Below, in pieces: positions 1-49,042 of a stretch of 49,042 nucleotides of DNA. Location of the stretch: NCBI RefSeq assembly GCF_016632335.1, contig NZ_JAEPBG010000027.1, forward strand, positions 1-49,042, in the 5' to 3' direction. Position 1 is the first letter of the stretch. The number at the start of each line of letters is the position of its first letter. The notes below the pieces were generated by a model. The model made no database searches and was not told the DNA's origin. It was given only the letters and a program-made list of their open reading frames with translations. This DNA comes from Noviherbaspirillum pedocola. GTDB lineage: Bacteria; Pseudomonadota; Gammaproteobacteria; Burkholderiales; Burkholderiaceae_D. Position numbers and translations under genes: made by a program.

Positions 1-56
1 TGTTCCCATAATTCATCCGGCAAGCGCCATCCGTCGTCCTGCTTGACCATGCCCAT
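1..56 (-). CDS. IS5-type transposase, N-terminal fragment (runs off the window)
   Basis: Read on the minus strand from base 56, the codons give MGMVKQDDGWRLPDELWE and then leave the window. A DDGWR-(I/L)-PDELWE opening is typical of IS5-family transposases with a DUF4096-like N-terminal domain. A GGAGGA ribosome-binding site lies 5-6 bases upstream of the ATG at 56; a second in-frame ATG is at 50. The catalytic DDE region is not visible. The identification rests on about 18 residues plus the context of a truncated neighbouring gene. Confidence 0.6.
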   Translation of the reverse strand, partial: MGMVKQDDGWRLPDELWE

Positions 57-122
57 GATGTCCTCCATCAAAAACACTGGCTTGGACAAGCATTACTTCA
101 ATTCTTATCCCTACTGGAATAG
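1..122 (-). mobile_element. Partial insertion sequence (IS5-family type), 5' end only
   Basis: The left edge holds the start of a transposase gene read leftwards, preceded by about 60 AT-richer bases that do not belong to the kinase gene on the right. Kinase homology begins abruptly near base 122, so the IS end should lie at roughly 100-122. I could not define the terminal inverted repeat or target duplication, because the other end of the element lies outside the window. Family assignment rests only on the transposase N-terminus. Confidence 0.6.
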
Positions 123-1071
123 GCTCTTAGTAGATGATCTGCTGGACGTCTCTCGTGTTACCCGTGGCTTGGTCACGCTTGAGAAGACAAAGCTGGATGC
201 AAAACGAATCTTTCCTGATGCAGTCGAGCAAGTGCGACCGCTGATTGAAGCGCGCCGTCATCGACTCATAGTGCATACGCCGCCCGATTCGGCGTTCGTG
301 CTCGGGGATATCAAGCGTCTTGTCCAGGTAGTTACCAATCTGCTGACCAATGCAGCGAAATTCACGCCGGAAGGCGGAGAAATCGTCCTGAGCATGGAAG
401 TGGATCGCGGCCACATCAGGATTGCTGTCTCCGACAACGGCGTCGGCATGACGCCGGAATTCCAGGCGAGGGCATTTGAGCTATTTGCCCAGGCAGCCCG
501 GACGTCCGACCGGTCGCAAGGTGGCCTGGGCATTGGGCTGGCACTAGTAAAAAGCTTGATGGAGCTGCATGGGGGAGGCGTCACGGTGCACAGCGACGGG
601 GTTGGGAAGGGATGCCAGTTCGTGGTGTGCCTGCCCCACATAGCTGAGAAAGAGTTTTCTGCGAACCATGAGCTGGAGGCCCGCAATCCGGCTCATCCGA
701 GCAAGGCGCTAAGAGTGATGGTGGTGGATGACAATGTTGACGCGGCGAAGATGCTTGCGTTGCTCATCGAAGCATTAGGTCATCAGGTAGTTGTCGAACA
801 CCATGCACTTAGAGCCCTTGAACGCGTTGCAATTGAAACCCCGGATGTGTTTCTACTGGATATCGGCTTGCCCGACATCGATGGCAATGAACTGTCGCGT
901 CGCCTCAGGATGCATCCTGAGGCAATGAAGGCGATCCTGATTGCTGTGACTGGATACGGGCACGAGAGCGACCGGGAGCGCAGCTTGACTGCGGGGTTTG
1001 ATCATCATCTTGTCAAACCAATCGATCTCACAACGTTGTCATCCATCCTTTCTAAAATCAGCCAGCTCTGA
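43..1071 (+). pseudogene. Hybrid histidine kinase/response regulator remnant, 5'-truncated by an IS
   Basis: The readable frame carries the tail of the dimerisation helix (LLVDDLLDVSRVTRG, from about base 122), then a HATPase_c domain with N box (NLLTNAAKF), G1 (DNGVGM) and G2 (GGLGIGLAL), then a C-terminal REC domain with the phospho-acceptor region LLDIGLPDIDG and the conserved VKP lysine. The sensor region and the phosphorylated H-box helix are missing. The first 27 or so codons are IS-derived. The family is known for cytoplasmic or membrane hybrid sensor kinases. Without the H-box His it cannot autophosphorylate; at most a free HATPase/REC fragment could be made. No promoter is evident. 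Confidence 0.75.
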
Positions 1072-1340
1072 AGCCAAGGGTTTGCTTTGGGTCGAAATCG
1101 CTATCTCCATATCACCAATTCAAGCCAGGAACGGCATTTACGTACCCCGGCGCATACCTTGCCGTCCCATAGCGCCACTGGCATCATCGTCACGGCTGCC
1201 CACTCCATCCGGATGCAAAGGAGGTCATCAGATCGCACTGCGTTGCAGCGCTTCAAGCCAGCATCGCACCGCTTCCGGGACACAGCGACCTTCGCGCCTT
1301 CAATACCCTCGGCAACTCCATCCTGACTGACTACGACGCC
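1072..1340 (+). other. Spacer with an in-frame open stretch before the hydratase
   Basis: There is no complete gene here. In the frame of the downstream hydratase the sequence is open from 1173, after a TAG at 1170-1172, right up to the ATG at 1341, but it has no good start codon. It may be chance or the decayed end of another gene. I see no terminator or clear promoter. Confidence 0.4.
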
Positions 1341-2126
1341 ATGAACGAAGCCTCACTACAAGCTGCAGCGAATCTCCTCCATGAACACTGGATTCGCGGC
1401 GCGCTTATCCCCGCACTGCCCGTTGATATCAGGCCCACGACACGCGAAGACGGCTACGCCATCCAGGCGCGCCTGGAGGCGCTATCACGCAGTCCGATCT
1501 ATGGATGGAAGATCGCCGCCACCAGCGCCGCCGGGCAAGCGCATATCAACGTGGACGGTCCTATAGCCGGCCGCATTCTTGCGGAACGGGTTGTCCCATG
1601 CGCAGGCGTGGTCCCGGCGGGACCTAACCATATGGCTGTGGCGGAAGTCGAATTCGCATTCCGCATGGGTCGTGACCTTGAACCGCGACCGCAAGCCTTC
1701 TCGGTTGAAGAGGTCCTTGCCGCCGTCGACACGCTGCATGTCGCCATCGAGATACCAGACTCCCGCTATGAAGACTTCGCGCAGGTCGGCGCGCCGCAAT
1801 TAATCGCTGATAACGCTTGCGCGCATTACTTCGTGGCCGCCGAAGCAAGCACGGCGGACTGGCGAGCGATCGACCTGGTCACGCATCGTGTCGTCGGCCG
1901 GATCGAGGGCAAGCTGGAACGGGAAGGATCCGGGGCAAATGTTCTTGACGATCCGCGTATCGCGCTCACCTGGCTGGCTAATGAACTTTCCAATCTGGGC
2001 ATCACCTTGCGCAAAGGGCAGATGGTGACTACCGGGACCTGCGTGACGCCGATGCCGATAAGCTCGGGCGATCTCGTCACGGCGGACTTCGGCCCGCTCG
2101 GTACCGCAACAGTGCGGATAGGCTGA
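1341..2126 (+). CDS. 2-keto-4-pentenoate hydratase / fumarylacetoacetate hydrolase-family protein
   Basis: 261 residues, the usual length for the MhpD/HpaH group of the FAH superfamily. These cytoplasmic enzymes are divalent-metal dependent and hydrate 2-hydroxypenta-2,4-dienoate-type products of aromatic meta-cleavage, or decarboxylate oxalocrotonate. Visible hallmarks are the N-terminal cap (EDGYAIQ), the metal-binding E-x-E segment (AEVEFAF, about residue 101) followed by EIPDSRY, and the C-terminal TGTC...GDLVTADFGPLG stretch that ends most members. No other meta-cleavage genes lie alongside, so the physiological substrate is unknown. The start at 1341 gives a complete family N-terminus, although the frame stays open upstream to 1173. 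The gene stands alone downstream of the kinase remnant. Confidence 0.85.
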   Translation: MNEASLQAAANLLHEHWIRGALIPALPVDIRPTTREDGYAIQARLEALSRSPIYGWKIAATSAAGQAHINVDGPIAGRILAERVVPCAGVVPAGPNHMAVAEVEFAFRMGRDLEPRPQAFSVEEVLAAVDTLHVAIEIPDSRYEDFAQVGAPQLIADNACAHYFVAAEASTADWRAIDLVTHRVVGRIEGKLEREGSGANVLDDPRIALTWLANELSNLGITLRKGQMVTTGTCVTPMPISSGDLVTADFGPLGTATVRIG

Positions 2127-2409
2127 GACGTCCCGCAAACATCGGACAGCCGACCGGTGCAGGCCGGTTCGCGTGCAGACAAGCCAGCGGGCGTTCGTAC
2201 CCGGATGCGTTGCTGCAGCGCGTTTTGCGTCTTTCGATATTCCGAAAGCGGCGGCGCCAGTGCTGCTGGGGACGCTGGATACAATCGAAACCCAAAATAT
2301 GCCTGCCCCAGCCCGTGATCACGCACGGCCCTCCGGTGAAACCTCGTTTGCGAGGTTCGAGCTGCGTCGGCGGCTCATCACCCCTCACCCTGTATGAGAC
2401 TCGGTAAAA

Positions 2410-2898
2410 ATGAAAATGCACAGCCTGCTCTCTTCCGCCCTAATTGGCGCCGTCGCAAGCGCGCGCTCAATGACGCCCATGGCCAGCCTTGCGGCAGCAC
2501 GACTCGTAGGCCGTCGCACGACAGGAACACTGTTTCTCCTGGATCGCCCTCTGCTCAAGTTCGCCGCGCTGGCCATGGGAGTGGGTGAGCTGTTCGGCGA
2601 CAAGATGAAAACCGCGCCCGACCGGACTGTCTTCCCCGGACTGCTGGCACGGGTAATGAGCGCCGGGATCGCCGGCGCAGCCCTGGCGCCACGTGGCGAA
2701 GAGAAAGCGGGCGCAGCGCTTGCGGCTGCGACTGCGGTGCCGCTTGCCTATTCGACGCTTGCCGTACGCAAGCGAGCCATGGCGCGCATGGGTCAGACCC
2801 GCAGCGGACTCATTGAAGACGCGCTGATCGTGGCAGCGGGCGCTGCGATCGTAGCGATGGGGACGAGAAAGACACATGGCTTCGCCGGCGCGCTTTGA
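2410..2898 (+). CDS. DUF4126-like small membrane protein
   Basis: 162 residues, rich in Ala and Gly, with hydrophobic stretches near residues 1-25, 50-62, 78-92, 98-113 and 135-150. The pattern MTPMASLAA ... GELFGDKM ... PDRT ... PGLLARVMSAGIAGAAL resembles DUF4126 inner-membrane proteins, whose function is not established. Two ATGs (2410 and 2416) are possible starts. No clear Shine-Dalgarno was seen. It is monocistronic and convergent with acnB, with the acnB terminator lying between them. Assigned by motif memory rather than by alignment. Confidence 0.6.
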   Translation: MKMHSLLSSALIGAVASARSMTPMASLAAARLVGRRTTGTLFLLDRPLLKFAALAMGVGELFGDKMKTAPDRTVFPGLLARVMSAGIAGAALAPRGEEKAGAALAAATAVPLAYSTLAVRKRAMARMGQTRSGLIEDALIVAAGAAIVAMGTRKTHGFAGAL

Positions 2899-3114
2899 TG
2901 CGCGCGCCACACGGCTTGCTCAAGCGGGTGCGAACAAGCGCCTGACCCCGGTATACGACTGCGCGGGAGCTCGACTCCGCCTGTCCGAATTCAAACAGGT
3001 CGGAGCCCACGTCCGTTCCCGTCGCAGCGCCCCGTGTACGCATTGAAAAACTGGCCGTTTCGCGTTACGCCCGCAGCCGCCGGGCGCCCTCTTCCACGCC
3101 TGCCGTCGCCCATG
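2899..3114. other. Intergenic stretch between the DUF4126-like gene and the acnB terminator
   Basis: I found no supported gene here. The short open frames are shadows with poor composition. Confidence 0.4.
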
Positions 3115-3148
3115 AAAAAGCCCGCTCCGTATGCATCGGAGCGGGCTT
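3115..3148 (-). terminator. Rho-independent terminator of acnB
   Basis: A perfect 11-bp stem (AAGCCCGCTCCG type) with a 7-base loop is followed, on the minus strand, by five T residues. It lies about 130 bases downstream of the acnB stop codon. It is also downstream of the DUF4126-like gene on the plus strand, but the T-run is best on the minus side. Confidence 0.85.
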
Positions 3149-3281
3149 GAGCCGTCGCTGATCGGGATTGGCGTTGCGAAGACGCAGGTCGGGGACAAAG
3201 TCTACTCGAAGCGCCGCGCCCTGCATTCCCGGCCGGGAAACGGAACCGCGGAATACACTTCCGCCGTCCCATCCTGCCGCA

Positions 3282-5867
3282 TCAGACCTGCACGCTATCC
3301 GCCACTTCGCGGAATTCCTCGATCTGGTCGAAGTTCATGTAGCGGTAGATCTTGTCGGCGTTCTTGTCGATCACGCCGATGTTGGCCATGTACTCTTCCT
3401 TCGTCGGGATGCGGCCCAGCGTCGAGCACACCGCTGCCAGTTCGGCCGATCCGAGGTAGACGCGGGTCTCCAGACCCAGACGGTTCGGGAAGTTGCGCGT
3501 CGAGGTCGACATCACGGTGGCGCCCTTGCGCACCTGCGCCTGGTTGCCCATGCACAGCGAGCAGCCCGGCATTTCCATGCGCGCGCCGGTACGCCCCAGC
3601 GTGCCGTAATGGCCTTCGGCGGTCAGCACCTGCTGGTCCATCTTGGTCGGCGGCGCCACCCACAGGCGCACCGGGATATCGGTCTTGCCTTCGAGCAGCT
3701 TGGATGCGGCGCGGAAGTGACCGATGTTGGTCATGCAGGAACCGACGAACACTTCATCGATCTTGTCGCCGGCGACTTCGGACAAGGTCTTCACATCGTC
3801 CGGGTCGTTCGGGCAGGCCACGATGGGCTCATGGATGTCGGCCAGGTCGATTTCGATGACGGCGGCGTAGTCGGCATCCGCGTCCGGTGACAGCAGTTCC
3901 GGCTTGGCCAGCCAGGCTTCCATTGCCCGGATGCGGCGCTCCAGCGTGCGCTTGTCCTGGTAGTTGTTGGCGATCATCCACTTCATCAGCGTGATGTTCG
4001 AGGTCATGTATTCGGCGATCGGCTCCTTGTCCAGATGCACCGTGCAGCCGGCGGCCGAGCGCTCGGCCGAGGCGTCGGACAGCTCGAATGCCTGCTCGAC
4101 CTTCAGCTTCGGCAGACCTTCGATTTCCAGGATGCGGCCGGAGAAGATGTTCTTCTTGCCCTTCTTCTCCACGGTCAGCAGACCCTGGCGGATCGCATAT
4201 AGCGGAATTGCATTGACCAGGTCGCGCAGCGTCACGCCGGGCTGCATCTCGCCCTTGAAGCGCACCAGCACCGATTCCGGCATGTCCAGCGGCATCACGC
4301 CGGTGGCGGCGGCAAAGGCCACCAGGCCCGAGCCGGCCGGGAAGGAAATGCCGATCGGGAAGCGGGTATGCGAGTCGCCGCCGGTGCCGACGGTATCCGG
4401 CAGCAGCAGGCGGTTCAGCCACGAGTGGATCACGCCGTCGCCCGGACGCAGCGCGACGCCGCCGCGGTTCTCGATGAAGTTCGGCAGCTCGTGGTGCATC
4501 TTCACGTCCACGACCTTCGGGTACGCCGCGGTGTGGCAGAAGGATTGCATCACCAGGTCGGCCGAGAAGCCGAGGCAGGCCAGGTCCTTCAACTCATCGC
4601 GGGTCATCGGGCCGGTGGTGTCCTGCGAGCCGACGGTGGTCATCTTCGGTTCGCAATAGGTACCGGGGCGGATGCCATGGCCTTCCGGCAGACCGCAGGC
4701 GCGGCCGACCATCTTCTGCGCCAGCGAAAAGCCGCGGCCGGAATCGACCGGGTTCTGCGGCAGGCGGAACAGCGTCGACGGGGCCAGGCCCAGCGCTTCA
4801 CGCGCCTTCGCGGTCAGACCGCGGCCAATGATCAGCGGAATGCGGCCGCCGGCGCGCACTTCGTCGAACAGCACATCGGACTTGACCTTGAATTCGGCGA
4901 TCGTCTCGCCGTTCTTCAGCGCACGGCCTTCATACGGACGCAGTTCGATCACGTCGCCCATATCCATCTTCGACACGTCGAGCTCGATCGGCAGCGCGCC
5001 GGCATCTTCCATGGTGTTGTAGAAGATCGGAGCGATCTTGGTGCCCAGGCACACGCCGCCGAAGCGCTTGTTCGGGATGAACGGGATGTCTTCGCCGGTG
5101 AACCACAGCACCGAGTTGGTGGCGGACTTGCGCGAGGAACCGGTGCCGACCACGTCGCCGACGTAGGCGACCAGGTTGCCCTTGGCCTTCAGCGCTTCGA
5201 TCTGACGGATCGGGCCGATCTTGCCCGGCTCGTCCGGATTGATGCCCGGGCGCGCGTTCTTCAGCATCGCCAGCGCATGCATCGGGATGTCCGGGCGGGT
5301 GGTGGCGTCCGGCGCCGGCGACAGGTCGTCGGTATTGGTTTCGCCCGAGACCTTGAACACGGTCAGGGTCAGGCTTTCCGGCACGGCCGGGCGCGAGGTG
5401 AACCATTCGGCATCGGCCCAGGATTGCAGCACCGATTTCGCATTCGCGCTGCCTTTATCCGCCCTGTCCTTCACATCGTGGAAGTAGTCGAACATTAACA
5501 GCGTCTTCTTCAGGCCTTCGGCTGCGACCGCGCCGACGGTTTCGTCGTCCAGCAGATCGATCATGGGCTTGATGTTGAAGCCGCCGAGCATGGTGCCCAG
5601 CAATTTGGTCGCCAGTTCGCGCGAAATCAGCGGGCTGGAATCGGTGCCCTTGGCGACCTTCTCCAGGAAGGCGGCCTTGACCTTGGCGGCGTCGTCCACG
5701 CCGGCGGGCACACGGTTGGTGATCAGGTCGACGAGGAATTGCTCTTCGCCGGCCGGGGGATTCTTCAGGAGTTCAACCAGATCCTTGGTCTGGGCCGCGG
5801 AAAGCGGCAGCGGGGGAATGCCGAGGGACGCGCGTTCAGCGACGTGGTTGCGGTACGCAGCAAGCAT
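3282..5867 (-). CDS. acnB: Bifunctional aconitate hydratase 2 / 2-methylisocitrate dehydratase AcnB
   Basis: 861 residues, close to the 865 of Escherichia coli AcnB. The enzyme isomerises citrate to isocitrate through cis-aconitate in the TCA cycle and can dehydrate 2-methylisocitrate. Domain order is AcnB-specific: N-terminal HEAT-like helical domain (about 1-160), swivel domain (about 165-370), then the catalytic Fe-S domains. The three 4Fe-4S ligands are recognisable as GSCMTNIGH and the CSLCMGNQ pair near the C-terminus. The start ATG at 5867 gives the standard N-terminus. It is a single-gene unit with its own terminator and a palindromic operator overlapping the promoter. No sign of damage. 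Confidence 0.97.
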
Positions 5868-5930
5868 GGAGGGCTCTTTGTTGAAGGTTGGAAAAGGCCG
5901 GGCGCGGGTCCCGGATGTTGCGAAGCCGGT

Positions 5931-5966
5931 ATTGTACTACAACAAGTCTTATATAAGACATAAGAC
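5931..5966 (-). promoter_or_regulatory. acnB promoter with 14-bp palindromic operator
   Basis: A perfect palindrome GTCTTATATAAGAC occupies 5946-5959, with a further half-site TAAGAC at 5961-5966. On the minus strand a good -10 box TACAAT (5931-5936) lies just downstream, so the palindrome covers the expected -35 region, as for a repressor site. TCTTATATAAGA-like sites are, to my knowledge, associated in Burkholderiales with a GntR-family regulator of TCA-cycle genes. The regulator itself is not in this window. Confidence 0.65.
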
Positions 5967-6027
5967 CACACGAAAAGCTCGGTTTTTATGCGAATGAACA
6001 GCGGCAGGCTCGTGCATCTCTTCATAA

Positions 6028-6150
6028 AGCCTGGCGCAGCGTTCGGCGTCGCCGGCCACGGAAACCGAGGCGCTGATCGACGACTCGGTGCGCAGGGTGA
6101 AGGACCTGGTGCTGGAAATCAGGGCGGAAGGCGCTTGGGAAGAATTCTGA
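6028..6150 (+). pseudogene. Possible remnant of a gene 3' end
   Basis: After a TAA at 6025 a frame of 40 codons ends at TGA 6148-6150 and encodes a charged, helical-looking tail ending LVLEIRAEGAWEEF. It has convincing codon use but no start codon, and nothing upstream continues it. It may be the stub of a deleted gene next to acnB. I cannot assign a family, and it may be chance. Confidence 0.25.
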
Positions 6151-6159
6151 AATCCGTTT

Positions 6160-6231
6160 CAGGCAGGCGTCAACGCTTCGTCCGCGCGGTCTGCCGCGCG
6201 GAAAACCACCGTTTCAGATGACGCCCGCCTG
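6160..6231. repeat. Nested inverted repeat
   Basis: The outer arms 6160-6171 and 6220-6231 match at 11 of 12 positions. Inside, two copies of the self-complementary CCGCGCGG (6182-6189 and 6194-6201) can form an 8-bp hairpin. There is no T-run, so a classical terminator is not supported. It could be a structured repeat or a rho-dependent stop for a lost gene. Confidence 0.45.
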
Positions 6232-6411
6232 TCGCCGCTTTGGTTTCCGGCAATGGACCGAGCACATTTGCCGGGCGCGCATCGAAAGGCGAAAACGCTT
6301 TGCCGGGAATCCGGCATATCGTGGTCCCGGCGCTGTTCCGCGGCCGTGATATCGCGGGGAACCTGCCCTTGCACGTGGGTCTAACGACCAACACGTCGCA
6401 AGGAGAATCCC

Positions 6412-6666
6412 ATGAGCAAACTCGATACCGAAGAACGCAAGGACCTGCCGAAACGGGAGTTCGCCTTCCCCAAACAGCAGAAGGAGCCGCTCGAAGATGC
6501 CAGCCATGTGCGCAACGCCATCGCCCGCTTCAACCAGGTGCAGGGTGTGACCGACAGCGAGCGCGACGAGGCGTGGGCGCGCATCCGCGCAGCGGCGCGC
6601 AAATTCGACGTGGAGATGAGCGAGGGGGACTGGCGCGAGATCAAGGGGGGCGGGAAAGGACACTAG
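6412..6666 (+). CDS. Small conserved protein, DUF6582-like
   Basis: 84 residues, highly charged and soluble, with no signal peptide. It begins with the segment KLDTEERKDLPKREFAFP, followed by a helical part (HVRNAIARFNQV...DEAWARIRAAARKFDVEM) and a Gly-rich tail. This 'DLP...FAFP...HARNA' layout matches small DUF6582-type proteins, sometimes seen in phage-related settings; the function is unknown. The Shine-Dalgarno AAGGAG lies upstream with good spacing. It stands alone, convergent with the two lipoprotein genes. Family name given from memory, with moderate certainty. Confidence 0.65.
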   Translation: MSKLDTEERKDLPKREFAFPKQQKEPLEDASHVRNAIARFNQVQGVTDSERDEAWARIRAAARKFDVEMSEGDWREIKGGGKGH

Positions 6667-6721
6667 GGCGAATACGTTCCAGCCCGAAGGATCCGGCCGT
6701 TGCGCTCGCGGCATCGACCTC

Positions 6722-7222
6722 TCACTGCAGCGAACCCCAGCGTTCCACCGCCGGCTCGGCCACTGCCCACTTCCAGCGCTGTTCATGGCGGCATACCTGC
6801 GCGGTAAACCAGGCATGTGCCGTCGCTTGCGCAGGCGCAGCCGCATCGCGCTCATCCACGGTGAACATCACTTCCTTGCACTGCGCCAGCGGCGTATCGA
6901 TCACGCGGGTGATCTGCATACTGCCCTGGTTATTGGCATAGGGAATCGCATGCCGGATGCGCCACGGCCGGATCTCGCCGGGCTCCATGTCGCCGGCCAG
7001 CCTGGCGATCGCATCCTGCTCATCCTGATGCAGGGAGCGCAGCAGACCCTTGATGCCGGCGTCGGTTGCGGCCTTCACGCTCACCGATACCGCCACGCCC
7101 ACCGCCGGATTGCTGGTGAAGGTGCCGGAAGCGATGCCAGCCGCCGCGCCCGCGATGCCGCCCAGCGCGCCGCAGCCGCCGAGCACGGGCAGCATGCAAG
7201 CGCACCACAGCAGGCGCTTCAT
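6722..7222 (-). CDS. Predicted lipoprotein, second of a tandem paralogous pair
   Basis: 166 residues from the ATG at 7220-7222. This start overlaps the stop of the upstream paralogue as ATGA, so translation is probably coupled. A short basic N-terminus, hydrophobic core and lipobox LGGC give a lipidated Cys at residue 17. A Gly/Ala-rich segment follows (GGIAGAAAGIASG), then a soluble domain ending WKWAVAEPAVERWGSLQ. The C-terminal half and the ending are nearly the same as in the neighbouring gene, so the pair arose by duplication. Function unknown; an envelope role is inferred only from the signal. A longer start at 7267 would place the signal peptide internally and is unlikely. Confidence 0.75.
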   Translation of the reverse strand: MKRLLWCACMLPVLGGCGALGGIAGAAAGIASGTFTSNPAVGVAVSVSVKAATDAGIKGLLRSLHQDEQDAIARLAGDMEPGEIRPWRIRHAIPYANNQGSMQITRVIDTPLAQCKEVMFTVDERDAAAPAQATAHAWFTAQVCRHEQRWKWAVAEPAVERWGSLQ

Positions 7223-7737
7223 TGCAATGCTCCCCATCGTTCCGTTGCCGGCTCGGCCGAGGCCCATTTCCAGCGTTCGCCATCGCGGCAGATCATGGCA
7301 ACAAAAAAGCCCTTGTCCTGCTTGGACTTCGGCGCCGGGTCCACCGAGAACACGATCTCACGGCAATCCAGCGATTGCGCGCCGACCACGCGGCTGACTG
7401 CGACCTGGCCGCGGCTGGACGGTTCGATCGGCACGGTATGACTGACCTGCCAAGCCGCCACTTGTCCCGGCGCGAGCTTGCCGGCGATCGCGGCGATCTG
7501 GTTCTGCTCTTCGGTATGCACCACGCGCTGGGCCTGCTGCACGCCAGCCTGCGCCAGGGACTGCACGCCAACGCCGATGCCGGTGGCCACGGCCGCATCC
7601 GAAGTGACGCTGGCCGCGATCGCCGCGCCGCTGACGCCGGCCGCCGCGCCGGTGCCCTGCTGCAGGAAGGAACTGCAGCCGCACAGGCTGACGGCGAGCA
7701 TGGCCAGCATGGGGCCGGAAGTTCTGTTCAATTTCAT
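7219..7737 (-). CDS. Predicted lipoprotein, first of a tandem paralogous pair
   Basis: 172 residues with a lipoprotein signal (lipobox LCGC, Cys at residue 21). A Gly/Ala-rich, possibly membrane-interacting stretch follows (AAAGVSGAAIAASV), then a domain with SHTVPIE, DCREIVFSVD and ICRDGERWKWASAEP. The same blocks occur in the downstream gene (RHAIPYA, QCKEVMFTVD, VCRHEQRWKWAVAEP), which shows paralogy directly. I do not recognise the family. The two genes form an operon with a 4-base overlap. Both mature proteins keep two Cys residues (DCRE, ICRD) that could form a disulphide; this is inference. Confidence 0.75.
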   Translation of the reverse strand: MKLNRTSGPMLAMLAVSLCGCSSFLQQGTGAAAGVSGAAIAASVTSDAAVATGIGVGVQSLAQAGVQQAQRVVHTEEQNQIAAIAGKLAPGQVAAWQVSHTVPIEPSSRGQVAVSRVVGAQSLDCREIVFSVDPAPKSKQDKGFFVAMICRDGERWKWASAEPATERWGALQ

Positions 7738-7927
7738 GGGGCCGTATCTGCGTAGCTATTGTTGGGCCGGAAATTATAGGTAGCCGACATCGCTGGAATG
7801 CCGCCCGAAGGCAACCCATGTCGATTGGCTTAAACCCGGCAGCGAGCGCGCAAGGAGTATGTGGCCGCAGCACATCCGGCAAGCGCATTCCTGCGCCATG
7901 CGCCATCGGCATCGCGTTTGATAGCTG

Positions 7928-8137
7928 TCAATCTTGCGCGCAGGACATCCTGCAAACTGGAGAGCCCGCCCCGGAGCTCCACATGTCTTTCTCGGTCGCA
8001 GCAATGGCGTTGTGCTCTTTTCCTGTCTGCGCGTCGCACAGCCGCAGCAGCCGCAAATACGCGGTCCCTGCCCGTTCCTGCCGCAGGGTAAGCATCGGCC
8101 AGCGGGAAAAGCCGCGGAGCATCGGCACTCCGACCAT
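7928..8137 (-). CDS. Possible small protein, unknown
   Basis: A 69-codon frame starting MVGVPMLRGFSRWPMLTL has coding-like third-position bias but matches nothing I know and lacks a clear ribosome-binding site. It would sit upstream of, and in the same direction as, the lipoprotein pair. The rest of the 7738-8189 gap holds no convincing feature. Confidence 0.25.
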   Translation of the reverse strand: MVGVPMLRGFSRWPMLTLRQERAGTAYLRLLRLCDAQTGKEHNAIAATEKDMWSSGAGSPVCRMSCAQD

Positions 8138-8189
8138 GGCGGCGCCACCACGCGCAATCCTGCGCTGAACTCAGCCCGATACCGTTTCC

Positions 8190-9158
8190 GTGCGCGCCTT
8201 CAACCGTTTTCACCGACGACTAGGCATAGGCACGCGCGTCGCCGACCCGCGTCGCGCCGTCGTCAAGGCGTTTGGGGGCGAGGTCATGTTCGCGCTGCTG
8301 AAGTCGCTTGCGGCGGCGGTCACTGGCTCGAGCGCCATGCTGGCCGAAGCCGTGCATTCCTGGGTCAGCCTCGTTGCCGACTGCTTCCGCGCCAATGCCT
8401 ACCTGGTCGCCCTGCGGCCCGCCGATGCCGCGCATCCGCTCGGTTACGGCAGGGAATCCTATGTCTGGGCCCTGTTCGGCTCGGCCGGCACCTTCGTGTT
8501 CGGCGCGCAGATCGCCATCTGGCGCGGCATCGAACAGCTGCACACGCGCGAACCGGTGCTGGGATTCTTCTTCGGCTACCTGGTGCTGGGCAGCGCCTTC
8601 ATCGCGCAACTTGTTTCGCTGATTCAAGCCCTGCGATTCGTGCGCAAGAAGGCCAGCACGCGCGGCCTGGGCATCGTCGGCCATCTGCTCAGCACTTCCG
8701 ACACGCTGCTGCGCGCGGTGGTGACCGAGGACCTGCTTGCCCTCTTCGGCCTGGGCATTGCCGCGGCGTCCATGGCACTGCATCAGCTGACCGGGCGCGC
8801 CGAATTCGATGGCGCCGGATCGATCGTGATCGGCACGCTCATGGGCATCGTCGGCCTGTACCTGATCGACATGAACAGGCGCTTTCTGGCAGGCGTGCCG
8901 CTGCCGCCGGATCTGCGCGCCAGGGTCATTGCCAGCTTCAGGCAAACACCGGAGATCCGCCGCGTCACCGCCTTCTTCGCCGAATACATCGGCCCGGAGA
9001 AGATCCTGATATCGGCCCGCGTGGAACTCGCCGGCGAACATGATCAGGCGGAGCTTGCGCGCCTGCTGCGCAGGCTGGAGGCGCGCATCATGGAACATCC
9101 CAATGTCGGCCGCGCCACGCTGAGCCTGTCCGCGCCCGAGGAGTCCGATCTGGCCTGA
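8190..9158 (+). CDS. Cation diffusion facilitator-family transporter
   Basis: 322 residues with about five to six membrane segments and a cytoplasmic C-terminal domain (about 235-315, ferredoxin-like in CDFs). The signature TGSSAMLAEAVHS at the start of TM2 is that of the SLC30A9-like branch, and TM5 carries the TEDLLALFG segment. Members export divalent cations such as Zn2+ by proton exchange. In most relatives the TM2 motif is HS-x-x-D followed by T-x-N-Q; here it reads HSWVSLVAD, so the expected Asp is Ser. Metal transport may be altered. The first possible start is GTG 8190; no good Shine-Dalgarno was seen and the N-terminus is uncertain. Unlinked to the downstream gene by function. Confidence 0.8.
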   Translation: MRAFNRFHRRLGIGTRVADPRRAVVKAFGGEVMFALLKSLAAAVTGSSAMLAEAVHSWVSLVADCFRANAYLVALRPADAAHPLGYGRESYVWALFGSAGTFVFGAQIAIWRGIEQLHTREPVLGFFFGYLVLGSAFIAQLVSLIQALRFVRKKASTRGLGIVGHLLSTSDTLLRAVVTEDLLALFGLGIAAASMALHQLTGRAEFDGAGSIVIGTLMGIVGLYLIDMNRRFLAGVPLPPDLRARVIASFRQTPEIRRVTAFFAEYIGPEKILISARVELAGEHDQAELARLLRRLEARIMEHPNVGRATLSLSAPEESDLA

Positions 9159-9364
9159 TGCTTGCGAACGCTGTCCGCATCCGGCCCATAGCCATGGGTC
9201 GGGATCATTGCGGCATCCGGCTGCAGTGCGCCACTGCGCAGGCGTCATTGCGCCTGATCGACTACAATGCGCCGCCTTTTTTCGAAAAGGCAACAGCCGA
9301 TACCGCATCGACCTTAGCAACCGTAGCGCCCGCAGCAATCGCATACACAGATCAGAGTAGTGGA

Positions 9365-10309
9365 ATGAACACGATAGAAAAACTCAGCAATTTCGTAGGC
9401 AAGACCTTTTCCCTCTGGGTCATCCTGTTTGCCTGTTTCGGATTCTTCGCGCCGCAAGCCTTCATCGGCTACAAGACCTGGATCACGCCGCTGCTGGGCA
9501 TCGTCATGTTCGGCATGGGCCTCACGCTTTCCGCGGCCGATTTTCGCGAGGTCTTGCGCCGGCCCAGAGATGTGGCGATCGGCGTCGTCGGCCACTATCT
9601 GATCATGCCGGGCATCGCGTATGTGCTTGCGATTGCGCTGCGCCTTCCGCCCGAGGTTGCGGTCGGCGTCATCCTGGTTGGCTGCTGCCCGAGCGGCACC
9701 GCATCCAATGTGATGACCTTTCTGGCCAAGGGCGATATCGCGCTCGGCGTGTCGATCGCTTCAGTCTCCACCCTGATTGCGCCGCTGGCCACGCCGGCAC
9801 TGGTGTCCCTGCTGGCCGGCAAATGGATGAGCATCAATACGGGTTCGCTGTTCATGGACATCGTGCAGGTCGTGCTCGTGCCTATCCTGCTGGGCATCGT
9901 CGTGAAGGCGCTTTTCCGCAAACAGGCGGAGGCCAGCGTCAAGGCATTGCCGCTGGTGTCGACGGTCGCGATCGTGATGATCGTGGCCATCGTCGTCGGC
10001 CTGAACCAGCCGAAACTGCTTGCGAATGGATTGCTGATCTTGACGGCGGTGATCCTGCACAACCTGCTCGGCTTTGCCCTTGGCTACCTGTTTGCGCGCG
10101 CCTTCGGCATGAATCTCGCCAAGTGCAAGGCAGTGACGCTGGAAACCGGCATGCAGAATTCCGGTCTCGGCGCGGCGCTGGCCGCGGCGCATTTCAGCCC
10201 GCTGGCGGCGGTGCCGAGCGCGCTGTTCAGCGTATGGCACAACCTGTCCGGCTCGATGCTGGCCACCTGGTTCGCGGCAAGAGCGGAAGCGAAGACCGGC
10301 CAGCGCTGA
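9365..10309 (+). CDS. Bile acid:sodium symporter (BASS)-family transporter
   Basis: 314 residues from the ATG at 9365, with about nine to ten hydrophobic helices. Family blocks are visible: GHYLIMPGIAYVLA, the discontinuous helix GCCPSGTASNVMTFLAKGD, the STLIAPLATP stretch and ETGMQNSGLG. These mark the bacterial BASS group that includes the ketopantoate carrier PanS and YocS; the substrate is probably a small organic anion imported with Na+, and not necessarily a bile acid. The frame is open upstream to 9158, but the longer version would add a non-hydrophobic extension not found in the family. It is preceded by about 200 bases of non-coding DNA. Confidence 0.88.
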   Translation: MNTIEKLSNFVGKTFSLWVILFACFGFFAPQAFIGYKTWITPLLGIVMFGMGLTLSAADFREVLRRPRDVAIGVVGHYLIMPGIAYVLAIALRLPPEVAVGVILVGCCPSGTASNVMTFLAKGDIALGVSIASVSTLIAPLATPALVSLLAGKWMSINTGSLFMDIVQVVLVPILLGIVVKALFRKQAEASVKALPLVSTVAIVMIVAIVVGLNQPKLLANGLLILTAVILHNLLGFALGYLFARAFGMNLAKCKAVTLETGMQNSGLGAALAAAHFSPLAAVPSALFSVWHNLSGSMLATWFAARAEAKTGQR

Positions 10310-10377
10310 ATCGCGGTCGAAAGGGTGCAGTGGGCTGTAGCACCGCTTTCACTGGCCCGATGCCAAGCCTGCCTGCT

Positions 10378-10626
10378 TCAATGCAGTCCCCATACTCGCG
10401 CACCGGCGTGGGAAATGGCGCGAACCAGCGGATGGCGAACCAGCCGTACGCTCAGTTCCAATGCGACCGCGAGCATGAAGCCGGTCGTCGGAGACGGATG
10501 TCCGACCGCGGACACGCAGGCTTTCGCCAGTATCGGCAAGGCAGCTTCCCACAGGCGATCGGCCAGACGCTGCGCGGCGCGCACCGTCGTTGCCCATACC
10601 GCGTCCAATGCGTGTTTCGTGTTCAT
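10378..10626 (-). CDS. Small hypothetical protein
   Basis: 82 residues from the ATG at 10624-10626, with typical codon bias for this genome. It is Ala/Val/Leu rich with a mildly hydrophobic middle (GFMLAVALELSVRLV) and no signal peptide or known motif. A GGCGGA-like ribosome-binding site precedes the ATG. It lies about 100 bases downstream of the DUF4148 gene and in the same direction, so co-transcription is possible. I do not recognise it. Confidence 0.45.
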   Translation of the reverse strand: MNTKHALDAVWATTVRAAQRLADRLWEAALPILAKACVSAVGHPSPTTGFMLAVALELSVRLVRHPLVRAISHAGARVWGLH

Positions 10627-10728
10627 GGCATTCCGCCCGTCATGTGCTGTTGCGTTCGAAGGTGATGCTGCAAGCGCGAACCCGGCCCGGCGCGCCATGC
10701 CGGGTCCACATGTGCAGCGTGATGACGA

Positions 10729-11031
10729 TCAGCCGAAGTACAGCGTGTCGACGAGCGACTTGTGTTCCTGCTGCCTCGAAGCGGACTCCAGTTCCGCCTT
10801 CACCTCGCCACGGGTTTTTCCACTGCCCGCATAAACCGGGTCCTGCCATTCGTGCTGACCCTGGACGGCCAGGCCCTGGCCATGCGAGCGCATCAATTCC
10901 TGGCGTACTTCAGCGCGGGTAAGGCTTGAGCGGAATCCGGCATCGGGAGCGGCGAACTCGGTCTGCTGCGCATGCGCGTAACCGAAGGCGGCAAGGAGGG
11001 AAACAGCGGCGGCAAGGGCTTTGATGTTCAT
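10729..11031 (-). CDS. DUF4148-family small exported protein
   Basis: 100 residues: a signal peptide (MNIKALAAAVSLLAAFGYAHA, cleavage near residue 21) and then a mature domain with two related blocks, LTRAEVRQELMRSHGQGL and KTRGEVKAELESASRQQ. This 'TRAEVRAEL' pattern defines DUF4148 proteins, abundant in Burkholderiales and of unknown function, often stress responsive. A GGAGA ribosome-binding site lies about 6 bases upstream. It is predicted periplasmic. Stand-alone, or a leader gene for the small gene downstream. Confidence 0.85.
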   Translation of the reverse strand: MNIKALAAAVSLLAAFGYAHAQQTEFAAPDAGFRSSLTRAEVRQELMRSHGQGLAVQGQHEWQDPVYAGSGKTRGEVKAELESASRQQEHKSLVDTLYFG

Positions 11032-11628
11032 GGGAATCTCCTGATCAGCTTAATAGTGGTGGATGGCCCGGCGGGCGCTGCATCGATACGTTGCCGCTGT
11101 CTGCCGGGCGCAAGCCATAGCGCAATGCGTGTGCCAGCTGCCGTGCCGCTGCTCTGGAATGCAGGTAAGCCGATGAATTCAATGCGTTTTCTCTGCGACC
11201 GCAGCGCATGAGCGCGCGATTCGCGGGGAGGTCGGCCGACGGGATTTACCCAACTTCGGCCAACACTTTTTATGCAGGGTGTTGGCTGGCGCCTGACTGT
11301 GTATCAGGACAAAAGCAGCGTTGTGCGACTCGGTTCACGGTGTTGGCTGTCGCTTCGCCATGAGGGCAATGCTGCGCGTTCACGGGTGTATGAGCGCGAG
11401 GGCTTGCGGATCGGGGCGCTTATTCCGTCGCGGCATGGCACGAGGCAGAAAGGCAAGCCGAACATGTGGGCAGGTTCTGAAGAATCCGCAGGCAAACCTG
11501 AGGACCTGCTACGGCGCATCGCTACGCCAATACAGCCGGTTGGCGTAGCGAGACAACGCAAGCGGCGCTTTCCATACCGGTAGCGCAGACCACTCTGAGA
11601 TTGCGGACAGAACGCCGTTGAGCCGGGT
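11032..11628. other. About 600 bp intergenic, no confident gene
   Basis: Only short open frames with poor composition are present. A 103-codon plus-strand frame from 11272 is Arg-rich and unconvincing. The one clear structure is the hairpin at 11521-11549. Confidence 0.45.
11521..11549. repeat. Perfect hairpin, 10-bp stem
   Basis: The arms GCTACGCCAA and TTGGCGTAGC are separated by 9 bases. It lies 80 bases beyond the stop of the minus-strand formyltransferase and could act as its terminator, but no T-run follows on either strand. Confidence 0.6.
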
Positions 11629-12498
11629 TCAGAGGGAATCGATGTCCGTGTCGCGCCACCAGGCATCGAAACGAACCAGGCCATCCTGCATCCTCACGAT
11701 GAGCACGCTCTCCCTGTTGATTGCCACCGAGCCCGGCTCGCAATGCCGGTATCTTTCCTGCAGAAAGCGGTTGTGTATGCGCGATGCCTTATGGACTCTG
11801 ATGCGGGTGTCACCAAGGCTCACCCTTATTCCAAGGTTGCGGGATGAAAACGCCCGGGTCTTGCGGAGCAGATCATCAATATCGCCGGTTCTCACATCGA
11901 AAACCATGTCGGCATCCTGCCTGGAGTAATAGCTGGAGACACCAGTCTGCGGCCTGCCGCGAAAATCGAAATTCGTATCGATCAGCTTTTGCAAGCCCTC
12001 CTCGAAGACTTCGCATTCGAAATCGAAGATGAAGGAATAAAGGATATCCAGGTCGATGTCTTCGCTGAGTTCGAAGGACTTCTGGTGAATGATGTCTCCT
12101 TCATCGAGTTCGCGGCTCAGATAATGCAGCGTTGAGCCCGCCACCTTATGTCCCGACAACAGGCATTCATTGATCGGGTGCTTTCCCCTTCCGAGCGGCA
12201 GCACCGAAGGATGCGAGTTGATGCATATTTTTTCTTCCGAACATTTTTCTACCGGAAGAACGTACGGACACCCCGCGGAGACGAGCAATTCATAGTCGCA
12301 GTTCATCATGGCGTTGACGACTTTCTGCTTTTCTCCCGAAGCCGCAAGCAGCGAAATGCTGCCCGCATAATCATCGATATCCAGCAGCGATCTGTCTGTT
12401 GCCAGGACCTCCACGAGTTCGATGTTTTCATTTCGGATCAGGGAATGGAATATGGCTGGCCGGTTACCGATGAATAGCGTTCTTATCCGCCTTGACAT
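11629..12498 (-). CDS. Formyltransferase-family protein (Fmt/ArnA-type N-terminal domain)
   Basis: 289 residues from the second ATG (12496-12498); the GGAG ribosome-binding site lies 7 bases upstream of it and almost touches the first ATG. The catalytic core of N10-formyltetrahydrofolate formyltransferases is visible: ICINSHPSVLPLGRGKHP gives the Asn-x-His pair and the LP-x-x-RG turn, and ELDEGDIIHQ gives the catalytic Asp. A C-terminal domain (about 205-285) resembles the Fmt C-terminal OB-like region. It is too short and too diverged for methionyl-tRNA formyltransferase, and the genomic context lacks def. Likely substrates are an amino sugar nucleotide or a peptide amine. Base composition is less GC-rich than neighbouring genes, which suggests transfer. 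Confidence 0.75.
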   Translation of the reverse strand: MSRRIRTLFIGNRPAIFHSLIRNENIELVEVLATDRSLLDIDDYAGSISLLAASGEKQKVVNAMMNCDYELLVSAGCPYVLPVEKCSEEKICINSHPSVLPLGRGKHPINECLLSGHKVAGSTLHYLSRELDEGDIIHQKSFELSEDIDLDILYSFIFDFECEVFEEGLQKLIDTNFDFRGRPQTGVSSYYSRQDADMVFDVRTGDIDDLLRKTRAFSSRNLGIRVSLGDTRIRVHKASRIHNRFLQERYRHCEPGSVAINRESVLIVRMQDGLVRFDAWWRDTDIDSL

Positions 12499-12836
12499 GT
12501 TCATTCTCCGAGTCGCTTTGAAATCCATGCGGTGCAGCAGGGCAAATCGAGAATCCGAGAACACGCATCTTCGCCTCATGTGATGCACTGGAATTCACGG
12601 AATGGCTAGTGAAAGGCTGTCAGGCCTCATTCACCGATAGACTCGTCCACGCCTCCCGGTTGCACGTAACGATGAAATGAATGTGCGGCACAAGCGCGCA
12701 AATGCGCCTGCGATTCCTCAAGAAAAAGCCTCATGCATGCCAGCGCGCTTCAACGACTATGTCGCAGAGGCTTCGAATCTTTCACCGCGATGGCCTGCAG
12801 GAAACCATCGGCCCTGATGCACCGTCGTAGCGATCC
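12499..12836. other. Spacer upstream of the formyltransferase
   Basis: 338 bases between the formyltransferase start and the end of the LysR gene, moderately AT-rich. No gene, strong promoter box or terminator could be recognised. Confidence 0.4.
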
Positions 12837-13772
12837 TTACATTGGATTGTCGGGAATGCCCGCGCGCGCAGTGCCAACGACACGAAGACTGGTCTCGAGC
12901 ATTTCCAGCATGCCCTGCGCCGCGATGGAAAGGCTGCGGTCCTTCTGCTTGACGATGTAGATCGGACGAACGATATCGGGCGCATCCACCGGTATCGCCA
13001 CCAGGTCGAGCAGGCGAAACTGGAACAGCGTAAGTTCCGGCACCAGCGACACGCCCAGGCCATGTTGCACCAGCCCGGCCACGGTGGCGAGGTGCTCGAC
13101 CTCCAGGCCGGAATGCAGCGTAGGCACATCGCGCAGCAGCAGCTCGACATGCTGTCGCACGCTGGTGGACTTCGCCAGGTGCACCATCTCGCAACCCGCG
13201 AGCTCGGCCAATCCAACGCGCTCCCTGGATGCCAGGTGATGGTCGCGGCGGCAGACCAGGTAAAACGGATCGCTGCACAGCGTGCGCGTCTCGAACTCGG
13301 CCAGGTTGGGTCCCGGCGCAGTGAGCGCGAAGTCGACCGTGCCTTCGCGCAGCATGGTCAGGCATTGGTCCGACAGCGAGTCGTGCAGCCTTACCGCGAT
13401 GCCGGGAAAGCGCTTGCGGTATTCCGCGATGATCGCTGGCAGGCCGTTCGCTGCCAGCGAGGGCAGCGCCGCGATCGCTACCCGGCCGCGACGCCGGGCC
13501 ACATAGTCCGACATGTTGTCGAAGGCCACATGGATTTCCTCGTAAAGCGAACGCGCGACCTCGGCAAACAATTCGCCTTCCGGCGTGAGCTTCACATTGC
13601 GCGTATCCCTTTCGAACAAGCGTGTGCCGACGCTGTCCTCGAGCTTGCTGATGACGCTGCTGAATGCGGACTGCGACAGATGGCAGCGCTCCGCCGCGCG
13701 AGTGAAATGCTTCAGTTCACTGAGCGCGATGAAGGCATGCAGCTGCTTGGTCGAGATATTGTGCATGGCCAA
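12837..13772 (-). CDS. LysR-family transcriptional regulator
   Basis: 311 residues. An N-terminal winged HTH (about 5-65: KQLHAFIALSELKHFTRAAERCHLSQSAFSSVISKLED) is followed by a linker helix and a two-lobed LysR substrate-binding domain (about 92-300) with the usual RVAIAALPSLA start and the GLGVSLVPEL segment. It is divergent from the CitMHS carrier gene, with 129 bp between starts that contain a palindrome. By the usual LysR logic it should control that operon in response to the imported acid or a catabolite. Autoregulation is likely, since the palindrome lies 13 bases from its own start. Confidence 0.92.
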   Translation of the reverse strand: MAMHNISTKQLHAFIALSELKHFTRAAERCHLSQSAFSSVISKLEDSVGTRLFERDTRNVKLTPEGELFAEVARSLYEEIHVAFDNMSDYVARRRGRVAIAALPSLAANGLPAIIAEYRKRFPGIAVRLHDSLSDQCLTMLREGTVDFALTAPGPNLAEFETRTLCSDPFYLVCRRDHHLASRERVGLAELAGCEMVHLAKSTSVRQHVELLLRDVPTLHSGLEVEHLATVAGLVQHGLGVSLVPELTLFQFRLLDLVAIPVDAPDIVRPIYIVKQKDRSLSIAAQGMLEMLETSLRVVGTARAGIPDNPM

Positions 13773-13784
13773 GATTGATCCAGA

Positions 13785-13798
13785 AAATCGATCGATTT
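13785..13798. promoter_or_regulatory. Palindrome in the LysR/carrier divergent promoter
   Basis: AAATCGATCGATTT is a perfect 14-bp palindrome, followed by a partial copy (TTATCGA). It lies between the divergent LysR and CitMHS starts and is a candidate LysR operator. The T-N11-A core cannot be confirmed by eye alone. Confidence 0.45.
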
Positions 13799-13901
13799 AT
13801 CGAAACAAAGCGTTTTACTCCATAAGTATCGTCTCCGACAATCCTCTGCATACCTGGCCGACCGACAAGCCGGGATCAAGAGAAAAACACAGGAGACTTC
13901 C

Positions 13902-15203
13902 ATGCTGGCCCTGCTTGGCTTCATCACCATTCTCGTTCTGCTTGCCGTCATCCTGACCAAGCGCATGTCGCCGCTGGTGGCATTGATCGCGATTCCCATC
14001 ATCGCTGCCCTGATCGGCGGCTTCGGCTTCGAAACCTCGAAGTTCATCCTCGCCGGCATCACCAGCATCGCGCCGGTGGCGGGCATGTTCGTGTTCGCGA
14101 TCCTGTTCTTCGGCATCGTCACCGACGCCGGCATGCTGGACCCGGTGATCTCCGGCATTCTGAAGATCGTCGGCAGCCGGCCGAGCCGCATCGTGCCGGG
14201 CACGGCGCTCCTGGCGCTGCTGATTCATCTCGACGGCTCCGGCGCGGTGACCTTCCTGGTCACGATCCCGGCGATGCTGCCGCTGTATAACCGCCTGGGC
14301 ATCGACAAGCGCATCCTGGCCTGCGTCGCTTCGCTGGCCGCGGGCGTGAACTTCCTGCCGTGGACCGGGCCGATGATCCGCGCCGCGGCTTCGCTGCATC
14401 TGCCGGTGTCGGCCATCTTCACGCCGCTGATTCCGGTGCAATTGGTGGGCCTTGCCTTCGTGTTCATCGTCTCGTGGATGCTCGGCCGCAAGGAAGAACG
14501 GCGCCTGGGTCTGACTGCCGGCGCCGATGCAGCCGCGGTGGTCCACCTCCATGAGCTGACCAAGGAACAGCTCGAGATCCGCCGGCCGAAGAACTTCTGG
14601 ATCAACATCGTGCTGACCGTGTTCGTGCTCGGCACCATGATCAGCGGCAAGGTCGACCCGGTGGTGATGTTCATGATCGGCGTGGTGCTGGCGCTGATGA
14701 TCAACTATCCGAACGTCGACATGCAGCGCGCCCGTGTGGATGCGCATGCGAAGGCGGCGCTGCTGATGGCCGGCATCCTGTTCGCCGCCGGCGTGTTCAC
14801 CGGCATCATGTCCAAGTCCGGCATGCTCAAGGCGATGGCGAGCGCGGCGGTCGCGCATGTGCCGCCCGAGATGGCGTCGCACATCCCGGTGGTGCTGGGC
14901 GTGCTGTCGATGCCGCTGTCGCTGCTGTTCGATCCGGATTCGTTCTACTTCGGCGTGCTGCCGGTGGTGGCCGAAGTGAGCAAGATGCTCGGCGTGGCGC
15001 CGATACAGGTGGCGCAGGCGGCATTGCTGGGCCAGATGACGACCGGCTTTCCGATCAGCCCGCTGACCCCGGCCACCTTCCTGGTTGCCGGCCTGGCCGG
15101 CATCGAACTGGCGGACCACCAGAAATACACCTTCAAGTATCTGTTCGGCGCATCGATCGTGATGACGATAGCCTGCGTGCTGCTCGGCATCTTCCCGCTG
15201 TGA
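13902..15203 (+). CDS. CitMHS-family citrate/tricarboxylate:H+ symporter
   Basis: 433 residues with about 11-12 hydrophobic segments, the expected length for the CitMHS family, whose known members import citrate complexed to Mg2+ or Ca2+ with protons. Family blocks include GIVTDAGMLDPVI, HLDGSGAVTFLVTIPAMLPLY, GVNFLPWTGP and the C-terminal PDSFYFGVLPVV...GFPISPLTPATFL. Inner membrane. GGAG lies 8 bases before the ATG. It is the first gene of a probable operon with the AtuA-type pair (31 bp gap), divergent from a LysR regulator. The true substrate could be another tricarboxylate rather than citrate. Confidence 0.9.
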   Translation: MLALLGFITILVLLAVILTKRMSPLVALIAIPIIAALIGGFGFETSKFILAGITSIAPVAGMFVFAILFFGIVTDAGMLDPVISGILKIVGSRPSRIVPGTALLALLIHLDGSGAVTFLVTIPAMLPLYNRLGIDKRILACVASLAAGVNFLPWTGPMIRAAASLHLPVSAIFTPLIPVQLVGLAFVFIVSWMLGRKEERRLGLTAGADAAAVVHLHELTKEQLEIRRPKNFWINIVLTVFVLGTMISGKVDPVVMFMIGVVLALMINYPNVDMQRARVDAHAKAALLMAGILFAAGVFTGIMSKSGMLKAMASAAVAHVPPEMASHIPVVLGVLSMPLSLLFDPDSFYFGVLPVVAEVSKMLGVAPIQVAQAALLGQMTTGFPISPLTPATFLVAGLAGIELADHQKYTFKYLFGASIVMTIACVLLGIFPL

Positions 15204-15234
15204 TGCGCATGCGCCCGACCGAAAGGGAATACCC

Positions 15235-16593
15235 ATGAAAACCATACGCATCGGCGGCGGCGCCGGTTATTCCGGCGACCGCATCGAGCCCGCCGTCGAG
15301 CTGGCCGAACGCGGCGACATCGATTACCTCGTTTTCGAATGCCTGGCCGAACGCACCATCGCAATCGCACAGCAGGCCCGAATGCGCGATCCTTCGGCCG
15401 GCTTCGATCCGCTGCTCGCCGCACGGATGCGGGCGGTGCTGCCGCTGTGCGCGAAGAACCGCATCCGCATCCTGACCAACATGGGCGCGGCCAATCCGCT
15501 GGCCGCGGCAAGGACCACGCGCGATATCGCCCGTGAACTCGGCCTGCCAGCGCTGAAGATTGCCGCCATCAGCGGCGACGATGTGCTGGAGATGCTCGTC
15601 GCCGGCGACTACCGCATCGAAGACAATGGCGCGCCGGTGGCGTCGCTCGGCGAACGCATCGTCTCCGCCAATGCCTATCTCGGCGCCGAGCCGCTGGCGC
15701 AGGCGCTTGCCGCGGGCGCGGATGTGGTCATCACCGGCAGGGTGGCGGACCCGGCGCTGGTGCTGGCGCCGCTGCTGCATGAATTCGGCTGGGCCCTTGA
15801 TGACTGGGACCGGCTCGGCCAGGGCACCGTGGTCGGCCATCTGCTGGAATGCGCCGGACAGATCACCGGCGGCTACTACGCCGATCCGGGCCGCAAGGAT
15901 GTGCCGGGCCTGGCGCGCCTGGGTTTCCCGATCGCTGAAGTGTCGGCCGATGGCAGCGCCGTCATCACCAAGGTCGCCGGTTCCGGCGGCATGGTGACCG
16001 CTGCGACCTGCACCGAACAGCTGCTGTACGAGATCCATGATCCGGCTTGCTACGTCACGCCGGACGTGGTGGCCGACTTCTCCGGCGTGCAGATTGTCGA
16101 GGAAAGCCCGGACCGGGTACGCATCTCGGGCGCGCGTGGCAGGCAAAGGCCGCCGACGCTGAAGGTGTCGATCGGCTACATCGACAGCCATATCGGCGAA
16201 GGCCAGATTTCCTATGCCGGTCCCGGCGCGGCCGCACGCGGACAACTCGCCATCGACATCGTCGAAGAACGCCTGCGCATCATCGGCGCGCGGTACAGCG
16301 AACTGCGCTGCGACCTGATCGGCATGAACGCGATCGCCGGCGGCATGGCAACGAGCAATGCCGCATGCGAACCAGGCGAGGTGCGGGTGCGCATCGCCGC
16401 CCGCACCGAGACCTTGCAGGACGCGGCCGTGATCGGCAACGAGGTCGAGGCGCTGTACACCTGCGGCCCGGCCGGCGGTGGCGGCGCAACCAAATCGGCG
16501 CGCCAGGTGGTGGCGGTGCTGTCGGCACTGCTGCCGCGCGAACTGGCGCAGCCGCAGATCCATTTCGAGGAGTCGCAAGATGAAGCTGCATGA
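15235..16593 (+). CDS. AtuA-type acyclic terpene utilization-family protein (DUF1446)
   Basis: 452 residues, matching the large AtuA/DUF1446 domain. The N-terminus has the glycine-rich GGGAGYSGDR, followed by LTNMGAANPLAAA, DVVITGRVADPAL, and the central HLLECAGQITGGYYADPG and GSGGMVTAATCTEQLLYEI blocks, all typical. AtuA takes part in citronellol/geraniol degradation in Pseudomonas, but its exact reaction is unclear and most homologues sit in other catabolic clusters. Cytoplasmic. It overlaps the next gene, which encodes the small AtuA-like domain found fused at the C-terminus of longer homologues, by 14 bp. Association with a tricarboxylate carrier suggests an acid substrate rather than a terpene. 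Confidence 0.88.
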   Translation: MKTIRIGGGAGYSGDRIEPAVELAERGDIDYLVFECLAERTIAIAQQARMRDPSAGFDPLLAARMRAVLPLCAKNRIRILTNMGAANPLAAARTTRDIARELGLPALKIAAISGDDVLEMLVAGDYRIEDNGAPVASLGERIVSANAYLGAEPLAQALAAGADVVITGRVADPALVLAPLLHEFGWALDDWDRLGQGTVVGHLLECAGQITGGYYADPGRKDVPGLARLGFPIAEVSADGSAVITKVAGSGGMVTAATCTEQLLYEIHDPACYVTPDVVADFSGVQIVEESPDRVRISGARGRQRPPTLKVSIGYIDSHIGEGQISYAGPGAAARGQLAIDIVEERLRIIGARYSELRCDLIGMNAIAGGMATSNAACEPGEVRVRIAARTETLQDAAVIGNEVEALYTCGPAGGGGATKSARQVVAVLSALLPRELAQPQIHFEESQDEAA

Positions 16594-16894
16594 GATTGCC
16601 CATTCCCGCGCCGGCGACAAGGGCGACATCTCGAACCTGTCCCTGATCGCCTATGACCGCCGGCACTATGCGCTGCTGGAGCGCCATGTCACCGCCGAGC
16701 GGGTGCGCGCGCATTTCGCCGGCATCGTGCACGGCGAAGTCACGCGTCATGCGCTGCCACAGCTGGGCGCGCTGAACTTCGTGATGCGCCAGGCGCTGGG
16801 CGGCGGCGTCACACGCTCGCTGGCGCTGGATGCGCATGGCAAATGCTTCAGCGCCCTGCTGCTGGCCATGGAGATACCGGATACGCCGGACTGA
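16580..16894 (+). CDS. Small AtuA-like C-terminal domain protein
   Basis: 104 residues beginning MKLHEIAHSRAGDKGDISN, the start motif of the stand-alone AtuA-like ferredoxin-fold domain. It is encoded out of frame with, and overlapping, the large AtuA-type gene, so the two are translationally linked and probably form one complex; in other genomes they occur as a single polypeptide. An in-frame start at 16478 would lie deep inside the preceding gene; the ATG at 16580, preceded by GAGGAG, is preferred. Function is as obscure as that of its partner. Confidence 0.88.
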   Translation: MKLHEIAHSRAGDKGDISNLSLIAYDRRHYALLERHVTAERVRAHFAGIVHGEVTRHALPQLGALNFVMRQALGGGVTRSLALDAHGKCFSALLLAMEIPDTPD

Positions 16895-17009
16895 AACGCG
16901 CGTCTGCCGGCAACGGCACCTGACAAACCGCAAGCCCGAAGGCACGGCGCCGCGCGCGCCGCGGGGAAGTTTTTGCCTCAACAAAGAGACCACCTGCAAG
17001 GAGGAGACC

Positions 17010-19151
17010 ATGACCATCCGTACCACCACCCTGTCCGCGCTGCTGGCCGCCGCAGCGCTTGCCGCCTGCAACTCCGGCGACGACCAAGCCACCGCATCGG
17101 GCAACGATGCATCAACTTCGGCGCCGCGTCAGACGCTTGCCATCACGGCACGCACCGACTTCACGCCCGGCACCAGCTATGGCGCGGCGGGCGCCTATGA
17201 ACAACTCACCGGCACCATCAGCGGCGAAGTCGATCCCAAGGATCCGAAGAACGCCATCATCCAGGACGTGGCGCTGGCGCCGGTCAATGCGCGCGGCATG
17301 GTCGAGTACAAGGCCGACTTCGTCATGCTCAAGCCCAAGGACATGAGCAAAGCCGGCGGCGTACTGCGCTACGACGCGCCCAACCGCGGCAACATCCTGA
17401 CCATGGTCAACCCGACCACGACGCCGAGCGACGCGGTGTACCTGGAGCGCGGCTATGTGCTGCTGTACTCGGCCTGGCAGGGCGATGTGCCCAAGAGCAG
17501 CGCGCAGCGGCTCACGGTATCGGTGCCGATGGCCAAGAACCGCGATGGTTCATCGATCACGGGTCCGTATCGCGCGGAACTGGTGCCGAGCACTGCGACA
17601 CCGGTGATGACGCTACCGGGCGGCGTATTCAACGGCACGATGATGCCGTATGCGCCGGTAAGCCTGGACAACACCCAGCCCGGCTATGCGCTCACGCGCC
17701 GGGTCAATGAAACCGATCCGCGCGAGACCATCCCCGCCACCGACTGGAAGTTCGCCAACTGCGACACCGCGTCCAATGCCTTTCCGGGCACGCCCGACCC
17801 GGCGAAGGTCTGTCTGAAAGGCGGCTTCGATCCGAAATATCTGTACGAGCTGGTGTATGTCGCCAAGGACCCGCTGGTGATGGGCGTGGGCCTGGCCGCG
17901 CTGCGCGACACGGTGAGCTTTTTCCGCAACAAGGCGGCCGATGCGCAGGGAACGCCGAATCCCGTGGCCGGCGGCATCGTCAACACCATCGGCCAGGGCA
18001 CGTCGCAATCGGGCAATGCGATGAAGACCTTCCTGCATCTCGGCTTCAATCAGGCGCTGGACGGCGGCAAGGTCTTCGACGGGATCTATGCGCATGTGGC
18101 CGCGCGCCAGACCAATGTAAATACCCGCTTTGCGGTGCCGGGCGGCGGCGGCGGACTGCGCACCGACCACACCGCCTTCGGCCAGACCGCGCCGCGCGGA
18201 CTGGACAAGGACTATGTCGACGACCTTACCGGCCGTAAGGGCGGGGTGATGACCCGCTGCGCCGCCAGCAATACCTGTCCAAAGTTCTTCCTCGGCCTGT
18301 CCGGCACCGAGTTCTGGCAATTGCAGGGTTCGCCCGCGCTGACCGATGCCTATGGCCTGCGCGACCTGGCGCAGCCCGACAACGTGCGCATCTACTACTA
18401 CGCCGGCACCCAGCACGGCGGCAACGGCGGCGTGTCCTCGATCGTCTACAGCCCGAGCACTGATGTCTATCCGCGCGGCACGGTCGCACATCACACCGAC
18501 ACCTTCCGCGCGCTGTTCATCGACTTGGAAGATTGGGTGACGAAGAACATCGCCCCGCCCGCGAGCCAGGTGCCGAGCATTGCCAATGGCACGCTGGTGC
18601 GTCCGGAAGACCTGAAGTTTCCGGCAATGCGCGGCCTGACCTGGGCAGTCAACGGCACGCAGACCGCGATTCCGGACTTCACTTACCTGGCCCGCTACAA
18701 CAACTTCCCGCTGCTCGACTTCGGCCCGCAGTACATTCCGCAGGATGAATCCGGCATCGCGACGCAACTGCCGCCGGCCAACACCGGCAAGACCTACGCG
18801 ATCATGGTGCCGAAGGTTGATGCCGCGACCGGCCTGCCGATGGCGGGCATCCATGCCGTGGAAGTGCAGGCGCCGCTGGGCACCAGCATCGAGTTCAACT
18901 ATGTGGCCACGCCCGGCATCATCGACACCTCCAACCTGACCGGCTCCTACATCCCCTTCCACCGCACCGAAGCAGCGCGCCTGGCCGCCGGCGACGCCCG
19001 GCCATCGCTGGAATCGATGTACGGTACCCAGGCCGGCTATGTCACCGCGGTGACGAAGGCGGCGAATGGCCTGGTGGCGCAGCGTTTCCTGTTGCAGCGG
19101 GATGCGGACCGTCTGATTCAGCAGGCATCGGCGGCGGCGGTTCTGCCCTGA
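17010..19151 (+). CDS. Secreted alpha/beta-hydrolase-domain lipoprotein (Abhydrolase_10 type)
   Basis: 713 residues starting at the ATG after a GAGGAG site. A lipoprotein signal with LAAC gives Cys near residue 20, followed by a low-complexity Ser/Asp linker. The large domain begins DFTPGTSYGAAGAYEQLTGT and includes APNRGN, GYVLLYSAWQGD, the nucleophile elbow GQGTSQSGN (Ser in a G-x-S-x-S-G setting) and a late HHTD(T)F segment. This is the layout of alpha/beta-hydrolase-domain proteins annotated as PF20091-like, of unknown substrate. It lies 115 bp after the AtuA-type pair, in the same direction, so it may release the acid imported by the CitMHS carrier from an ester. That link is inference. 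Confidence 0.8.
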   Translation: MTIRTTTLSALLAAAALAACNSGDDQATASGNDASTSAPRQTLAITARTDFTPGTSYGAAGAYEQLTGTISGEVDPKDPKNAIIQDVALAPVNARGMVEYKADFVMLKPKDMSKAGGVLRYDAPNRGNILTMVNPTTTPSDAVYLERGYVLLYSAWQGDVPKSSAQRLTVSVPMAKNRDGSSITGPYRAELVPSTATPVMTLPGGVFNGTMMPYAPVSLDNTQPGYALTRRVNETDPRETIPATDWKFANCDTASNAFPGTPDPAKVCLKGGFDPKYLYELVYVAKDPLVMGVGLAALRDTVSFFRNKAADAQGTPNPVAGGIVNTIGQGTSQSGNAMKTFLHLGFNQALDGGKVFDGIYAHVAARQTNVNTRFAVPGGGGGLRTDHTAFGQTAPRGLDKDYVDDLTGRKGGVMTRCAASNTCPKFFLGLSGTEFWQLQGSPALTDAYGLRDLAQPDNVRIYYYAGTQHGGNGGVSSIVYSPSTDVYPRGTVAHHTDTFRALFIDLEDWVTKNIAPPASQVPSIANGTLVRPEDLKFPAMRGLTWAVNGTQTAIPDFTYLARYNNFPLLDFGPQYIPQDESGIATQLPPANTGKTYAIMVPKVDAATGLPMAGIHAVEVQAPLGTSIEFNYVATPGIIDTSNLTGSYIPFHRTEAARLAAGDARPSLESMYGTQAGYVTAVTKAANGLVAQRFLLQRDADRLIQQASAAAVLP

Positions 19152-19160
19152 GCCAGAGCA

Positions 19161-19201
19161 CCGACCGGCGAGGCGTCGCGGCAGCGCGCCTTGCCGGTCG
19201 G
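19161..19201 (+). terminator. Stem-loop after the hydrolase lipoprotein gene
   Basis: A 15-bp stem (arms CCGACCGGCGAGGCG and CGCCTTGCCGGTCGG, one G-T pair) begins 9 bases after the stop codon. There is no T-run, so it may be a rho-dependent or processing structure. Confidence 0.55.
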
Positions 19202-19235
19202 GGAACCTCATGCGGCCCTATCCCGCAAGACTGAA

Positions 19236-19314
19236 TGGGGGGAGTTGGATTCGAACCAACGAATAACCCCGGACCTGTAACGCCCAGGTGCCTTTACCGC
19301 TTGGCCACCCCCCC
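19236..19314 (-). tRNA. tRNA or tRNA-like gene, isotype uncertain
   Basis: On the minus strand the sequence folds as a cloverleaf of 79 nt. The acceptor is GGGGGGG/TCCCCCC with discriminator A. The D arm GCC-AAGCGGTAAA-GGC resembles tRNA-Gln, the T arm GTTGG-TTCGAAT-CCAAC resembles bacterial tRNA-Tyr, and the anticodon stem is ACCTG/CAGGT. The 7-base anticodon loop reads GGCGTTA, which would give CGT (Thr) by position but lacks the near-universal U33, and the variable region is about 12 bases. CCA is not encoded. It may be a non-standard, decayed or chimeric tRNA. Confidence 0.7.
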
Positions 19315-19440
19315 ATCACTCCCTGGCTCATTAGCCATTTGCGCTCTCCGATGCAGCCCGCATGTCGATGCCTGCTCCCTTGCCGCAGGAAGCAGCGCTT
19401 GCTTCCGCTCTTCCAGGCGGACCGCGCATTCAGCCCGCCC

Positions 19441-20082
19441 TCAATGCGCCACCTTGTGCCGCGCACGTAATTCCGAGAGCGATTGCGCAGGATTCCCGAC
19501 CACGGTGCTATGCGGTTCGACATTCTTTTTCACGACCGCGCCGGCCCCCACCGTGGCCCACGCGCCGACATGGACCTTGGGCAGCACCGTGCTGCTCAAG
19601 GCCATGAACACGCCTTCCGCAATCGACGCCCCGCCTGCGAGATGTGCCACGGCAATGTGCGCGTAATCGCCTACGCGACAGTGATGATCGACACTCGCCT
19701 TGGTGTTCAGGATTACATGCGAACCGATACGGGCTCCGGGCTGAACGATGACGCCGGCGCATATTAGCGTTCCGGGGCCAATCTCCGTTTCGGGATGTAC
19801 CCAGGAAAACGGATGCATGACGGTTGCCCATTCGATATCCAGTTCCTGGGCGATTCTCTTCCGTGCATCATTGGCGCCGATGCCGATGATGGCGTGCGAG
19901 CAACGTGAGGACGATATTTCGCTGATTGGTCCAATGACGGGAATGCCCGCGACAACGCTGCCCCAAATCGATGGAACGTCGGCATAAAAACCCGCAACCG
20001 AATCGCCCGCGGCAAGGATTACGCTTGCCACGACTTCTCCATGTCCGCCTGCTCCAATAATTGCAATATTCCGCTTGCTCAT
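19441..20082 (-). CDS. NeuD/PglD-family sugar O-/N-acyltransferase
   Basis: 213 residues. An N-terminal Rossmann-like part (IAIIGAGGHGEVVASVI, about 5-80) is followed by a left-handed beta-helix of hexapeptide repeats (about 95-200), including the catalytic-His region VDHHCRVGDYAHIAVAHLAGGASI and the closing VGNPAQ. Relatives transfer acetyl groups to sialic acid or to UDP-4-amino sugars in surface glycan synthesis. GGAG lies upstream of the ATG. No glycan genes are adjacent, only the tRNA-like gene on one side and an AT-richer spacer on the other, so this looks like a separated member of a former cassette. GC is lower than in neighbouring genes. Confidence 0.85.
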   Translation of the reverse strand: MSKRNIAIIGAGGHGEVVASVILAAGDSVAGFYADVPSIWGSVVAGIPVIGPISEISSSRCSHAIIGIGANDARKRIAQELDIEWATVMHPFSWVHPETEIGPGTLICAGVIVQPGARIGSHVILNTKASVDHHCRVGDYAHIAVAHLAGGASIAEGVFMALSSTVLPKVHVGAWATVGAGAVVKKNVEPHSTVVGNPAQSLSELRARHKVAH

Positions 20083-20681
20083 CTGGTTTTCTCCGTTCCG
20101 CGTTCGAGAAGACGTCCACTGAAATCAGCATTTCGAAAGATATTTCTGTCTTTTGTGCCCGACGTTGTCCGTTTTGAATCCCATGTCGTGTTGAATTCGC
20201 TGGGCGGGCATTAGCGGAGTGAAGCATCCATATCGAAATGCGTTTTTCCTCGAATATGGGCATTCGATCTCGCTAATGAACGCATGCCAACCGCAACGCA
20301 GGGACGATGAGGATGTCCATCGCGAGTATGAAAAAGCTGTTTCTTTGCTAGCTAATTTATTTAAACAGAGAAGTTCAGTGAATCGACATTGCAATACGGT
20401 TTGGCCTGCATCAATCCCTCCGACATAAACGTTACTCACACAGTGATGCGCCAAAAAATTTAGGGGTAAGTTTCCATGTAGATCAACCGTAGCGTGCTCA
20501 GTCTCAATGCATGAAACCTCCGCACTTTCGGTGTTACGCGTTTTGAAAACGAAAAGAATATCGATACATCCAGGCCAAATGCCGCACCAGCTTCGAAACA
20601 CCATTTTTCTGAAACTTTTCAGTGAAGAACGCAAAAAGCGATGGTTCGTATGCATCCGATTCCGAGAACGCAAGCGAAACA
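20083..20681. other. AT-richer spacer without a confident gene
   Basis: About 600 bp with visibly lower GC than the rest of the window. A 185-codon minus frame (20125-20682) is rich in Cys, Arg, Ser and His and lacks coding character. Nothing else could be supported. Probably foreign or decayed DNA. Confidence 0.45.
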
Positions 20682-21074
20682 CTACGTGCGCGAATTCGAT
20701 TTCACCTGCACCAGAATTTCGACATCCAACACATTGCGAAGGCAGCAGATAATTGTCGACATGTTTCTGCTGGTTGGATTACCCCGTTTGCTCAGCATGC
20801 GGTGCAGGCTCTTGCTGCTGATACCGGAGCGTCGACCCAATTCCTCGAATCCAATCGTCAGATTGACCAAATCCCGGAAAAGCATGCGGGAGGACGTTTC
20901 ATCAACTTCATCCTTGCACCGATAATGCAGATCCAACGCGCGCTTGAATACGGCAATCGGATCGAATGGATCAAAGATTTGAGAATCGGTCTGTATTTTG
21001 CATGACGCATGCGATTCAAGCTTGTCAGGCACCACGATCCCGCCTCTGCTGAAAAACGAATTCAAGGCTTCCAA
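20682..21074 (-). CDS. HTH protein resembling HigA-type addiction-module antidotes
   Basis: 130 codons from a TTG at 21074; the true start is unclear. The C-terminal half reads like the compact HTH of the putative addiction-module antidote family: FEELGRRSGISSKSLHRMLS followed by RGNPTSRNMSTIICCLRNVL. Position and spacing of 'ELGRRSGIS..SLHRMLSKRGNP' fit that family well. The usual toxin partner (HigB/RelE-like) is not visible on either side, so it is an orphan or a regulator. It lies in the AT-richer segment, in line with horizontal origin. Confidence 0.5.
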   Translation of the reverse strand: MEALNSFFSRGGIVVPDKLESHASCKIQTDSQIFDPFDPIAVFKRALDLHYRCKDEVDETSSRMLFRDLVNLTIGFEELGRRSGISSKSLHRMLSKRGNPTSRNMSTIICCLRNVLDVEILVQVKSNSRT

Positions 21075-21368
21075 TCCTTTGGAATCTGCCTTTTACCGGA
21101 TACATGAATGGCTTAGGGAGGCTCGTTCACTCCTTCTATAAAGCAGAAATGGCCGACCGTACAACCGCTCGATGCTTTTATCATTGCGTTGTTTGGCATC
21201 GCTCAAATTAAATGCGCCGTGCGGCGACTGCAAGAAAACCCTAGGCGTGCAACAAACGGTGAACGCAGCTCGCATGAAATCCACCGAAAATCTTCTAACG
21301 CGGCAAGAATCAGTGTTCGCCGCTCCTGAATGACCATAGCGGCCGCCGCCTGCCACGAAAACCATCCC

Positions 21369-21974
21369 ATGAATGAAAAATCAATACTCTTCAGCGCCCC
21401 CATGATCCGCGCGCTGCTGGCCGGAACCAAGACGCAGACCCGCCGCATCATCAAGCCGCAGCCCGATCGCCCCGGGGCATCGTTGCAAACCACGATCCGC
21501 GGCGCCAACCCGGCCACGCCGATCGCGGCTCTTCCGGCAGGCAAGTCGCCCTACGGTCTTGCCAATGACCGACTCTGGGCCAAGGAAAGCTTCAGCGGCC
21601 CGAACATCCGCGAAACCCTGCCGCCGCGCCTTTGGCAACCGGAGGATCCGATCTGGTACTGGGCCGACGGCAAGCCGCCGTCCGGCGCATGGACGCGGCC
21701 GCGCTCGCCGCTGTTCATGCCGCGCCGGGCCAGCCGCATCCTGCTGCAGGTCATCGATGTGCGCAGCGAACGGCTGCAGGATTGCAGCCCCTCGGATGCG
21801 ATGGCCGAAGGGCTGCTGCGCACAGCGGACGGATTTCGCGGCGCGCCGGACTTGCCGCCGTTCGCATCGCCACTGGCTGCCTACCGCTCGCTGTGGGAAC
21901 GGATCAACGGCACCGGCAGTTGGGCGACGAATCCCTGGGTGTGGGTAGTCAGTTTTCGCATCGTGCCTCGTTGA
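21369..21974 (+). CDS. ASCH-like / phage-associated conserved protein
   Basis: 201 residues from the ATG at 21369; an in-frame ATG at 21330 would add 13 unrelated residues. The opening ILFSAPMIRALLAGTKTQTRR is the hallmark of a protein often found in prophages and annotated as hypothetical or ASCH-domain, a fold related to PUA that is thought to bind RNA or modified bases. Later blocks (LWAKESF, ASRILLQVIDVRSERLQD, YRSLWERINGTGSWATNPWVWVV) fit the same group. Soluble and cytoplasmic. No other phage genes are nearby, so it is a solitary accessory gene following the AT-rich segment. Confidence 0.75.
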   Translation: MNEKSILFSAPMIRALLAGTKTQTRRIIKPQPDRPGASLQTTIRGANPATPIAALPAGKSPYGLANDRLWAKESFSGPNIRETLPPRLWQPEDPIWYWADGKPPSGAWTRPRSPLFMPRRASRILLQVIDVRSERLQDCSPSDAMAEGLLRTADGFRGAPDLPPFASPLAAYRSLWERINGTGSWATNPWVWVVSFRIVPR

Positions 21975-22028
21975 ACGCGCATTGCCGCCGGCTGGCCATG
22001 CCCGACTTATCAGCTCCTGAGGCTTGCT

Positions 22029-22211
22029 TCAGCGCAGGTAGCCTTGCGGATGAAACCAGTCAATGACTGCGCAGAGCCGGTAGTCCGCCGCCACACGCAG
22101 CAGGGAACGCACACCGTCGAACGCGCGGCACTTCGCAGTGCTGTTCGTTGCATGCGCGTTTTGAGTGCGGACTGAAGTAGCGCAAACCGCATCGCGCCGA
22201 TTGGCATTCAA
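22029..22211 (-). CDS. Possible small protein or gene remnant
   Basis: 60 codons whose second half (RAFDGVRSLLRVAADYRLC, then AVIDWFHPQGYLR) looks like real protein with normal codon bias, while the first half does not. It may be the 3' end of a decayed gene. No family recognised. The remaining 21975-22298 sequence shows only the GGAGGA ribosome-binding site of the next gene. Confidence 0.3.
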   Translation of the reverse strand: MNANRRDAVCATSVRTQNAHATNSTAKCRAFDGVRSLLRVAADYRLCAVIDWFHPQGYLR

Positions 22212-22298
22212 TGAAATTCCCTGGTTGATTTCGCCACAGCTTCCGGCATGCCGGCATCGCTTGCCTGCATGCGGCGCTGGCGATCATGGAGGAAGATC

Positions 22299-23396
22299 AT
22301 GCATAGCCTGAACCCTGCGCTGCGCCGGCTCCTGCGCGGCGCGCTCCTGCTGGTCGCGCTTGGCGCCGCCGGCATCTCCCCCGCTCTTGCCGATCTGCTG
22401 GTCGGCGGCAATGGCGAAACCGTCTATCGCTATGACGATCGCACCGGCGCGTTTCTCGGCATCCTCGTGCCCAACGGAAGCGGCGGCCTCAACGACTTGC
22501 AGGGCATGACGGTCGGCCCGGACCATCTGCTGTACATGACCAGCTTCAATACCCTTCAGGTGCTGCGCTTCGACGGCAGCACGACCTCGGTATTCATCGC
22601 CGCCAACAACAGTGGAGTCGGCAGCATCAGCAGGCCGGACGATGTGAAGTTCGGCCCGGACGGCAATGTCTATGTCGCGGACTGGGACAAGAACCGCATC
22701 GTCCGATTCGATGGCGCAACCGGCGCCTTCATTGACGTGTTCGCTTCCGGCAACGGCTTGCAGCAGCCCAACCGCATCGCCTTCGGTCCGAACGGCGACC
22801 TGTACGTGGGCAATGCCTGGACCACGGACGTACTGCGCTTTCATGGCGACACCGGGCAGCCGTACCCGTCTGCGGGCCACAGCGGCGCGATCTTCGTGCC
22901 GGGCGTGTTCGGGCCCTACAACGTCGAACTCGATGTGTCGTCAAGGGGCATCCTGGCCGTCACCCAGGGCGCAACGAATGGGCTGCGCTTCTACGATGCG
23001 CAAACTGGCGAGCTGCTCGGCGTTCCGGATCCGAATCTGACCAATGTCAGCGACATGCGCTTCGGGCCGGATGGCGACCTGTATGTAGCGGTGTATGCGC
23101 GCGCCGCGGTACTGCGCTACGACGGCGCCACCGGCGCTGCGCTCGGCGACTTCGTCAGCGCCGGCAGCGGCGGCTTGAACCGCGCGCAGAGCATGACTTT
23201 CACCTGCCCCCGGTTTGATCATCACGGACGCGGTCATGGACATGGACGAGGCCATGGACGTGGATACGGCCAGGGTAATGGCTATGTCCACGGCGCCAGA
23301 CATTGCCCGCCGGTCGGGAATGCGGATGACGCCGATGACGCGGATGACGACGCGCCGGGCGGCAAGCATGGCGGCCTGATGCGGCTGCCGTTCTGA
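22299..23396 (+). CDS. Secreted NHL/SMP-30-type beta-propeller protein with His/Gly-rich tail
   Basis: 365 residues from the ATG preceded by GGAGGA. The signal peptide ends near ALA-DLL (residue 31). The body (about 32-305) consists of repeated blades such as VLRFDG, FGPDGNVYVADWDKNRIVRF, FGPNGDLYVGN and FGPDGDLYVAVYARAAVLRY, typical of NHL- or virginiamycin-B-lyase-like propellers. The tail (about 308-365) carries repeated H-G-R/H-G-H units and then an acidic ADDADDADDD stretch and G-G-K-H-G-G; it is low complexity and could bind metal. The propeller sheet is probably periplasmic or extracellular. Substrate or partner unknown. It is monocistronic. Confidence 0.8.
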   Translation: MHSLNPALRRLLRGALLLVALGAAGISPALADLLVGGNGETVYRYDDRTGAFLGILVPNGSGGLNDLQGMTVGPDHLLYMTSFNTLQVLRFDGSTTSVFIAANNSGVGSISRPDDVKFGPDGNVYVADWDKNRIVRFDGATGAFIDVFASGNGLQQPNRIAFGPNGDLYVGNAWTTDVLRFHGDTGQPYPSAGHSGAIFVPGVFGPYNVELDVSSRGILAVTQGATNGLRFYDAQTGELLGVPDPNLTNVSDMRFGPDGDLYVAVYARAAVLRYDGATGAALGDFVSAGSGGLNRAQSMTFTCPRFDHHGRGHGHGRGHGRGYGQGNGYVHGARHCPPVGNADDADDADDDAPGGKHGGLMRLPF

Positions 23397-23583
23397 AGCG
23401 GCGATCGGGGAGAAGCGCGCCGGGAAAGGGCAAGACGCCCGGCCCACGGGGATGGCGCGCAAGCCGGTGCCGTGCTTCGGCTTGCGCGCCGCCGCGACTT
23501 GACAGCATCACCGGATTCCGGCGATAAGCCTTGGCTGACCTTCCGCCGCCGCATGCAGGCGGCCTACACGAGCCCGGGCAAAC

Positions 23584-24402
23584 ATGAACCCCATCTATCG
23601 CGACATGGACCAGGCATCGCTCGATGCCGCATACAACAACGGCCGCGCGGTCGCCGATACCCCAGCCATCCTCGCCGACTTCCGACAGCGCAGCGATGCG
23701 CTGCGCGCAGCCTTTCCCGCGCACCTCGATCTGGCCTATGGCCCGGGGCCGCGCAATCGCATCGATTACTTCGCGGCCTCGCGGCCCGGGCCGGTGCTGA
23801 TCTTCATTCATGGCGGCTACTGGCAGATGCAGGCGAAGGAAGTGTTCAGCTTCCTGGCCGCAGGGCCGCTGGCCCACGGCATCCATGTCGCGATGCCGGG
23901 CTATACGCTCGCGCCCGACGCGACGCTGGCGCAGATCGTGGACGAGGTCCGCGCCGCGATCGCCTGTATCCGGGATCAGGCTCCGGCACTGGGCGGCGAT
24001 GCGCAACGCATGGTGGTATCAGGCTGGTCGGCCGGCGGGCATCTGACCGCGATGAGCATGGATGAGCCCGGCATCGTCGGCGGCCTGTCCATCAGCGGCG
24101 TATTCGATCTCGAGCCGATACGGCTGTCCTACATCAATGACAAGCTAGGCCTGTCGGATGCGGACGCGGCGGCATTGAGCCCGATGCGGCTGGCACCGAG
24201 CGCGCATCCGATGGTGCTGGCCTACGGCCTGGACGAGCTGCCGGAGTTGCAGCGGCAATCCGAGGACTATGCGGCGCTGCGCGCCGGCCTGCCCGGCCGG
24301 ATCGCGCCGATCGCGGGAGCCAATCACTTCACCATCCTGGAAGAACTGGCACGCGCGGATGGGCAGCTCACGAACGCGTTGCGCTGGCTGCTGCAAGGAT
24401 GA
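23584..24402 (+). CDS. Alpha/beta hydrolase of the kynurenine-formamidase type
   Basis: 272 residues. The oxyanion motif HGGYW (76-80) and the nucleophile elbow GWSAGG (Ser149) are clear. Asp217 in YGLDELPELQRQS and His248 in GANHFTILEEL complete a plausible triad. This HGG-x-W layout is that of eukaryotic-type kynurenine formamidase and related bacterial esterases; N-formylkynurenine is one candidate substrate. Cytoplasmic, no signal peptide. The next genes, read from the other strand, encode a RidA protein and an Lrp regulator, a neighbourhood that suits amino-acid or amide catabolism. A specific substrate cannot be set from sequence. Confidence 0.82.
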   Translation: MNPIYRDMDQASLDAAYNNGRAVADTPAILADFRQRSDALRAAFPAHLDLAYGPGPRNRIDYFAASRPGPVLIFIHGGYWQMQAKEVFSFLAAGPLAHGIHVAMPGYTLAPDATLAQIVDEVRAAIACIRDQAPALGGDAQRMVVSGWSAGGHLTAMSMDEPGIVGGLSISGVFDLEPIRLSYINDKLGLSDADAAALSPMRLAPSAHPMVLAYGLDELPELQRQSEDYAALRAGLPGRIAPIAGANHFTILEELARADGQLTNALRWLLQG

Positions 24403-24450
24403 TGCGCATGCGGGATCTGGGCATGGATGCCTGCGTACGGCAGGCGCCGT

Positions 24451-24849
24451 TCAGCCGCTGACCGCGGTCACCTCGACTTCCACCAGATAACGCGCGTCGG
24501 CCAGGCGCGCCACGCCCAGCAGCGTCGACGCCGGCGGCGCATCGCCGAAGAAGCCGTACAGGAGTTCGCGTCCTTGCGTCATGAAGCGGTCCATGTCGGT
24601 CGTGTAGATATGGATGCGGACAATATGCTCCGGGCCTGCTCCCACCGCGTCCAGCGCCAGGCGCACGTTGTGCATCACCTGCCTTACCTGCGCCGCCATG
24701 TCGTCCTCGCCGACGAGCTGGCGATTGCGGTCCAGTGGCACCATGCCGGCGATATGCCATTGCGTGCCGGCTTCCGAGCGGACGATCTGGCTGTAGACAT
24801 CTCCGGCGGCGCGATACAAGGTGTCCGGATTCAGGCGCTGGTGCGGCAT
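24451..24849 (-). CDS. RidA/YjgF-family protein
   Basis: 132 residues from the ATG at 24847-24849, preceded by an AGGAG site; an upstream in-frame ATG at 24864 is less well placed. The Rid fold is recognisable by YSQIVRSEAGTQWHIAGMVPLD at the N-terminus, the RQVMHNVRLALDAVGAGPEHIVRIHIYTTD middle and the closing ARLADARYLVEVEVTAV. RidA hydrolyses reactive enamine/imine intermediates of PLP enzymes; this one belongs to a Rid subgroup, since the usual RidA opening (GPYS) differs. It lies 49 bp from the Lrp gene, in the same direction, and may be co-transcribed with it. Confidence 0.88.
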   Translation of the reverse strand: MPHQRLNPDTLYRAAGDVYSQIVRSEAGTQWHIAGMVPLDRNRQLVGEDDMAAQVRQVMHNVRLALDAVGAGPEHIVRIHIYTTDMDRFMTQGRELLYGFFGDAPPASTLLGVARLADARYLVEVEVTAVSG

Positions 24850-24898
24850 GACTGCTCCTGGCAAGCGATAAGGGGTAAGCGAGTATAGCGGCGCGTCG

Positions 24899-25366
24899 CT
24901 AAGGCGTGACTGAATGCACCCGCTTCAGGCAGCGCAGGGTGAAGGTCGAGCGGCTGTGGCGTATGCCCGGGATCTTGTACAGCTTCTGCCGCAGGAAGCG
25001 CTCATAGCCGTCGGTTCCCGACACGGCGACCTTGATCAGATAGTCGTATTCGCCGGTGAGCAGATACGCTTCCATCACTTCCGGCAATTCCGCCAGCGCA
25101 TCGCCGAAGCGCTGGAAGATTTCGTCGTCATGCCGCTCCAAAGTGACTTCGATGATGACGGTTTCCGGCAGTCCCAGCGCGCGCTGGTCGAGCAGGGCCG
25201 CGTACTGGGTGATGAAACCGGCGTCTTCCAGTGCTTTCACCCGATGCCAGCAAGGCGTCGCCGACAGATTCACCGTCTCGGCCAGTTTCTGGTTGCTGAT
25301 GCGACCGTCGCGGCTCAGGGTCCGCAGGATCTTGCGGTCGATGTCGTCCAGTTCGTTTCCTTTCAT
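24899..25366 (-). CDS. Lrp/AsnC-family transcriptional regulator
   Basis: 155 residues from the ATG at 25364-25366; a longer frame from 25411 lacks family support. An N-terminal HTH (LDDIDRKILRTLSRDGRISN then QKLAETVNLSATPCWHRVKALEDAGFI) precedes the RAM effector-binding domain (about 70-150; EAYLLTGEYDYLIKVAVSG). Members sense amino acids and form octamers. Adjacent to RidA and convergent with the formamidase-like hydrolase, it plausibly regulates local amino-acid catabolism; that is inference from position. The sequence is complete, of normal length and ordinary in composition. Confidence 0.93.
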   Translation of the reverse strand: MKGNELDDIDRKILRTLSRDGRISNQKLAETVNLSATPCWHRVKALEDAGFITQYAALLDQRALGLPETVIIEVTLERHDDEIFQRFGDALAELPEVMEAYLLTGEYDYLIKVAVSGTDGYERFLRQKLYKIPGIRHSRSTFTLRCLKRVHSVTP

Positions 25367-25778
25367 GGCAAGCTTGCCCCCCAAGATTGCATGCAGAACA
25401 AATATCTGCAAACCAACTGGATTCTAGATGGATATTCCGTAAAACGCGGAAAAATTCCGATAAAGAGAAGCATATTTCGGCTAGAGCACAGTAAGATTCT
25501 CCCGTGCTCACAAGGCACGAACAGGCGTGCATCGGACCGCTCTTTCCTACCCGGGATCAGTGGAGATGCACGGACCTGCAGACCTCGGCAGGCTTATTCA
25601 TGCAGCGGCAGGATGGAGCATCGTGCGGAAAAGCGGTGAATCATCCTGCAGCTCACAACCTCGCCCGTTTCTGTGTGCATGCCTGAAGAGGCAGCGGGAA
25701 TTGCGCGCGCAGATGGGAGACGCGTCCGGTCATTATTGAGAACGCTTTTGCGCCAGGCGAGCTGGCAAGGCGGGCACG
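25367..25778. other. Spacer upstream of the Lrp gene
   Basis: About 410 bp with only short, overlapping, unconvincing frames. It is AT-rich just upstream of the Lrp start (25390-25500), where its promoter should lie, but no boxes can be called firmly. Confidence 0.4.
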
Positions 25779-25805
25779 AAAAAAGGCCCACATGCGTGGG
25801 CCTTT
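25779..25805 (-). terminator. Rho-independent terminator of the Ala/Lys-rich protein gene
   Basis: A 10-bp stem (AAAGGCCCAC/GTGGGCCTTT) with a 4-base loop is followed by six T residues when read on the minus strand. It starts 21 bases after the stop codon of the minus-strand gene at 25826. Confidence 0.9.
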
Positions 25806-25825
25806 CTGTTCATGAAGCGGAGGAT

Positions 25826-26137
25826 TTACTTCTGTGCGGCGTCGGCATCCGCCTTCTTCATGTCCTTCTCGGCCGAAGCAATCTTCTTCTCGGCCTTGGC
25901 ATGTGCCTTTGCATGGGTCTTCTGGGCCTTTGCATCCGCCTTGGCATCGGTAGCCGTCTCTTCCGCCTTTGCCTTGACGACCTTCTCGTCGGCCTTGGCG
26001 TCCGCCTTGTCAGCCTTCGCATCAGCCTTCACTTCAGCCTTCGTGGCCGGCGCAGTGGTCGTGGTGGTGGCCGGCGCTTGAGCAAAGGCGGCGCCTGCAA
26101 ACACGGTGGCAATCAAAGCAGCGATCAGTTTGTTCAT
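25826..26137 (-). CDS. Exported Ala/Lys-rich low-complexity protein
   Basis: 103 residues: a clear signal peptide (MNKLIAALIATVFAGAAFA, cleavage before QAP), a short Thr-rich linker, then some 75 residues built almost only of Ala, Lys, Asp and Glu in loose repeats of the KADAKADKA type, with a few His (THAKAHAKAEKK). It is predicted to be an extended alpha-helix or disordered, like small periplasmic proteins or histone-H1-like tails. No family function known. AGGACCTTAT precedes the ATG. It has its own terminator and is transcribed away from the amidase operon. Confidence 0.75.
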   Translation of the reverse strand: MNKLIAALIATVFAGAAFAQAPATTTTTAPATKAEVKADAKADKADAKADEKVVKAKAEETATDAKADAKAQKTHAKAHAKAEKKIASAEKDMKKADADAAQK

Positions 26138-26692
26138 AAGGTCCTCATCTCAAGTGGTTTAGCAGTTGTGCCTGCCCATGCATAGTGCCCAAGGCGATGA
26201 GGTGGATGAGCAACGAATTGTAATGGTCCGTAACGCGATGCATCAGCGCCGCATACAGCGGACACGAGCGTATCGGCTCGAAGGGCTGCCGACAAACACG
26301 CAAATCCGCGCGCCGGCCCTGCGCGCCAGACATGCCGACCGGCCGCCTCCTGGGTATCAATTGGTAGCACTTTCGCTTCGAGGTTCCGGTGGCAGACAAC
26401 CAGGCTGTTCCCGACCAGGGGAAATTCCAGCCAGACATGGAAACATGCGCTCCATTGAGAATCGATGTACCTGCCGTGAATCGCAGGAGGACCGCAACTG
26501 CAGTAGGGCGAAAAAACACCAGACCCTCAACCCGTCTTTAATATCGAAGGCATTATCCGAAACACCGCGCAAAAGCCACTCGCATTGATATGAAATGTTT
26601 TTGTATCTCAATTGATTACCCGAAGAAACGAGCCACTGAATAAGCGATCCGCCAGGCAATTATCTATACGTGAAAAATTTTAAATCCATCGC
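26138..26692. other. Long spacer before the amidase operon promoter
   Basis: About 550 bp with no supported gene. The part from 26520 onward is clearly AT-rich and probably holds regulatory sites for the operon and the opposite gene. I could not identify a sigma-54 or CRP-like box with confidence. Confidence 0.4.
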
Positions 26693-26720
26693 TTGACATG
26701 CTTGGGGAAAAATGGATACT
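26693..26720 (+). promoter_or_regulatory. Sigma-70-type promoter of the amidase operon
   Basis: TTGACA (26693-26698) matches the -35 consensus perfectly. GATACT (26715-26720) is a fair -10 box (4 of 6) with a 16-bp spacer. Transcription would start near 26727 and give a leader of about 200 nt before the first gene. Confidence 0.65.
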
Positions 26721-26745
26721 CTCGATTCATTGGATTAATACACTC

Positions 26746-26829
26746 GTATCAGCCGCCAACAAAGTCGGCCGGGATACAAGGCAAAAAAGCCCTGAACAGA
26801 CGTTATTGCGTCTTTTCGGGGCTTTTTTT
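26746..26829 (+). promoter_or_regulatory. Leader attenuator: hairpin plus intrinsic terminator, probable AmiR target
   Basis: 26746-26777 folds as a hairpin (GTATC/GATAC and GCCG/CGGC). 26783-26829 is a very strong terminator: GCCCTGAA and AGACG arms paired with CGTCT and TTCGGGGC, one mismatch, a 6-base loop, A-run before and seven T after. A short alternative hairpin GGC-AAAAAA-GCC (26780-26791) would use the first bases of the terminator arm. No plus-strand gene lies upstream to need termination, and the operon encodes the ANTAR antiterminator AmiR, so this is best read as an attenuator. Loops with the usual A1/G4 ANTAR signature were not found. Confidence 0.7.
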
Positions 26830-26926
26830 GTCCGCAAATTTAGCGCTTTTGGGGAGCGTTAAAGAAGCATGATTGTGTTCCATCCCAATTGCCGTGTTGA
26901 TTACTCGAACAATGAGGAGACATCCA

Positions 26927-28120
26927 ATGAATAAGATTAATCGCCGCAAATTTCTTCAATCCAGCGCCACAATTCTTGCCGCCGGCGCTATTCCCGGATT
27001 TGCTCTCTCGCCCAAATCCGCTTTCGCTGCGGAAGGCGATACCGTCAAGCTCGGTTTGCTGCATTCGCTGACCGGAACGATCGCGCTTGCCGAGGCTTCA
27101 CTCGTCGATGCCGAGAAGCTCGCCATCGATGAAATCAATGCCGCCGGCGGCGTAATGGGTAAAAAAATCGAGCCCATCATTGAAGATGGCGCCAGCGATT
27201 GGCCGACTTTCGCAGAAAAAACCAAGAAATTGCTGGAAAGGGACAAAGTTGCCGCGATCATCGGCTGCTATACCTCGGCTTCCCGCAAGGCGATTCTGCC
27301 GGTGCTGCACCAGGGGCATGGGCTGCTGTATTACCCGACTTATTACGAAGGCCTGGAACAGGATAAATCCGTTATTTACACTTCGCAGGAAGCGACACAA
27401 TCGGTAATTGCCGCCATTGAATGGATGGCAAAACAGAACGGCAAAACGTTTTATCTTGTCGGATCCGATTATATTTATCCGCGCACCTGCAACAAGATTG
27501 CCAAGCCCACCATAGCCCGCCTTGGCGGAAAACTGGTCGGCGAGGAATACGCGCCGCTGGGCCATACCGAATTTTCTTCGATTATCAACAAGATCAGGGC
27601 CGCCAAACCGGACTGGGTTTATTCCACGGTCGTCGGCGGCAGCAACGTCGCTTTTTACAAGCAATTAAAGGCAGCCGGACTCGGCGGCGATAAACAGAAT
27701 CTTTTGTCGACTGTCGTTTCCGAAAATGAGATCGATGGTATTGGCAAGGATAATGCCGTCGGCTATTACGCCTGCATGGGGTATTTCGAAAGCCTGAAAA
27801 ACCCGCAAAACGAGAAATTCGTAAAAGCACTGAAGGCGAAATACGGGCAGAACCGCGTCGTCGGCGATCCCATGGAGTGCGCCTACAATTCGGTCTACCT
27901 CTGGAAGCTTGCCGTCGAAAAGGCGAAATCCTTTGACGTGGACAAGGTCATCGCGGCATCCCCGGGCATCAGTTTCGATGCGCCCGAGGGGACGATCCAG
28001 CTCGAACAGAATCATCATGTCGCGAAGAAGGTGCGTGTCGGCCGCGCACGCAGCGATGGCCAGTTCGACATCGTCTACGAATCTCCTGTCATGCAGCCGA
28101 ATCCATTCCCGAAGCTTTAA
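26927..28120 (+). CDS. Amide/urea-type ABC transporter substrate-binding protein (UrtA/FmdD group)
   Basis: 397 residues from the ATG at 26927, after a GAGGAGA site. A twin-arginine-like signal (NRRKFLQSSATILAAGAIPG) is followed by a type-I periplasmic-binding fold (Peripla_BP_5) starting VKLGLLHSLTGTIALAE. Segments such as IGCYTSASRKAILPVL, YYPTYYEGLEQ and VGSDYIYPRTCNKI characterise the UrtA/FmdD/AmiC branch, which binds urea, formamide or short amides. It is the first gene of the operon, about 100 bases after the leader terminator. It is visibly related to the AmiC sensor encoded 7.5 kb downstream, so importer and sensor probably see the same ligands. Confidence 0.92.
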   Translation: MNKINRRKFLQSSATILAAGAIPGFALSPKSAFAAEGDTVKLGLLHSLTGTIALAEASLVDAEKLAIDEINAAGGVMGKKIEPIIEDGASDWPTFAEKTKKLLERDKVAAIIGCYTSASRKAILPVLHQGHGLLYYPTYYEGLEQDKSVIYTSQEATQSVIAAIEWMAKQNGKTFYLVGSDYIYPRTCNKIAKPTIARLGGKLVGEEYAPLGHTEFSSIINKIRAAKPDWVYSTVVGGSNVAFYKQLKAAGLGGDKQNLLSTVVSENEIDGIGKDNAVGYYACMGYFESLKNPQNEKFVKALKAKYGQNRVVGDPMECAYNSVYLWKLAVEKAKSFDVDKVIAASPGISFDAPEGTIQLEQNHHVAKKVRVGRARSDGQFDIVYESPVMQPNPFPKL

Positions 28121-28191
28121 GACGGGCGTGATCGCAGGCCGGGGCCGCATTCAGGCCCCGATCCGACTTCCATTTCATGGCAGGGGCCCCT

Positions 28192-29094
28192 ATGTCCTTT
28201 TCCACGATATTGATTCAGTTATTCAACGGGCTCAGCCTGTTTACCGTGCTGCTGCTCATGGCGCTCGGCCTGGCCATCGTGTTTGGCTTGATGGGCGTCA
28301 TTAATATGGCGCACGGCGAATTAATGGCGCTCGGCGCCTATATCACCTATCTCACCGCGCAGTTCTTCTCGCGCTATCTGCCATCGCTGATGGGGATCTA
28401 TCTGTTCGTCGGCATTTTTCTCGCCTTTGCGGTGACATTCGCTTTCGGCTACCTGCTGGAGCGCGGCTTTATCCGCTGGTTTTACAACCGCCCGCTCGAC
28501 ACGCTCCTCGCCACCTGGGGCCTGAGCCTCATCCTTCAGCAAACCTATCGCTCGATTTTCGGCGCCCAGGAAGTCTCGGTGCCGCTGACATCCTGGTTGA
28601 GCGGCGCCTGGGCAATTACGCCGGACATTGAACTGCCGCTGAATCGCCTCTTCATCATCGGGCTGACGATCGTCGTCGCTTTCGGCGTCTACCTGGTGCT
28701 GTACAAGACACGGCTCGGCCTGCGCGCCCGCGCCGTCACGCAGAACCGCGCCATGAGTTCGGCGGTCGGCATCGACACGAACCGGGTCGACGCGCTGACC
28801 TTCGCGCTCGGTTCGGGCCTTGCCGGCATTGCCGGCGCAGTCTTCACGATGATCGGCTCGACCAATCCCGGCACCGGCCAGGCCTATATCGTCGATTCCT
28901 TCATCGTCGTCGTGTTCGGCGGCGTCGCCAGCCTGTTCGGCACGGTTTCCTCGAGCTTCCTCATCGCGCAGTCGCAAAGCACGCTCGAGTATTTGATGAG
29001 CGGCTCCATGGCCAAGGTATGCATCCTGCTGTTCGTCATCGCGGTGCTGTATTTCCGGCCCAACGGGCTCTTTTCGTCGAAAGTCAGGAGCTGA
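28192..29094 (+). CDS. Branched-chain/urea-type ABC permease (LivH/UrtB)
   Basis: 300 residues from the ATG at 28192 (an alternative ATG at 28177 adds five residues). About eight hydrophobic helices. The GLAIVFGLMGVINMAHGELMALGAYITYL block is diagnostic of LivH/UrtB permeases, and AFGSGLAGIAGA-like and FGGVASLFGTV segments follow. It forms the inner-membrane channel together with the next permease. It lies 71 bp after the binding-protein gene and 1 bp before the next gene. The long N-terminal extension seen in some UrtB proteins is absent. Confidence 0.93.
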   Translation: MSFSTILIQLFNGLSLFTVLLLMALGLAIVFGLMGVINMAHGELMALGAYITYLTAQFFSRYLPSLMGIYLFVGIFLAFAVTFAFGYLLERGFIRWFYNRPLDTLLATWGLSLILQQTYRSIFGAQEVSVPLTSWLSGAWAITPDIELPLNRLFIIGLTIVVAFGVYLVLYKTRLGLRARAVTQNRAMSSAVGIDTNRVDALTFALGSGLAGIAGAVFTMIGSTNPGTGQAYIVDSFIVVVFGGVASLFGTVSSSFLIAQSQSTLEYLMSGSMAKVCILLFVIAVLYFRPNGLFSSKVRS

Positions 29095-29095
29095 C

Positions 29096-30130
29096 ATGCG
29101 CACCCTGGAAAAAAGGGCCGAGCCCATCGCGCACCTGAGCATCGCGGCGCTGTTGCTGCTGGTGCTGCCGGCCACGCTCAATCCCTTCTGGCTCTCGGCC
29201 GTGGGCAAGTACCTCTCCTTCGCCTTCGTGGCGATCGGCATCGTGCTGGCATGGGGATACTGCGGCATTCTGAGCCTGGGCCAGGGCATCTTCTTCGGAC
29301 TGGGCGGCTACATGATGGCAATGTTCCTGAAGCTCGAAGCCTCGGGAACGGAGCTGCCGGACTTCATGAGCTGGAGCAGCGTGGAAAAGCTGCCCGCATG
29401 GTGGGAGCCGTTCCACCACTTCAGCTTCACGGTGGCTGCGATTCTCGTGGTTCCTGCGCTGGTTGCCTTTCCGTTCGCCTATCTCGTCTTCAAGAAACGT
29501 GTCAGCGGCGTGTACTTCGCCATCGTGACGATCTCGCTGGCCCTGGCGATGACGGTGATGATCGTCGGCCAGCAGGGCGAGACCGGCGGCGCGAACGGCA
29601 TTACCGATTTCAGCACCCTGCTCGGCATGGAGATCACCAGCGAGGCCAGCAAACGCTATGTGTACTTCGTTGAAGTCGCCTTGCTGATCGTGGCCATGGC
29701 GCTCAGCGCCGCGCTTTTGCATACCCGCTTCGGGAAGATCATGATCGCGGTGCGCGATCGGGAAGATCGTGTTCGCTTCTCCGGATATGACACCGCCATG
29801 ATCAAGGCATTCGTCTTCACGATTGCCGCGATTCTCTCTTCCGTCGGCGGCGCGCTGTTCACCTTGCAGGTCGGCTTGATCACGCCGACGCTGGTCGGCT
29901 CGGTGGCTTCGGTAGAAATGGTGATCTATGCCGCGCTGGGCGGCCGGCTCTCGGTGCCGGGCGCTGTGATGGGCGCGCTCGTCGTCGGCTTCCTGAAGTC
30001 CTATCTTTCGGAGCAGTTTCCGGAAAGCTGGCTGTTCTTCCTGGGAGCGATGTTCATCATCGTCGTCGCTGTGATGCCGAATGGATTGGCAGGCGCGTTG
30101 CAGCGGCTGTTGCGAGTGAAGGCCTTATGA
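29096..30130 (+). CDS. Branched-chain/urea-type ABC permease (LivM/UrtC)
   Basis: 344 residues, about eight to ten hydrophobic segments. LAWGYCGILSLGQGIFFGLGGYMMAM is the LivM/UrtC signature; GVYFAIVTISLALAM and the cytoplasmic loop RFGKIMIAVRDREDRVRFSGYD, which contacts the ATPase, are also present, as is GGRLSVPGAVMGA near the end. It pairs with the LivH/UrtB-type permease encoded just upstream. The stop overlaps the next start (ATGA). The large periplasmic loop after TM3 (about 85-105) is UrtC-like and supports urea/amide rather than branched-chain amino acid transport. Confidence 0.93.
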   Translation: MRTLEKRAEPIAHLSIAALLLLVLPATLNPFWLSAVGKYLSFAFVAIGIVLAWGYCGILSLGQGIFFGLGGYMMAMFLKLEASGTELPDFMSWSSVEKLPAWWEPFHHFSFTVAAILVVPALVAFPFAYLVFKKRVSGVYFAIVTISLALAMTVMIVGQQGETGGANGITDFSTLLGMEITSEASKRYVYFVEVALLIVAMALSAALLHTRFGKIMIAVRDREDRVRFSGYDTAMIKAFVFTIAAILSSVGGALFTLQVGLITPTLVGSVASVEMVIYAALGGRLSVPGAVMGALVVGFLKSYLSEQFPESWLFFLGAMFIIVVAVMPNGLAGALQRLLRVKAL

Positions 30131-30942
30131 GGATGAGCATGCCCACCATGACCACTGTTCCGGCCGGCAGCGCCGCCAATGGAGCGCTTGACGTTCTTGC
30201 GGATACCGCAACGCAGGTGCTCGCCGTTGAAAACCTGACCGTTTCCTTCGACGGTTTCAAGGCGGTCGATGACCTGAGCATGCAGATCGCGGAAAAGGAA
30301 CTGCGCGTCGTCATCGGGCCGAATGGCGCGGGCAAGACCACGCTGCTCGACATGATCTGCGGCAAGACCAGGCCGACCTCCGGCAGCATCCGCTTCCGCG
30401 ATATCGAACTCACCGGCCTGCCTGAATTCCAGATCGTGCGCCGCGGCGTGGGCCGAAAATTCCAGAACCCGTCGATCTACGAAGACCTGACGGTGGCGGA
30501 AAACCTCGAGATTTCGATACCGCAGGCGCATGGCATCTGGGCCTCGGTCTTCTTCAAGCGCACGGCGCAGGTGAAGGAACGCATCTGCAGCGTAGCCGAG
30601 CAGATCATGCTCGCCGCGCATCTGAAGACCAAGGCCGGCACGCTATCGCATGGTCAGAAGCAATGGCTCGAGATCGGCATGCTGCTGGTGCAGGAGCCGG
30701 AACTGCTGCTTCTCGATGAACCGGTGGCCGGCATGTCGCCGCGCGAGCGCGAGCAGACGGCCGAGCTGCTGAAGTCGATCGCGCTCGGCAAGTCGCTCGT
30801 CGTGATCGAGCACGACATGGACTTCGTCAAGTGGATCGCCAATCGCGTCACGGTCCTGCACCAGGGGAAGCTGCTCTCGGAAGGAACCATCGATGAAGTG
30901 CAGGCCGATCCACGCGTCATCGAAGTGTATCTCGGTCATTGA
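30127..30942 (+). CDS. ABC transporter ATP-binding protein (LivG/UrtD type)
   Basis: 271 residues. Walker A GPNGAGKTT (64-72), the signature LSHGQKQWLEIGM in the LivG/UrtD variant form, Walker B LLLLDEPVAGM, and the switch His in VIEHDMDFV. A 30-residue N-terminal extension rich in Ala/Thr precedes the nucleotide-binding fold, as in UrtD. It starts within the stop codon of the permease gene (ATGA), which suggests coupled translation. A second start codon shortly after (ATG at 30133, 30139) is possible. It energises import with the LivF-type partner encoded next. Confidence 0.94.
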   Translation: MRMSMPTMTTVPAGSAANGALDVLADTATQVLAVENLTVSFDGFKAVDDLSMQIAEKELRVVIGPNGAGKTTLLDMICGKTRPTSGSIRFRDIELTGLPEFQIVRRGVGRKFQNPSIYEDLTVAENLEISIPQAHGIWASVFFKRTAQVKERICSVAEQIMLAAHLKTKAGTLSHGQKQWLEIGMLLVQEPELLLLDEPVAGMSPREREQTAELLKSIALGKSLVVIEHDMDFVKWIANRVTVLHQGKLLSEGTIDEVQADPRVIEVYLGH

Positions 30943-30953
30943 GGAGAACTGCC

Positions 30954-31643
30954 TTGCTGAGCATTTCCGATATCGATGTCTGCTATGGCGAGAGCCAGGT
31001 CATCCATCATGTTTCCCTCGACCTGCCCGACGGCTCGGCGACCGCCGTCGTCGGCCGCAACGGCATGGGCAAAAGCACCCTTCTGAAATCCCTCATCGGC
31101 ATGGTGCCGACCCGTGCCGGCCACATCAGCCTGGACGGCCGCAACATCGCGGGACTGCCAAGCTACAAGCGGGTGCAGGCGGGGCTGGCCTTCGTGCCGC
31201 AGGGCCGCATGATCTTTTCGCAGCTGACGGTGGAGGAAAACATCCTCACCGGGCTGGAAACCGGTCGCTACCCCGGCATCCCGGATTTCATCTACCACTT
31301 CTTCCCGGTGCTGCGGGAAATGAAGAGCAGAAAGGGCGGCAACCTGTCGGGCGGCCAGCAGCAGCAGCTGGCCATTGCACGGGCGCTCGTATCCAAGCCC
31401 AAGGTGCTGATCCTCGACGAACCCACGGAGGGGATACAGCCTTCCATCATCAAGGAAATCGCGCGCTCGCTGAATGCACTGCGCGCCGAGCTGGGAATCG
31501 CCATCCTGGTCTCGGAGCAGGTGCTCAGCTTCGCGCTGGAAGTCGCCGACCGCGTCGCAGTCATCGATCGCGGCCGGATTGTGCGTTGTGACGACAAGGG
31601 CAGTCTGGACCTGGAAGCAGTTCGGTCTTATCTCACGGTGTGA
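30954..31643 (+). CDS. ABC transporter ATP-binding protein (LivF/UrtE type)
   Basis: 229 residues from a TTG at 30954, which lies 7 bases after a perfect GAGGAG; an in-frame TTG at 30939 would remove that site from use. Walker [10 protein letters not shown] (34-42), signature [15 protein letters not shown], Walker [14 protein letters not shown], and the LivF/UrtE-specific [17 protein letters not shown]. The His switch is replaced by Gln (SEQVLSFAL), as is usual in UrtE. It is the partner of the preceding ATPase, giving a five-gene importer of the HAAT/urea class. Confidence 0.93.
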
Positions 31644-31675
31644 GCAAAGGCCATCTTTTACCTGAGGAGAAAGCA

Positions 31676-32713
31676 ATGAGACATGGAGACATCTCGAGCA
31701 GCAAGGATTGCGTGGGCGTGGCGGTGGTGAACTACAAGATGCCGAGCCTGCACACCAAAGCGGAAGTCCTTGCCAATGCGCGCAACATCGCCAACATGGT
31801 GGTCGGCATGAAGCGCGGCCTGCCGGGCATGGACCTGGTGATCTTTCCCGAGTATTCGACGCACGGCATCATGTACGACTCCAAGGAGATGTACGACACC
31901 GCCGCCGCGATTCCCGGAGAGGAAACCGAGATCTTTGCCGAGGCCTGCCGCAAGGCCAACGTCTGGGGCGTGTTCTCGCTGACCGGCGAGCGCCACGAAG
32001 AGCATCCGAAGAAGGCGCCGTACAACACCCTGATCCTGATGAACAACAAGGGCGAGATCGTGCAGAAGTACCGCAAGATCATGCCCTGGGTGCCGATCGA
32101 GGGCTGGTATCCGGGCGACTGCACCTATGTTTCCGAAGGCCCGAAGGGCATGAAGATGAGCCTGATCATCTGCGATGACGGCAACTATCCGGAAATCTGG
32201 CGCGACTGCGCCATGCGCGGCGCCGAGCTGGTCATCCGCTGCCAGGGCTACATGTACCCCGGCAAGGAGCAGACGATCCTCGTCTCCAAGGCCATGGCAT
32301 GGATGAACAACGTCTATGTGGCAGTGGCCAACGCGGCCGGCTTCGACGGCGTGTATTCCTACTTCGGCCATTCGGCCATCATCGGCTTCGACGGGCGCAC
32401 GCTGGGCGAATGCGGCGAAGAGGAAATGGGCATCCAGTATGCCGAGCTGTCGACATCGATGATTCGCGATGCGCGCAAGAACATGCAGTCGCAGAATCAC
32501 TTGTACAAGCTGCTGCATCGCGGCTATACCGGGAAGATCAATTCCGGCGAGGATCCGAACGGTGTGTCCACCTGCCCATACCAGTTCTATGGCAAGTGGA
32601 TCAGCGATCCTGAAGGCACGCGCAAGATGGTCGAGGCGATGACACGCTCCACGCCGGGCACCGAGGAAGCGCCGATCGAGGGCATTCCCAACGAGTCGTC
32701 CGCGCATCGCTGA
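31676..32713 (+). CDS. amiE: Aliphatic amidase AmiE
   Basis: 345 residues from the ATG at 31676, after a GAGGAG site. The sequence begins [20 protein letters not shown] and is close to Pseudomonas aeruginosa AmiE throughout. The nitrilase-fold catalytic triad is in place: Glu59 (FPEYS), Lys134 (QKYRKI) and Cys166 ([11 protein letters not shown]). AmiE hydrolyses short-chain amides such as acetamide or propionamide to the acid and ammonia in the cytoplasm as a hexamer; formamidase AmiF is the nearest alternative. It lies 32 bp after the importer genes, so import, hydrolysis and regulation are in one transcript. The C-terminal tail differs most from the Pseudomonas enzyme. Confidence 0.93.
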
Positions 32714-32762
32714 TCGCAATACGGGGGCTGCGTGATGCAGCTCCCGGAACATGGAGCCGCGA

Positions 32763-33572
32763 ATGAACGAACAGATCCGGGGCTATCTCGTCGAAGCGAA
32801 GCCCTATTACAAGCCGGTGGCAAACGAAGTCGAGCTGTTCCGCGCCGCCTATGGCCGGCGCATGCCGATGATCCTGAAGGGGCCCACGGGATGCGGCAAG
32901 ACGCGCTTCATGGAATTCATGGCGTGGAGCCTGAACAAGCCGCTGATCACGCTGGCCTGCAACGAAGACATGACTGCGTCCGACCTGGTGGGACGCTATC
33001 TGCTCGACGCCGACGGCACCCGCTGGCACGATGGCCCGCTCACCGTGGCGGCGCGCCATGGCGGCATCTGCTATCTCGATGAAGTCGTGGAAGCCCGCCA
33101 GGACACCACCGTCATCATCCATCCGCTCACTGATGACCGTCGCATTCTTCCGCTCGACAAGCGCGGCGAGCTGGTCCATGCCCATCCCGATTTCCAGCTC
33201 GTGGTTTCCTACAATCCGGGATACCAGAGCGCGACCAAGGACCTGAAGCAATCGACCAAGCAGCGTTTCGGCGCCATCGAATTCCATTACCCCAAGCAGG
33301 CAGAGGAAACCGCGATCGTCGCGCATGAAAGCGGCGTCGGTGACGACATTGCCGCCAAGCTCGTTGGTATCGCGCACCGGTCGCGCGGGCTGCGCGGCCG
33401 TGGGCTGGAGGAAGGCATCTCCACCCGCATGCTGATCCATGCCGGGCTGCTGATCGCCGACGGGATAAAACCGCGTGAAGCCTGCGCGCTTGCCATGGCA
33501 AAGCCGATCACGGATGACGAAGACATGACACAGGCGCTGAACGGGTTCATCGAAGCCTATTTCGGACCCTAG
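32763..33572 (+). CDS. MoxR-family AAA+ ATPase (NorQ/CbbQ type; AmiB-like position)
   Basis: 269 residues from the ATG at 32763. Walker A GPTGCGKT (40-47), Walker B GGICYLDEVVEA, sensor region LVVSYNPGYQ, and a C-terminal CbbQ_C-like part (EEGISTRMLIHAGLLI). NorQ/CbbQ proteins form rings that, with a VWA partner, remodel or activate enzymes such as NO reductase or Rubisco. Here the VWA partner follows 9 bp later, and the pair sits between amiE and amiC. In Pseudomonas the corresponding position holds amiB, also an ATPase, so this may be its counterpart; orthology is not shown here. The target may be AmiE or the importer. Confidence 0.88.
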   Translation: MNEQIRGYLVEAKPYYKPVANEVELFRAAYGRRMPMILKGPTGCGKTRFMEFMAWSLNKPLITLACNEDMTASDLVGRYLLDADGTRWHDGPLTVAARHGGICYLDEVVEARQDTTVIIHPLTDDRRILPLDKRGELVHAHPDFQLVVSYNPGYQSATKDLKQSTKQRFGAIEFHYPKQAEETAIVAHESGVGDDIAAKLVGIAHRSRGLRGRGLEEGISTRMLIHAGLLIADGIKPREACALAMAKPITDDEDMTQALNGFIEAYFGP

Positions 33573-33581
33573 GAAGCGGCC

Positions 33582-35606
33582 ATGGATGCCAATTCGGCCG
33601 TGCGCGAAAGAATGGACGATCGCCTCGAGGCAATCAGGGCGCGGGATGCCACGGCGTACGAGGCGCTGACTGCGGCGCTTCCCGGCATTGCGCGCGCCGC
33701 CGGCGGCGCCGTCATGCTCGAGCCGGTGCTTGCGCTCTGCGCGGACATCGTCGCGCAGGACGGCGGTCAGCTCGCCGCGCTTGCGCCGCGCCTGGAATAC
33801 CTGCTCGACCGCCTGGATACGCCGGCGCTGCACCGCTGGGTGCTTACAGGATTGCGCCTGTATCCGAATCATCCGGCGCTGCTGAGCCGGTACTGGGATC
33901 TGTCCGACCCGGCGGCAGCGCGCAGCCTCGAGCTCGAAGCCGAAGGGGTATCGCTGGCGCGCCGGCGCAATGCGCTGCAATACGTGCTTGCCGGCTTTGG
34001 CATGCCGAATCTCGACATCAAGCCATGCAGGCAGGATGCGCTGAACGCGCTTGCGCGGCGCAGCGCGATCAGTGATGGCGTGCTGCTGCTTCCCGAGCAT
34101 TACCTGGCGATCGATGGCGCGGCCTGTGGCGACATTTACCTGGCGGCGGTGACCCACGCGCTGGCGCATCTGCGCTTCTCGCCGCGCCACCAGCCTGCCG
34201 GCCGGCGCAAGCCCATGCACCTGGCCATACTTGGACTGATAGAAGATGCCCGGGTCGAACGCCTGATGTGCCGGGACTATCCGGGCCTGCATGCGCTCTG
34301 GGGCAATTTCCATACCGCTTCCGGCGAGCGCAACGAGCTCGATATCGCTTCCCTCACCGCTCGCCTGGCACGCGCGATACACGACGCTTCCTACAGCGAT
34401 CCGAACCACTGGGTCAACAAGGGCCGGGACCTCTTCGAGCAATGCGCATCGGACCTGGAACGGCTCGATGCGTTCAACGAGGTCGCGAGCATCCTGGCCA
34501 ATGACCTCGGGCAGATGCGGGTGCGCTTCGTGCCGGAGCAGTACCGGACAACCCCGGCGTACCGCGACGACAACACGCTGTTGTGGGAATTTGATACGGA
34601 CAGCCAGCAGACGCCGCCGGACGAGGCATTGGCGCGCGAGTCGGTGCAATGGATACCGCGCGAGCAGGAGGCTGCCGATGTCCCGAAGATATCGCCGGTG
34701 CTCTCGACCGAGCGCGAAGTGCTGCGCTATCCCGAATGGGATTGCCGGATCTCGCAACTGCGCCCTGACTGGGCCACGATCATTGATGCGCCGGCGCCCT
34801 CCTGGCCCGGCAACATGGACCAGCGACCCGCCGCCCCGCCCGGCCTGCCACGGCGCGCAGTCACGCCGCGGGCGCGCCTGCTGGACCGGGCGCTGCGCAT
34901 GCGGCGCCAGCATGAGGGCGAGGAGCTCGATCTCGATGCCGCGATCGAAAGCCGTGTCAGCATGCGCGGCCGGATGACGCCGGATCCGCGCATATTCCAG
35001 CGGCCCGGAAAGCGGCGCAGAACCCTCGCGATCCTGCTCCTGCTCGACCTGTCGGAATCGACCAATGACCGTATCGCCGGCAGCTTCACCTCGGTGCTGG
35101 ATCTGGAGAAGCAGGCGGCGCGGCTGCTTGCCGAATCGGCTGATCCGCATGCCGCGCGCATTGCCATCCATGGCTTCGCATCCAACGGCCGCAATGAAGT
35201 GAGGTACACCCACATCAAGGAATTCGACGTGCCGTTCGGCGACGCGCAGTCGCGCTATCTGGCACGGCAGCAGGGCAGCCTGTCGACCCGGATGGGCGCC
35301 GCGCTTCGTCATGCGCAGGCCTGCCTGGCGCGCGAAACCGCTGAAAAGAAGGTGCTGATGGTGCTGACCGACGGCGAGCCCTCGGATATCGATGTCGTCG
35401 ACCGGGAGTACCTGATCGAGGATGCGAGGCATGCCATAGACGCGTTGTCGCTCAGAGGCATCGATGCATTCTGTCTCACGCTGGATCGGCGCGCGGACCG
35501 CTATGTGCGGAGAATATTCGGTGACTGGAACTTCCTGATCATCGACAATGCCGTGTCGCTGCCGCATCAGCTTGCGCGCTCGGTCGAACGCATCATCGGC
35601 CGTTGA
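33582..35606 (+). CDS. NorD/CbbO-type VWA-domain protein
   Basis: 674 residues. The long N-terminal helical part (about 1-430) has segments seen in NorD/CbbO proteins (HALAHLRFSP, LGLIEDARVERLM, YPGLHALWGNF). The C-terminal von Willebrand A domain (about 480-670) carries an intact MIDAS: DLSES (489-493), a Thr in the STRMG loop, and TDGEPSD. Such proteins bridge a MoxR ATPase ring to its client through a metal-bound acidic residue. No membrane segment or signal peptide is present. The 9-bp gap to the AAA+ gene supports complex formation. The client is unknown. The frame is intact despite a very long antisense shadow frame. Confidence 0.88.
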   Translation: MDANSAVRERMDDRLEAIRARDATAYEALTAALPGIARAAGGAVMLEPVLALCADIVAQDGGQLAALAPRLEYLLDRLDTPALHRWVLTGLRLYPNHPALLSRYWDLSDPAAARSLELEAEGVSLARRRNALQYVLAGFGMPNLDIKPCRQDALNALARRSAISDGVLLLPEHYLAIDGAACGDIYLAAVTHALAHLRFSPRHQPAGRRKPMHLAILGLIEDARVERLMCRDYPGLHALWGNFHTASGERNELDIASLTARLARAIHDASYSDPNHWVNKGRDLFEQCASDLERLDAFNEVASILANDLGQMRVRFVPEQYRTTPAYRDDNTLLWEFDTDSQQTPPDEALARESVQWIPREQEAADVPKISPVLSTEREVLRYPEWDCRISQLRPDWATIIDAPAPSWPGNMDQRPAAPPGLPRRAVTPRARLLDRALRMRRQHEGEELDLDAAIESRVSMRGRMTPDPRIFQRPGKRRRTLAILLLLDLSESTNDRIAGSFTSVLDLEKQAARLLAESADPHAARIAIHGFASNGRNEVRYTHIKEFDVPFGDAQSRYLARQQGSLSTRMGAALRHAQACLARETAEKKVLMVLTDGEPSDIDVVDREYLIEDARHAIDALSLRGIDAFCLTLDRRADRYVRRIFGDWNFLIIDNAVSLPHQLARSVERIIGR

Positions 35607-35697
35607 GCGCTTGCGATGAAAACCATACAATCCGGTCAGGTTCCGCAACAGCTGCTCCTACCGGCTCATTGCGTAGCGGTGGAAAAGGAATGCCAGA

Positions 35698-36855
35698 ATG
35701 CAAAAGCGTGATCCCATCAAGGTAGGAATCCTGTATTCATGGACCGGCGTCACTTCGCAGATCGAATCCTCGCAGCGTCTCGGCACGCTCCTGGCGATCG
35801 AGGAGATCAACGGCGCGGGCGGCATCAATGGCAGGGAGATCGTTCCGGTCATGTACGATCCGCAGTCCAGTCCACCCAAGTACCGCGAACTCGCGGAACG
35901 TCTTGTCTCCATCGACGGCGTCAAGGTCATCTTCGGCTGCTACATGTCGAGCACGCGCAAGGCGGTCATACCGGTGGTCGAGAAGCGCAACTGTCTATTG
36001 TTCTACGCGACGCTGTATGAAGGTTTCGAGTACTCGAACAATCTGATCTACACCGGCGCCGCTCCCAATCAGAACAGCGTGCAGCTGGCCGAATTCATGA
36101 CATCGACTTTCGGTCCACGCGTGTATCTGGTCGGGTCCGACTACATCTATCCCTATGAATCCAATCGGATCATGACCGACCTGGTGATGCAGCATGAAGG
36201 GGGCGAGATACTCGGGAAGAGCTATGTGCCGCTCAACGCCGGTGAGAAGGACTTCGCGCGCATCGTCGAGGACATCCGGGTCAAGCAACCGGATTTCATC
36301 TTCTCGACCGTGGTCGGCAACGCGACCAAGCATTTCTACCGCGCCTATGCGGAAGCCGGACTCGATCCGGGCAAGCTTCCGATCGGCAGCCTGACGACCT
36401 GCGAAGTCGAGGTCGCGCAGATGGGAGCCGATATCGCCAACGGGCACTACACCTCGTCGCCGTACTTCCAATCCATCGATTCCGCGGTCAACCGGGCTTG
36501 CGTGGAAAAATTCCAGCGCCGCTTCAATGGCGAGGCCATGCCGAACGCATGCTGGGAAGCCGCTTATTTCCAGGTGCATCTGTTCGCCGACGCGATGCGG
36601 CAAGCCGAAACCGATGATCTCGATGCGCTGATGCCGCGCCTGCTCGGCGCCGAGTTTCAGGCGCCGCAGGGCCTGGTCAGGATAGAGCCTTCGAATCACC
36701 ACACCATGCTTTACCCACGGATCGGCCGGGCAAATCTGCAGGGGCAGTTCACGATCGTGCGGGAATCTCAACGCCCGGTGGTGCCCGACCCTTATCTCGT
36801 TTCCCACTCGCTGGGTGACTGGACTGTTGCGCTGAGTACGCTGGAGGCGGAATGA
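35698..36855 (+). CDS. amiC: AmiC, amide-sensing negative regulator
   Basis: 385 residues, the length of P. aeruginosa AmiC, without a signal peptide, so cytoplasmic. The periplasmic-binding-protein fold starts IKVGILYSWTGVTSQIESSQ. The ligand-pocket segments FGCYMSSTRKAVIPVVE and LLFYATLYEGFEYS closely follow the known AmiC pocket, and VGSDYIYPYESNRIM continues the family pattern. Known AmiC binds AmiR and silences it until acetamide or a similar amide is bound. It overlaps amiR by 4 bases (ATGA). A 91-bp gap separates it from the VWA gene. It shares its architecture with the operon's own exported binding protein. Confidence 0.93.
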   Translation: MQKRDPIKVGILYSWTGVTSQIESSQRLGTLLAIEEINGAGGINGREIVPVMYDPQSSPPKYRELAERLVSIDGVKVIFGCYMSSTRKAVIPVVEKRNCLLFYATLYEGFEYSNNLIYTGAAPNQNSVQLAEFMTSTFGPRVYLVGSDYIYPYESNRIMTDLVMQHEGGEILGKSYVPLNAGEKDFARIVEDIRVKQPDFIFSTVVGNATKHFYRAYAEAGLDPGKLPIGSLTTCEVEVAQMGADIANGHYTSSPYFQSIDSAVNRACVEKFQRRFNGEAMPNACWEAAYFQVHLFADAMRQAETDDLDALMPRLLGAEFQAPQGLVRIEPSNHHTMLYPRIGRANLQGQFTIVRESQRPVVPDPYLVSHSLGDWTVALSTLEAE

Positions 36856-37493
36856 ACCGGGATCGATTCCAGGCCAAGCTCGTCAATCCGCCCTATCGCG
36901 CCATCCCGCAGATCATGAAGGATCTGCGCACGCTGCAAGTGTGCATCTTTCATCCTCGCGACGAAGATGGCGAAAGTCTCACGAAACAGATAGAGCGCAT
37001 CGGTTGCAAGGTCCACGCCTTCTGGCCGCCGCCATGTGAACTGCCGCCCGGGACAGACCTGGTATTCATGGCCGTGAACCCCGACATGATCAACCATAAT
37101 TTCGAGTGGTCCCGGGGAGATGAAGCGCCGGCGGTGATCGCGGTGGTGACTTACGAGAATCCGACGATCATCGAGGCGGTGTTGCGCATGGGCGCGAAAG
37201 GCGTCATCGCTTCCCCGATCCGTTCCTTCGGCATTCTGAGCGCCCTGGTATTGGTACGGGAAGTCGCCAACGACATCAGGAAGCTGCGCCGCCGGGTGAA
37301 CCGCCTCGAGGAAAAGATCGGCGGCATGCGCGTTCTCAACGAGGCGCAGGAAATCCTGTGCCGGCAGCGTGGCATCTCCAAGGACGAGGCGTACCGCGTG
37401 ATCCGCGATCAGGCGATGAGCAAGCGGGTGACTGCCGAATCCATTGCGGCAGCGATCATCCAGGCCAATGACGTCCTCTCATTCAAGTCCTGA
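36852..37493 (+). CDS. amiR: AmiR, ANTAR-domain transcription antiterminator
   Basis: 213 residues. The N-terminal pseudo-receiver domain (about 25-135) lacks the usual phospho-acceptor Asp context (LVFMAVNPDM), as in AmiR. A coiled-coil linker (VREVANDIRKLRRRVNRLEEKIGG) leads to the C-terminal ANTAR RNA-binding domain (about 160-213): LNEAQEILCRQRGISKDEAYRVIRDQAM. AmiR allows readthrough of the leader terminator when AmiC releases it. It is the last gene of the operon, overlapping amiC, so the two are made together. The likely target is the terminator at 26783-26829. No terminator was seen after the gene. Confidence 0.93.
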   Translation: MNRDRFQAKLVNPPYRAIPQIMKDLRTLQVCIFHPRDEDGESLTKQIERIGCKVHAFWPPPCELPPGTDLVFMAVNPDMINHNFEWSRGDEAPAVIAVVTYENPTIIEAVLRMGAKGVIASPIRSFGILSALVLVREVANDIRKLRRRVNRLEEKIGGMRVLNEAQEILCRQRGISKDEAYRVIRDQAMSKRVTAESIAAAIIQANDVLSFKS

Positions 37494-37729
37494 TGCTCTA
37501 CAGAATTCTGGCGATGAACCGCTCGCCTGCATGAGCGCATGACCGGGCACGCGCGTCAAGCTTCGGGAAGATCAGCGGTACCCTGCCTGCTCGCGCGCCG
37601 GCATTGCCATTCCCCGATCCGGACGTGCGCCACTGAGCACAAGTCGCTCGACGCTGCCCGCGCGTCCAAGCCCAGCCGCAGCAACGCCGGCAACTGCCCC
37701 GGACGCGACGCGAGCGACAACAGCAGCGG
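37494..37729. other. Spacer after amiR
   Basis: Open frames exist on both strands (a minus frame ends at 37556), but neither shows family features. The sequence looks like decayed coding DNA. Confidence 0.35.
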
Positions 37730-38008
37730 CGCATCGATGCCGGCCAGCAGGCCTCGCGTAGCGCGGGGCAGGCACACGCCGATGCGGACATGCGCGCTGC
37801 GTTGGTTTTGCGTGCGTGGGAAGAAAGCCGGCACATGGAAGTGCTCGCGGGCATGGTGCGCGCCTTCGGCATTGCGCTGGCGCCGGAAACGCCCTACCCG
37901 CTGCCGCGGCTGGTGCGGCTGGTGCGGCTGGTGCGGCTGGTGCGGCTGGTGCTGCGATTGCTGTATGGGCTGCGCGGATTGCGGAGGATGGTGGGGGCGT
38001 GGGCGTGA
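37730..38008 (+). pseudogene. Possible remnant of a ferritin-like helical protein
   Basis: In one frame the segment ADMRAALVLRAWEESRHM followed by EVLAGMVRAFGIALAPETPYPLP resembles a piece of ferritin-like or ferroxidase-type helices (E-x-x-R/H-H pattern). It then runs into a Leu-Val-Arg repeat generated by the 9-bp tandem repeat. There is no proper start or family-complete C-terminus. I treat it as a fragment; identity is uncertain. Confidence 0.3.
37907..37951 (+). repeat. Tandem repeat, five perfect copies of CGGCTGGTG
   Basis: Five uninterrupted 9-bp units, in frame with the possible ferritin-like remnant (encoding R-L-V). Copy number is probably variable through replication slippage. 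Confidence 0.95.
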
Positions 38009-38049
38009 TGGATGCGTGTGCAGTGCGTTGCGGTGCGAAGAATTGGTCC

Positions 38050-38107
38050 GTAGGGTGGGCGCAGCCCACGCGTTGACCAAACGCTCGCGGGGGCTGCGCC
38101 CACCTAC
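38050..38107. repeat. REP-like inverted repeat
   Basis: The arms 38050-38067 (GTAGGGTGGGCGCAGCCC) and 38091-38107 (GGGCTGCGCCCACCTAC) are complementary apart from one extra G. 'GTAGGGTGGGC...GCCCAC' elements are commonly dispersed between genes in many proteobacteria. It may end amiR transcription. Confidence 0.8.
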
Positions 38108-38128
38108 GATCTGGTCCTACGATCTGGT
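38103..38128 (+). repeat. 13-bp tandem duplication
   Basis: CCTACGATCTGGT occurs twice in direct succession, overlapping the end of the inverted repeat. Probably a recent slippage or insertion scar. Confidence 0.9.
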
Positions 38129-38265
38129 TATCAGATCGAGCGGCCCATCCATTAACACCAGCAGCTTTGCGCCAGCGTAATCTCGCTAACAATTTTGTCA
38201 ACTAAACGTATATTCGTGCGTTTATAGGCCAAGGCATTTCGCCTTGACAACAACTGGGGACATTC

Positions 38266-38556
38266 ATGAAAAAAATTCTGCTGTGCGCAGCATGCTCGCT
38301 GTCGCTGATCGCTGCGGCACTGCCGCAAATTTCGTTTGCCGCCAATGCCGCCTGCGCGACCAAAGCCGTTGACAAGAATGGCAAACCCCTGGCGGGCGCC
38401 GCCAAGTCCTCGTTCATGAAGAAGTGTGAAGCGGATGGCGCGAAGGCAGCCGAAGCGAGCTGCCAGCCCAAGGCGGTCGACAAGAACGGCAAGCCGCTCG
38501 CTGGCGCGGCCAAGGCGTCGTTCATGAAGAAATGCGTGTCCGAGAGCGCCAGTTAA
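38266..38556 (+). CDS. PsiF-repeat protein, exported
   Basis: 96 residues: a signal peptide (about 1-25, ending ISFA-AN), then two near-identical repeats, each containing KAVDKNGKPLAGAAK followed by SSFMKKC or ASFMKKC. The L-x-GAAK-x-SFMKKC core is the PsiF repeat, named after the phosphate-starvation-inducible E. coli PsiF; function unknown. Four mature Cys residues could form disulphides in the periplasm. GGGGACATTC precedes the ATG. It has its own strong terminator downstream. Confidence 0.9.
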   Translation: MKKILLCAACSLSLIAAALPQISFAANAACATKAVDKNGKPLAGAAKSSFMKKCEADGAKAAEASCQPKAVDKNGKPLAGAAKASFMKKCVSESAS

Positions 38557-38605
38557 GTCGTCCACGATAGCTTGCCCCTTACTCAATCCGCCGCCCTGGC
38601 GGGCG

Positions 38606-38643
38606 ACGCGTGCCGCGGTTCCATTGCCTGCGGCACGCGTTTT
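38606..38643 (+). terminator. Rho-independent terminator of the PsiF-repeat gene
   Basis: A perfect 11-bp stem (ACGCGTGCCGC/GCGGCACGCGT) with a 13-base loop is followed by TTTT. It lies 50 bases after the stop codon. Confidence 0.88.
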
Positions 38644-38761
38644 AATCGGGCAAGCCGGAACCTGCACCGCCAGTGAAAGTCGAACCGCGGCGCGCCGCGC
38701 CGGATACCGCTCACTCCGGCAGCGGCCTTTGCCCATTTTTTCTTTCGTGGAGGTGCGTCAG

Positions 38762-39391
38762 ATGCGATTCATTCGGGCTGTGGCGGCATGCGGATGCCTG
38801 TGCCTGGCGACGTTCGGTTCCGCCCATGCGGCGCTCGTTGCCAATGGCGACTTTGAGACCGGCAATTTGTCCGGGTTTGCGATTTCCGCGGCCGGCGGCG
38901 GTTTCGTCGGTGTCGATGCCGAAAGCCCGCACACCGGGACCTACGGCGCCTTCTTTGCCGGCGTCGATCCCAATGCGCCCGATACGATCACGCAGACCAT
39001 CGCCACCGTGCCAGGCAACAGCTACCTGGTCAGTTTCTTCCTGCAGAGCGAGGCCGCAAGCGCGCCGGACAATGCCTTTTCCGCGCAATTTGCCGGCGCT
39101 ACGCTGCTGACGCTGTCCAACGATGCGGGCTTTGACTACCGCCAGTTTTCGCAGACCGTGGTCGCGGCTTCGCCGCAATCGCTGCTGAGCTTCACGGGTT
39201 ACAACGCGCCGACGGCTTTCGATCTCGATGACATCAGCATCGTCGATGTGACACCGGCGGCCGTATCCCCATCCCCGTTACAGCCCTTGCCCGAGCCGGG
39301 CAGTGCGGCACTGTTGCTGAGCGGCGCGCTCGCCCTGCTGCGTCGGCGCGGCGCGAAGATTCAGAGCCAGGAACCAAGCGAATCCGCTTGA
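38762..39391 (+). CDS. PEP-CTERM-anchored exported protein
   Basis: 209 residues from the ATG at 38762, preceded by GGAGGTG. A signal peptide (cleavage near AHA-ALV, residue 24) precedes a beta-sandwich-like body (NGDFETGNLSGF, ITQTIATVPGNSYLVSFFLQ, AFDLDDISI), a carbohydrate-binding or DUF642-like pattern common among PEP-CTERM proteins. The C-terminus has LPEPGSAALLLSGALALL followed by RRRG, the sorting signal cleaved by exosortase EpsH-type enzymes. The tail continues 12 residues after the Arg cluster, longer than usual. No exosortase gene is visible in the window. Probably surface or exopolysaccharide associated. Confidence 0.85.
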   Translation: MRFIRAVAACGCLCLATFGSAHAALVANGDFETGNLSGFAISAAGGGFVGVDAESPHTGTYGAFFAGVDPNAPDTITQTIATVPGNSYLVSFFLQSEAASAPDNAFSAQFAGATLLTLSNDAGFDYRQFSQTVVAASPQSLLSFTGYNAPTAFDLDDISIVDVTPAAVSPSPLQPLPEPGSAALLLSGALALLRRRGAKIQSQEPSESA

Positions 39392-39479
39392 CCTTGCCGT
39401 GGTGGGAGGCTTTAGAATCCCGGGCGTTGCCTTTGGATAAGCACTCTCGCCACGCGCCGTCAATCGCTGCCTCTAACGC

Positions 39480-39896
39480 ATGAACCGCTTCCTCAAGACA
39501 TTGCTGCTCTGGCTGTTGCTCGCCGCCCTGCCCGTCCAGGGCATGGCAGCCGCGGCCATGGCGGCTTGCGGTTCCACCGGGCACGGAGGCGCGGAAACGG
39601 CGCTGTCCGTTGAGCATCATCAGCATGAAGCGTCCATGGCGATGTCGAATCAGGGCATGCCTCATGATCACACCGTGTCGGACCCAGCCATGCACAAGGC
39701 GCATCACGTCAAGCACGGGGCCAGCGTCTGCGGCACCTGCGCCAATTGCTGTCCCGGCGCCCTTGCGTTGAGCCTGGCGCCCATCTCCATGCCACAGCGC
39801 GCCGCGGCTTTCGCACTGCCGGCATATCCTTCCCCGCTCCTCACCAGCTTCATTCCTTCCGCTCTGGAACGTCCGCCCAAACGTCTTGCCGCCTGA
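39480..39896 (+). CDS. DUF2946-like His/Met-rich membrane or exported protein
   Basis: 138 residues: N-terminal hydrophobic signal (FLKTLLLWLLLAALPVQGMA), a His/Met-rich middle (EHHQHEASMAMSNQGM, then MHKAHHVKH) that suits copper binding, a Cys cluster (VCGTCANCCPGA), and a hydrophobic tail closing with SFIPSALERPPKRLA. The Cys cluster plus 'ERPP' ending resembles DUF2946 proteins, which often sit at the head of copper-resistance operons. It is the first gene of the copper cluster, with 107 bp to the next gene. Whether it stays anchored in the inner membrane is not clear. Confidence 0.7.
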   Translation: MNRFLKTLLLWLLLAALPVQGMAAAAMAACGSTGHGGAETALSVEHHQHEASMAMSNQGMPHDHTVSDPAMHKAHHVKHGASVCGTCANCCPGALALSLAPISMPQRAAAFALPAYPSPLLTSFIPSALERPPKRLAA

Positions 39897-40003
39897 TCGC
39901 GTACCGCGGCCGGAACCCGGAGGATGCTTAGGCGCATCCCGCGTTCCCGTCTCGCGGCATGGTTGGCGTGCGCCCGCGCGCCTGAACTATCGATTTCGAG
40001 GAC

Positions 40004-40333
40004 ATGATGTCGCTTACCCATTTACTCGCGGCGGCTGCGCTGCTGCCAGCGGCCGCCATCGCGCAGCAGGCGTTGCCGGACCCGACCGACCCGAACGCCG
40101 CGACAGCGGCACCCGCGTATGTTTCCGCCTTCAGCGATTACCGGGCCGCTGCCGATAGCAGCGCGGCTCCGGATGCCGTCTGGCGCCAGGCCAATGAGCA
40201 ACTCGTCCAGCAGACCGAGCACGCCGGACATGGAGCCATGACCATGCCCGGCCCGGAGTCGCATGCTCCTGCGGCCGCTTCGGGCAATAACCGTCCCGCC
40301 CCGCATGCCGATCATGGCAGCCACCATCATTAG
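40004..40333 (+). CDS. His-rich periplasmic protein of a copper-resistance operon
   Basis: 109 residues: a signal peptide to about residue 20 (AIA-QQA), then PTDPNAATAAPAYVSAFSDY and AVWRQANEQL, a pattern found in small proteins upstream of CusC-type genes, and a His-rich C-terminus (HADHGSHHH). Only 8 bp separate it from the TolC-like gene, so the two are co-transcribed. The His/Met content suggests binding of Cu in the periplasm. No characterised family is known to me. Confidence 0.7.
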   Translation: MMSLTHLLAAAALLPAAAIAQQALPDPTDPNAATAAPAYVSAFSDYRAAADSSAAPDAVWRQANEQLVQQTEHAGHGAMTMPGPESHAPAAASGNNRPAPHADHGSHHH

Positions 40334-40341
40334 GAAACAGC

Positions 40342-41757
40342 ATGCACATCACACCAAAGGCGGTCGCGGCAAAGCCGCTGGCCATGGCATTGTCAGCCTT
40401 GATCCTGACGGGCTGCGCAACGTTTTCCGAGGATGGCGGACTGGATACGGTCTCCGCCATGACGAAGACGCGCACCGGACAAGCCGTACAGCGCGCAAGC
40501 GCAGCCGACGACGCTGCCGAAGTCCGTCAAGCGGTGAACCAGCTTCTGCAGGAGCCGCTCACGCCGGACTCCGCAGTCCGAGTCGCCCTGATCAATAACA
40601 AGGGGCTGCAGGCCTCACTTGCCGAGCTGGGCATTGCTGAAGCGAATCTGGTCCAGGCGGGCCGGCTCAGAAATCCGGGGTTCACATTTTCCCGCCTGCG
40701 CGGTGGTGACGATGTCGAAATCGACCGCAGCGTCATGTTCGACTTCATTGGCCTCCTGACCCTGCCGGCGCGCATCGGCATCGAGAGCCGGCGCTTCGAG
40801 CAGGCAAAGCTTTTTGCCGCAGCCCAGGCCGTGCAGCTTGCCGCCGACACCCGGCGCGCCTATTTCAATGCAGTAGCGGCGCAACAGTCGGTACGGTATG
40901 CCGAGCAGGTTCTCGATGCGGCCCGGGCCAGCGCCGAACTCGCCGAGCGCATGCGCCGCGTGGGCAACTGGAGCAAGCTCGACGGCGCGCGCGAACAATC
41001 CTTTTACGCGGATGCGACGACGCAGCTGGCCCGCGCACGCCACAACGCCACAGCCGAGCGCGAGGCGCTCACCCGCCTGCTTGGCTTATGGGGCACGGCT
41101 GCCGCCGAGTACAGGATCCCCGAGCGCTTGCCGGATTTGCCCAAGGCGCCGCAGGAAGCGGCCGATATCGAGACGCTTGCGATGCAACAGCGCCTTGATG
41201 TGCAGGCGGTCAAGCGCAGCACCGAAGCCACTGCGAATGCGCTCGGGCTGACCCGGGCAACGCGCTTCATCAATGTCTTCGACGCCGGCTACATCAACAA
41301 GAGCCAGACCGGCGCGCCGCGCGAGAACGGTTACGAGGTTTCACTGGAACTGCCGATTTTCGACTGGGGCAGCGCCCGGACTGCCCGCGCCGAGGCGACC
41401 TACATGCAGGCGGTCCAGAGAACGGCGGATACCGCCATCCGCGCCCGCTCGGAAGTCCGGGAAGCCTATTCCGCGTACCGGACCAGCTACGACATCGCCC
41501 GGCACTATCGCGACGAGGTTGTCCCGCTGCGCAAGCGGATTTCCGATGAAGTTCTGCTGCGCTACAACGGCATGCTGGCGAGCGTCTTCGAGCTGCTCGC
41601 CGACGCGCGCGCCCAGGTCGGCGGCGTCAATGCCGCCATCGGGGCACAGCGCGACTTCTGGATAGCACAGACCAGGCTGGAAGCGGCAATCAATGGCAGC
41701 GGCGCCGGCGGCTCGACCCTGATGGGCAGCCCGGCACCAGGACAAGCACAAGACTGA
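40342..41757 (+). CDS. TolC-family outer-membrane lipoprotein (CusC/CopB-like)
   Basis: 471 residues. A lipoprotein signal with LTGC (Cys near 25) is followed by the two-fold repeated coiled-coil architecture of outer-membrane efflux proteins (about 70-260 and 270-450): ALINNKGLQASLAELGIAEA, TRRAYFNAVAAQQSV, FDWGSARTARAEA and ARSEVREAYSAYR. It would form the outer-membrane exit duct, but no CusA/CusB partner genes follow; instead a multicopper oxidase gene starts 12 bp later. This oxidase-plus-TolC pairing is frequent in Burkholderiales copper clusters. The protein may work with an RND pump encoded elsewhere. Confidence 0.85.
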   Translation: MHITPKAVAAKPLAMALSALILTGCATFSEDGGLDTVSAMTKTRTGQAVQRASAADDAAEVRQAVNQLLQEPLTPDSAVRVALINNKGLQASLAELGIAEANLVQAGRLRNPGFTFSRLRGGDDVEIDRSVMFDFIGLLTLPARIGIESRRFEQAKLFAAAQAVQLAADTRRAYFNAVAAQQSVRYAEQVLDAARASAELAERMRRVGNWSKLDGAREQSFYADATTQLARARHNATAEREALTRLLGLWGTAAAEYRIPERLPDLPKAPQEAADIETLAMQQRLDVQAVKRSTEATANALGLTRATRFINVFDAGYINKSQTGAPRENGYEVSLELPIFDWGSARTARAEATYMQAVQRTADTAIRARSEVREAYSAYRTSYDIARHYRDEVVPLRKRISDEVLLRYNGMLASVFELLADARAQVGGVNAAIGAQRDFWIAQTRLEAAINGSGAGGSTLMGSPAPGQAQD

Positions 41758-41769
41758 AAGGGATAGGCA

Positions 41770-43137
41770 ATGCTTACACGCAGAAATTTCCTGACCGGCG
41801 CAGCGACCATGGTGGGCGCTGGCGTAGTCAGCCGGGTCGGCGCGGCGTCCCTGCCCGACGCGGTCATGATGGACAACGCAGCGACGCAGGCTCCGCTCTC
41901 TCCATCCAATGGACGGCCGTACCACCCCGTCGTCACCCTGAACGGCTGGTCGCTGCCGTGGCGGATGAACAATGGCGTCAAGGAATTCCATCTGGTGGCC
42001 GAGCCTGTGGTGCGCGAGATCGCGCCGGGCATGAAAGCCAATCTGTGGGGTTACAACGGCCAGTCGCCCGGCCCGACGATCGAGGTGGTCGAAGGCGACC
42101 GGGTGCGCATCTTCGTCACCAACAAACTGCCCGAGGCGCACAGCATCCACTGGCATGGGCAGCGCCTGCCCAACGGCATGGATGGCGTGATGGGCCTGAC
42201 GCAGCCCGGCATCCCGCCGGGCAAGACCTTTGTGTATGAATTCGTTGCGGCGCGTCCGGGCACCTTCATGTATCACCCGCATTCGGACGAGATGGTGCAG
42301 ATGGCGATGGGCCTGATGGGCTTCTGGGTCACGCACCCGAAGAACCTGGACTTCATGCGCGTGGACCGCGACTTCGTGTTCCTGCTCGGGAATTACGACA
42401 TCGAGCCGGGCAGCTACACGCCCAAGGTCAACACCATGCTCGACTTCAATCTCTGGACCATCAACAGCCGTGTGTTCCCAGGAATCGACTCGATGAACGT
42501 GCGCCAGGGCGACCGCGTGCGCATCCGCATGGGCAACCTGACGATGACGAATCATCCGTTCCATCTGCATGGCCACGAGTTCTTCATCACCGGCACCGAC
42601 GGCGGCTGGATACGGCCGGAAGCGCGCTTTCCCGAAGTGACCATGGATATCGGCGTAGGCCAGATGCGCGCGCTCGAATTCATCGCCGACGCGCCCGGCG
42701 ACTGGCCCTTCCATTGCCACAAGTCGCATCACACGATGAATGCAATGGGACACCAGGTGCCGACGATGATAGGCGTCGATCAGCGCGACATTGCACAGCG
42801 CATCAACCGCCTGGTGCCGGACTACATGGCCATGGGCGAGCGCGGCGGCGCGATGGACGGCATGGAAATGCCACTGCCGGACAACACGCTGCCGATGATG
42901 ACCGGCGCAGGCCCCTTCGGCAACATCGAGATGGGCGGCATGTTCACCACGGTGAAGGTGCGACGCGACCAGAAGCCCGGCGATTACTCGGACCCCGGCT
43001 GGTACCGGCATCCGAAAGGCACGGTCGCTTACGAATGGGCCGGAGACATGCCTGCGGCAAGCAGCGCGCCGCAGGCGGACGCTTCCCCTTCGGGCGCTGA
43101 ACTGCATGTGCGCAAGCCGCAGGGACACCGGCATTAA
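41770..43137 (+). CDS. Periplasmic multicopper oxidase (copper-resistance type)
   Basis: 455 residues with a Tat signal (TRRNFLTGAATMVGAG). All four copper-ligand motifs are present: HWHG (127-130), HPHS (169-172), HPFHLHGH (262-269) and HCHKSHHTMNAM (from 315). The domain order is cupredoxin 1 (about 45-190), 2 and 3. The C-terminal half is Met-rich (GGAMDGMEMPLPDN, GAGPFGNIEMGGM), typical of enzymes that oxidise Cu(I) to Cu(II) in the periplasm. It is shorter than CopA of Pseudomonas and closer to compact laccase-like oxidases found with TolC/CusF genes. It lies 12 bp after the TolC-like gene. Confidence 0.9.
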   Translation: MLTRRNFLTGAATMVGAGVVSRVGAASLPDAVMMDNAATQAPLSPSNGRPYHPVVTLNGWSLPWRMNNGVKEFHLVAEPVVREIAPGMKANLWGYNGQSPGPTIEVVEGDRVRIFVTNKLPEAHSIHWHGQRLPNGMDGVMGLTQPGIPPGKTFVYEFVAARPGTFMYHPHSDEMVQMAMGLMGFWVTHPKNLDFMRVDRDFVFLLGNYDIEPGSYTPKVNTMLDFNLWTINSRVFPGIDSMNVRQGDRVRIRMGNLTMTNHPFHLHGHEFFITGTDGGWIRPEARFPEVTMDIGVGQMRALEFIADAPGDWPFHCHKSHHTMNAMGHQVPTMIGVDQRDIAQRINRLVPDYMAMGERGGAMDGMEMPLPDNTLPMMTGAGPFGNIEMGGMFTTVKVRRDQKPGDYSDPGWYRHPKGTVAYEWAGDMPAASSAPQADASPSGAELHVRKPQGHRH

Positions 43138-43208
43138 GCGTTTCGATGGCGATGCATCTGCAACGCCTTCGAACCACAGACAACCCGCTTCGATATCACT
43201 GACGCACC

Positions 43209-43556
43209 ATGAAACTCGGAAAGACGACCACCATGACCTTCCTGGCAAGGACCCTGCTCGCCGCCTGGCTCGCCGTCTCATTCGCTGCAAGCAGCCATGC
43301 GCAAGCCACGCAGACCAGCGCGAGCGCTGATGAGGCCATGTCCTCCGGCGAAGTTCGCAAGATCGATCGCAGTGCCGGCAAGCTAACCATCAAGCACGGC
43401 CCGCTGCGCAATCTCGGCATGGGCGGCATGACCATGGCTTTCCGCGTGCAGGATCCGGCCATGCTCGATGCGGTGCAGGTCGGCGACCGCATCCGCTTCG
43501 TCGCGGAGCAGCCGAATGGACAACTGACCGTGACGCGCATCGAGAAGCAGAACTGA
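43209..43556 (+). CDS. CusF-like periplasmic copper chaperone, Trp-to-Met variant
   Basis: 115 residues (an in-frame ATG at 43233 is possible). Signal peptide to about SSHA-QA, then a small OB-fold domain: SSGEVRKIDRSAGKLTIKHG and LGMGGMTMAFRV. Relative to E. coli CusF, the ligands His36, Met47 and Met49 align exactly by spacing, while the cation-pi Trp44 position is Met here. The protein would bind Cu(I) with three Met and one His. It lies 71 bp after the oxidase gene. A hairpin follows the stop codon. Confidence 0.85.
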   Translation: MKLGKTTTMTFLARTLLAAWLAVSFAASSHAQATQTSASADEAMSSGEVRKIDRSAGKLTIKHGPLRNLGMGGMTMAFRVQDPAMLDAVQVGDRIRFVAEQPNGQLTVTRIEKQN

Positions 43557-43578
43557 GATGTGAACCGAGAAGCAGGAA

Positions 43579-43606
43579 CGGCGTGAGACCGTCCGGTTTC
43601 ACGCCG
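43579..43606. terminator. Hairpin after the CusF-like gene
   Basis: A 12-13-bp stem (CGGCGTGAGACCG with CGGTTTCACGCCG, one G-T) sits 23 bases after the stop codon. No T-run is present. It may end or process the oxidase operon transcript. The rest of the 43557-43899 gap holds no supported gene. Confidence 0.5.
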
Positions 43607-43899
43607 CGATGTTGGAGCAGCAAACCGCATGGAAATCGTTTCCAGGCCGGCGCTCGTCTTTGACTATCGCATCCCGATTCAATCCGTGTTGATGCCCCTC
43701 AAGCGACAAAGAATTTGCAGACGGATTGCTGAACCAAGTCATCCCCGCGTTCTCTCAAACGCAGATGGTGTGTTCCTGCAAATGGAAATCGTGCTCATAC
43801 GATTCCCGGGGACACAGGCTTGGGGCAGACGGGAAAGGAAGTCCCCGGAATGCTGTTTTGAAGTGAAGCACCTTGTCTCGACGTCAAACGGAGGACCTT

Positions 43900-44229
43900 A
43901 TGGCAAACCAACAGTACGCATCCTGTATCGAGGCCTGCAACGCCTGCGCAAGCGCCTGCGACTTCTGCGCGGCATCCTGCTTGCAGGAGCAGGACGTGAA
44001 GATGATGGCGCGCTGCATCGCGCTGGACATGGATTGCGCGCAGATCTGCCGGCTTGCGGCCGGTTATATGGCACGCGGCAGCGAACATGCGAAAGCGATC
44101 TGCCGGCTATGCGCGGATATCTGCCAGACATGCGCCGATGAGTGTGGCAAGCATCAGATGAGTCATTGCCAGGAATGCGCGGCGGCTTGCAAACGCTGCG
44201 CAGAGGAATGCCGCCGCATGGCTGCCTGA
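43900..44229 (+). CDS. Cys-rich four-helix copper-storage protein (Csp/DUF326)
   Basis: 109 residues with 19 Cys, starting at the ATG after a GGAGG site. Cys recur along helices in C-x3-C-x2-C spacing (CIEACNACASACDFCAASC, then CRLCADICQTCADEC and CQECAAACKRCAEEC). This is the DUF326/Csp four-helix bundle that fills with Cu(I) ions. There is no signal peptide, so it is the cytosolic Csp3-like kind and would buffer copper inside the cell. It is followed 103 bp later by the DUF4396 gene and the CopA ATPase. Confidence 0.92.
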   Translation: MANQQYASCIEACNACASACDFCAASCLQEQDVKMMARCIALDMDCAQICRLAAGYMARGSEHAKAICRLCADICQTCADECGKHQMSHCQECAAACKRCAEECRRMAA

Positions 44230-44332
44230 TACCCGTTGGAGAAATGGCGCCCGGTATGCGATAGCGCGGCATGCGCATCCCGGGCAATTCTGAACGCGGC
44301 ATATTCCCTGCCGCCATACTTTGAGGTTCGCA

Positions 44333-45067
44333 ATGGTGCCGTCCTGGCTGCACATCCTGTCGATACTCATCCTTGCGCTGGGCTTGCTGTGCGCGGCGAT
44401 AGTACTCGTCGATGTCATTCGTCACCCGCAGCACATGGGCATCATGAACATCGTATGGCCGGTGACTGCCTTGTTCGGCACGCTCATTACCGTCTGGGGA
44501 TACTTCCGCTATGGCCGCCTCGCAAGCAGCGAAGCCATGATGCGGGCAAAGAAGGCGGGCAAGGAGCCGCCCAACAAGACCGACACGCCTTTCCCCGCCA
44601 TGGTGGCCAAGGGCGCGTCGCATTGCGGCAGCGGCTGCTGCATCGGCGACATCTGCGCGGAATGGCTGGCCTTCGCGGCGCCGGGTGTTGCGGTCTGGTT
44701 CGGCTGGCACAGCATCTTCAGCGAGAAGATGTATGCGGTCTGGGTGCTGGACTTCATCTTCGCCTTCGTGCTCGGCGTCGCGTTCCAGTACTTCACCATC
44801 GTGCCGATGCGCCACCTCGGCAAGCTCGAGGGCATCTGGCAGGCGCTCAAGGCCGATACCCTTTCGCTGACGGCATGGCAGGTCGGCATGTACTGCTTCA
44901 TGGCCGTCGCCAATTTCTGGTTGTTTCGCAAGGTGCTGGGCGTAAGGCTTGAGGTCAACAGCCCGGAGTTCTGGTTCATGATGCAGATCGCGATGATCTG
45001 CGGCTTCATCACCAGCTATCCGGTGAACTGGTGGCTGTTGAAGAGCGGCATCAAGGAAAAGATGTAG
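44333..45067 (+). CDS. DUF4396-family membrane protein
   Basis: 244 residues from the ATG at 44333, with GAGG 6 bases upstream (a TTG at 44321 is the alternative). About six hydrophobic segments. The pattern VDVIRHPQHMGIMNIVWPVTALF, a Cys pair region GASHCGSGCCIGDICAEWL, PMRHLGKLEGIWQALKADT LSL and the tail SYPVNWWLLKSG fits DUF4396, a family of unknown function often found beside copper genes. The HC...CC...C cluster at a membrane face could bind copper. It lies 36 bp before the P-type ATPase gene, probably co-transcribed. Confidence 0.85.
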   Translation: MVPSWLHILSILILALGLLCAAIVLVDVIRHPQHMGIMNIVWPVTALFGTLITVWGYFRYGRLASSEAMMRAKKAGKEPPNKTDTPFPAMVAKGASHCGSGCCIGDICAEWLAFAAPGVAVWFGWHSIFSEKMYAVWVLDFIFAFVLGVAFQYFTIVPMRHLGKLEGIWQALKADTLSLTAWQVGMYCFMAVANFWLFRKVLGVRLEVNSPEFWFMMQIAMICGFITSYPVNWWLLKSGIKEKM

Positions 45068-45103
45068 TGTGCCGAATGCAGCAGGCAAACATGGAGGCCG
45101 GGC

Positions 45104-47494
45104 GTGAAGAACGAATCGCATCACCATCATGAACATGGCGCGCCCGTGATCGAAGGCGCCCACGGGTATGACGAACGCGGTGAAAGCGGCACGGCGGCCA
45201 CGGACGCGCCTTACACCGACCCCGTGTGCGGCATGAAGGTCGGCCCGGACCCCGACAGGGAAATCGCTTTCAAAGGCCAGACCTATCACTTCTGCAGCAG
45301 GCGCTGCATGGACCGGTTCCAATCCGATCCGCAGGCCTATGTCGACACCCGTCCCGGCGACGCGCAAGCCGGCGCGGCGCCGGCGGGCACGATGTACACC
45401 TGCCCCATGCATCCGGAAGTGCGACAGAGCACGCCCGGCGCCTGCCCGATTTGCGGCATGGCGCTCGAGCCCGAAATGCCATCGCTGGAAGACAGCGAGA
45501 ATCCCGAGCTCGTCGACTTCCGGCGCCGCTTCTGGTGGACTTTGCCGCTGTCGCTTGCGGTATTCGCGCTGGCCATGTTCGGACACCTGCTGTTTCCGCA
45601 GGGTTTGCGCGGCCAGAGCTGGATCGAATTCGCGCTCAGCACACCGGTGGTTCTCTGGGCGGGATGGCCCTTCTTTACGCGCTGGTGGCAATCCATCGTC
45701 AAACGCCGTCCCAACATGTGGACCCTGATCGGCACCGGCGTGGGCGCGGCATATTGCTACAGCATCGTCGCCACCGTGGCGCCCGGCATCTTCCCTGCCG
45801 GCTTTGCCGCGCATGGGCGGGTAAGCGTGTATTTCGAAGCGGCGGCCGCGATCATTTCGCTGACGCTGCTCGGCCAGATGCTCGAGCTGCGCGCACGCTC
45901 GCAGACATCGGCGGCAATCAAGTCGCTGCTGGCCATGGCGCCGAAGACGGCGCGGCGCATCCGGGCCGACGGCGCCGAGGAAGATGTGCCGCTGACCCAT
46001 GTGCATGTCGGCGATGCGCTGCGCGTGCGTCCCGGGGAAAAGGTGCCGGTCGACGGCGCAGTGCTGGAAGGCGAAAGCGCAGTCGATGAATCCATGCTGA
46101 CCGGCGAGCCGGTGCCGGTGACGAAACGTCCCGGCGACAAGCTCGCCGGCGCGACGCTGAACACCAGCGGCAGCCTGGTCATGCGCGCGGAGAAGGTCGG
46201 CTCGCAGACCATGCTTTCGCAGATCGTGCAGATGGTGGCCAATGCCCAGCGTTCGCGGGCGCCGATGCAGCGCCTGGCCGATGTCGTGGCCGGCTATTTC
46301 GTGGTCGTGGTCGTCGGCATCGCCGCGCTGACACTGCTTGGCTGGGGCATGTTCGGACCGGAGCCGAGCTGGGTCTACGGTTTCGTCAACGCCGTTGCGG
46401 TGCTGATCATCGCCTGTCCCTGCGCGCTCGGTCTGGCAACGCCGATGTCCATCATGGCCGCAACCGGACGCGCCGCCACGCAGGGCATCCTGTTCCGCGA
46501 TGCCGCGGCGATCGAAAGCATGCGCAAGGTCGATACGCTGATCGTCGACAAGACCGGCACGCTCACTGCAGGCAAGCCGGCCTTTGACCGGGTCGTCGCC
46601 GCCGAAGGGTTCAGCGAGGCGGATGTACTGCGCATTGCCGCCAGCATCGACCAGGGCAGCGAGCATCCGCTTGCCCATGCGATCGTTGCCGAGGCGCGCC
46701 GGCGCGGGCTATCGCTCGACAAGCCGGAAAGCTTCGAATCTTCGAGCGGCATCGGCGTGCGCGGCATGCTGGCGGGACAGCCCATCGCCCTGGGCAACAC
46801 CGCGCTCATGGATGCCGAGAACATCGATTGGCATCCGCTGGCGCAGCAGGCGGAAGGACTGCGCAGCGAAGGCGCCAGTGTCATGTACCTGGCATCGGGC
46901 ATGCGCCTGGTCGGCCTCATCGCCGTATCCGACCCGGTGAAGGACAGCACTCCTGAAGCCCTGCGCGCATTGCGTAGCGCGGGCCTGAAAGTGGTAATGG
47001 CAACCGGGGATGGACTTGCCACCGCGAAGGCGGTAGGCAAACGGCTGGGCATCGAGGAAGTGCATGGCGAGGTCCGGCCGGAGACCAAGCTGGAGCTGGT
47101 GAGAGGACTGCAGCGGCAGGGCAAGGTGGTGGCCATGGCTGGCGACGGCATCAACGATTCGCCGGCGCTGGCCGCGGCCGACATCGGCCTGGCCATGGGA
47201 ACAGGCACCGATGTGGCGATCAATTCGGCCCATGTGACCCTGGTGAAGGGCGACCTGCGCGCGATTGCGCGCGCGCGCAGCTTGTCCGAGGAAACGGTGC
47301 GCAATATGTATCAGAACCTCGGCTTTGCCTTCGTGTACAACGCGCTCGGCATTCCATTGGCCGCAGGTCTGCTCTACCCGATCACGGGCCATTTGCTGTC
47401 GCCGATGATTGCCGCGCTGGCCATGAGCCTGAGCTCGGTTTCGGTGATTACCAATGCGCTGAGGCTTAGAAATAGCAAGGAACAGGCCGCATGA
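45104..47494 (+). CDS. copA: Cu(I)-translocating P1B-type ATPase with YHS and HMBD domains
   Basis: 796 residues from a GTG start preceded by GGAGG. A His-rich head (SHHHHEHG) leads to a YHS domain (DPVCGMKV...[10 protein letters not shown], about 36-80), then a heavy-metal-binding domain (YTCPMHPEV...CPICGM, about 97-125). The ATPase core has TGEP, the CPC metal motif (438-440), the phosphorylated Asp482 in DKTGT, the HP motif (SEHPLAHAI), GDGINDSP, and the TM7/8 residues YN and M-x-x-SS of the P1B-1 class. It exports Cu(I) from the cytosol. Classical CxxC heavy-metal domains are absent. Confidence 0.94.
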
Positions 47495-47640
47495 CCGCTT
47501 GTCGCAGCATTCGTGGACACGGTTGCTTTTGATGCAGGTCAATCGAATTCGGCAAGCCGGTCAATACGATGAATTGGCATGCATGTCCGCACCTGCAAGG
47601 TGCTTCGTCCCGGATTCGCTTTCTTCGCAAGGAGTCACAA

Positions 47641-48357
47641 ATGAAACCTCTACACAGCAATCTCGGTTCGCTGCTCGTCGGCCTTGTCGCGGCCGCGTCC
47701 CTGGCTGGATGCGCAGCGACACAGCAACAAGGCAGGGAGCCGGCCTCGCAAGGCGGCATCACGCAGCAGGAACACCAGGCGCATCACCCGCAAGATGCCG
47801 CACCGCCTTCAGGCACAGCGGCACAGGCGGCGCCGGATGTGCGAGGCGGGATGATGGGTGGTGGCCAGGGCATGATGGGTCAGGGAGGCATGATGGGCGG
47901 CAGCCAGGGCATGATGGGTGGCGGGCAAGACATGATGGGCCAGGGAGGCATGATGGACATGAAGTCCATGTGCGAGCTGTACCAGAGAATGCGCAATGCC
48001 GGAACGCCGCAGGAGCGCAGTGCAATGATGGATCGCGCCATGGGAAACATGACACCGGAAATGCGGCAGCGACATCTGGAGATGATGGAGCGGCAATGCA
48101 GATGGCGCTGCACGACCGTGAGCGTCGCGGCGCAAGCTGCAGACCGTTCCGATGATGAAAGTTGGCACGGTTTTCCCACGCTTGTCACATCTGAGAGAGA
48201 ATCGCTCTTCCTCAACCGCCATGTCGAAAACACTCATGCAACGTCGCACATTGCTGCAAGCCCTTCTGCTGACCGCCTTGCCGGTCCCTGCCCTGACCCG
48301 CGCTGCCACCGCGCCGCAGGTCGATGTCTACAAGAGCGCCGGCTGCGGCTGCTGTGA
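47641..48357 (+). CDS. Met/Gly-rich exported lipoprotein, C-terminus probably misread or mutated
   Basis: 238 residues from the ATG at 47641, with AAGGAG upstream. A lipoprotein signal (LAGC, Cys24) precedes a His/Gln-rich linker and a Met-Gly repeat (GGMMGGGQGMMGQGG units, about 69-105) that could bind copper, then a conserved-looking helix pair ending RQRHLEMMERQC (to about residue 153). After that the frame continues 85 residues of atypical composition and overlaps the next gene by 137 bp out of frame. A lost stop (TGA to TGG at about residue 155) or a frameshift is likely; the natural protein would be about 153-155 residues. Confidence 0.7.
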   Translation: MKPLHSNLGSLLVGLVAAASLAGCAATQQQGREPASQGGITQQEHQAHHPQDAAPPSGTAAQAAPDVRGGMMGGGQGMMGQGGMMGGSQGMMGGGQDMMGQGGMMDMKSMCELYQRMRNAGTPQERSAMMDRAMGNMTPEMRQRHLEMMERQCRWRCTTVSVAAQAADRSDDESWHGFPTLVTSERESLFLNRHVENTHATSHIAASPSADRLAGPCPDPRCHRAAGRCLQERRLRLL

Positions 48358-48688
48358 AGGATGGATCGAACATCTGCAAACCAGCGGCTTCACGGTCAAG
48401 GCGCAGGATGTTGGCGATACCGGCGCCTATCGCAAGAAGTTCGGCATTCCGGAGGCGCTGGGTTCCTGTCATACCGCACTCGTGCAGGGTTATGCGCTCG
48501 AAGGCCATGTGCCGGCGGCAGACATCAAGCGCCTGCTGGCGGAAAAGCCCAAGGCCAGGGGACTGGCGGTGCCGTCCATGCCGATGGGAAGTCCCGGTAT
48601 GGAAGGACCGCGCAAGGATCCGTACGACGTGTTTTTGGTTAAGGCCGATGGCAGTACATCGGTGTACCGGCACTATCCGCAGAGCTGA
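48221..48688 (+). CDS. DUF411-family periplasmic metal-binding protein
   Basis: 155 residues from the ATG at 48221 (alternatives at 48152 and 48236). A Tat-like signal (RRTLLQALLLTALPVPALT) leads to the DUF411 domain: VDVYKSAGCGCCEGWIEHL with its C-x-C-C site, AYRKKFGIPEALGSCHTALV, and GLAVPSMPMGSPGME with extra Met. DUF411 proteins accompany copper and silver resistance genes; CusF- and CopA-linked members are common. Function is unproven. Its start lies inside the overlong frame of the preceding lipoprotein gene. It is the last gene of the copper cluster. Confidence 0.88.
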   Translation: MSKTLMQRRTLLQALLLTALPVPALTRAATAPQVDVYKSAGCGCCEGWIEHLQTSGFTVKAQDVGDTGAYRKKFGIPEALGSCHTALVQGYALEGHVPAADIKRLLAEKPKARGLAVPSMPMGSPGMEGPRKDPYDVFLVKADGSTSVYRHYPQS

Positions 48689-48866
48689 GCTGGCGCCGCG
48701 CTCGGCCTTGGACGTGTGCCCTTGGTCCAAGCTTTCGTGGGTTAGGCTGCCACGCCAGCCTTTTCAAGGTCGCCGCGCGGTAACTGCTGCATTGGTTGCA
48801 ATAGCACTATGCTGCAGGGGTGCGAGGCTGCGGCCAAGGTACGGGACGTTCAGGTCTGCCTTTACA
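48689..48866. other. Spacer after the copper cluster
   Basis: No gene could be supported. No clear terminator with a T-run was found. Confidence 0.4.
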
Positions 48867-48939
<73 letters not shown>

Positions 48940-49042
48940 TTTAATCCCGTTGATCGCGCCGTGGCGCCGGGCCCTGAAGCGGATAAGGTGCGGCGTCTGT
49001 CTGAGCGAAGCGCAGCGTAGCGAGTTTAGCCGCGCCCCGCTT
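48940..49042. other. Right edge, possible dispersed repeat
   Basis: The segment from about 48985 (GAGCGAAGCGCAGCGTAGCG type) has the look of an intergenic repeat seen near gene ends in related genomes. It is incomplete at the window edge and I cannot prove repetition from one copy. Confidence 0.3.

Follow-up and report, generated by a model that had tools for sequence, protein, structure and literature searches.

The window, the whole stretch of 49,042 nucleotides that was analysed, contains an amidase operon of Noviherbaspirillum pedocola in which a MoxR-type AAA+ ATPase and a VWA protein are encoded between the aliphatic amidase AmiE and the amide sensor AmiC. MoxR/VWA pairs are widespread, and most of them have no known client. 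The question raised by this locus is which protein the pair serves, and what it does to that protein.

The operon and its leader

The operon spans 26693-37493, from a promoter-like site to the end of amiR, and comprises ten genes, all on the + strand with small intergenic gaps, which encode in turn an importer, AmiE, the AAA+ ATPase, the VWA protein, AmiC and AmiR (Table 1). This gene list had been given by an earlier, sequence-only reading of the same DNA, and profile and domain matches bear it out. Judged by eye, the UrtA-type protein has a twin-Arg-like signal and AmiC has no signal peptide. The AmiE residues Glu59, Lys134 and Cys166 are all in place.

Table 1 Features of the amidase operon and its leader, with positions in the window.
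Feature	Position	Strand	Evidence
Sigma-70-like promoter, TTGACA-16-GATACT	26693..26720	+	Consensus scan; 5' of leader
Two short hairpins (26752-26769, 26780-26791), candidate AmiR (ANTAR) antiterminator	26752..26791	+	Leader comparison
Intrinsic terminator, bases common with second hairpin	26783..26829	+	-32.5 kcal/mol, 67-base stretch ending T7
UrtA-type substrate-binding protein	26927..28120	+	TIGR03407 508.1 bits, cut-off 492.75
UrtB permease	28177..29094	+	TIGR03409 394 bits, cut-off 250.3
UrtC permease	29096..30130	+	TIGR03408 411.8 bits, cut-off 296.2
UrtD ATPase	30127..30942	+	TIGR03411 373.1 bits, cut-off 304.1
UrtE ATPase	30939..31643	+	TIGR03410 319.9 bits, cut-off 285.8
AmiE aliphatic amidase	31676..32713	+	NF009802 709.6 bits, cut-off 427; PDB 2PLQ, 2UXY
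C-terminal His-Arg codons of AmiE, proposed ATPase/VWA handle	32705..32710	+	Tail comparison
CbbQ/NorQ-type MoxR AAA+ ATPase	32751..33572	+	AAA_5 + CbbQ_C
CbbO/NorD-type VWA adaptor	33582..35606	+	Pfam VWA; NorD 9QHD
AmiC amide sensor	35698..36855	+	Peripla_BP_5; PDB 1PEA E 4.1e-99, best solved match
AmiR ANTAR antiterminator	36852..37493	+	AmiR_N + ANTAR; PDB 1QO0 chain D E 7.6e-26

The identical ten-gene order is found in three other loci, one of them in Glaciimonas immobilis, and the set amiE-ATPase-VWA occurs three times in the N. pedocola genome. The arrangement is therefore not a matter of chance. All three CbbQ_C proteins of this genome adjoin an amiE.

The channel AmiS had been reported as absent, and a search for AmiS/UreI (PF02293) indeed gave zero matches genome-wide, although 14 control genomes also gave none over the cut-off and the sensitivity of the search is thus unproven. 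The window has no match to a Clp-type AmiB, and the operon contains no Rubisco gene, no nitric oxide reductase genes (norCB), and neither urease nor FmdA.

Upstream of the importer genes, two short hairpins overlap a terminator, which is the layout of an ANTAR antiterminator leader. The hairpin pair is present in 12 of the 14 leaders examined (it is missing from L047 and L141). Across these 12, 92.6% of cells are paired, helix 1 shows compensatory changes in 8 cells while helix 2 is invariant, and each aligned leader has a counterpart of the terminator. ANTAR antiterminator hairpins canonically carry a G at loop position 4, a base that about half of the first loops lack. An Rfam scan of the leader returned weak, implausible matches alone, and promoter-like sites of the type listed in Table 1 number 3 against 3.5 expected from shuffles. 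We infer that AmiR acts on this leader: AmiC would sense the amide and free AmiR, which would let RNA polymerase through the terminator. The operon would thus be amide-induced, with the UrtABCDE-type importer taking up amide (or urea) and AmiE hydrolysing the amide.

The ATPase/VWA pair and its linkage to amiE

The ATPase has the Walker A motif GPTGCGKT and the Walker B motif YLDEV. Its nearest solved relatives are CbbQ (5C3C, 411 bits; 6L1Q, 394 bits), followed by NorQ (9QHD, 297 bits); in sequence it thus resembles NorQ less closely than it does CbbQ, the Rubisco-activase ATPase. The view that MoxR/VWA pairs usually activate metalloenzymes, which the sequence-only reading cited, is therefore not the best guide to its function. 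In a tree, the window ATPase falls in a clade of 12 amiE-linked rows and one more, on the form-I CbbQ side; further amiE-linked rows are placed towards those tentatively labelled 'nor'. The tree does not support a single amiE-linked NorQ clade: it has 5 label changes, of which well-supported branches require at least 3, and form-I CbbQ is interspersed.

The VWA protein matches NorD (9QHD) with an E value of 1.3e-35 across residues 381-673, and the best fold match of its structure model is the NorD VWA domain. Its MIDAS, a site required in CbbO, is complete (D489, S491, S493, T569 and D597). The MIDAS residues are invariant in 30 selected VWA proteins and, from alignment column counts, present in 56 of 59 amiE-linked ones, two of the others being cut and one lacking these residues. 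The pattern LDxSxS, a regular expression that misses some MIDAS proteins, is matched by 31 of 41 amiE-linked rows.

A link between the pair and amiE had been proposed from the window, and a check of whether the pair is conserved beside amiE upholds it. In 57 of 125 amiE loci, collected with AmiE as query, a VWA and/or an ATPase gene lies close by in the same orientation. Counted as distinct loci, the linked ones number 61, of which 59 have the VWA gene and 51 the ATPase gene, always on the AmiE strand; in ten loci the VWA gene has no ATPase gene nearby, and CbbQ is encoded elsewhere in those genomes. The importer, AmiC/AmiR, urease and FmdA are variably present around linked amiE, and the linkage is seen with AmiC/AmiR, with urease and with FmdA, and also on plasmids. 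The other 68 loci lack the pair, and 60 of these also lack AmiB, so that many AmiE manage without a helper.

The C-terminus of AmiE and the proposed client

Rubisco large subunits that are encoded with cbbQO are described as ending in HK/R, and activation is abolished by the loss of one or two residues from this tail or by the addition of one; the last residue can be replaced, the His hardly (PMC4660213). Among the fetched loci, 10 of 11 Rubiscos beside CbbQO end in HK or HR.

The same motif is found in AmiE. Wherever the pair or one of its two genes is close to amiE, which is the case in 61 distinct loci, the penultimate C-terminal residue is His (61 of 61), against 3 of 68 elsewhere. The linked tails are HR or HK in 58 cases, HA in two and HQ in one, and His344 is the most discriminating column of AmiE. 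In loci fetched after the tail rule had been noticed (62 distinct), His is present in 20/20 linked and 0/42 unlinked AmiE. Two of the AmiE with His and no nearby pair end in HR and come from genomes that encode CbbQ elsewhere; the other ends in HG, and its genome has no CbbQ_C match. The other proteins encoded at 104 of these loci contributed 801 tails for comparison, none of them ending in HR or HK. A structure model of AmiE reached a mean pLDDT of 61, which is insufficient for locating the tail, and it was set aside.

CbbQ-like pairs also occur in two loci without amiE or Rubisco, one of them with a patatin-like neighbour; no HR/HK tail was seen among the neighbouring ORFs listed for either. 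In Agrobacterium, a tubulin-like protein ending in -HA is encoded beside a second pair and is a possible further client.

AmiE was one of three candidate clients put forward earlier, together with the importer and the AmiC-AmiR complex. It is singled out because the other two occur without the pair, and the pair without them, and because AmiE alone has the CbbQO-type C-terminal His-Arg/Lys. With a pair related to CbbQO beside it and the same two-residue tail, the amidase is therefore very probably what the pair services, by way of that tail. Taken as a whole, our reading is that this is an amide-induced operon with a CbbQO-type machine which is dedicated to AmiE and grips its C-terminus, and we put its probability at roughly 0.75.

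On this reading the VWA protein would dock through its MIDAS, the complex would engage the His-Arg/Lys tail of AmiE, much as CbbQO needs the tail of the Rubisco large subunit, and ATP would be spent on remodelling the amidase. The likeliest outcome would be that inhibited AmiE active sites are reopened, which would make the pair an 'amidase activase', with help in assembly or maturation as the close alternative. We infer reactivation rather than assembly, at about even odds. We would guess that in the inhibited state the catalytic Cys is carbamoylated, with urea or cyanate as the source of the adduct. Pseudomonas amidase is inhibited by urea. A urea or carbamoyl block of AmiE was not found in the open-licence PMC literature; the nearest item there was a 2019 paper that, by its title, deals with a cysteine carbamoyl switch in formamidase.

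Alternatively, the pair could be a NorQD-like chaperone for AmiE assembly or maturation, which works through the same tail but has no part in reactivating inhibited AmiE. No metal or cofactor requirement is known for AmiE, which counts against this alternative, as does the closeness of the ATPase to CbbQ. The linkage and tail data fit it equally well. Nitric oxide reductase is reported to depend on NorQD for the insertion of iron (PMC13036017, PMC9976466), and assembly or activation of the amidase has been suggested for a related operon (PMC13209695). A related AmiE, that of P. aeruginosa (AmiB type), lets E. coli grow on amides when supplied by a plasmid whose description names amiE and does not mention amiB (PMC5467163); a helper therefore seems non-obligatory for that AmiE, a point against reactivation and assembly alike. 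We regard assembly as quite possible, while falling short of probable.

Tail and linkage might also reflect joint inheritance of old gene blocks, with no interaction at all. Independent contrasts are few and related genomes dominate the counts; however, on the AmiE tree linkage changes about 10 times and the tail about 9 times, and 5-6 of the 6 supported phylogenetic pairs are concordant and none discordant (p 0.03-0.06). The motif is moreover identical to that tested experimentally for CbbQO (PMC4660213), and we consider joint inheritance alone unlikely. It is less likely still that the pair serves a neighbouring metalloenzyme and lies near amiE merely through the clustering of amide and urea genes. 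In 13 loci the pair is separated from amiE by urease genes, and FmdA is near in others, but neither enzyme is encoded in the window operon, the pair is absent from many loci with FmdA or urease, and no counted urease-subunit or FmdA tail ends in HR or HK. The importer and AmiC-AmiR, candidates by their position in the same operon, are highly improbable clients: AmiC/AmiR and an importer occur without the pair on a Klebsiella plasmid and in P. caribensis, AmiE-AmiC-AmiR without it in a further locus, the pair without nearby AmiC/AmiR in two of N. pedocola's own copies and others, and none of the counted UrtA-E, AmiC and AmiR tails is HR or HK. The importer, AmiC/AmiR, urease and FmdA were accordingly rejected as clients, by co-occurrence and tails together.

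A different AAA+ protein, the Clp-type AmiB, occupies the same slot after amiE in 8 gammaproteobacterial loci, and the AmiE tail pattern is different in 8/8. AmiB relatives consist of AAA_2 and ClpB_D2-small, with AAA_2 the first Pfam match and AAA_5 weaker. AmiB is not a close relative of NorQ (best BLASTP E 0.002 over 64 residues); both are AAA+, of different kinds. Nor is it an obligate partner of AmiS, PF02293 being matched in 0/8 AmiB-type genomes in a search that had no positive control over the cut-off.

More generally, we hypothesise that CbbQ/NorQ-VWA machines read C-terminal His-Lys/Arg as a client code that can pass from one kind of protein to another. Enzymes as unrelated as Rubisco (forms I and II) and AmiE, and perhaps others, would have acquired it so as to be reactivated by one type of ATPase. 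Aliphatic amidase would also resemble Rubisco in having taken on AAA+ activases of more than one kind, here the CbbQO-type and the Clp-type AmiB, with a separate tail for each to read. We think this generalisation has as much chance of failing as of holding. For the window pair, sequence alone indicates a client, an enzyme that is soluble, well studied and easily assayed, and also a recognition tag whose role has been demonstrated for Rubisco. If this is true, AmiE would be a simple model for the workings of these ATPases, the little-studied ATPase AmiB, known from the textbook amidase operon, would gain a possible role, and further clients could be sought by means of the tail code.

Comparison with known systems

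The closest parallel is CbbQO, where likewise a CbbQ_C AAA+ protein and a MIDAS-bearing VWA protein are encoded 3' of a client that ends in HK/R, and where the pair is missing the client's homologues are mostly devoid of the motif and often end earlier. CbbQO itself is characterised by a Q6O1 complex and by release of the inhibitor from its client in vitro. The difference is that the client here would be AmiE, which belongs to the nitrilase superfamily of hydrolases and has no relation to Rubisco, and that the pair is a candidate activase by sequence. There is no Rubisco gene in the operon, and the window pair is therefore not filed as a Rubisco activase. With NorQ/NorD, which act in maturation of the cytochrome c nitric oxide reductase, the pair shares the MoxR/VWA architecture, and the best solved fold matches of the VWA protein are to NorD; however, the ATPase is less similar (297 vs 411 bits), and the window operon has no nitric oxide reductase gene.

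The importer resembles the urtABCDE amide-urea importers, UrtA-E all exceeding their family cut-offs, but shares its operon with AmiE, AmiC and AmiR, and its substrate is predicted. Another amide-urea importer is fmdDEF. The P. aeruginosa operon, listed as amiEBCRS (PMC5259723, PMC10213629), has in common AmiE, AmiC, AmiR, antitermination and an AAA+ gene between amiE and amiC. It differs in having the Clp-type AmiB and not a MoxR/VWA pair, and AmiS in place of an ABC importer.

The sequence-only reading held that this combination had, as far as known, not been functionally described, which needs to be amended. The same five genes, amiE, NorQ-like, NorD-like, amiC and amiR, are described as one operon on plasmid pYu-LOS15-16 of Pseudomonas veronii Yu15, in an order not spelled out there, by authors who note Burkholderiales homologues and suggest a role in amidase assembly or activation (PMC13209695, May 2026). 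As far as its account of the operon goes, that paper contains no test of the pair, mentions no importer, and has neither the tail motif, the CbbQO client logic nor the comparison with AmiB. No other paper naming CbbQ together with aliphatic amidase was found in the open-licence PMC literature. What appears to be new here is the client, AmiE, and its handle, the C-terminal tail.

Linkage of amiE to an ATPase/VWA pair

All ten genes that the sequence-only reading had listed in one direction were found in the window (see the table below). The five UrtA–E subunits all exceed the curated cut-offs for a urea importer, AmiE exceeds the aliphatic amidase cut-off by a wide margin and has Glu59, Lys134 and Cys166, and AmiC and AmiR match the solved structures of AmiC (1PEA) and AmiR (1QO0). 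AmiS had been reported as absent, and a profile search of the whole source genome indeed gives zero matches to PF02293 (AmiS/UreI). The genome encodes three CbbQ_C proteins, each adjoining an amiE: the first is in the window, the second near a urease cluster (contig C17) and the third near FmdA (contig C2).

Coordinates of features in the window and at two further loci (L013, source genome; L106, Agrobacterium tumefaciens MWF001)
Feature	Location	Strand	Remark
Promoter-like site	start 26693		first base of the interval in the sequence-only reading; the scan yields no more sites than shuffles
Ten-gene operon	26927–37493	+	UrtA, UrtB, UrtC, UrtD, UrtE, AmiE, ATPase, VWA, AmiC, AmiR
Tandem repeat	37906–37952		downstream of amiR; perfect, 9 bp, 5.2 copies
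ORF	38624–39391		PEP-CTERM-like tail (..PEPGSAALLLSGALALLRRR..), read by eye
Urease cluster	L013:11676–16661 (C17)		fused gamma-beta subunits (about 230 residues); adjoins amiE and pair
Second ATPase/VWA pair	L106:7379–11962		plasmid CP129670.1

Loci were collected using AmiE, not the pair, as query, in 300 genomes of the order (E 1e-150), 299 of the phylum (E 1e-130), 369 of the class (E 1e-130) and 343 of the family (E 1e-150). This gave 125 amiE loci, the window being one: 42 from the order and a further 18, 13 and 52 from the phylum, class and family. The flanks taken with each were about 10 kb long at most, or shorter at contig ends. Genes were located by tblastn, using the proteins of the window as queries, a method that a strongly diverged pair could escape. 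The check suggested by the sequence-only reading, namely co-occurrence of the pair with amiE in relatives, gave a VWA gene, an ATPase gene or both near amiE at 57 of the 125 loci (31/42 in the order, and 3/18, 9/13 and 14/52 of the phylum, class and family additions). The linkage is real and conserved.

Four of these 57 loci duplicate contigs that the set already contained, and eight loci were added from VWA or AmiC searches (L009–L012, L106–L108 and L110). The 61 distinct linked loci comprise 49 with both genes, ten with VWA only and two with ATPase only; every genome with a VWA-only locus encodes CbbQ elsewhere. The VWA gene (59/59) and the ATPase gene (51/51) are always on the same strand as amiE. 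Among the 39 discovery loci having an ATPase gene, it lies 20–609 bp downstream of amiE in 26 and 4.6–5.9 kb downstream, with urease genes between, in the remaining 13. Linked loci occur in Glaciimonas immobilis and on plasmids of A. tumefaciens MWF001, Paraburkholderia aromaticivorans, Shinella sumterensis and Rhizobium etli 8C-3; in R. etli an acetate-CoA ligase gene adjoins the VWA gene. Pair-bearing loci vary in whether they have AmiC/AmiR, an importer, urease or FmdA, each being found at some and missing from others. The fused gamma-beta urease arrangement of C17 is also seen beside amiE and the pair at 13 loci of other genomes (for example L056). On a Klebsiella plasmid (L109) and in Paraburkholderia caribensis (L111) there are operons of importer, FmdA-like amidase, AmiC and AmiR, these stretches holding neither a close AmiE nor the pair.

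The C-terminal tail of AmiE

With duplicates (L049, L135, L138, L140) removed, AmiE has a penultimate His at 41/41 discovery loci where one or both genes of the pair are nearby, versus 3/26 where neither is. A first follow-up set gives 20/20 versus 0/17, L171 (ending KHVA) being counted there as lacking the residue. In the final 25 family loci, none of which has the pair, the count is 0/25. The overall figures are 61/61 linked and 3/68 unlinked loci, or 53/53 linked when the eight loci from VWA and AmiC searches are excluded. The last residue at the 61 linked loci is Arg or Lys in 58, Ala in two and Gln in one. For the first 104 loci, which are related to one another, Fisher's test gives p = 1.2e-25; an AmiE tree built omitting the last 20 residues has six supported independent contrasts, five or six concordant and none discordant (p 0.03–0.06). 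The most discriminating AmiE column is this His, at alignment position 344. Among 801 tails of other proteins from the 104 loci, none ends in H[RK] and six have a penultimate His.

Three loci have the His without a nearby pair. L060 and L078 end HR, with CbbQ elsewhere in their genomes; L080 ends HG, its amiE lying 910 bp from the contig end in a genome with no CbbQ_C match. Rubisco served as positive control: of the 11 Rubiscos adjoining CbbQO pairs in the loci collected, ten have HK or HR at the end and one has NR, a tail variant described in PMC8718961.

Two kinds of AAA+ protein beside amiE

The nearest solved relatives of the ATPase are CbbQ (5C3C, 411 bits; 6L1Q, 394), followed by NorQ (297). 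In a tree of 63 rows, whose 'nor' labels are provisional, the window ATPase falls in a well-supported clade made up of 12 amiE-linked rows and the first Agrobacterium pair, on the same side as form-I Rubisco CbbQ. The amiE-linked ATPases together do not form a single clade (five label changes, at least three forced), so that on more than one occasion the partnership either arose or was exchanged with Rubisco.

In the VWA protein the five MIDAS residues are all present, and its model (mean pLDDT 78) best matches the NorD VWA domain. These residues are invariant in 30 chosen relatives and present in 56 of 59 amiE-linked VWA proteins; two of the remaining three are cut, and the third lacks them in the alignment.

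At eight gammaproteobacterial loci (L097–L101, L172–L174) an AmiB relative lies 31–111 bp downstream of amiE; none of the eight genomes matches PF02293. The three AmiB relatives scanned have AAA_2 and ClpB_D2-small domains, with AAA_5 matched more weakly, and the best BLASTP match to the NorQ set has E 0.002 over 64 residues. In P. aeruginosa, amiB (PA3365) is annotated as a 'probable chaperone' (PMC10213629). Within the last nine residues of AmiE, [KEV]E[KR] occurs at 8/8 AmiB-type loci versus 0/96 others in the 104-locus set, a pattern defined post hoc from the tails in loci that may represent one lineage. At 60 of the 125 loci neither the pair nor AmiB is near amiE. An AAA+ protein adjoining amiE is thus recurrent and of two kinds; for Rubisco, several convergent AAA+ activases provide a precedent (PMC5437159).

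Pairs also occur in other settings, and a fourth CbbQ class, without Rubisco association, is listed in work on CsoCbbQ (PMC4633670). The second Agrobacterium pair follows AmiC/AmiR and is accompanied by genes for a GTP-binding protein, a ferredoxin-domain protein and CbtAB; just upstream of the pair a 564-residue, weakly tubulin-like ORF ends -HA and is a candidate further client. Two loci (L115, L116) have CbbQ-like ATPase/VWA pairs without adjoining amiE or Rubisco, and HR/HK tails are absent from their scanned neighbours, among them a patatin-like protein and a transaldolase.

Control, proposed function and comparison with Rubisco

Between the promoter-like site and urtA are two short hairpins and a terminator. 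Of 14 leaders inspected, 12 with this arrangement were aligned; it was not seen within the 330 bases taken at L047 and L141. In the alignment 92.6% of the cells of the two hairpins are paired, and helix 1 has both-side changes in eight cells. The covariation score was reached by 0/500 shuffles; the number of pairs with both-side change, two, was matched by 215/500. Helix 2 is invariant and hence offers no covariation proof. The second hairpin's 3' arm doubles as the 5' arm of the terminator, a layout that fits antitermination of the entire operon, pair included, by AmiR, whose action here we infer.

In the most likely scheme, AmiC would bind amide and free AmiR, the leader terminator would be passed, and importer, amidase and pair would be produced together. 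The ATPase ring and VWA adaptor would recognise AmiE through its His-Arg tail and, at the MIDAS, a surface carboxylate, and would remodel it.

A Pseudomonas veronii plasmid has been described in which amiE, NorQ-like, NorD-like, amiC and amiR genes make up one operon; Burkholderiales have homologues, and the NorQ-like and NorD-like proteins were suggested to take part in amidase assembly or activation (PMC13209695, May 2026). Over assembly we favour reactivation, in which the pair would restore blocked AmiE active sites, for two reasons: the related AmiE of P. aeruginosa is functional in E. coli when supplied on a plasmid described as amiE-bearing (PMC5467163), and the nearest relatives are activases. 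As a guess, the block might arise through carbamoylation of Cys166 by urea or cyanate; this would be in keeping with how often urea-type importers and ureases are found nearby. Going by a title alone, a carbamoyl switch reportedly exists on formamidase.

No published account of the AmiE tail or of a CbbQO-amidase link was found among the matches listed from the open-licence literature. The known counterpart is Rubisco. Large subunits whose genes accompany cbbQ/cbbO have a common C-terminal HK/R; activation is lost when the tail is shortened by one or two residues or lengthened by one, the last residue is replaceable, and the penultimate His is so only partly, by aromatics (PMC4660213). In the same work, all but one of the CbbO MIDAS mutants are ATPase-active, yet give no Rubisco activation. 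Carboxysomal form IA Rubiscos without cbbQO are described as lacking the motif, generally ending two residues earlier (PMC8718961). With and without the pair, the C-terminal tail of AmiE behaves in the same way as that of Rubisco.
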